A DNA stretch of 33,596 nucleotides, taken from assembly GCA_029936485.1 (NCBI GenBank), contig JAPYSM010000003.1, positions 1 to 33,596 of the forward strand, read 5' to 3'. The notes under the pieces are model-generated. The model was not told where the DNA came from. It saw only the letters and a program-made list of their open reading frames with translations, and searched no databases. Positions within the stretch are counted from its first letter, which is position 1, and every line of letters starts with the position of its first letter. Position numbers and translations under genes: made by a program. Of this stretch, positions 1-33,596 are shown in pieces. Source of the DNA: Dehalococcoidia bacterium (lineage in GTDB: Bacteria > Chloroflexota > Dehalococcoidia > Lucifugimonadales > Lucifugimonadaceae).

Positions 1-1
1 T

Positions 2-955
2 GGTCGTTGTGGCCCCTGTGACCGGATCAGCCGGGACGTCCACGCCGATATCAAAGTGATCGATCCTCACACGCCGATACGCGGCGTCAGCACCGGGACA
101 CGCGAGAGCACGGAGAAGGAAGATGCAGCGCGGACGCTGATCAGCATCAACCACATTCGGGAGATGGAGCATGATGTTCACCTCAACCCGTTTGAGGGGG
201 GGCGGCGGGTCATCATATTTGACGGGGCAGACCGCATGAGCCCGGACGGCGCAGGCTGGAACGCCCTCCTCAAGACACTGGAAGAGCCGCCGGAGCAGGT
301 CATCATCGTCCTCCTGGCGCCTTCTGCTGAATCGCTCCCCCAGACCGTGATCTCCAGATGCCAATTAATAGAGCTGCATGCGATCCCGAGGGCAGAGATC
401 GAACAGGGCTTGATAGAACAGGGAGGCGCGAACCCGGATAACGCGGCGCAATTGGCTCGCCTTGCCGGAGGTCGACCTGGTCGCGCCTTTGCTGGACTGA
501 AGGATGAGACGACGATCGATCGCTACCAGCAGGCGGTGCTTCGTGTGCTTGTCACTAGCGCCGGCGATATCGAAGAGCGATTCCGTTATGCAAACGAGAT
601 AGCGAGGGAGTTCTCGCGGAATCGCGATATGGTGTCCCGAGAGTTGGAACTCTGGACATCAATCTGGCGTGACATTCTGCTTCTCAAACACGAAGTCACG
701 GATTCTGTGGCCAACATTGCGTGGACCGAACATTTGGGCAGAGTAGCTACAGCGGCGGGTGATGACGACGCTCGGATTGCGATCGAGGCCATATCCAAGG
801 CGGCAGAGGGACTGCGACGTAACGGTATGCCACGCGTCGTCCTGGAGGTCTTGATGCTGGAGCTGCCAACGATCCCATCAGGGATCGTTGAGTCGATAGC
901 ACTCGGGGAGGCGGACGAATCGTCAGACGGCAGCTGGGATGCCCCGGCCTCTTGA
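2..955 (+). CDS. holB: DNA polymerase III subunit delta' (partial, 5' end outside window)
   Basis: This is the C-terminal part of the clamp-loader delta' subunit, which helps load the sliding clamp onto DNA. The open frame runs from base 2 without a stop, so the start lies before the window; 317 residues are visible. The first residues hold a CGPC pair, the remnant of the zinc-binding cysteine cluster of DnaX/HolB proteins. Further on come the region VIIFDGADRMSPDGAGWNAL, KTLEEPPE, and the SRC sensor-1 motif (VISRCQ), typical of clamp-loader AAA+ subunits. The Walker A region would be upstream and cannot be judged. The end overlaps the next gene's possible ATG at 939 by 17 bases, which suggests coupling. 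DnaX (tau/gamma) is less likely, because the protein ends soon after the helical collar domain and has no long C-terminal extension. Confidence 0.9.
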   Translation, partial: GRCGPCDRISRDVHADIKVIDPHTPIRGVSTGTRESTEKEDAARTLISINHIREMEHDVHLNPFEGGRRVIIFDGADRMSPDGAGWNALLKTLEEPPEQVIIVLLAPSAESLPQTVISRCQLIELHAIPRAEIEQGLIEQGGANPDNAAQLARLAGGRPGRAFAGLKDETTIDRYQQAVLRVLVTSAGDIEERFRYANEIAREFSRNRDMVSRELELWTSIWRDILLLKHEVTDSVANIAWTEHLGRVATAAGDDDARIAIEAISKAAEGLRRNGMPRVVLEVLMLELPTIPSGIVESIALGEADESSDGSWDAPAS

Positions 956-1190
956 GGCTCACACTTTGAGCAAAGACATGATCGGTGTCCGGACCTCTCG
1001 AAATTCGCCGGTTCTATTCGTTGACGCCAGCGGTGTGAACACCATCCCGGGAGATACGGTCGTGATCGAATTGTCCGTGATTGGAGACGATGATGGGACG
1101 GAACTGGAGGCCGTGGTTGTTATCGGTACGGCCCAGATGCTGCATGCGTCGATCGGCAAGCTGGCCGGGCGCGTAATCAGATCGGCGTGA
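939..1190 (+). CDS. Short PSP1/RicT-like protein, N-terminal domain only
   Basis: This 83-residue protein overlaps the end of holB. From Met14 (base 978) it reads IGVR, then F-DASG, GDTVVIE and VVVIG, ending L-GRVIRSA. That order matches the start of PSP1-domain proteins (RicT/YaaT): VGVRF, FDP, GD-VVVET, GRVV, then a leucine and arginine patch. In many bacteria ricT directly follows holB, so position supports the match. Known RicT proteins run to about 260 residues or more and have a cysteine-containing C-terminal half; this one stops after the first domain, and the next gene is on the other strand. The start could be ATG 939 or ATG 978; similarity begins at 978. The family call is by eye and moderately secure; the function of such a short form is unknown. 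Confidence 0.6.
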   Translation: MPRPLEAHTLSKDMIGVRTSRNSPVLFVDASGVNTIPGDTVVIELSVIGDDDGTELEAVVVIGTAQMLHASIGKLAGRVIRSA

Positions 1191-1244
1191 TTCACGGATG
1201 AGCAGACCTTAAGTCGTTTGCTCGGGCGAAATTCCCGGACCGAG

Positions 1245-1796
1245 TCAATCGGCGCTCGCTACCTCGTATTCGTCGTTCATGCCGAGCTTGGAATCCATCC
1301 ACGGCAGGTAGGCCCGCCACTGATCCTGGATGCGTCCTGCGTGGAAAAAGGCGTATGGATTTGGCCGTGGAGGCGCAGGATCACGGGGAAGCAACATATT
1401 GGCCTCCCGAGGCGTGCGTCCGGCCTTCCGATGGTTGCAGCGATCACATGCGCTAACGATGTTGGTCCAGGAGTGCTCGCCGCCGCGTGAGCGCGGAACC
1501 ACGTGATCCAGGGTCAGGCGGCCACTCTTTTTGCCGCAGTACTGGCAGGTGTGGCGGTCGCGTATGAACACCTCTCGGCGCGAGAGTCTCCGCTCATGCA
1601 ACGGTCGCTTTACCATGTAGAGGAGCCGCAGAATGGAAGGCTCTGCGTGTTCTTCGTACGCGCTTCGGATCACAGCGTCAGTGATCTCAAGCGTCTCGGC
1701 TTTGCCGTGACCCAGGAGTACGAAAGCCCTTCGTACATCGCATACGTTTAGCGGCTGATAATTTTGGTTCAGCAGCAGAACTGGAGAGCGGTCCAC
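1245..1796 (-). CDS. HNH endonuclease family protein
   Basis: This 183-residue protein has a zinc-bound HNH nuclease fold. CxxC pairs lie at residues 84-87 and 117-120, with the catalytic-type DH at 97-98 in LTLDHVVPRSRGG and Asn112 in SWTNIV, followed by CNHRK. An N-terminal segment beginning VLLLNQNYQPLNV is typical of a widespread chromosomal HNH family in Actinobacteria, Cyanobacteria and Chloroflexota whose cellular role is not established. The start is GTG at 1796 with GGAGG about 10 bases upstream; a nearby ATG at 1807 is out of frame. No methylase or specificity partner sits beside it, so a restriction role is not supported. It lies downstream of and in the same direction as the cvpA-like gene, separated by about 195 bases. 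Confidence 0.88.
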   Translation of the reverse strand: MDRSPVLLLNQNYQPLNVCDVRRAFVLLGHGKAETLEITDAVIRSAYEEHAEPSILRLLYMVKRPLHERRLSRREVFIRDRHTCQYCGKKSGRLTLDHVVPRSRGGEHSWTNIVSACDRCNHRKAGRTPREANMLLPRDPAPPRPNPYAFFHAGRIQDQWRAYLPWMDSKLGMNDEYEVASAD

Positions 1797-1991
1797 GCGC
1801 CGTCATCCTCCGCAGATGCCCTGTTTGTGAATGAAATCAGGGCATAAGGCTGAATTTTGAGAAGTTTATTTCGTCGTGTTCTCTGACTTGAAGGTGACCT
1901 ACGTCGGAAACGGGGTCGGAGACCTTAAGCATTCAGGCCAAACATACCTTCTCGGACGCCATTAAGCACGCTCAAATGGGTAAAACGTCAA

Positions 1992-2630
1992 TTATTCGAT
2001 GTTATCGGCTAGGTCCGCTTCAAGGGTATCGAGCGCCGTTGCGAACTCTCCGGGGACCAACCCGAGCACGTTTGCTGGCAATTTAGACCTGGTGCTCAGA
2101 ACCCCGGGAACCAGAGACGAGCCTGCGAGCCAATCCTTCAGGGTGTCACGCCCGTATCGCTCGGCAAGTTCCTGGTAAAGACGCTCTTTGGCGGCTTCGA
2201 GATCTCCGGAGACGAGATCTTCGATTTCGACAAGGATCGTTTCGTCTTGAGGGTATGCGACACGAGCCATAGCAGTTACCGCACCGATGACCAGGATTCC
2301 GCCAAGTAGTACGCCAACTACGACTCCGCCAAGCTTATCGACCCATCCAAGGAAGATTAGCGTAAGCATCGGCCGGATGATCTTGCCCACTATCTGGACG
2401 ATTATGAAGACACTCAGGAAGATGACAACGTAACCGATGGCGGTAGCAATGGATTCGTTCTGGATGTCATCGGTAACACGGGCCACCAGACCGTCTGCGA
2501 TCTGTGCACTGACAAGCATTGCGACGTATACCGCAATGAAGTTCAGTATGGATTGCACAAGGCCCCATTTGAGACCTAGAAGGGCGCCACCGACAAATAC
2601 AGCGATCAGTACCCAGTCGAATAGGTTCAT
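1992..2630 (-). CDS. CvpA family membrane protein
   Basis: The 212-residue protein has four hydrophobic segments in its first ~130 residues (beginning FDWVLIAVFVGGALLGLKWG) followed by a soluble, charged tail. This is the layout of the CvpA (colicin V production) family of inner-membrane proteins, which bear Gly-rich helices and whose exact role is poorly defined. A longer start at 2651 exists, but ATG 2630 is preferred because AGGAG stands eight bases before it and the conserved N-terminus begins there. The tail, from about residue 140, contains many acidic residues and LYQELAERYG, which looks helical. The gene is divergent from cmk and has no partner that clarifies its function. Confidence 0.85.
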   Translation of the reverse strand: MNLFDWVLIAVFVGGALLGLKWGLVQSILNFIAVYVAMLVSAQIADGLVARVTDDIQNESIATAIGYVVIFLSVFIIVQIVGKIIRPMLTLIFLGWVDKLGGVVVGVLLGGILVIGAVTAMARVAYPQDETILVEIEDLVSGDLEAAKERLYQELAERYGRDTLKDWLAGSSLVPGVLSTRSKLPANVLGLVPGEFATALDTLEADLADNIE

Positions 2631-2888
2631 TCGGTCCACTCCTGCTTGCATGTCGCTCGGTGATCTATTGACGAATTCGCGCCGACCGCAGCCGACCGAT
2701 GAACGGGCTTAAGTGTCTCATTTTTTGCAGAATATTGAGAATAACGTGAGGACGGCACCCGGCTGCCGTGTGGATTCATATCCGAAATGTCCAATGCCTA
2801 TGTTCGTGTCAGGGTGGAGAATATAAACTCAGGACGGAGAACTGCGATAATCCACGCCGCGAGAAACTGTCGTAACAAGGACCAATGT

Positions 2889-3584
2889 TTGTCGACTGGA
2901 GTCGCCACTTTCATAGCGATAGATGGGCCGGTTGGCTCGGGAAAGACCGCGGCCGGCCGAATGCTTGCAGCACGCCTGGGGCACATGTTTCTGGACACCG
3001 GCGTGATGTACCGGGCCATCACCTATCTGGCGCTCCAGAAAAACCTGTCATTGAGCGATGCTCAAGTGTTAACGCAACTTGCATCTGAGGTTCAGATGGA
3101 GCTGGTGGGTGACCCGGGTGAGGAGTGCAGAGTGATCGTTAACGCCGGTGATGTGACACACAATCTTCGAAGCCCCGAGGTTGAGCGGTCCGTTTCCGCT
3201 GTATCGGCGGTCCCGGGCGTACGAAAAGTTCTTGTGCGACTACAACGAGAGGCTGCTGCGAAGGGTCAGATCGTGATGGTCGGGCGTGACATCGGGACGG
3301 TGGTGATGTCCGGCGCCGGCCTGAAGATATATCTGGACGCCTCGGTAGAGGTGCGCGCCCGTCGTCGGCACGACCAGTTGCTGGAGTCAGGGTCAGACAT
3401 AGCGTACGAGATCGTGCTTAAAGACCTGCGTCGCCGGGATGAACTTGACTCGACACGTGACGCTGCACCGCTGAAACCCGCCGGCGACGCCGTGACATTG
3501 ACGACCGATGATCTTGGGCTGGAAGGCGTAGTTGATCGCCTAGAATCTCTAGCCCGTGGCGTTCCCGAAAAGGGCGACATTTGA
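2889..3584 (+). CDS. cmk: Cytidylate kinase
   Basis: The product phosphorylates CMP and dCMP with ATP. The P-loop GPVGSGKT is near the N-terminus, followed by FLDTGVMYRAIT (the family's DTG-YRA motif), GRDIGTVV, and the arginine-rich lid region RARRRHDQLL and RRDELDSTRDAAP. The longest frame opens with ATG at 2787, but its first 34 residues have no family counterpart. TTG at 2889 has AAGGA seven bases upstream and gives 231 residues, the usual family size, so I chose it. The stop codon overlaps the ATG of plsC (TGATG), indicating translational coupling in a cmk-plsC pair, a common arrangement in bacteria. Confidence 0.93.
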   Translation: MSTGVATFIAIDGPVGSGKTAAGRMLAARLGHMFLDTGVMYRAITYLALQKNLSLSDAQVLTQLASEVQMELVGDPGEECRVIVNAGDVTHNLRSPEVERSVSAVSAVPGVRKVLVRLQREAAAKGQIVMVGRDIGTVVMSGAGLKIYLDASVEVRARRRHDQLLESGSDIAYEIVLKDLRRRDELDSTRDAAPLKPAGDAVTLTTDDLGLEGVVDRLESLARGVPEKGDI

Positions 3585-4276
3585 TGACATTTCTCGTGCA
3601 CAGGTTTGCCAACAGCGCGCTGCGAGTCACACTAAAAATATTTGCCGATTACGCTGTCGATGGGCGGGAAAATATACCGGCTGACGGACCGCTGATAGTA
3701 ATCGCAAACCACCAGAGCAATGTGGACATGCCAATTCTTACCGCGTCACTCAGGCGCGACACTCGTTTCCTGGCGAAAGAATCGATATTCAAGAACTTAA
3801 CTCCAGTAGGACGGTGGTTCTTGAAGTCTTATGGTGCGCAGCCGTTGCGAAGGGGTGCGATGGATCTGGGGGCGCTTCGATGGGCGTTGACTGAACTCAA
3901 GCGCCCGGGGGCGACACTTGCCCTATTTCCGGAAGGCACACGTAACCCCGGCGAAATGAAAGGCGCCCAGTCTGGCATCGTACCGCTGGCCGCCCGTGCC
4001 GGAATACCGATCCTCCCTGTCGGAATGGTTGGGGTTGAGGAGATGCGATCTGGACTCCGAGTATTCAAACCCAAAGGCAGTATCCGTGTGCACATCGGAC
4101 GTCCATTCCATTTGAATGTAAAACGCAAATTGTCCAGATTTGAGACCGGGGTGGCTGCATCTGAAATCATGGGGCGTGTAGCGACACTTCTGCCTGAGAG
4201 CTATCGGGGCGAATACAGAGAAGTCGCTGAAGCGCCGTTTTTCTATACGACTACGATCGAGTTGCCGGACGAATAA
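3584..4276 (+). CDS. plsC: 1-acyl-sn-glycerol-3-phosphate acyltransferase
   Basis: This 230-residue enzyme transfers an acyl chain to lysophosphatidic acid to make phosphatidic acid at the cytoplasmic membrane. Both family signatures are intact: the catalytic box NHQSNVD (residues 42-48) and the substrate-binding box FPEGTR (115-120). A third block, GIPILPVGMVG, is also typical. Start: ATG at 3584 overlaps the cmk stop by one base; a TTG one codon earlier is possible but unneeded. The last ~30 residues (aromatic FFYTTTIELPDE) extend slightly beyond the core domain. The next gene, glmS, begins 51 bases later in the same direction, so the three may form one transcript. Confidence 0.93.
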   Translation: MTFLVHRFANSALRVTLKIFADYAVDGRENIPADGPLIVIANHQSNVDMPILTASLRRDTRFLAKESIFKNLTPVGRWFLKSYGAQPLRRGAMDLGALRWALTELKRPGATLALFPEGTRNPGEMKGAQSGIVPLAARAGIPILPVGMVGVEEMRSGLRVFKPKGSIRVHIGRPFHLNVKRKLSRFETGVAASEIMGRVATLLPESYRGEYREVAEAPFFYTTTIELPDE

Positions 4277-4327
4277 CCTGGGCGGCAGGTTAACCAACCC
4301 GAAATAACAGGGAGTAACGAGCCGCCC

Positions 4328-6184
4328 ATGTGCGGAATTATCGCTTATGCCGGTAGCGAACCGGTCACCCCGATCCTCGTGTCCGGTCTCCGGACCCTGG
4401 AGTACCGCGGTTACGACAGCGCCGGGATTGGAGTCCAGAACGGCGACGGGAAGTCCGCGGTGACGCGCGCGCTCGGGGTGGACGATCTTGCGGAGGCGGT
4501 CTCCGGACAAGATTGGAACGGCGGCGCTGAACCAACGGTTGGCATTGCCCACACGCGCTGGGCCACGCACGGCGGCGTCACCATCCCAAACGCCCACCCG
4601 CACACAAGTGCGGAAGGCCGGGTGGCGGTGGTGCACAACGGAATCGTGGAAAACTACATCGCATTGCGGACCGAGCTATCCGACGCCGGTTATCTGTTCA
4701 GCTCCGAAACCGATACCGAGGTGATCGCCCACCTGATCGCACGCCGTGTCGAATCTGGGGAGTCCCTGGCTGCGGCGGTGCGTTGTGCTGCGAGGCGGAT
4801 ACAGGGCGCTTCGTCGTTTGTGGCGACTTCCGCCGCCGAACCGGGAGTGATTGTAGGCGTACGGCTTGGCAACGCCGGGGGGATCGTCGTCGGGATTGGT
4901 GATGGTTTCAACTTGCTTGCGAGCGACGTGCTGGCGATCCTTCCGCACACAGATCTCGTGGTGTATCTACGCAGCGGTGAAATGGCGTCCATAACGGCAT
5001 CCGGCGCGGAATATTCAGACCTATCCGGGATGGTTCTCGAACGGTCCCCCGCTAGGATAAGCCGCAATTTCGAAGCTGCCGCTCGCGGTGAGTACCCACA
5101 CTTCATGGCCAAGGAAATAGCGGAGCAGCCTGAGGCCGTTTCATCTGCGATGCGGCGCCGTGTGGATTTTGAAAATGGTGTAGTCGATCTTCCAGAGTTG
5201 CCGTATACGGACGATGAGATCCGGCTGATTGATCGAGTGATCCTCTCCGGCATGGGTACGAGTCTCCACTCCTGCATGTACGGGGCGCAGATGATCGAGG
5301 CGGTCACCGGAATCCCGGCGCAGGCTGAGAACGCGTCTGAACTTCGGTATCGTTCGACCTCGCTGAACGAACGAACACTGGTGATATCGGTAACCCAGTC
5401 CGGGGAGACGGCCGATACGCTCGCCGCGATGGATCTTGCTACCCAGTCAGGTGCGAAACAGATAGCGCTGGTCGAGGCTGAGGGCACGCAGGCAACATTG
5501 GTAGCTGACGGAACTCTCTACCTGGGCGCAGGTCAGGAGATCGGCGTCGCATCGACCAAGACGATGATGTGCTCGCTTACGGTTCTCTATCAGCTAGCGG
5601 TTTACCTTGGAATTCACAGGGGCACGTTATCCGCGAAACGAGCAATCAAGCTGGTTTCGGACCTGTCACGCCTGCCCGGCCTAATCGCTGAGATGATCGA
5701 CGATGACGACCATTGCGAACAGCTGGCCCATGATCGGCTCGGGGACAAACGCCATCTCCTCTACCTAGGGCGTGGGGCGCTGCACCCGGTGGCGATGGAG
5801 GGCGCGCTCAAGATGAAGGAACTCGCCTATATTCACGCGGAGGGCTATCCAGCCGGGGAGATGAAACACGGCCCTATAGCTTTGATCTCAGATGACATGC
5901 CTACAGTAGCGCTGGCCCCGCAGGGAGCGCTGTACGACAAGATGGTCGGCAACATCAATGAGGTGAAGGCACGCGGCGGTGAAGTAATCGCCCTGGCGAC
6001 ATATGGCGACACGACGATGCCCGGGCTTACGGATGAGGTGCTGTGGGTGCCGGAAGCACCGGAGTGGATTGTTCCCATGATCACGCTGATCCCGATGCAG
6101 CAACTCGCCTATCACACGAGTGTGGCGCTCGGACACAACCCGGACAAACCCCGTAACCTGGCAAAGTCCGTCACAGTCGAATAG
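4328..6184 (+). CDS. glmS: Glutamine--fructose-6-phosphate aminotransferase (isomerizing)
   Basis: The enzyme makes glucosamine-6-phosphate from fructose-6-phosphate and glutamine, the first step to UDP-GlcNAc for the cell wall. The protein starts MCGIIAYAG; Cys2 is the glutaminase nucleophile. The N-terminal amidotransferase domain (to about residue 230) shows GYDSAGIG, HTRWATHG and HNGIVENY. Two SIS sugar-isomerase domains follow (about 300-430 and 470-610), with SVTQSGETADTLAA, STKTMM and EGYPAGEMKHGP. The C-terminus DKPRNLAKSVTVE is the family's usual ending. Length 618 is normal. No glmS ribozyme is possible in the 51-base leader. It faces the trp genes tail to tail across about 166 bases. 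Confidence 0.97.
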   Translation: MCGIIAYAGSEPVTPILVSGLRTLEYRGYDSAGIGVQNGDGKSAVTRALGVDDLAEAVSGQDWNGGAEPTVGIAHTRWATHGGVTIPNAHPHTSAEGRVAVVHNGIVENYIALRTELSDAGYLFSSETDTEVIAHLIARRVESGESLAAAVRCAARRIQGASSFVATSAAEPGVIVGVRLGNAGGIVVGIGDGFNLLASDVLAILPHTDLVVYLRSGEMASITASGAEYSDLSGMVLERSPARISRNFEAAARGEYPHFMAKEIAEQPEAVSSAMRRRVDFENGVVDLPELPYTDDEIRLIDRVILSGMGTSLHSCMYGAQMIEAVTGIPAQAENASELRYRSTSLNERTLVISVTQSGETADTLAAMDLATQSGAKQIALVEAEGTQATLVADGTLYLGAGQEIGVASTKTMMCSLTVLYQLAVYLGIHRGTLSAKRAIKLVSDLSRLPGLIAEMIDDDDHCEQLAHDRLGDKRHLLYLGRGALHPVAMEGALKMKELAYIHAEGYPAGEMKHGPIALISDDMPTVALAPQGALYDKMVGNINEVKARGGEVIALATYGDTTMPGLTDEVLWVPEAPEWIVPMITLIPMQQLAYHTSVALGHNPDKPRNLAKSVTVE

Positions 6185-6350
6185 TTGTCCAGCAAGACAG
6201 TCGTAGGGGGCGTCGGTAGACTTACGGGGCATTGTCATACGCCCCGATATTAGCGTCAGGACACTATCGTCATCCTGAACCCGAGACGAAGGGTTTCCTG
6301 CCCAGCACTCCGGCACGCCCTCATCCACCGTGCCGCGATGTTGCGAAGAC

Positions 6351-7007
6351 TTAAGCGCTCAGCGCCTCGGTAACGAAATCGTGGATCTTGACGTCATCCT
6401 TGTCGCCGTCCGTCTCAACTCCGGACGACACGTCAACGCCCCACGCGCCGAGTCCCTGGATGGCATCAACGACGTTGTCCGGGTTCAGGCCACCGGCCAG
6501 TAACACACCTTCCAGTGACGCTACGGCCGCCGCTTTGGACCACTCGAATGGCTTACCGGTCCCGCCCGGACTATTGGGGTCGTAAGCGTCCAGCAGCACC
6601 ATGCGGCCGGCTTCCAGGTGCGCTCTTACCTCCGCCCCAAGATCCTCAGGGGATGTTTCAGGACGCACGCGTACCTGTCTTAAGATCGGCAAATCCACCT
6701 GAGCGTAGTACGCGTCATCCTCATCGCCGTTCAACTGCACCATGTCGAGTCCAGCCATTCGTGCGACCCGATTGACGAACTCAACCGATTGATTGCGGAA
6801 CAACCCAACGACGCGTGGCCCCGGCATCGAATCTTCAGACAGGGAGTTTCGGAAGCGGGCGATTATTGTTGCGCCGGTTGTTGGGTCAAGCTGCCTGCGA
6901 ACACCTTCGACGAAAACGAACCCGACCAGATCCGCGCCGGACAAGGCGGCTGCCTGGGCGTTCTGGGCATCTCGCAGCCCGCAAATCTTGACGTGTGGTG
7001 ATGGCAT
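6351..7007 (-). CDS. trpF: Phosphoribosylanthranilate isomerase
   Basis: TrpF converts phosphoribosylanthranilate to CdRP, the third step after chorismate in tryptophan synthesis. The barrel opens VKICGLRD, with the catalytic cysteine, and closes with LLDAYDPNSPGGTGKPFEW, LAGGLNPDNV and GVDVSSGVE, all family landmarks. I chose the ATG at 7007 (218 residues); a longer reading to 7055 would overlap trpC and adds sequence unlike the family. The gene begins seven bases after the trpC stop, using an AGG inside the end of trpC as ribosome site. It is the last trp gene here, since trpB and trpA do not follow; glmS lies beyond on the other strand. Confidence 0.95.
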   Translation of the reverse strand: MPSPHVKICGLRDAQNAQAAALSGADLVGFVFVEGVRRQLDPTTGATIIARFRNSLSEDSMPGPRVVGLFRNQSVEFVNRVARMAGLDMVQLNGDEDDAYYAQVDLPILRQVRVRPETSPEDLGAEVRAHLEAGRMVLLDAYDPNSPGGTGKPFEWSKAAAVASLEGVLLAGGLNPDNVVDAIQGLGAWGVDVSSGVETDGDKDDVKIHDFVTEALSA

Positions 7008-7014
7008 ATGGCGG

Positions 7015-7824
7015 TTACCTGGCCAGCCTGGCCACAAGCTCTGACACACTGCCACCGGCCCGCATTAGCGATTCACCGATCAATACGGCGTGTGCTCCGG
7101 ATGCCTCCATTCGCTGGACGTCCTGCACACCCTTCATGCCCGACTCGGCAACAAGTATTTTATCTTTGGGAACCTGGGGGGCGAGCGATTCAAACAGAGC
7201 GATATCGGTTTTTAAAGTTTTCAGGTCACGGTTGTTGATCCCGATGATCTGTGGGTTTTGTACAAGTGCAGTATCGAGCTCGTCCTCGCTGAAAACCTCA
7301 ACCAGCACTCCCAACCCGAGGCCCAGTGCGAGGGCAAGTAGCTCCGAGTACTGGTCGGGCTCCAGGATGGCGATGATGAGAAGGACGGCGTCTGCACCGT
7401 TCGCCGCCGCCTCGTAGATCTGGTAGTCGGAGAAGACAAAGTCCTTCTGCATCACCGGCACCCTATCCGGGCCGGCTACCGCCTTCACCATACGCAAGTC
7501 GTCTAGCGTCCCAGAAAAGTGGCTGGCTTCGGTCAGCACCGAGATCGCTGAAGCACCGCCATAAACGAACGTCTTCGCCATCTTTGACGGATCAAGTTCT
7601 GGCGCAAGCGACCCGGCGGACGCTGAAGACCGCTTCATCTCCGTGATTACTGAAACACCGGGGCCAGAGAGAGCCGTATAGAAGTCCGAGCGGGACCCGG
7701 CAGATTCCGCAGCATTTCGTACAGCGGGCAGCGAAATTTCACGCTGCGCCTCGAGAAGCGCCTCTCGTTTATTGGCTACGATTTCGTCTAGTACCGTGCC
7801 GGTGTTTTTGCCGTGCGCGATCAT
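7015..7824 (-). CDS. trpC: Indole-3-glycerol phosphate synthase
   Basis: This 269-residue barrel enzyme closes the indole ring by converting CdRP to indole-3-glycerol phosphate. Family motifs are present in order: VLDEIVANKREAL near the N-terminus, the lysine motif VITEMKRSSAS (commonly EVKRASPS), MQKDFVFSDYQIYEA, GINNRDLKT and VAESGMKG. The change to KRSSAS is mild and keeps the lysine. The start ATG overlaps the trpD stop by four bases (ATGA), so translation is coupled. The product of this enzyme would need TrpA/TrpB, which must be encoded elsewhere. Confidence 0.95.
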   Translation of the reverse strand: MIAHGKNTGTVLDEIVANKREALLEAQREISLPAVRNAAESAGSRSDFYTALSGPGVSVITEMKRSSASAGSLAPELDPSKMAKTFVYGGASAISVLTEASHFSGTLDDLRMVKAVAGPDRVPVMQKDFVFSDYQIYEAAANGADAVLLIIAILEPDQYSELLALALGLGLGVLVEVFSEDELDTALVQNPQIIGINNRDLKTLKTDIALFESLAPQVPKDKILVAESGMKGVQDVQRMEASGAHAVLIGESLMRAGGSVSELVARLAR

Positions 7825-8858
7825 CTTGCGGCCAGCTTCTGAGACAGCGCAGCCAGTGACGCCAGCTTTTCGAGAGCCCTTCCGCTGTCGATGGACTCGG
7901 CCGCGAGACCGGCGGCCTGTTCAAGCGTTTGCGCCTGTCCAACGGCCATTAATGCAGCAGCTGCGTTCATCACTACGACGGTGCGTGCTGCCGCCTCAAC
8001 GCCGGAAGAACTCTTGCCTTCCAGCACCCCGCAGATCAGCCTGATGCTTTCCTCCACCGTGTTTGCGGTCAGGTAGATGCGTTTGTGCTCGGTAAGTCCG
8101 AAGTCATTTGCACTCACGGATCGCTCGGAGACCGGTCCGTTCCCTACCTCGTACACGTGAGATGAGCCCTCGGGGCTGATTTCATCCATACCGTCTTCCG
8201 AGTAAACCACGAAAGCACCGGACGTCCCGAGTATGTGCAACGCCTGTGCCACTTTTCCGGCGGCCGCAGGGTCGCCCATACCGATCACCTGGTGATCCGC
8301 GCTCGCCGGGTTGGTCAGCGGGCCAAGCAGGTTGAAAACGGTCCTGATGCCGATCTGCGGGCGCAGCGGTCCGGCGAACTTCATGGCCGGGTGGAACGCC
8401 TGGGCGAACATGAATCCGATACCGACCTGTTCAAGGCAGCTTCGAACGTGATCCGGTCCGAGATCAATCTTGACCCCTAAAGCTTCAAGCGCGTCTGCGC
8501 TGCCGGATGACGAAGACATCGCTCGATTCCCGTGTTTCGCGACGATCGCCCCAGCGCCGGCGGCCACGAACGCGGCTGTCGTAGAGATGTTGAAGGTCTT
8601 CTGGCCATCGCCACCTGTGCCGCAGGTGTCCACGGTCGGTCCGTCAAACGTGACATGCAGCGACACGTCACGCATGGAGCGTGCCATCCCGGCGATCTCT
8701 TCCGCCGTCTCGCCCTTCATGCGCAGTCCGGTTACGAATGCCCCGAACTGCGCCTCGCTGGCTTCGCCGCCCATGATCTGCTGCATCACGTCCGCGGCTG
8801 CATCGACCGTGAGATCCCGGCCCTCAACAACCTCTGTTATTGCTTCTTTGATGTCCAT
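7821..8858 (-). CDS. trpD: Anthranilate phosphoribosyltransferase
   Basis: TrpD joins anthranilate to PRPP. The 345-residue protein shows the PRPP-binding glycine loop DTCGTGGDG (residues 78-85), then NISTTAAFVAAGAG, KHGNRAMSSSSGSAD (about 108-121) and LGPLTNPA, all hallmarks of this family. The N-terminal helical domain carries LTVDAAADVMQQIMGGEAS. Start ATG 8858 has GAGG seven bases upstream, and the preceding trpG ends nine bases before it. It overlaps trpC by four bases. Nothing is missing or unusual in length. Confidence 0.97.
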   Translation of the reverse strand: MDIKEAITEVVEGRDLTVDAAADVMQQIMGGEASEAQFGAFVTGLRMKGETAEEIAGMARSMRDVSLHVTFDGPTVDTCGTGGDGQKTFNISTTAAFVAAGAGAIVAKHGNRAMSSSSGSADALEALGVKIDLGPDHVRSCLEQVGIGFMFAQAFHPAMKFAGPLRPQIGIRTVFNLLGPLTNPASADHQVIGMGDPAAAGKVAQALHILGTSGAFVVYSEDGMDEISPEGSSHVYEVGNGPVSERSVSANDFGLTEHKRIYLTANTVEESIRLICGVLEGKSSSGVEAAARTVVVMNAAAALMAVGQAQTLEQAAGLAAESIDSGRALEKLASLAALSQKLAAR

Positions 8859-8867
8859 GAGTTCGCC

Positions 8868-9464
8868 TCAAGCACCCACTGGCGCGGACTCAACGGGCGC
8901 TGACTTGTTCAGGAAGTTCTGGAGGAGGGCTTTGCCTACCTCCGTCAGGATAGATTCAGGGTGAAACTGTACGCCCTCTACCGGCAACTCACGATGGCGG
9001 ATGCCCTGGATGATGCCACCCGGGCTGTGTGCCGTCACCTCAAGCGCGTCCGGAATCGAGTCCGGATTAATAGCAAGGGAGTGATATCGGACGGCTTCGA
9101 ATGGATCAGGCAGTCCGGTGAACACCCCTTTGCCGTCGTTTGAAATCATCGAGGTCTTGCCGTGCATGATTTCGCCCGCGTGCTCAACACTTGCGCCGTA
9201 CGCCTCACCGATGCACTGATGACCGAGGCACACGCCCAGGACCGGTACGTGCTGCCCGAAGTGCCTGATGGCCTCGATGGACACGCCCGCGTTCATCGGC
9301 GTTGACGGTCCCGGGGACACCACGACGCGTTCAGGCGCCATCGCTGTCAGCTCGTCGATTCCGGCCGCATCGTTGCGGACCACTTCGACCTCCGCCCCCA
9401 GTTCACACAGGTATTGGTACAGGTTGTATGTAAAGCTGTCGTAATTATCTATTAATAGCAGCAT
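8868..9464 (-). CDS. trpG: Anthranilate synthase component II (glutamine amidotransferase)
   Basis: This 198-residue class I glutamine amidotransferase supplies ammonia to TrpE. The start MLLLIDNYDSFTYNL, the nucleophile elbow GVCLGHQ (Cys79) and the His-Glu pair in QFHPES (His168, Glu170) are all present. By sequence alone it could also serve as PabA in folate synthesis; trp operon position favours TrpG, and a dual role is possible because no separate pabA is visible. It follows the cupin gene by 29 bases and precedes trpD by nine. Confidence 0.95.
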   Translation of the reverse strand: MLLLIDNYDSFTYNLYQYLCELGAEVEVVRNDAAGIDELTAMAPERVVVSPGPSTPMNAGVSIEAIRHFGQHVPVLGVCLGHQCIGEAYGASVEHAGEIMHGKTSMISNDGKGVFTGLPDPFEAVRYHSLAINPDSIPDALEVTAHSPGGIIQGIRHRELPVEGVQFHPESILTEVGKALLQNFLNKSAPVESAPVGA

Positions 9465-9493
9465 TTTGTTATCTCTGGAGTTCTCCGAAAAGT

Positions 9494-9934
9494 TCAGGCT
9501 TGAGCATCTGGATACCTCGGATCGCCCGGGATGCGTTCCGGGTTGGGATTGATAAGCGCGCTTTCGATCTTCGGTGGCTCCGGCGCGTCCGGCGCATTGA
9601 TCGAGACCCTTACAGATGGGTCGCGTCCTGTCGTCCTGATGGAGTATTTCGTGCCAGCAGGCACGAACACGATGTCGCCGGGACGGGCGTTCATCACTCC
9701 CTCATCGCCGATACGCCAGGAAATCTGACCGAACAACACAATCCAGAACTCGTCGTTGTCAGGGTTAATAAGATCGAAAACCGACTCGCCGGGCTGGTTG
9801 TAAATAACCCGAACCCGATTCCGGTCGTTCACGATGACGTCTTCACTCCAGGGCGTCTCTTCGTGGGCCGCCAACAAATCGGACAGGCTTGTCCGTTGCT
9901 GATTTAGGAGTGAACCGTTGTCATTTGTCATCAT
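9494..9934 (-). CDS. Cupin-fold protein lacking metal-binding histidines, inside the trp operon
   Basis: This 146-residue protein lies between trpE (82 bases upstream) and trpG (29 bases downstream), same direction. A single cupin barrel is recognisable: NPDNDEFWIVLFGQISWRIG corresponds to motif 1 and ARPGDIVFVPAGTKYSI to motif 2. In canonical cupins motif 1 has two histidines and motif 2 one; here those positions hold other residues (Tyr97 in motif 2), while the glutamate equivalent (Glu62) stays. The only histidine in the whole protein is His24, outside the barrel. It therefore probably binds no metal in the usual way and may bind a small molecule or act structurally. A Pro-rich tail follows residue 115. 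Function is unknown; a regulatory or aromatic-acid-binding role is only a guess from context. Confidence 0.82.
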   Translation of the reverse strand: MMTNDNGSLLNQQRTSLSDLLAAHEETPWSEDVIVNDRNRVRVIYNQPGESVFDLINPDNDEFWIVLFGQISWRIGDEGVMNARPGDIVFVPAGTKYSIRTTGRDPSVRVSINAPDAPEPPKIESALINPNPERIPGDPRYPDAQA

Positions 9935-10016
9935 GAGTATCCGATCGTGTCACGACTAAGGCGTGCTGACCGTGGGAAGGTGGTTGGTAAGCGGCAGATA
10001 AACACCTCTGTGGGCT

Positions 10017-11558
10017 TCAGTCTTCGCCCATGTTTTCTTCGGCATGATCGATGGCCCGCATCATCGCCGCCATCTTGTTGATCGTCTCCTGGTATTCTCC
10101 CTCGGGCGTCGAGTCGGCCACGATGCCGCCACCCGCTTGGACGTGTGCAACGCCGTCCTTGAACACCATAGTCCTCAGCGAGATCGCCGTATCCATGTTG
10201 CCGTCGTAACTGAAGTAACCTGCTGCGCCTGCGTATCCGCCGCGCTGGTCGGGCTCCAACTCTGCGATCAACTCCATCGCACGAACCTTTGGCGCTCCGG
10301 ACACGGTGCCGGCCGGGAAGCCGGCGCGGAATGCGTCGTAAGCGTCTAGGTCATCCCGCAGCGTGCCGGTTACGTGCGATACGAGGTGCATTACGTGCGA
10401 GTAGCGCTCCACATCCATCATTTGCCTGACCTTCACTGTCCCGGGCTTGCACACCCGCCCGACATCGTTCCGGCCAAGATCGAGGAGCATCACGTGTTCC
10501 GCTCGCTCTTTTTCGTCTGATCGAAGCTCTTCTTCCAACTCAAGATCCTCCGCCGGGGTCGCTCCCCGTCGGCGCGTTCCGGCGATCGGATGCAGCGCCA
10601 TTTCGCCATCGATAACCTGGACCAGCATCTCCGGCGATGCTCCGACCAGTTGAAAACCGTCCAGGTTGATGTAGAACATGTACGGAGACGGGTTAACTGT
10701 CCTGAGTGAGCGGTACAGGTCGAATGGCCGGACATCCGTACGGCGCGACATTCGGTGGGACAGAACCACCTGAATCACTTCGCCGTCGAAGATGTTCTTC
10801 TTGCCGACCTCGATCATGTGGTCGTAGTTGTCGCGGCTCATGTTGGATTCGGCTTCGTAGCCGAGATCGCGGCCGTTGGCCGTAACAGGTTCTCCCGGTT
10901 TGCTAGCGTCACCGTAATCGGCGCCGCCCTCCGAGGAACGCATCCCGGGTTGAGGAGCTGAGATTCGCCGATATGCGTGACGGGGAAGTGGTCCCTGCAA
11001 TCGGTTGACCAGTGTTTCCACTTTGTTGGTTGCATCCCGGTATGACCCTTCTACGTCTCCGTCCACGAAGGCGTGTGCGACCACCGAGATCTTGTGCTGT
11101 ACATGGTCAAAAATGAGCAGCCCATCGGCCAGCATGAAGACTGACTCCGGCACATCGACGCCGCAACCCGGTGCCTGTGGCACACGTGGTTCGAAGTACT
11201 TAATGGCGTCGTACGAGACGTATCCGACAGCCCCTCCGGAGAAACGTGGCAACCCTGACTCTTCTGCGTAATGGATCTTTGCGAGACGGGCCTTCAACAG
11301 GTCAAGCGGATCCACTTCACCGCCGGGCTGACCAGGGCCGGTACTTAGAACTTCAAGCGGCTCGGCTCCGATGAAGCTGTAACGGGCCAGGTTCTCGCCG
11401 CCCTCGACGGACTCAAGCAGGAAGGAGTATGGACCGCGGGCGACCTTCAGGTAGGCTGAGACTGGAGTCTCCAGGTCGGCGCTAATCTCCCTGTATACGG
11501 GGATCGTGTTGCTAGTCGCTGCGAGCGATTTGAACTGTTCAAGAGTTGGGGTGTGCAT
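10017..11558 (-). CDS. trpE: Anthranilate synthase component I
   Basis: TrpE makes anthranilate from chorismate using ammonia from TrpG. The 513-residue protein contains the N-terminal LLES motif (YSFLLESVEGG), associated with tryptophan feedback binding in this family, then the chorismate-binding core: SPYMFYINL, ASPEMLV, PIAGTRRRG, LLDLGRNDVG, SHVTG, AGTVSGAPKVRAMELI and the terminal GGGIVADS. The LLES motif separates it from PabB-like enzymes and suggests end-product inhibition. A region around residues 200-235 is longer than usual and Gly/Ser-rich, probably a loop between the N and C parts. Start ATG 11558 has GGAG six bases upstream. A 170-base gap separates it from trpS. Confidence 0.96.
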   Translation of the reverse strand: MHTPTLEQFKSLAATSNTIPVYREISADLETPVSAYLKVARGPYSFLLESVEGGENLARYSFIGAEPLEVLSTGPGQPGGEVDPLDLLKARLAKIHYAEESGLPRFSGGAVGYVSYDAIKYFEPRVPQAPGCGVDVPESVFMLADGLLIFDHVQHKISVVAHAFVDGDVEGSYRDATNKVETLVNRLQGPLPRHAYRRISAPQPGMRSSEGGADYGDASKPGEPVTANGRDLGYEAESNMSRDNYDHMIEVGKKNIFDGEVIQVVLSHRMSRRTDVRPFDLYRSLRTVNPSPYMFYINLDGFQLVGASPEMLVQVIDGEMALHPIAGTRRRGATPAEDLELEEELRSDEKERAEHVMLLDLGRNDVGRVCKPGTVKVRQMMDVERYSHVMHLVSHVTGTLRDDLDAYDAFRAGFPAGTVSGAPKVRAMELIAELEPDQRGGYAGAAGYFSYDGNMDTAISLRTMVFKDGVAHVQAGGGIVADSTPEGEYQETINKMAAMMRAIDHAEENMGED

Positions 11559-11667
11559 GGGATTCTCCGAGGTTATCCGGAACGCGAAACGTTCTCGGAC
11601 GATGGTGAATAACGAAGCCGATCAACTTCGCCAGCCCCATCTATCCGCTCTGAATAGCACTGATGCT

Positions 11668-11686
11668 CGGGCACGTGCCATGCCCG
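11668..11686 (-). other. Hairpin in the trpS-trpE gap
   Basis: A six-base-pair stem (CGGGCA with TGCCCG) around a seven-base loop lies in the 170-base gap between trpS and trpE. No run of T follows it on either strand, so it does not look like a factor-independent terminator. A separate T-run lies closer to trpS, next to GGCGTCGCC, with too short a stem. Whether transcription continues from trpS into trpE is therefore open. It may be a processing or stabilising structure, or chance. Confidence 0.3.
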
Positions 11687-11728
11687 GCTGCTCTTTCAAA
11701 AAACTAGGCGACGCCAAAATATAAATAG

Positions 11729-12751
11729 TCATTTCCAGCTGTCCGTGTAACTGCTGATCTTCATGGCGTCTCGAACGGACTTCATCGTCTCCGCCGCCGT
11801 CACCCGTGCCCGCCGGGTACCCTCCATAAGCGCCTCTTCGACCTCATTCATGTGGGCCTCGTAGTAGGCACGCTTTTCACGGATTGGATCCAGGAAGTTG
11901 TTCATGGCGATGACGAGCGATTTTTTGACGTCGACGTCGCCTACATTCCCGGTTCGGTAGCGCTCTTTGAAATCGTCGACTTCGGCCGTGTCCGGGTTAA
12001 AGGCGTCGTGGTATTCGAAAACTGGATTGCCCTCGACGTGGCCCGGGTCTGTCGCGCGCAATCGGGTCGGATCGGTGAACATGCTCATGACCTTCTTGCG
12101 CACCGTCTCGGGATCGTCCCCGAGCAGGATGGTGTTGCCACGGCTCTTGCTCATTTTGGGCGAACCGTCGGTGCCGGGAAGTCGTGGAATGCGCCCGATC
12201 AGAGTGCCTGGCTCCGAGAAAACAGGGGCGAACAGACGGTTGAACTTGCGTGCGATCTCGCGAGTCATCTCGATGTGCGGCGCCTGATCTTCGCCAACCG
12301 GCACCAAATCAGCGCGTGGCAGCAAGATGTCTGCGACCTGGCTCATCGGGTAGTTGAAGAAACCGACGTTTAACTGATCCGCCCGTAACTGCTCCGTCTC
12401 CGCCTTGAGAGTTGGGTTTCGCTGCAGCATCCCGAGCGGCGTAATGAAGCTGAGCAACATCGTCAACTCTGCGTGCTCTGGCACGTAACTCTGGATGACA
12501 AATGTGCTCTCTTCAGGGTCAAGCCCGACCGAGAGCCAGTCGATAGCGACCTGCAACACGGAATCACGAATCAACTGAATATCGTCTATGTGATCGCCCA
12601 GCGCCTGATAGTCCGCGATAAGAAAATAAGCGTCGTACTCTTGCTGTAGTCGGACCCAGTTTTCCAGTGCACCAACGTAATGACCGATGTGAAGTTGGCC
12701 CGTCGGCCGGATGCCGGTCAGGATTCGTTTTCGTCCAGTGTTGTCAGCCAT
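11729..12751 (-). CDS. trpS: Tryptophanyl-tRNA synthetase
   Basis: The class I synthetase charges tRNA-Trp. HIGH is at residues 21-24 (GQLHIGHYVG) and KMSKS at 199-203 (GSPKMSKSRGNTI), with PVGEDQAPHIE between, all typical of TrpRS; 340 residues is the normal size. Start ATG 12751 has GAGG five bases upstream. The gene is preceded by a T-box leader whose specifier triplet is UGG, so its transcription should rise when uncharged tRNA-Trp builds up. It is the first gene after that leader; trpE follows after 170 bases. Confidence 0.97.
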   Translation of the reverse strand: MADNTGRKRILTGIRPTGQLHIGHYVGALENWVRLQQEYDAYFLIADYQALGDHIDDIQLIRDSVLQVAIDWLSVGLDPEESTFVIQSYVPEHAELTMLLSFITPLGMLQRNPTLKAETEQLRADQLNVGFFNYPMSQVADILLPRADLVPVGEDQAPHIEMTREIARKFNRLFAPVFSEPGTLIGRIPRLPGTDGSPKMSKSRGNTILLGDDPETVRKKVMSMFTDPTRLRATDPGHVEGNPVFEYHDAFNPDTAEVDDFKERYRTGNVGDVDVKKSLVIAMNNFLDPIREKRAYYEAHMNEVEEALMEGTRRARVTAAETMKSVRDAMKISSYTDSWK

Positions 12752-12784
12752 ATCTGCCTCAAGCCCTCAAAATCACTCAAAGAT

Positions 12785-13130
12785 CTTCGGGCAAAAAAAT
12801 ACCTCGCTCCCGGAAGGGGCGAGGTTGAAATAGCCACGCGGTGCCACCCTTGTTACCAGGGCGGGAAACTAATGTTCCTCACTCCGGCATCTCAAATCAG
12901 GCGCCGATCCCGGTTCCCACTAACTGGAGAACGGCCCGAGGCCCTGGGCTCTGATAACGGTGCCCACTCCGGCAAAAACTAATCGGGTGGCGACTGCCAT
13001 CCCTTTCACCCTGCGGCTCCAAGGTCCATTCGGTAAAGTTCGTGGATACCGGACTCACACCAACTCCGGCTCGCTCGTTCTCGTAACTCGACCTACTAGT
13101 CCATGTCACAGCCATTACGAAATCTGATTA
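12785..13130 (-). promoter_or_regulatory. T-box leader sensing tRNA-Trp, upstream of trpS
   Basis: Read on the minus strand, the trpS leader has the marks of a T-box riboswitch. AGTA and GGTC start the specifier helix, which closes with GACC after the triplet UGG (13028-13026) in context CGAATGGACC; UGG is the tryptophan codon and GAA-NNN-A is the usual specifier setting. The distal Stem I part carries GAGCCGG and GGTGTGAGTCCGG, resembling the conserved loops that stack on the tRNA elbow. The T-box sequence AGGGTGGCACCGCG lies at about 12850-12837 and forms the antiterminator with CCCTGG (12861-12856). A terminator hairpin follows. Uncharged tRNA-Trp should stabilise the antiterminator and allow trpS transcription. 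Exact stem boundaries were drawn by eye. Confidence 0.93.
12793..12824 (-). terminator. Intrinsic terminator of the T-box leader
   Basis: On the minus strand, CCTCGCCCC and a matching GGGAGCGAGG form a stem of about nine pairs (12824-12816 with 12810-12802, one G-T pair) around a five-base loop, followed by TATTTTTTT (T-run 12799-12793). It lies just downstream of the T-box motif and before trpS, where the conditional terminator of a T-box belongs. Confidence 0.9.
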
Positions 13131-13136
13131 ACCACG

Positions 13137-13166
13137 AGTATATGTAGATGCTTCTCGTCGCGTCAA
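13137..13166 (-). promoter_or_regulatory. Predicted sigma-70-type promoter of the T-box/trpS transcript
   Basis: On the minus strand, TTGACG (13166-13161) and TATACT (13142-13137) are 18 bases apart, close to the consensus -35 and -10 boxes. Transcription would start near 13130, giving a leader of about 380 bases that begins just ahead of the T-box Stem I. The placement relative to the riboswitch is the main support. Confidence 0.7.
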
Positions 13167-13301
13167 ACTTGTGCGAGGGGTTAGTACCGGGACAAGAAAT
13201 CCGAACAGTCAGCCGTGGCGTTATGGATTCAGAGGGCGGAATGATCCACAATCGACACTCTATTTTAAGAATTAGGCACTATACCAAGGAGCGGAATCCA
13301 T

Positions 13302-14099
13302 ATGAATCGGGCCGTGCGTGCGGGGATGTTTCTCGTGATCTCAGCGTTGTTTGTGTTGGCGGCTGCGTGCGGTAGCGACGACACACCGCCTGACGCAGAG
13401 TTCGCTCCACGCATAGAGGTTTTCGCGCCGATCGACGTGGCCGAGGTCATAGTTACGGATGATGGCGAGTCCGACTATCTGCTCAGGATTGTGTCAGGGC
13501 TGCCAAATGGCTGTGCGAAGTATGACAACATGCATGTGAACGTCGGAACTGGCGTCATCACTGTGAGCGTCATGAACACAATCCCTGAAGATGTTCGCGT
13601 GGCCTGCACTGAGATATATGGATCACATGATCGGACGGTTGAACTACAAGGACTTGAAACCGCGACCGATTACGAAATTATCGTCAACAGCGCTATCAAT
13701 CTCACGTTTACCACAGAGGCGGAACCCACAGAGGGGATGCGTTCTGTTCAGGCTCGGATCTTAGATTTCAGGCTTGAGCTGACGAATAGCAATCCATTGA
13801 GCTATGACTTCATCATGAACTCTGGTCTAGAGTCATCATGCATCACCCGAGGTGATGCAAATCAATCACGCTCGGGTGGCCGGCTGTTCGGCGACTTGAT
13901 TCGGATCAACCTCACCAATTTTGAAGATATCGATTCCACGGTGGAGTGCACCGGTGAGTTCACGCCGTACGAGACACGTCTAACGCTTCCTGGCAACTTT
14001 GTGATCGATGGCGAATACGAGATATTGCTCAACTTTGGCAATGTGTACGAATTCATGGGTGGCTCGACTGTGCTGCGAATCAAGCCGCCTACAAACTGA
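13302..14099 (+). CDS. Predicted lipoprotein with two similar halves, function unknown
   Basis: The 265-residue product has a signal peptide ending VLAAAC, with Cys23 as likely lipidation site (position -3 is Ala rather than the usual Leu, so the lipobox is imperfect). A short Asp/Pro-rich linker follows. Residues about 55-135 and 160-255 look like two copies of one module: each has SGL then a cysteine about three residues later, a V-CT or VECT block, and DYEIIVN or EYEILLN near its end. The paired cysteines per copy could form a disulfide outside the membrane, with a beta-rich fold. I do not recognise the family. ATG 13302 has AAGGAG ten bases upstream. The 3' end overlaps the convergent M81 peptidase gene by 11 bases. 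Confidence 0.82.
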   Translation: MNRAVRAGMFLVISALFVLAAACGSDDTPPDAEFAPRIEVFAPIDVAEVIVTDDGESDYLLRIVSGLPNGCAKYDNMHVNVGTGVITVSVMNTIPEDVRVACTEIYGSHDRTVELQGLETATDYEIIVNSAINLTFTTEAEPTEGMRSVQARILDFRLELTNSNPLSYDFIMNSGLESSCITRGDANQSRSGGRLFGDLIRINLTNFEDIDSTVECTGEFTPYETRLTLPGNFVIDGEYEILLNFGNVYEFMGGSTVLRIKPPTN

Positions 14100-15615
14100 C
14101 CCCTCCCGGCTGGTAGTCTGCATCCTCCTCGAACGGGTAAAGTGGCCGGCGTCGATGCTTGAAGTTGAACGTCGAAAGGTCGGCGCTTGAGACACCCGGC
14201 GTGTCTGCCAGGATGATCTCCCGAGCGATCGGCTCGTACGCGGCCCTCGGGGAGACTACTCCTTTGGCGATCACGATTCGATAGCGCTCGGGGATGATGC
14301 CGATCGAGTACATCTGCTCCCTTGTCATGTTGCCGACACCTCGCTTTGTGTGCAGCAGGAGCGTGTTCCCTTCACCGAGGCCTCCCGTGGGAGCGAGGTC
14401 TAGTGCCACGGTCGGGCCGTAGTTGAAAAACCTGAACCCGCCGTGGATAGGCGTCGGCTCTTCAAAACGCCCGTCTGTGATCGCCCGAACATGGCCACTG
14501 ACCTCGATAGGGATGCCGTGAAGATCATCTGTTTTGCCGCCAACCTTGAGCGTCACGTCAGTACCCGGACCGGCGGCGATGCACGCTTGCACGGATTCCG
14601 GGTCGAACAGGCTCATCAGTAGCTCGGAAGCGTGCTGTCGCTGTGCCTCCACCAGTAGATGGGTGGAATCAGCAGAACCGCCGCCGCCCACGTTGTCGCC
14701 CATATCCATGATTACGCTCGGCCCTCCATCTAATGGCGCGTTTATCGCCGCGGCCAGCGCTTTGGAAGGCGTAGGAGTGTCGTTGCCGAATAGCGCTCGC
14801 CGCTTCCAAGCCCGTTCCGCAAGCCACTGTGCTGCGTCACGTGCCGCATTAACATCGCCGTCCGCGATCACGACGAATGACACGCCCATCTCGATCACAT
14901 CTGCGTACGGATAGCCCTGTCCACAACTTGCCGAGATAATCCCTGGCCGCTCAATCACGGCTCGTACATCATCCATCACGGATTTCATTGGCTCGAGTTC
15001 GGTGGCCTGCTTGGAGATGTTGATCACCATAGGCAGTTGCTCGATCCATTGAACGGGGTTCACATCGCCCCGAATCGTTTGGACCAGGATCTCGGACGCC
15101 TCAACGGCGCGCGCCTTCGGATCCAGATGTGGGTTGGTTCGGTATACGACCGTAGCGTCCACGTTCTCCACCATGGCACGGGTGATGTTTGAATGTAAGT
15201 CAAGGCACATCACGATCGGCGTGTTGGCGCCCACGGCCTCCCGGACCCGGGAAGCGATCTCACCATCCATATCCGAAAATTCTTCGGACACGGCGGCTCC
15301 GTGCTGGCCAAGCAAAATGCCGTCAAACGGCCCTGCGCCCCGAAGCATATCGATCATCTCTCCGACGATCCGATCAAACGCGTCCTTCGTGACGGTACCC
15401 GTTGGTCCGGTGAACGCGTGTAACAGGGGCACTAGATCAAACTCGTAACGACCTGCACCTTCAAAGAAACCAGAGATCGTGGAGTTGGCGGTGGCGTGTT
15501 GCGCCGTGATCTCGTCGTCCCGAAGCAGCTCAAATTCTTCGAAAGCCTCGTACGTCGTTGGCACCGTTTGAAACGTGTTCGTCTCGTGCATCATCCCGAG
15601 GCAAGCGATCCGCAA
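14089..15615 (-). CDS. M81 family metallopeptidase (MlrC-like)
   Basis: The 508-residue protein belongs to the M81/MlrC family of zinc-dependent peptidases, named after the third enzyme of microcystin breakdown. It begins MRIACLGMMHETNTF, with the typical HETNTF block; LLGQHGAAVSEE (His105), CLDLHSN (Asp139, His141) and RTNPHLD (His163) carry likely metal ligands. The C-terminal half (MlrC_C) has VIMDMGDNVGGGGSADST. Members are common in marine and soil bacteria with no microcystin, so the real substrate is unknown; it may be a small peptide or peptide-like compound. The start is TTG at 15615, with GGGAG eight bases upstream. It is cytoplasmic, since no signal peptide is seen. Confidence 0.9.
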   Translation of the reverse strand: MRIACLGMMHETNTFQTVPTTYEAFEEFELLRDDEITAQHATANSTISGFFEGAGRYEFDLVPLLHAFTGPTGTVTKDAFDRIVGEMIDMLRGAGPFDGILLGQHGAAVSEEFSDMDGEIASRVREAVGANTPIVMCLDLHSNITRAMVENVDATVVYRTNPHLDPKARAVEASEILVQTIRGDVNPVQWIEQLPMVINISKQATELEPMKSVMDDVRAVIERPGIISASCGQGYPYADVIEMGVSFVVIADGDVNAARDAAQWLAERAWKRRALFGNDTPTPSKALAAAINAPLDGGPSVIMDMGDNVGGGGSADSTHLLVEAQRQHASELLMSLFDPESVQACIAAGPGTDVTLKVGGKTDDLHGIPIEVSGHVRAITDGRFEEPTPIHGGFRFFNYGPTVALDLAPTGGLGEGNTLLLHTKRGVGNMTREQMYSIGIIPERYRIVIAKGVVSPRAAYEPIAREIILADTPGVSSADLSTFNFKHRRRPLYPFEEDADYQPGGVSL

Positions 15616-15714
15616 ATTGATGTCTCCCTAGTTTGGTTACTGGCGGTTCAAGTTATTTTAACTAACGACGATCGGCACTCATCCACGCTAGTCGAGTAAT
15701 TGTCGGGGACCATT

Positions 15715-15747
15715 CGCAGGGCGGCGTGCGTTGCACGCCGCCCTGCG
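15715..15747. repeat. Perfect 15-bp inverted repeat between divergent genes
   Basis: CGCAGGGCGGCGTGC at 15715-15729 is exactly matched by its reverse complement at 15733-15747, with GTT as a three-base loop. It lies in the 180-base gap between the divergent M81 peptidase gene and tyrA, 100 bases from the former's start and 49 from the latter's. No T-run follows on either strand, so it is not a standard terminator, and a terminator would be out of place between divergent starts. It could be a leader hairpin, an operator or a repeated element. Confidence 0.85.
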
Positions 15748-15795
15748 ACGCCATAGGCTGAACTGCTGTTAATAAGTTATCTCGTCATTCCCACT

Positions 15796-16839
15796 TTGCC
15801 TATTCAAGTGCCAAAACCCAGCAAACCGAACAAGCATGTAATCATGATCGGCGCCGCCGATGGCATGGGCCTCTGGGCCGCTCGCCACTGGTTCGCAGAG
15901 CTGGACGATGTAGCGCGCGTCACGCTGTGCGACGTGGAGCCTCTGTCGGACAAAGCGCTAGACGCCTTGTCGAACGCTCCCGCTTCTATCGAGTATGTGC
16001 GGGCTGAATACAGTACATCCGGCCTGTCGCTGGTTGATCGGAAAACGATCGATTCAGCGAGTAACGCCTCTGTCGGTTGCCCGGAGTTGTCAAAAGCGGA
16101 CCTCGTTGTGCTCGCTGTACCTTTGTCTGCGATCGGTGTAGTTATGGACGGGTTGAACGGTCACCTGGCAACGGACGCCTGGCTTATCGACATGTCTTCT
16201 GCCAAAACGGCCCCGTTGGCACACATGGTGAAACTAGCAGGGCCCGGAGTTGCCGTTGCGGGCACACACCCGCTCTTCGGCATCACCGGAGACTCGATTA
16301 CGGACAAAACCGTAGCGCTGGTGCCAACGCAGACCGATGACGGCTCGCTGATCAGATGGCTCGATGGAGGACTTCAAAGGCTCGGCGCGATCACCATGAA
16401 TGTCACGGCGGAGAGGCATGACCGCTACATGCTCATCGCTCAGACAATGACCCACTTCGCACTGATGGCGTTCGGGGATGCCGTCACGAGCTCACTTCAG
16501 GGTGATGAGTCTTTAGAAGAACTGCGGCAGTTTGGGACGCCGCCGTATCTGGCAATGGGCGCCGTTACAGGTCGACTCCTGACCCAGAACCACCGCTTGT
16601 ACGCTTCGATCCAACAGACTCAAGGCGCGAAAAATATTCGTGAGGTGTTTGCGGAATCGGCGCAGAGACTTGCGGATTCCTTCGCCGAAGGTTCACTGGA
16701 CGATATCGAAGTGGAACTAGACGGTCTGGCAGATAGGTACGGGGCCGACGAGCTATCCATATCGACCCGACTGTCAGAGGAGTTGTTCCGGGCAGGTCGG
16801 GTCGGCCCGGAAGATGATCTGGAACGCAGCGATTCTTGA
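15796..16839 (+). CDS. tyrA: Prephenate dehydrogenase family protein
   Basis: TyrA enzymes oxidise and decarboxylate prephenate (or arogenate) to the tyrosine precursor using NAD(P). Residues 14-31 form a Rossmann nucleotide loop (HVIMIGAADGMGLWAARHW) of the GG-GMG type. DMSSAKTAPLAHM follows the second strand, and GTHPLFG (156-162) carries the conserved substrate-site histidine. The C-terminal helical part has ERHDRYMLIAQTMTHF, typical of the dimer domain. There is no chorismate mutase or ACT domain, so feedback control is not evident. The start is uncertain: TTG 15796 or GTG 15808, neither with a clear ribosome site; the conserved domain starts at residue 13. It stands upstream of pheS and near the trp genes. 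Confidence 0.87.
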   Translation: MPIQVPKPSKPNKHVIMIGAADGMGLWAARHWFAELDDVARVTLCDVEPLSDKALDALSNAPASIEYVRAEYSTSGLSLVDRKTIDSASNASVGCPELSKADLVVLAVPLSAIGVVMDGLNGHLATDAWLIDMSSAKTAPLAHMVKLAGPGVAVAGTHPLFGITGDSITDKTVALVPTQTDDGSLIRWLDGGLQRLGAITMNVTAERHDRYMLIAQTMTHFALMAFGDAVTSSLQGDESLEELRQFGTPPYLAMGAVTGRLLTQNHRLYASIQQTQGAKNIREVFAESAQRLADSFAEGSLDDIEVELDGLADRYGADELSISTRLSEELFRAGRVGPEDDLERSDS

Positions 16840-16934
16840 ACCCGGTACGCTTATCCATCCTGAACGAACGCGAATCAACCGCGGGCATTGCATAATTACT
16901 CGTCTCTCCCACCTGCGCCTGAGCTAACGGCGTC

Positions 16935-18044
16935 ATGTGCGAGCCGTCTGGAGACATGATCAAGTTGGCTGAATCAGTAAATAATTCGAAAGGCGATGGC
17001 GCTGGGCCATCAGCCGAGGACCGCATTACGGCGGTCAGAGACGCCGGTCTGCTCGCGCTATCGGCATCAGAGACCGCCGACGCATTGCAAGAGTGGCGTA
17101 ACCAGTACATCGGTCGAAGCGGAGAGGTCACGCTCCTGCTCAGAGGTGTTGGATCGCTCCCAGCGGAGCAGAGGGCCGTGTTTGGACAGGCGGCGAACCG
17201 GCTGAAGAACGAGTTAGAGGCCGCGTACGACCAGCGAGAGGCCGTGATAAGCGCCTTCACCGGACCCGTCGGCACTATCGACGTGTCGTTGCCCGGCCGT
17301 AGTCCTGCAGGGGGGCGGTTGCACCCGATAACGCAGACCATCAGGGAGATCACCGCGGCGTTCGGTGCAATGGGCTTCCAGACCTTTGAGGGGCCAGAGG
17401 TCGAGCTTGAGGGTTACAACTTTGACGCAATGAACATCCCGTCTGATCACCCGGCGCGTGAGATGTTTGATACCTTCTGGCTTGATCGGGTCGATGAGGA
17501 CGGCAACAACAACCTCCTCCTTCGCACCCACACCTCTCCGATGCAGGCTCGCATCATGGAGACCCACGAACCGCCGATTCGGGTCGTTGTACCGGGGCGT
17601 TGCTATCGCTACGAGGCGACCGATGCCAGCCACGAGTGGCACTTCAACCAGGTTGAGGTGATGGCTGTGGATGAGTGCATCACGTTCGCTGACCTGAAGG
17701 GCACTCTGTACGAGTTCGCACGGCGGGTGTTTGGGGCGGAGCGCAAGGTGCGCTTCCGATGCGATTTCTTCCCCTTCGTGGAACCCGGGGTCGACATGTC
17801 GGTCGACTGTTTCAACTGTGATGGCGATCCAGCTTGCCGCATCTGTCGCGGCAGCGGCTGGCTGGAAATTCTCGGTGCCGGAATGGTCCACCCGGAGGTG
17901 TTACGTCGCGCTGGTTACGATCCCGATAGATACACGGGATTCGCGGCCGGGATGGGTGTTGAGCGTGTGGCGATGCTTAAGCACGGAATCGACGATATTC
18001 GCCACTTCTACACCAACGACATGCGCTTCCTAAGCCAGTTTTAA
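16935..18044 (+). CDS. pheS: Phenylalanyl-tRNA synthetase alpha subunit
   Basis: The catalytic alpha subunit of PheRS has 369 residues. An N-terminal coiled-coil region (about 30-105) precedes the class II core: the motif 2 region GRCYRYEATDASHEWHFNQV (221-240) and motif 3 GMGVERVAMLKHGIDDIR (339-356). A four-cysteine insert at C292, C295, C301 and C304 (CFNCDGDPACRIC) precedes GWLEILGAGMVHP; such cysteine inserts occur in PheS of many bacteria and may bind zinc. ATG 16935 is used; ATG 16956 is possible, but GGAG is only two bases from it. The stop TAA shares its last base with the pheT ATG. Confidence 0.96.
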   Translation: MCEPSGDMIKLAESVNNSKGDGAGPSAEDRITAVRDAGLLALSASETADALQEWRNQYIGRSGEVTLLLRGVGSLPAEQRAVFGQAANRLKNELEAAYDQREAVISAFTGPVGTIDVSLPGRSPAGGRLHPITQTIREITAAFGAMGFQTFEGPEVELEGYNFDAMNIPSDHPAREMFDTFWLDRVDEDGNNNLLLRTHTSPMQARIMETHEPPIRVVVPGRCYRYEATDASHEWHFNQVEVMAVDECITFADLKGTLYEFARRVFGAERKVRFRCDFFPFVEPGVDMSVDCFNCDGDPACRICRGSGWLEILGAGMVHPEVLRRAGYDPDRYTGFAAGMGVERVAMLKHGIDDIRHFYTNDMRFLSQF

Positions 18045-20473
18045 TGAAAGTCCCAATCTCCTGGCTTGAAGAGTACGTTCCAGTCACCTTGCCGCTTGAC
18101 GATCTTGCCCATCGCCTGACGATGGCGGGAACCGAGGTTGTATCGATCGATACAACGCTGTCGTTTGAAGGCGTCGTGGTTGGGCTGGCGAAGGAGGTTG
18201 GTCCTCACCCGAACGCTGATCGCCTGAGGCTCGTGCAGGTGGACGCCGGCGACGAAACCCTCGAGGTCGTGTGCGGTGCGCCAAACGTTGCGACAGGCCA
18301 GAAGATTGCATTTGCACGTATCGGTTCGGTCCTGACAGATGCGCACACCGGAGAAGAGCGGAAGCTCAAGCGCTCCAAGATCCGGGGCGTTACGTCTAAC
18401 GGGATGGTTTGTTCCGAGCGCGAACTCGGGATGAGCGACGAGCACGAAGGCATTCTTGTGCTGCCGGAAGGCGCGCCTATCGGGATGTCGCTGGGCGAGT
18501 ATCTCGGCGAGACGCTCCTCGACCTTGAGTTGACGCCAAACCGTCCCGACTGTCTCGCCGTAATGGGTGTCGCCCGGGAAGTGGCGGCTCTGACCGGCGA
18601 GACGGCTACCCCGCCATCGATCGAATATCCAGAGCATGGGCCTGATATCGCAACACTGGCGAAGGTCGAGATCGAAGACCTGGACCTGTGCCGACGATAC
18701 ACGGCGACTTTGATCCAGGGCGTCAAGATTGGTCCCTCACCGGACTGGCTGGCGGACCGCCTGAGAGCGATAGGTGAACGTCCCATCAACAACGTGGTTG
18801 ATGTGACCAACTACGTAATGTTTGAGCTGGGGCAGCCGCTTCATGCGTTCGATTTTGACTCGCTCAGCGAGGGCCGAATCGTCGTTCGGCGCGCCCGCCC
18901 CGGCGAGACACTGCTCACGCTGGACGGCGAGACGCGAGAACTGACCGACGATAACCTGATGATCGCGGACGCCGGAAAGCCGATTGGGCTCGGAGGGATC
19001 ATCGGTGGCACGGAGTCCGGGATTACCGGCAGCACGACATCTGTGCTCCTCGAAGCCGCCAACTTCGACGGGCCTAACAACCGGCGCTCGGCCAGCAAGT
19101 TCGGTATTCGTACAGAAGCTACACTTCGGTTCGAAAAGAACCTTCGGCCCGAACTTGCCGAGTACGGTGTGCGCCGTGCGACAAAACTGATCCTAGAGGT
19201 TGCTGGTGGGACCGTGGCGTCCGGAATAATCGACGAGTGGCCCGACAAGGCGGGCGCAGTCCAGGTGGTCGAACTGCCGGCCAACGCGATCGAACGCCTG
19301 CTCGGGGTCAGCTACGAGTCTGGGGTCGTTATTTCTACCTTCGAGGGGCTCGGTATGGAGGTCGTTTCCAACAACGGCGCTTACTCCGTCACCCCGCCGT
19401 ACTGGCGCCCGGACATAGGTATCCCGGAAGATTTGATCGAGGAACTCGCCCGTGTAATCGGGTACGAGAAGATCCCGACCACGGGGATCACCGGGAGCGT
19501 CCCCGTGTGGGAACCGAACCCGGATCGCGTTTTGCGAGAAGCGATGAAGAACATTCTGTCCCGCTTCGGCATGCAGGAAACGATCTCCTACTCGCTCACC
19601 ACGCCGGAGGCTGAGGCACATGCGCGTCCGCCCGGGCACGGGTTACAGCCGTTGCAGGTGATGAACCCCCTTTCTGCCGAGCATGCCACATTGCGCACCA
19701 CGCTTCGGCACAGCATCCTGACTGTGCTTTCCCGAAACGCCCGTATCTGGCGCGGACCGCTTTGGATGTTCGAGTCCGGGCGGGTCTATCTTGACCGCGG
19801 TGAGGGCGTCGGCCTTCCCGACGAGCCCGAAAAATTCGTCGGAGTAGTGGCCGGTCCCCGATCTGACCTTGAGTGGATGTCCGGAGAGCCGGAATCGTCT
19901 GACTTCTACGACGCCAAGGGGATCGTGGAGTCGCTTCTTAGCGAGTTCGGCGTGACAGCTAGTTTCGTGCCTGTGGAAGAGAACACTTTTGAACCCGGGC
20001 GATGCGCACAGATAGTGATCCCGTCTGCCGGGCGTGCCGTGATTGGCGTCCTTGGTGAAGTCGCTTCGGACGTTCTTTCCACGTTCGATATCGATACCGC
20101 TCCCGTGGCGATGTTTGAACTGGATGTCGAGGCCATCGCGAGACTTCCGGAACTGCAATCACTTGGTCAACAGGACTACGTGCCGTTTGGCCGATTCCCT
20201 GACTCGTCCAGGGACCTGGCGCTGGTGATCGACGACAACGCCCCGGCGGCAGATGTACTGGCGCTAGCGGAACGCAACCGGCTGGTCGTCAGCGCGACGG
20301 TATTTGACGTATACCAGGGAGACGCTATCCCCTCCGGGAAGAAGTCCCTCGCCGTTCGGGTGGTGTATCAGGCGCCGGACCGCACCCTCACGGCGGATGA
20401 GCTCATCAAAGCCGAGAACTCGATACTCCGGGCCCTTGAACACAATTTCGGTGCCGAGCTAAGAGCACGATAA
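18044..20473 (+). CDS. pheT: Phenylalanyl-tRNA synthetase beta subunit
   Basis: The 809-residue beta subunit pairs with PheS as (alpha-beta)2. Domains in order: the N-terminal strand MKVPISWLEEYVPV, a tRNA-binding OB domain (about 40-150) with HPNADRLRLVQVD and VCGAPNV, the B3/4 editing domain (about 210-370) with INNVVDVTNYVMFELGQPLH, the B5 domain (about 400-475) with a PYWRPDIGIPEDLIEELAR block, a catalytic-like core, and the C-terminal ferredoxin-fold anticodon-binding domain (about 715-808) with FGRFPDSSRDLALVI. Length is normal. It starts at the last base of the pheS stop, so the two are coupled. No T-box or pheM-like leader was seen ahead of the pair. Confidence 0.97.
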   Translation: MKVPISWLEEYVPVTLPLDDLAHRLTMAGTEVVSIDTTLSFEGVVVGLAKEVGPHPNADRLRLVQVDAGDETLEVVCGAPNVATGQKIAFARIGSVLTDAHTGEERKLKRSKIRGVTSNGMVCSERELGMSDEHEGILVLPEGAPIGMSLGEYLGETLLDLELTPNRPDCLAVMGVAREVAALTGETATPPSIEYPEHGPDIATLAKVEIEDLDLCRRYTATLIQGVKIGPSPDWLADRLRAIGERPINNVVDVTNYVMFELGQPLHAFDFDSLSEGRIVVRRARPGETLLTLDGETRELTDDNLMIADAGKPIGLGGIIGGTESGITGSTTSVLLEAANFDGPNNRRSASKFGIRTEATLRFEKNLRPELAEYGVRRATKLILEVAGGTVASGIIDEWPDKAGAVQVVELPANAIERLLGVSYESGVVISTFEGLGMEVVSNNGAYSVTPPYWRPDIGIPEDLIEELARVIGYEKIPTTGITGSVPVWEPNPDRVLREAMKNILSRFGMQETISYSLTTPEAEAHARPPGHGLQPLQVMNPLSAEHATLRTTLRHSILTVLSRNARIWRGPLWMFESGRVYLDRGEGVGLPDEPEKFVGVVAGPRSDLEWMSGEPESSDFYDAKGIVESLLSEFGVTASFVPVEENTFEPGRCAQIVIPSAGRAVIGVLGEVASDVLSTFDIDTAPVAMFELDVEAIARLPELQSLGQQDYVPFGRFPDSSRDLALVIDDNAPAADVLALAERNRLVVSATVFDVYQGDAIPSGKKSLAVRVVYQAPDRTLTADELIKAENSILRALEHNFGAELRAR

Positions 20474-20509
20474 ACCGATCCAGACGGACGCAGATAAGCT
20501 GTAACCCTC

Positions 20510-21823
20510 ATGCACAAAGAGTACGTTCACGATCGGCCTCACCGCCACCACTACGACGCCGAAATGCTGGACGTCGAAGAGGCGCTTGAGCGAATTATGA
20601 CCTTCTTTGTACCGCTCCCGGCGGTGGACGTTCCCTTACTGGACGCCCTCGGGCAGGTGCTCGCTGTGCCGTTGGTGGCGCCGATTAATATCCCCCCTCT
20701 CGATAACTCTGCGATGGACGGGTACGCGCTTCGTGCGGCGGACATATCGCAAGCCGCGGACAACTCGCCGGCGGATCTACGCGTGACCGGTCACATCCCC
20801 GCCGGGACTGTTTCCGATCAGACCGTCGAACCCGGGACGGCGTTACGAATAATGACGGGGGCCCCCATTCCGGGTGGAGCGGACACCGTGGTCGCTTTTG
20901 AAGACACTGATGAAGTTGAACGTCGCGACGCCGGAGGCTCAATGGAAAAGGTAGGCGTCCGACGTGCTGCGGAGATCGGAGAGAACATCCGACCTGCGGG
21001 CGAAGACGTCCAACTGGGAAGTATCGTTCTCGAATCAGGCACGGTTCTACGTGCCTCAGAGCTCGGGGTAGCGGCGTCTCTCGGCATGGACACAGTTCCC
21101 GTGATCCGTCGTCCTGTCGTCGCTGTGCTGGCCACTGGGGACGAGCTCCTCGAGCCGGGGGAGGCGCCCCAGCCCGGTAAAATCTACAACTCCAACAATT
21201 ACTCCGTGGCCGCATCTGTCAGTGCCTTCGGGGGCGTGCCACGGGTAATAGGCGTGGCACGTGACACAGAGGCCTCTGTGGAGGAAGCACTGGCGCTAGC
21301 GCTGGACGCCGATATGGTCATCACGACCGCCGGGGTGTCCAAGGGCGACTATGACTTCGTGAAGGACGTGCTCGCAAATCGTGGAGAAATTGCGTTGTGG
21401 TCGGTACGCATGCGTCCGGCCAAGCCGCTCGCTTTCGGCGCACTGGACGCGCCAGATGGTCGACGCGTGCCGCACCTTGGGCTCCCCGGCAACCCGGTAA
21501 GCGCTCTGGTCGCATTCGAGCAGTTTGCGCGCCCTGCTATACGGAAAATGATGGGTAAGGAGCTGACGCCGCGGCCCACTGTTCAGGCAATTCTCGACGA
21601 TCCCGTAAACAACTACGATGGTCGCCGGGTGTACGCTCGTGTTGTTGTATACCGTGAGAACGGCGAATATCGAGCCCGACTGACCGGAAATCAGAGTTCC
21701 GGAGTTCTGACCTCCATGGCACGAGCAAACGGCCTTGCCATATGCCCGGACGACCGATCACGACTTGAATCGGGTGAGACGGCCACCGTCCAAATGCTGG
21801 ACTGGCCGGAAGACGTGTTCTAG
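20510..21823 (+). CDS. moeA: Molybdopterin molybdenumtransferase
   Basis: MoeA inserts molybdate into adenylylated molybdopterin, the last common step of molybdenum cofactor synthesis. The 437-residue protein shows PPLDNSAMDGYALRA, MTGAPIPGGADTVVAFE, LATGDELLEPGE, IYNSNNYSV, TTAGVSKGDYDFV and LGLPGNPVSALVAFEQFARP in the family order, covering the linker, MoCF and C-terminal beta domains. The first ~20 residues are rich in His, Arg and Asp (HDRPHRHHYDAE), an unusual extension before the DVEEALERI start of the family; a metal-binding role is possible but unproven. It lies 36 bases after pheT. Related cofactor genes in the window are moaA and the moaC part of the RNase HI fusion. Confidence 0.95.
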   Translation: MHKEYVHDRPHRHHYDAEMLDVEEALERIMTFFVPLPAVDVPLLDALGQVLAVPLVAPINIPPLDNSAMDGYALRAADISQAADNSPADLRVTGHIPAGTVSDQTVEPGTALRIMTGAPIPGGADTVVAFEDTDEVERRDAGGSMEKVGVRRAAEIGENIRPAGEDVQLGSIVLESGTVLRASELGVAASLGMDTVPVIRRPVVAVLATGDELLEPGEAPQPGKIYNSNNYSVAASVSAFGGVPRVIGVARDTEASVEEALALALDADMVITTAGVSKGDYDFVKDVLANRGEIALWSVRMRPAKPLAFGALDAPDGRRVPHLGLPGNPVSALVAFEQFARPAIRKMMGKELTPRPTVQAILDDPVNNYDGRRVYARVVVYRENGEYRARLTGNQSSGVLTSMARANGLAICPDDRSRLESGETATVQMLDWPEDVF

Positions 21824-21919
21824 CCTGAACACTTGAATTTTTATGTTTGGCCGTGAGTTGCGACGATCAACGACGACCATAAACGGAACATCAACCTCAA
21901 ATTATCTCGGAGCACCACA

Positions 21920-22342
21920 ATGAGCGATGAACAGGCTGTCGAGGCAGTGATCCACCGGTACGCTATCAATGTGAAAGCGTTTGATGCGTCCGGGAAGTCG
22001 TTCGCGTTTACCGTGCGAAACAGACGATGCTGGCAGTGCCGGCAGGTTCTCGATGAGATGGAAGTCGTTATTGGCAACGCTAAAGAGCACATGAAGGAGA
22101 TCTCCTCATGCTGCTCAGGAAAGCCGGACTATCTTCTTCCGGGAACCCCGTTGACCGAGGCCGTGTTCCGCCTTCTGCTCGCCAACGGCAACAAGCCGAT
22201 GACCGCTGAAGAGATCCGGAAGGGCCTGGGAACGGCATGGTCCAGCGTTCTTTACATGAAGGATTTGTCGGACGAGCTGCTCATCAAGTTGGTCGAGAGC
22301 GAAAACGCGTACAGCATCGCCCCGATTCCCGTTAAGAAATAA
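21920..22342 (+). CDS. Unknown protein with CxxC pair and winged-helix-like C-terminus
   Basis: I do not recognise this 140-residue protein. Its N-terminal half has a CWQC pair (Cys37, Cys40) in a basic setting (RNRRCWQCRQ) and a CC pair at 64-65, together four cysteines that could bind a metal. Residues about 76-135 (TPLTEAVFRLLLANGNKPMT onward, then TAEEIRKGLG and a terminal YSIAPIP strand) have the helix-turn-helix and wing layout of small DNA-binding domains. A start at ATG 21920 has GGAG seven bases upstream. It follows moeA by about 96 bases and faces acyP tail to tail, 12 bases apart. It may be a metal- or redox-sensing regulator, but this rests on layout only. Confidence 0.75.
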   Translation: MSDEQAVEAVIHRYAINVKAFDASGKSFAFTVRNRRCWQCRQVLDEMEVVIGNAKEHMKEISSCCSGKPDYLLPGTPLTEAVFRLLLANGNKPMTAEEIRKGLGTAWSSVLYMKDLSDELLIKLVESENAYSIAPIPVKK

Positions 22343-22354
22343 CGCCCAGACGCT

Positions 22355-22657
22355 CTATAACTGGATACGGAATCCCGGTCGATCAGGCAGACGTGTGATT
22401 TCAGCGTCTGACCGCTCGGCAGTTACAGACTCGACTGTTGCCTCCCGGCCCCCCCCTTCAAGCTGGCTTGGTAGCTTATCGAGCGCGTCCTGATGGCCAG
22501 ATGCGACCACCTCAATCGATCCGTCGGCCAGATTATGTACGTGACCGTCTAATCCAAGTCGCGTTGCCACGGTGCGGACCCGCGTTCGGAAGCCAACGCC
22601 CTGAACAGATCCTGAAACGCGCGCCGAAAACATCGGGTCGGTATTCGGATCCGTCAT
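22355..22657 (-). CDS. acyP: Acylphosphatase
   Basis: This small enzyme hydrolyses acyl phosphates. It has 100 residues, with the catalytic arginine in SVQGVGFRT (Arg24) and the asparagine in GHVHNLADGSIEV (Asn42), both in the standard positions. The usual C-terminal GF-I-L ending is present (PGFRIQL). It is the last gene of the minus-strand run that begins with coxB, 59 bases after the small basic protein gene, but no functional link to the oxidase is evident. Confidence 0.93.
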   Translation of the reverse strand: MTDPNTDPMFSARVSGSVQGVGFRTRVRTVATRLGLDGHVHNLADGSIEVVASGHQDALDKLPSQLEGGGREATVESVTAERSDAEITRLPDRPGFRIQL

Positions 22658-22716
22658 CTTCGGGGCTGAACGTATTCCGGGCTAAGAGAACTCAGTCCAG
22701 ATCAACCCGGAAGAAT

Positions 22717-22869
22717 TTACTCGTCGTCTTCGATAGGCCGCCTGCGCCGTTCGACGCGTGTGGGCTCGGGAGGAGGCAAGGGGGCGGAACTCAAGGCCAC
22801 AGATTCTTTGCGACCTCCAGACTTTTTCTTCTTGGTTTCTCGTTTGCTCTTATCGCGTGATTTCGCCAT
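22717..22869 (-). CDS. Small basic protein, 50 residues
   Basis: A short reading frame opens at ATG 22869 with AAAGG seven bases upstream and ends at TAA 22719-22717. The protein starts MAKSRDKSKRETKKKKSGG, continues with a Ser/Ala/Pro stretch (SSAPLPPPEP) and ends with an RRRRPIEDDE tail. It is strongly basic at the N-terminus, likely disordered, with an acidic end. Good ribosome site, strong compositional pattern and a place in the run between ctaG and acyP support it as a real gene. It resembles, from memory, short Lys-rich proteins seen in Chloroflexota, but that is unverified. It might bind nucleic acid or ribosomes. The rest of the 340-base gap between acyP and ctaG holds nothing I can name. 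Confidence 0.65.
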   Translation of the reverse strand: MAKSRDKSKRETKKKKSGGRKESVALSSAPLPPPEPTRVERRRRPIEDDE

Positions 22870-22997
22870 ACATCGGCCTTTCGATCAGAAAAGAGGCCGC
22901 GTTCTAATATCTTTTGGAGATGTACACGGCGCAGTGTGGACGGAAGGCTGAGTTTACCAGACCCGTGCTGCTCGCTTTCCAGTGAAAACCATACCGG

Positions 22998-23909
22998 TTA
23001 AGGCTCGGCTCGAACCTTGGGCTTGTAGCGTGATTTCTTGGATTCTGATTCGTACCACTTGAAAAACAGTATCGTCGCTGCGCCCAGGAGGATGAAGCCG
23101 CCAGGCACCCACATGATTAACCCGCCGATATTCTGATCCTCCTGTGGTTCCAGGCCCCAGTGCATCGGAGTGGTCTCGTAGTGTGAGTAAGCAACGGTAC
23201 CGACGAGCGTGAGCAACGCGCCAAGGGCGGCGCTCGGCGTGAAAGCCAGCATCAGGTAAAGCAGGCGTTGCGGGTAAGACAGCGGTGTTCGCATCGGCGC
23301 TGGGCCGACTACGGGCCACCAGAACATCACGCCGACGGTCAAGAACATCAGGTGCTCAAAATAATGCAACGGCTCGTTGTGTATCGCCGCCTCGTACATA
23401 GCGGGCAGATGCCAGATGTACATCGTCAGGATGTACACGATGATCGCTACTTTTGGAAACGTCAGCTTCCGCATGATCCAGCCGGTCTTGCCACGCCGTG
23501 ACACAGACCCGGCGACGGCATGTCGAACACCAGTCGGAAGCGACCATAAGTAGGCCGCTACGGGGCTCGCAGCCAGCAACAGAGGGGCGGCGACGAGGGT
23601 CAGCAGCAGGTGCTGCATCATGTGGAGGAAGAACATCTCTTCCGCAAGAGCGTCCGGGGGGCCGACAAGGGAGAAGGTCAGGGCGGCGAACCCCAGCAAA
23701 GTCAACGTGATCCGCCAGGCTGAGATAGGGGCGGCATCAGATTCGGAGGTGCGTGAGTTCAGCCTGTAGAGTCCGAACAGGTATGCGCCGAGTACGAACG
23801 CAAGTACAACCGTGACAGGGGACACCAACACCCACTCGCCCCAGAACGCGGCAAACGAATCGAGCGGCTCACGGCTTTCGGAGCTGATGTGGAGTAGGGG
23901 CACGGACAA
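22998..23909 (-). CDS. ctaG: Cytochrome c oxidase assembly protein, CtaG (caa3-type)
   Basis: This 303-residue multi-pass membrane protein belongs to the Bacillus-type CtaG family (Caa3_CtaG), needed for assembling the caa3 oxidase, probably in copper delivery. Seven or so hydrophobic segments are seen, with the conserved FFLHMMQHLLLTLVAAPLLL block, YIWHLPAMYEAAI, HYFEHLMFLTVGVMFWWPV and a last FILLGAATILFF segment. The histidines in HMMQH, WH and HYFEH are candidates for copper or structural binding. It is unrelated to the Cox11/CtaG of proteobacteria. TTG 23909 is the start, with GAGGA about seven bases upstream. It follows coxD in the same direction, 115 bases away, and ends in a basic cytoplasmic tail. 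Confidence 0.92.
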   Translation of the reverse strand: MSVPLLHISSESREPLDSFAAFWGEWVLVSPVTVVLAFVLGAYLFGLYRLNSRTSESDAAPISAWRITLTLLGFAALTFSLVGPPDALAEEMFFLHMMQHLLLTLVAAPLLLAASPVAAYLWSLPTGVRHAVAGSVSRRGKTGWIMRKLTFPKVAIIVYILTMYIWHLPAMYEAAIHNEPLHYFEHLMFLTVGVMFWWPVVGPAPMRTPLSYPQRLLYLMLAFTPSAALGALLTLVGTVAYSHYETTPMHWGLEPQEDQNIGGLIMWVPGGFILLGAATILFFKWYESESKKSRYKPKVRAEP

Positions 23910-24024
23910 AACGTTCCTCGGTTTCGGGGCCGACGTTCATTTGAATACCGGGACGAACGATCTGATCAACCGATCAATCGTAATCCTGTTTGTCCGTGCG
24001 GGCCTTATTTGGGCGTTGCAGGGC

Positions 24025-24492
24025 TTACGGAGCGACCAGAGGGGCCGGGGCGATTTGGCCCTGCACGCTGAGCATGATTACGAACACTAAGATCGCTATC
24101 AGGAACCCGGACGTAAACACGAGCGTTAACAGATTTTTATCAAACCTGAGGTGCATGAAGAACGCGACCACGATGACAAACTTGAGAAGCGCCAACAGCA
24201 GCATGACGGTTACAAAAAAGCTGCCAAAGAAGTCATCAATCGTGAAGAAATACACTTCGATGAGCGTCAACAGGCCCAGCAACACACCAATAATGGTGTA
24301 GAAAAACGGCGTAGCCACTTTGCCGCCGTACGTTAGGCGGTCAATCCAATGCCAGACCGGCGGACCGGCGTCTCCGAATGGCCCCTCGTTAGGCGGATCC
24401 GGGAATGCCGAATCTACTTTTGGTAGAAGGAAGTAACTGCCGCCGTCCTGGTAAAACAGCTTGCGCCATGCTCTTGAGATCGGGTTTGCCAT
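24025..24492 (-). CDS. coxD: Cytochrome c oxidase subunit IV (prokaryotic type)
   Basis: This 155-residue protein has three hydrophobic segments (about 60-80, 90-115, 125-145). The block LLALLKFVIVVAFFMHLRFD is the signature of the small prokaryotic subunit IV of caa3-type and related oxidases. An N-terminal soluble region of about 50 residues, rich in Pro and Gly, is longer than in Bacillus CtaF. The gene lies 11 bases after coxC, consistent with one transcript coxB-A-C-D-ctaG. The subunit supports oxidase stability and carries no redox centre. Confidence 0.88.
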   Translation of the reverse strand: MANPISRAWRKLFYQDGGSYFLLPKVDSAFPDPPNEGPFGDAGPPVWHWIDRLTYGGKVATPFFYTIIGVLLGLLTLIEVYFFTIDDFFGSFFVTVMLLLALLKFVIVVAFFMHLRFDKNLLTLVFTSGFLIAILVFVIMLSVQGQIAPAPLVAP

Positions 24493-24503
24493 ATCTGTTT
24501 CTG

Positions 24504-25166
24504 CTAACCCCCGATGATCGAAGCGGCGTGTTCGATCGTCTCGATACCTTCACCGTCGCTGAAACCGATCAGGTAAATGACCGTGAAGATGATGATCCAC
24601 ACGATGTCGACAAAGTGCCAGTAGAGTCCGGCCATCTCAAGGTCTTCGACCGAGCGGCTTGTGAGCGCACCCTTGAAGTGGGCGAAAGCCATGCCAAGGA
24701 GCCACAGCACGCCCATGAGCACGTGCAGGCCGTGGAAGCCCGTGAGGATGAAGAACGTAGTGCCAAACAGGTTGGATCGGATCGTCAGGCCTTCGTTTAC
24801 GAAGGTCGTGAACTCGAACACCTGGAAACCCAGGAAGATTGCGCCGAGTACGGCGACCGCAAGAATCCAGAACCGGGTTAGCCCCAGTTGGTCTTTTTGT
24901 GCGTAGTGAAGGGCGAGCACCATCGCCAGACTGCTCATCAGCAAGACGAACGTGCTGACCGAGGTAATTGGAATATCCAGGACCTCGTTCGGGTAAGGTC
25001 CGGCGAGACTCTCGTTCCTGTAAACCAGGTAGGTGGCGATGAATGATCCAAAGAACAGGCAGTCAGACGCCAGGAACACCCACATGAGCAACTTACGATT
25101 GCTTATGCCGGTATTCGTGTCAGCGATGTGACCGTGCTGTTCTTGTACTGTGGCGGCTTGCGCCAA
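24504..25166 (-). CDS. coxC: Cytochrome c oxidase subunit III
   Basis: This 220-residue integral membrane protein has five hydrophobic segments, as in the short Bacillus-type subunit III, whose first two helices are replaced by the C-terminal helices of subunit I. Landmarks are LLMWVFLASDCLFFGSFIAT, FFILTGFHGLHVLMG with the family's conserved histidines, and GLYWHFVDIVWIIIF near the end. The start is TTG 25166 with AAGGGA seven bases upstream. It begins 57 bases after coxA and is followed by coxD. Confidence 0.94.
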   Translation of the reverse strand: MAQAATVQEQHGHIADTNTGISNRKLLMWVFLASDCLFFGSFIATYLVYRNESLAGPYPNEVLDIPITSVSTFVLLMSSLAMVLALHYAQKDQLGLTRFWILAVAVLGAIFLGFQVFEFTTFVNEGLTIRSNLFGTTFFILTGFHGLHVLMGVLWLLGMAFAHFKGALTSRSVEDLEMAGLYWHFVDIVWIIIFTVIYLIGFSDGEGIETIEHAASIIGG

Positions 25167-25223
25167 TTTCGCGTCCCTTAATCCTTATGTACGTTTAATT
25201 GGTTATGGCTGAATGGGCGTCTG

Positions 25224-27122
25224 CTAGTGTCCGCCTTCTGCCGTAACCGGCTCGAATATCCAACCCAAGAGACCCCACATACCGACCACAATACCTACAA
25301 CGCTCAACCATGGGAGCTGGAGGTCTGTGCTGGGAATGTCGACCCGTATCTCCATAAATCCGATGATCCCGATGGACATTCCGATCGCCACCACAAACGG
25401 GTAGTAAGACATGCTCGGCAGGTGGATGCTTCCACCACCGTGCGAATCTTCCTCGACCGGCGCAGGGGATTCAGTCTGTTCTCCGCGTTCATCGTGGAGA
25501 AGTTCCGGGTGCTTGGTGTACCAGTAGTCGTCGAGTGATTTCACCTGCGGAATGCGGGCGAAGTTGTAGGCCGGCGGAGGAGACGGGATGGACCACTCAA
25601 GTGTTCGTCCGTCCCACGGGTCATCCTCGGCTTCTTGTTTACTGGAGATTGTCCTTATGACGTTGATGATGAATATCAACACACTGACAGCGATGAGCAT
25701 CGCACCGGCGGTGGCGATCGCGTTGCTCGTCTCCCAACCCATGCCTTCGGCGTAGGTGGAGATTCGTCGGGGCATGCCGTTCAGTCCGAGCCAGTGCATC
25801 GGTCCAAATGTCAGGTTGAACCCGATAAGCATGGTCCAGAAATGCCACTTGCCGAATGATTCACCGAGCCGTTTGCCGGTCATCTTTGGCCACCAGTAGT
25901 AGCCACCTGCAAACAGACCCAGGATCGAACCGCCAAACAGGACGTAGTGGAAGTGGGCGACGATGTAGTAGGTGTCTTGCTGCTGCGCGTCCGTAGGCGG
26001 TGACGCATGCGTCACGCCACTCAGCCCGCCGATGACAAACATGGCGATGAAGCCGAGCGAAAACATCATCGACGTGTTGAGATGAAGTTTGCCGCCCCAG
26101 ACCGTGCCCATCCAGTTAAAGATTTTTACCCCGGTAGGCACCGCAATCAGCATTGTCGAGATAGTGAATGCTGAGTTTGCGGCCGGACCAAGGCCCACCG
26201 TAAACATGTGGTGGCTCCATACGAACCAGCCCATGAATCCGATAACGGCACCCGCCAGGACGATCGCCGGATATCCGAATAACGGTTTCTTGGAGAAGAC
26301 GGGCAATGTCTCAGACACGATGCCCATCGCCGGCAGGATCAGGATGTACACCTCGGGGTGGCCGAATAGCCAGAAAAGGTGCTGCCATAAGACCGGGTCG
26401 CCACCGGCCAGCGGGTTGAAGAAATTGGTGCCTAGGACCCTGTCGAGCCCCAGTTGGATCAGGGCGACCGCTATGACCGGCATCGCAAGCGCCAACAAGA
26501 CGTTAGTCACGAGAGCCATCCAGACGAACACAGGCATCTTCATCAGGCTCATTCCGGGCGCCCGCATGTTCAGGATGGTGACAATAAAGTTGAAGGAAGC
26601 GGCTAGAGAAGCGACACCCAATATCGTGAGGCCCAGTGCCCAGAACGTCACGCCATCGCCGGGGCTGTAAGTGTTTCCGGTGAGGTTTGCATAGCCAAAC
26701 CAACCGGCGTTCGGCGCGCCACCAAGGAAGAAACTCATGTTCAGGAAGATAGTCCCGAAGAGGAACGCCCAGTAGCTAAATGCGTTTAGCCGTGGGAATG
26801 CGACGTCACGAGCGCCAATCATCAACGGAACCATCCAGTTGAAGAATGCTGCGGACATCGGCATCACGACCATGAACACCATCGTCGTGCCGTGCATCGT
26901 GAAGAGTTGGTTGAAAATCTCGGGCGAGACCATGTCATTTTCGGCGGTACTCAACTGACCCCGAATAACGAGAGCTTCGATACCACCGATCAGGAAGTAC
27001 AGAAACGCCGTCACGCCGTACAGCGTGCCGATGCGCTTGTGGTCAACCGTGCCTATCCAGCTCCACAAACCTGTGTAGCTGGTCGGGCGACTGATCAACG
27101 TTGGAAAAGCGATCGTGGTCAA
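25224..27122 (-). CDS. coxA: Cytochrome c oxidase subunit I
   Basis: The catalytic subunit reduces oxygen to water at heme-CuB. The 632-residue protein includes the heme-ligand region FTMHGTTMVFMVVMP, the HPEVYILILPAMGIVSE helix (with the type A1 D-channel glutamate and the His-Tyr pair), WSHHMFTVG with the CuB histidine pair, and VAHFHYVLFGG with heme ligands. About 90 extra C-terminal residues form two more membrane helices (PFVVAIGMSIGIIGF and SVVGIVVGMWGLLGW); Bacillus caa3 CtaD has the same extension, matching the short subunit III here. The start is TTG 27122, with GGAGG about six bases upstream. The order is coxB-coxA-coxC-coxD-ctaG. Confidence 0.97.
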   Translation of the reverse strand: MTTIAFPTLISRPTSYTGLWSWIGTVDHKRIGTLYGVTAFLYFLIGGIEALVIRGQLSTAENDMVSPEIFNQLFTMHGTTMVFMVVMPMSAAFFNWMVPLMIGARDVAFPRLNAFSYWAFLFGTIFLNMSFFLGGAPNAGWFGYANLTGNTYSPGDGVTFWALGLTILGVASLAASFNFIVTILNMRAPGMSLMKMPVFVWMALVTNVLLALAMPVIAVALIQLGLDRVLGTNFFNPLAGGDPVLWQHLFWLFGHPEVYILILPAMGIVSETLPVFSKKPLFGYPAIVLAGAVIGFMGWFVWSHHMFTVGLGPAANSAFTISTMLIAVPTGVKIFNWMGTVWGGKLHLNTSMMFSLGFIAMFVIGGLSGVTHASPPTDAQQQDTYYIVAHFHYVLFGGSILGLFAGGYYWWPKMTGKRLGESFGKWHFWTMLIGFNLTFGPMHWLGLNGMPRRISTYAEGMGWETSNAIATAGAMLIAVSVLIFIINVIRTISSKQEAEDDPWDGRTLEWSIPSPPPAYNFARIPQVKSLDDYWYTKHPELLHDERGEQTESPAPVEEDSHGGGSIHLPSMSYYPFVVAIGMSIGIIGFMEIRVDIPSTDLQLPWLSVVGIVVGMWGLLGWIFEPVTAEGGH

Positions 27123-27200
27123 CTATGGCCTCCGGTGTATGGGGCTCGGGCGACCCTGCAAAAAAGCAAGTCGTCGTGCGCCTGCCGCACCACCAATTTC

Positions 27201-28631
27201 CTAGAGTGACTTCAGGTAAGCGATAAGGTCGGTGAGTTCATCGCTGGATAGCGTGGACTCAAATATCTGTGGCATTACGGAGTCGGGAAAACCTTCCACA
27301 ATTACTGCGCCGGGGTCGGTGATTGATTCATGGATCTCTGCATCACTGCTTCGTGAAGAGAGGTCGGCAAGACCGGGACCGACAAGGGTCGCTGATCCTG
27401 TCGAGTGACAGCCGGAACATCCGCTGCTACCAGCGAATACAGCCTCACCGCGTTCCTCAGCAGTGCCTCCCAAATCGACCGCCGCCACGACAGCATCTGC
27501 GGCGATCGGCTTCAATTCAAGCAGATATGCCGCCAGTTGACGAACGTCGTTCGTCGATAGTGAGTTGTTGCGGTACGGCGCAGCCAGATCCTTCATGCGG
27601 TTACCTTCCTTGACATCGTCAGGGTCGGCAATCCACTTGATGAGGTTCTCTGAATTCAGTTCGATCAGGCCGGCACCGAGGGTTTCTCGGCTGGCAAAAT
27701 GCGTCAGGTTCGGGGCTGGAATGACGGCTGAATCCTCGATGTTTCCGATGAATGCCGTGCGTAGACCCGCGAGTCTGGTGCGTTCATTTCGTGCAGCAGG
27801 GGCCTGCCATGTATTGGTGGCATGACAACTGCTGCAGTTTGCTGCAAATAGTGTTTGGCCGGCGATTGCATCTTCGCTGACCAGCTCAACCGGCGGCCTG
27901 CGCATGGAGTCAAGCCAGGCCTGGAACTCTTCAGGCTCTTCCGCTTTCACCCGGAAGCGCATCTTCGCGTGTGCCTCGCCGCAGAATTCAGCGCACTGAC
28001 CAAAGAAGAAGCCGGCTTCATCAGCCTTCATCGCCAGTTGACGTACATCTCCAGGGACGATGTCCAACTTACCGGCGAGCTTTGGCACCCAGAAGCTGTG
28101 GATAACGTCGTCTGAATGCATCGTGAAGTTGACCCATTGCCCGACTGGGATGTGAATCTCGTTCGATGTGACAACATCTTCGCCAGGATAGTCAATTTCC
28201 CACCACCACTGGTGAGCACGGACATTGACTTCTAGAACCGGACCCTGATCCGTTGGGGGACCATCTTGGTCGTAAATGATTTTTATCGTTGGAACGGCGA
28301 TGACGACGAGGATTATCACCGGGATGATCGTCCAGATGACCTCTAGTTTGTTATTGCCGTGCGTCTGCTCTGGCAGAGAATCATCAGAATCTCCCCGGCG
28401 TCGGAACTTCACGATCGAGTAGATCAATGCGGCTTCTACAAGCACAAAGACCACTACGGCAATCCAGAAGATGAATATAAAGAGACTCGCCTGTGTGTCG
28501 GCGATCGGACCACTCGTACCGAACGTGGACTGGGCGTCCTCTTTATTGCACGCGACCAAGAGGGCCGGGGCAATCGGGATCAGAAATAGAAACCGGGAGC
28601 GCAACGGGCGCAGCAGACGACGCAAGTTCAT
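27201..28631 (-). CDS. coxB: Cytochrome c oxidase subunit II with two cytochrome c domains
   Basis: Subunit II passes electrons from the donor to the catalytic subunit through CuA. The 476-residue protein has a lipoprotein-type signal (LLVAC, Cys28), two membrane helices (about 47-72 and 97-118), and a CuA domain with His178 and the cluster GQCAEFCGEAHAKM (Cys213, Cys217, His221, Met224). Two c-type heme domains follow: CSSCH at 266-270 with likely axial Met346, and CSGCH at 405-409 with likely axial Met453. Bacillus caa3 has one such domain, so this form should be diheme. It could take electrons straight from a bc-type or alternative complex. ATG 28631 is the start, with a weak ribosome site. 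It is the first gene of the cox operon. Confidence 0.95.
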   Translation of the reverse strand: MNLRRLLRPLRSRFLFLIPIAPALLVACNKEDAQSTFGTSGPIADTQASLFIFIFWIAVVVFVLVEAALIYSIVKFRRRGDSDDSLPEQTHGNNKLEVIWTIIPVIILVVIAVPTIKIIYDQDGPPTDQGPVLEVNVRAHQWWWEIDYPGEDVVTSNEIHIPVGQWVNFTMHSDDVIHSFWVPKLAGKLDIVPGDVRQLAMKADEAGFFFGQCAEFCGEAHAKMRFRVKAEEPEEFQAWLDSMRRPPVELVSEDAIAGQTLFAANCSSCHATNTWQAPAARNERTRLAGLRTAFIGNIEDSAVIPAPNLTHFASRETLGAGLIELNSENLIKWIADPDDVKEGNRMKDLAAPYRNNSLSTNDVRQLAAYLLELKPIAADAVVAAVDLGGTAEERGEAVFAGSSGCSGCHSTGSATLVGPGLADLSSRSSDAEIHESITDPGAVIVEGFPDSVMPQIFESTLSSDELTDLIAYLKSL

Positions 28632-28879
28632 TGCGGAGATATGGGTCCTTCATCGGAGCATTGAACGGAACCGGACGGGAAGGTTCGACAGTTAGCGCAA
28701 AGCCGTTCGTGCTTTTTTGAACAATCGGCGAAAGGATAGCAGGTGCCATATGGCGCTGCAACAGATAAATAGCCAACCAAACACAAAAAATACGGCGAGT
28801 GTGGTAATAAAATCAATGACGGTGGCTCAGCCACCCATAAATCCGTCGGTGAGTAGCTGTTCAGAAGCCGAGATATTCA

Positions 28880-29494
28880 ATGCCATCAAGCGTCCTACCA
28901 GTACTTGTCATAGCTACCCGGAACCCCGGCAAGGCGCGTGAGTTCCAGCAATTACTGCAAGATTTACCGTTCCGTATCTTGTCGCTCGAAGATGTTGGTG
29001 TGGATATCGAGGTCGAAGAGACAGGGGACACGTTCGCGGAAAATGCCATCCTGAAGGCTGAGCAGTACCACGCGGCGTCCGGAGAGTTGACGCTGGCTGA
29101 TGATTCTGGGATCGAGGTAGATGCTCTGGCCGGTGCGCCCGGTGTCTATTCCGCTCGATACCTCCGGCCCGGTCAGACCGATGAGGAAGGGCGGGATCAT
29201 CTGTTAGCGCAAATGATGGATGTTCCGGGCTGGAAACGTCAGGCGCGTTATATTGCCGTTATAGCAATCGTCGGCGATCGGACCGGGAACCGGCCGCAGC
29301 TATTTGATGGTTCGTGCGAAGGCGCGATAGCGCACGGCCCCATAGGTGGTGGTGGTTTTGGGTACGATCCCATTTTCTGGTTGGGTGCTGAACGCAAAAC
29401 GATGGCAGAACTATCAACGCAGGAGAAAGATGTGATCAGTCATCGCGGCATAGCTGTGCGTAAAGCGGCGAAGTACCTTCAGTCCATCGCTTGA
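28880..29494 (+). CDS. rdgB: XTP/dITP pyrophosphatase
   Basis: This house-cleaning enzyme splits deaminated purine triphosphates (dITP, XTP) to monophosphates, keeping them out of DNA. It has 204 residues with the nucleotide-binding start ATRNPGKAREF (12-22), FAENAILKA, the core block LADDSGIEVDALAGAPGVYS (72-91), GGGFGYDPIF and the closing SHRGIAVRKAAKYL, all diagnostic for the HAM1/RdgB family. The ATG at 28880 has no strong ribosome site. The gene is divergent from coxB across about 250 bases, which hold no clear gene. Confidence 0.95.
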   Translation: MPSSVLPVLVIATRNPGKAREFQQLLQDLPFRILSLEDVGVDIEVEETGDTFAENAILKAEQYHAASGELTLADDSGIEVDALAGAPGVYSARYLRPGQTDEEGRDHLLAQMMDVPGWKRQARYIAVIAIVGDRTGNRPQLFDGSCEGAIAHGPIGGGGFGYDPIFWLGAERKTMAELSTQEKDVISHRGIAVRKAAKYLQSIA

Positions 29495-29587
29495 AATAAA
29501 TGTCGAGTGGGTAGCGTTACCGGTAATTAGCGCGTCCGATGTTCGTTTCGCCCGGAAACTCGACCACCCGTCGTACAATTGGAACCC

Positions 29588-30700
29588 ATGACTTTCGATA
29601 GACCAGACGGCCCGACCGATGTCTTTGGCCGCCATCTCCGCGATCTGCGGATTTCGGTCACCGACAGGTGCAATTTCCGCTGCCCCTACTGCATGCCTTC
29701 CGAGGTGTACGGGGAGCGTTATGAGTTCTTGCCAAAACCCGAAATCTTGACGTTTGAGGAGATCGTCAGGCTCGCCGGCCTGTTTAGCAGGCTGGGCGTC
29801 CGCAAACTTCGGTTGACCGGCGGCGAGCCGCTGCTTAGGGTTGACCTCCCGAAACTCATAGAGAACCTTATTTTGCTGGACGGTATCGAGGATATCGCCC
29901 TGACGACAAATGGATATCTACTTGGAGATCAGGCACAAGCGCTCAAGGACGCGGGCCTCTCCAGGGTCACAGTGAGCTTCGACAGCACGGTCGAAGATGT
30001 TTACAAGACGATGAACGGTCGGGACTTCGGAACCGAACGCGTTCTTGCGGGCATTGCTGCTGCTGAAGGTGTTGGTCTGGATCCGATTAAGATCAATGCC
30101 GTTGTTCAGAAAGGCGTCAATGACCACACAATTGTCGATCTCGCTCGCCATTTCAAAGGGACCGGACAGATCGTCAGGTTCATCGAATTCATGGACGTTG
30201 GCACGGTTAATTCCTGGGACGCTGACTCGGTCGTAACCGCAGTTGAAATCGCCAGCGCCATCAACGCGGAGTTTCCGATCACACGGGCAGATCCCGGCTA
30301 CCCGGGCGAGGTTGCGACCCGTTGGACCTACGATGACGGATCGGGTGAGATCGGGATTATTTCGTCGGTCTCAGAGCCGTTTTGTGGTGACTGCACACGG
30401 GCCAGGCTCAGCACAGAAGGACTGCTCGTGACGTGCCTTTTCGCGGCTGGCGGAAAAGACCTCAAAAACCCGATGCGCTCTGGAGCCAGTGACGCTGAAC
30501 TGTTGGAGTTGATGACGGGCATCTGGTCGTTCAGGAAAGACCGGTACTCGGAACTGAGGGCATTTCAGGCCGGACGCGACCCCTCGGATACGGTCGATGG
30601 CGATTCGGCGGCACGGACCACGGGGGCCCCCATCCCTGACGGGATCAAGAACCTTCGCCGGAAGAAGAGCAAGATCGAGATGTACCAGATAGGCGGCTAA
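29588..30700 (+). CDS. moaA: GTP 3',8-cyclase (radical SAM)
   Basis: MoaA starts molybdenum cofactor synthesis by rearranging GTP, and MoaC then makes cyclic pyranopterin. The radical-SAM cluster motif CNFRCPYC (Cys28, 32, 35 counted from this start) follows LRISVTDR. The second iron-sulfur site is represented by EPFCGDCTRARLS and a later cysteine in LLVTCLF. The protein ends in YQIGG, the conserved terminal GG needed for activity in this family. ATG 29588 is preferred; a TTG three codons earlier is possible. A -10-like TACAAT ends nine bases before ATG, so the message could be leaderless, but no clear -35 box is seen. It ends six bases from the convergent acetyltransferase gene. Confidence 0.95.
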   Translation: MTFDRPDGPTDVFGRHLRDLRISVTDRCNFRCPYCMPSEVYGERYEFLPKPEILTFEEIVRLAGLFSRLGVRKLRLTGGEPLLRVDLPKLIENLILLDGIEDIALTTNGYLLGDQAQALKDAGLSRVTVSFDSTVEDVYKTMNGRDFGTERVLAGIAAAEGVGLDPIKINAVVQKGVNDHTIVDLARHFKGTGQIVRFIEFMDVGTVNSWDADSVVTAVEIASAINAEFPITRADPGYPGEVATRWTYDDGSGEIGIISSVSEPFCGDCTRARLSTEGLLVTCLFAAGGKDLKNPMRSGASDAELLELMTGIWSFRKDRYSELRAFQAGRDPSDTVDGDSAARTTGAPIPDGIKNLRRKKSKIEMYQIGG

Positions 30701-30706
30701 TGCCGG

Positions 30707-31837
30707 TTATCTGTTTGTAGCGTTTTCCGCCCAATCGGCGGACGACACCGAATACACGATCACGTCCTCGGTAGCCGACGCCCCGCGGTCTACCCGGAGA
30801 ATCTGAAACCCAAGCCTCTCGGCGAGCGCCCGCGCCCGCATGTTTCCGGCACCGGTGTGGATCGTGACGCCCGCCAGTTCAAAATGCGCGATGGCTGCGT
30901 CTACGGCGGCGCGGCAGGCACGGATCATCAGGCCGCGCCCTTCCCACTCCCCGCCTATCCAGTAACGAACATCTGCCGTTGCGCCATTGTCTTCCGATTT
31001 GGATGGCTCGACGTTCAGAGCCCCTATCAGGGCCCCGGAGTCGTACACAAAAAGCGGAGAACCGAGATCCTCGTCATGATGCGTCGACGATCTGATTAGC
31101 TCGGCGGCGTCTTTCCGGGTTCGGACGCGGGTCGACCAGGCTGACCACCATTCGAGTCGATCTCTGTTGGAATCCAACAGGGCGTAGAGATCTTCCGCGT
31201 CGGTCGCACCCGGTCGACGCATCATCATCTGGTTATCGATCAGTATTGGCGGCGTTCCGAACGTCAGCGGACGGCCTGAAGGATCAACGAACCCCATCGC
31301 CTGCGCGCCCCGCCACTCAGAAGCCAGCATGGAGTACACGGCTATGTCCACAAATCCGTCTGGGAGTTTGACGGCCTGCCTCTCGACGCCCTCGTGAACG
31401 AATCCGAGACGCTCTGGAACTGCTCGGCTCCGCGTGTTTTCGACCGCTGCGCGTATGGCGATGCGGTTTATTCCCTGAACTCTTAAAAGCTCGTCCACAA
31501 TCGCAGCACACGAACGTGTGGTGATGCCACGACCCTGCTGGCCCTCTGCCAGCCAGTACCCGACTTCAGCTGAGGCGTTTCGCTCCTGAATATGCGCACC
31601 GATAACGCCGATCACACTCTCGTCCATGATGATCAGTAGCGGCTTTTCGCCTCCGGTATCGGCGATTCGCTTCTGGAGCCACTTGCGCTCCTGTTCAACC
31701 GTCTCAACCGCGAGCAACCCGGGCAGCCACTCCCTTAAATGTGCGCGGTTGGAGTTGATCAACTCAAATAACCGCTCGGCGTCCGACAATGTCGGAGTCC
31801 TGAGCGTTATCTCGCTATCTACTTGAATTTCTGTCAT
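30707..31837 (-). CDS. Tandem GNAT acetyltransferase (two domains in one chain)
   Basis: This 376-residue protein contains two RimJ/RimL-type GNAT domains in a row, about residues 8-175 and 200-370. Each begins with a strand and a T-SDAE-L-EL or TDAEDLYAL helix, and each has an acetyl-CoA loop (EGQQGRGITTRSC at 98-110 and GEWEGRGLMIRAC at 296-308). Each also has a final ERLGF block (142-146 and 340-344). These alternating features suggest one ancestral duplication. The acceptor could be a protein N-terminus, ribosomal protein, or small amine or antibiotic; none is indicated by the sequence. ATG 31837 is the start. It faces moaA tail to tail with six bases between. Confidence 0.9.
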   Translation of the reverse strand: MTEIQVDSEITLRTPTLSDAERLFELINSNRAHLREWLPGLLAVETVEQERKWLQKRIADTGGEKPLLIIMDESVIGVIGAHIQERNASAEVGYWLAEGQQGRGITTRSCAAIVDELLRVQGINRIAIRAAVENTRSRAVPERLGFVHEGVERQAVKLPDGFVDIAVYSMLASEWRGAQAMGFVDPSGRPLTFGTPPILIDNQMMMRRPGATDAEDLYALLDSNRDRLEWWSAWSTRVRTRKDAAELIRSSTHHDEDLGSPLFVYDSGALIGALNVEPSKSEDNGATADVRYWIGGEWEGRGLMIRACRAAVDAAIAHFELAGVTIHTGAGNMRARALAERLGFQILRVDRGASATEDVIVYSVSSADWAENATNR

Positions 31838-32035
31838 GAATAAGACGTTTCACGTACGAAAAAAGATTGGGTCGCCGGCCAATTCCGGCCCAAGGCAGCC
31901 ATTCAGTATATGTAGGGTCACGAAATTTTGACCGGTACACGATAAACTTGCAGCCTGCGGATTCATGTTTAATCGTCAGAAATACACTCCCCATGGCTAT
32001 CGGGCAGGCGTGTTTCGCCAACGGACACAAGCACA

Positions 32036-33028
32036 TTGAGTTACCGACTTTTCACAGATGGATCGTGCCTCGGGAATCCTGGACCGGGCGGTTGGGGTGC
32101 CGTGCTACGCCTGGATGGGGAAGACGATATTGATCTTTCAGGCGGTGACCCACACACCACAAACAACCGGATGGAGATGACCGCCGTTGTGCGGGGCCTG
32201 GACCAGACGCCGGCCGGATCAGAGGTTCTCATCACGAGCGATAGCTCTTACGTCATCAACACGATGACGAAAGGTTGGAAGCGCAAGGTAAACCAGGATC
32301 TGTGGGCTGAGTTGGATCGGACCGTCGGCGAACGCCGTGTGACCTGGCAGTGGGTCAAGGGCCACAATGGACACACGGAGAATGAACGCGCGGACCGATT
32401 GGCCGTGGGCGCGGCGGAGGCGATCAGGGATGCCCGCCCGGCCCCGATTCAGGCATCGATGGCGATTCCGGAATCTGAAAGTTCAGAGTCGATTTCTAAA
32501 GCTCCCGGCGAAACAGCCCCCGGTCCGGGCGGCGCCGCCGATAACGATGACGAGCCCCGGCTTACACACCTCGACGATACCGGCGCAGCGCGCATGGTCG
32601 ATGTGAGCGACAAGGTTGAAACCGAACGCGTGGCAATTGCTGGCGGCTCGATCACCATGCAGCCAAAGACGCTGGAGTTGATCAGATCTGGCGGATTTGA
32701 GAAGGGTGACGTACTTGCAGTCGCCCGGGTTGCGGGGGTTATGGCGGCGAAAAGCACGTCACAGCTGATACCGCTATGCCACCCGCTGCCGCTAACGCAG
32801 GTGGTCGTTGAGTTTGACGACTCCGTATCGACCGATCGTATCGACATCAAGGCGACCACGAAAACGACGTATAAAACGGGGGTCGAGATGGAAGCGCTGA
32901 CTGCTGTGAGCGTGGCGGCGTTGACCATCTACGACATGTGTAAAGCGGTCGATCGCGGGATGCGAATCGGCGATGTACGCCTGCTGAGTAAGTCAGGCGG
33001 CAAAAGCGGTGATTACAAAGCCAGGTAA
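32036..33028 (+). CDS. RNase HI fused to MoaC (cyclic pyranopterin monophosphate synthase)
   Basis: A single 330-residue frame joins two unrelated enzymes. Residues 1-130 are RNase [18 protein letters not shown] (Asp8), [13 protein letters not shown] (Glu47), ITSDSSYVI (Asp69) and [16 protein letters not shown] (His110, Asp120), so its active site looks complete. Residues 131-175 are a Pro/Ser/Glu/Gly-rich linker. Residues 176-330 are Moa[28 protein letters not shown] (His249), [11 protein letters not shown] and [10 protein letters not shown] (Asp300, Lys303), also complete. The start is TTG 32036, with no strong ribosome site; the family N-terminus fits exactly. An internal ATG at 32459 might also yield separate MoaC. 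moaA lies 1.3 kb upstream. RNase HI removes RNA from hybrids, while MoaC acts in cofactor synthesis; no shared role is known to me. Confidence 0.93.
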
Positions 33029-33243
33029 GCTCCAAGAAACGGTCCAGGCGAGCCTAAACCCGCAGGGAAGGCGATACCAAAAGGGCTTGGAGTCAATCGG
33101 CGACCGAACGAGATCTGTACAACCGTCCGCGACAACATAACAAGATAAGCGGCCAAGCGAGTCTGGCCTGCCGTTGACGTGTATTCCGAAGCGGGGATAC
33201 CATCGAATACTGGCCCGTTGGCCAAGGGACCGAATTTAGAAAT

Positions 33244-33320
33244 GGCAACGTAGCTCAGTCGGTTAGAGCGGGCGCTTCATAAGCGTCAGGTCGCTGGTTC
33301 AAGTCCAGCCGTTGCCACCA
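33244..33320 (+). tRNA. tRNA-Met (CAT)
   Basis: The cloverleaf is clear: acceptor GGCAACG pairs with CGTTGCC, the D arm is GCTCAGTCGGTTAGAGC, and the T arm contains GGTTCAAGTCC. The anticodon loop is TTCATAA with CAT at 33278-33280, and CCA is encoded at 33318-33320. A full G1-C72 pair argues against initiator tRNA, and the TTCATAA loop suits elongator Met rather than the lysidine-modified Ile form, though the latter cannot be excluded. Confidence 0.95.
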
Positions 33321-33382
33321 ATTCGCGGCATTCGGGCCCGGCGCGGTGAACTCCAGATGCCAAATACGGCGACCGAGATCCC

Positions 33383-33459
33383 GGGCGATTAGCTCAGCTG
33401 GTTAGAGCGCCTGCCTCACACGCAGGAGGTCGCAGGTTCGAGTCCTGCATCGCCCACCA
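33383..33459 (+). tRNA. tRNA-Val (CAC)
   Basis: Acceptor GGGCGAT pairs with ATCGCCC, the D arm is GCTCAGCTGGTTAGAGC, and the anticodon stem CCTGC/GCAGG encloses CTCACAC with anticodon CAC at 33417-33419. The T arm contains GGTTCGAGTCC, and CCA is encoded at 33457-33459. It follows the Met tRNA by about 60 bases and may share its transcript. Confidence 0.96.
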
Positions 33460-33596
33460 ATTATCGATTTAGAGTGACAGCGGCACGTCGTCCCCGTACA
33501 ACATGACCCGGAACTCTCACGACATGTCCACGCAATTCATGCTTCTGGCCGTTTATAATTCATAAATTGGTGGACGCCTGCGCATCGGTATCTCAT

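Follow-up and report, generated by a model that had tools for sequence, protein, structure and literature searches.

The locus described here raises the question of what a cupin devoid of metal-binding histidines does between the genes for the two subunits of anthranilate synthase, a textbook two-component enzyme with a feedback site of its own. The window, i.e. the whole stretch of DNA analysed (33,596 nucleotides from a Dehalococcoidia bacterium), carries at positions 9494–9934 of the minus strand an open reading frame (ORF) for a protein of 146 amino acids, identified by ORF calling, Pfam search, alignment and AlphaFold2 modelling as a single cupin_2 domain that has lost its metal ligands (hereafter trp cupin). 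The same span yields no such protein on the plus strand. The translation matched Pfam Cupin_2 (PF07883) with an E value of 6e-8 and 32.7 bits (curated cut-off 27.2). Cupin motifs had been assigned to this position, in the same direction as trpE and trpG, by the first-pass annotation; its coordinates were right, and the strand, which it had left unstated, is the minus strand. A pseudogene or over-called ORF was ruled out by the dN/dS value (0.085) together with the intact frame in 7 genomes, and an assembly artefact of a single metagenome-assembled genome (MAG) by the recurrence of the gene order in 7 separate assemblies.

The protein was modelled with AlphaFold2, using an alignment of 40 rows (mean pLDDT 81.5, with low confidence at both ends). 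The model shows the double-stranded beta-helix barrel of the cupin superfamily, comprising nine strands between residues 29 and 113 with a barrel pLDDT of about 85–95, and the check by structure prediction proposed earlier thus returned a barrel. A structure search with this model retrieved 650 PDB chains at a Z score of 8 or more. The matches were cupins with many functions lying within about one Z unit of each other (best Z >13), so that the modelled fold gives no pointer to function. Kinship with 3-hydroxyanthranilate dioxygenase (TIGR03037), tempting given the pathway, was rejected at 11.7 bits against a cut-off of 145.95 (E 0.2). The protein also differs from cupins with two domains per chain in having one domain within its 146 residues.

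To locate the metal site, the trp cupins were aligned with the N- and C-halves of 34 two-domain cupins, and also with four single-domain cupins, from related genomes. In the two-domain proteins, His/His/Glu/His is the ligand set of almost every N-half and of most C-halves. In 7/7 trp-operon cupins, the same positions are occupied by Leu55 (first histidine; codon 9770–9772, minus strand, this and the following coordinates being computed from the ORF), Asn57 (second histidine; 9764–9766, minus), Glu62 (glutamate; 9749–9751, minus) and Tyr97 (third histidine; 9644–9646, minus). Three of the four ligands, all of them histidines, have therefore been lost and the motif-1 glutamate has been retained, and none of the seven orthologues shows the combination of HxH...E in motif 1 and a histidine in motif 2 that marks metal-binding cupins. 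The sole histidine, His24 (codon 9863–9865, minus), is placed by the model after a helix (residues 17–23) and ahead of the first barrel strand (29–35). The earlier description of a histidine-free barrel with His24 outside it was borne out as to the three replaced positions, and is to be supplemented by the retained Glu62, which it did not mention. Tyrosine replaces the third histidine in other ligand-losing domains as well (L015_C, L016_C, L018_C and L022_N), so that, on this alignment, ligand degeneration is recurrent within the family formed by the trp cupin and its two-domain relatives. The substitutions, as read from the alignment, suggest a remodelled pocket at Leu55, Asn57, Glu62 and Tyr97.

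On the minus strand, the gene order is T-box leader, trpS, trpE, cupin, trpG, trpD, trpC, trpF. The first gene of the cluster, trpS (11729–12751), lies 170 bases ahead of trpE (10017–11558; anthranilate synthase component I). The cupin gene is separated by 82 bases from trpE and by 29 bases from trpG (8868–9464; the glutamine amidotransferase component II), followed by trpD (7821–8858), trpC (7015–7824) and trpF (6351–7055; true start probably about 16 codons inside the ORF, near 7007), all on the minus strand. The Trp pathway is split in this genome, with trpB located on a separate contig (G000:C66:11780-12931). Beside the operon, a gene for an MlrC-like protein (microcystinase family; 14089–15615, minus strand) was found, which scored 151 bits, far below the cut-off of 999 bits, and recurs at the same place in other members of the genus. 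Inverted-repeat-like stretches of the form CCCTCACCCT...GGGAG were seen between trp genes in several genomes (L031, 7438–7544; L032, 4967–5120; L089, in the trpE–trpG gap) and possibly represent a dispersed repeat.

Upstream of trpS, a T-box leader was detected with Rfam (12812–13118, minus strand; E 2e-15, 71 bits, below the Rfam cut-off of 93); the equivalent leaders of sister genera scored 98–114, above that cut-off. Its specifier codon was read as UGG (Trp), trpS being the first gene downstream, and the six loci of the genus that were scanned all keep the GGGTGGCACCGC box along with the GAA-TGG-ACC specifier region. A stretch at 13137–13166 (minus), immediately upstream of the T-box, agrees with the sigma-70-like promoter consensus at 10 of 12 positions, a consensus match only. 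A pattern scan of the minus strand revealed no terminator-like sites in the trpS–trpE and trpE–cupin gaps. Order, direction and spacing suggest that the cupin gene shares a transcript with the T-box and the trp genes, and given the Trp T-box ahead of trpS, it is probably co-regulated with Trp synthesis. TrpE of the window keeps LLES and NPSPYMF, which we take to be tryptophan feedback motifs; the cupin is therefore not needed as a replacement for a missing Trp sensor, an idea thereby ruled out, and any regulation by it would come on top of TrpE's own feedback motifs.

The distribution of the arrangement was determined in the genus and beyond it. The genus, which consists of uncultured marine bacteria, was represented by 8 genomes, 7 of them with the trp locus assembled, and all seven displayed the order trpE–cupin–trpG with the same ligand substitutions; the orthologues of the six other genomes are 83–98% identical to the protein of the window. 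The search for conserved order proposed in the first-pass annotation thus found the gene neither absent nor scattered within the genus. Six of the 7 loci were also matched to named records, all of them Dehalococcoidia/Chloroflexi MAGs, and the lineage is taken to be SAR202-like, as judged from class and sample names rather than from a marker-gene tree. The eighth genome (G298) is missing trpE and trpG as well, so its trp locus was probably not assembled, and a loss of the cupin was discarded as a reading of this case. Searches of other family genomes (76), a class sample (294) and a phylum sample (400) returned matches with at most about 45% identity, which, where examined, were mostly domains of longer cupins.

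None of 23 trpG loci from other genera of the family has a cupin at trpG. In 17 of them, a trpE-like gene ends 2–20 bases before trpG and in three the distance is 63–186 bases, while no trpE was matched in the remaining three. The trp cupin is thus a genus-level insertion into a trpE–trpG junction that is tight in most sister genomes, and since the other examined genera carry trpE and trpG without a cupin between them, anthranilate synthase in the family does not require it. It had been suggested initially that the protein could bind an intermediate or tryptophan, stabilise the TrpE–TrpG complex or regulate the pathway; the association on which these ideas were built holds across the genus, and a general role in anthranilate synthase does not, as the other examined genera have no cupin between trpE and trpG.

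In one other genus (g5; L125 and L126), the slot is filled differently, the T-box operon containing a trpE orthologue (63% identity), then a second TrpE-like gene and then trpG. This second gene (L125, 4680–6083; L126, 4008–5417) encodes a protein 40% identical to TrpE of the window and thus occupies the same slot as the cupin; it also adjoins trpG at most other g5 loci. Its product in L125 scored under the cut-offs of both TIGR00564 and pabB, and its N-terminal motif is FESES, not LLES. No counterpart was found in the cupin genus at E 1e-30.

Selection was assessed from the median dN/dS over all pairs, which was 0.085 for the cupin, 0.059 for trpE, 0.056 for trpG, 0.099 for trpD, 0.072 for trpC and 0.044 for trpS, values that are approximate because dS is near or above 1 in distant pairs. 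The trpF gene was left out of the comparison, as its dN in L034 seems to stem from an error of frame or alignment. The cupin is under purifying selection, its dN/dS lying inside the span covered by the trp genes. Among the 7 orthologues, 71/88 positions of the barrel are invariant (pN/pS 0.105); the linker (residues 117–130) is variable (pN/pS 0.333), and beyond it lies a C-terminal tail (residues 131–143; 9506–9544, minus strand) with 9/13 invariant positions (pN/pS 0.137) and an unchanged ERIPGDPR. The tail has low model confidence and is probably disordered. In a domain tree, built without the ligand columns, the trp cupins grouped as a single clade (100/99), whose stem measures 1.22 changes per site and whose crown measures about 0.1; on this tree, either half (N or C) of the two-domain cupins may be the parent. 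The long stem, the shallow crown and the conserved tail, which is new relative to the two-domain kin, look as if the protein had changed its function and then come under constraint. A histidine-free cupin from a distant class member (L014) joined a long branch in this tree and, as far as its short contig could be read, is not trp-linked. The neighbours of the two-domain cupins gave no functional hint, as their contexts vary (Glu-tRNA synthetase, UxuA-like, MR/MLE enzyme, Gfo/Idh/MocA) and nothing in them is decisive.

As an explanation, we tentatively favour an accessory protein of early Trp synthesis that would bind a ligand without being catalytic. According to this proposal, a metal-free single-domain relative of the two-domain cupins would have become part of the trpS-trpE-trpG-trpD-trpC-trpF operon, itself under T-box(Trp) control, in the ancestor of the genus, a step suggested by the distribution and the tree. 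Fast early change, with the loss of three histidines and the gain of the tail, then gave way to strong purifying selection. The protein would be made when uncharged tRNA-Trp builds up, could use the remodelled Leu55/Asn57/Glu62/Tyr97 pocket to bind a small carboxylate or aromatic compound of early Trp synthesis (e.g. chorismate, anthranilate or Trp), and might modulate or buffer the flux through anthranilate synthase, possibly docking through the conserved tail. Counted in favour of the accessory role were the gene order (7/7), the dN/dS value, the identical pocket substitutions, the shape of the tree, the tight junctions of most sister genomes, the T-box, the modelled barrel and the constraint on the tail. 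Counted against it were the other examined genera of the family, which run the pathway without the cupin, the lack of an obvious genus-specific change in TrpE or TrpG, and the fact that operon position alone can mean mere co-expression. When TrpE and TrpG were inspected by eye, no obvious genus-specific feature answering to a new partner was noticed. In a more specific version, considered quite unlikely, the degenerate cupin would have been recruited to anthranilate synthase in one marine genus as its third component, with a regulatory role; it would be made by way of the T-box upon Trp starvation and would sense a pathway metabolite in the former metal pocket.

Mere co-expression would be the whole story if the cupin were a passenger that shares only the T-box control of the operon and serves an unrelated function, useful in Trp-limited cells and outside the Trp pathway. 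Its confinement to one genus and the second TrpE-like gene in the same slot of another genus agree with such a role, as do published insertions of genes of unknown function into trp operons, whose passenger status the authors left open (PMC2395257). A passenger would, however, be expected to have been lost or moved in some genomes, whereas the cupin sits between two subunits of one enzyme and is kept in all seven; this explanation appears somewhat unlikely. A scaffold that does not bind a ligand, with a dimerising barrel and a tail docked on TrpE, TrpG or another enzyme of the pathway, is unlikely. It would account for a conserved, probably disordered tail past the end of the two-domain relatives, and CENP-C/Cnp3 cupins, which are metal-free and dimerise, are among the structural matches; however, many enzyme cupins score equally well (Z 13–14), and no clear matching change is apparent in TrpE or TrpG.

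The pocket residues themselves bear on two further alternatives. RmlC epimerases are known as metal-free cupin enzymes, and Glu62 and Tyr97, invariant in 7/7 trp cupins, could act as acid/base residues of a metal-independent enzyme of the isomerase or lyase type. Yet tyrosine also replaces the third histidine in L015_C, L016_C, L018_C and L022_N, where it may just fill an empty site, and the pathway has no apparent unfilled step; catalysis is therefore regarded as improbable. A metalloprotein with unusual ligands (e.g. Glu62, Asn57 and Tyr97) is very improbable: although Glu62 is kept and two positions offer oxygen or nitrogen donors, all three histidines are gone, and the second of them, which the relatives conserve more strongly than any other ligand, is replaced by an asparagine.

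In this modest but clean example, a classical operon has captured a degenerate cupin. As the metal-free cupin is inserted genus-wide and living relatives exist on both sides of the event, it provides a natural case for studying how a component is added to an operon and to what new use a metalloenzyme fold is put after its metal site has been lost. If the cupin did act on anthranilate synthase, it would add a new layer of control to a classical pathway.

Among known systems, the nearest kin of the trp cupin are two-domain cupins encoded in the same genomes and in others of the family (about 240–330 amino acids, Pfam Cupin_2 twice). The likeness reaches 45% identity over residues 11–140 and includes the domain start (a helix, then W..E....RNR) and the barrel. 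The trp cupin differs in its single domain, the loss of three histidines, about 24 extra residues at the C-terminus and its location in the trp operon, the two-domain cupins examined being encoded elsewhere. Three of the latter are present in this genome (contigs C114, C152 and C54; L101, L102 and L103). Many relatives encode related proteins, and in several of these one half has lost ligands, the third histidine having changed to tyrosine more than once. The best matches by both sequence and fold among solved structures were 3h8u (Klebsiella) and 1v70 (Thermus TTHA0104), both of them single-domain cupins without an assigned function (E 2e-6 and 1e-4 in the sequence comparison; Z 13.5–13.8 in the structural one; 20–22% identity), which, unlike the trp cupin, keep the His ligand positions in the sequence alignment. 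The cupin domains of CENP-C/Mif2/Cnp3, metal-free dimerising modules, likewise obtained a high structural score, tied with others, at 16–19% identity; they belong to eukaryotic kinetochore proteins, and kinship beyond the fold is unsupported.

A literature search returned no paper that connects a cupin to the trp operon or to trpE/trpG, and one for metal-independent cupins yielded nothing of use. Trp operons that contain inserted genes of unknown function have been described from the Sargasso Sea metagenome (trpB–trpA and trpF–trpB; PMC2395257). These cases resemble the present one in placing a non-trp gene inside a trp operon of marine bacteria, but they use other slots, and a cupin is unmentioned there (PMC2395257). 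T-boxes before trp genes have been published for Dehalococcoides (PMC2494555), which has the phylum and the T-box control of Trp genes (trpE and trpB-like genes) in common with the lineage studied here; in the present locus, by contrast, the leader lies ahead of trpS and the operon holds a cupin.
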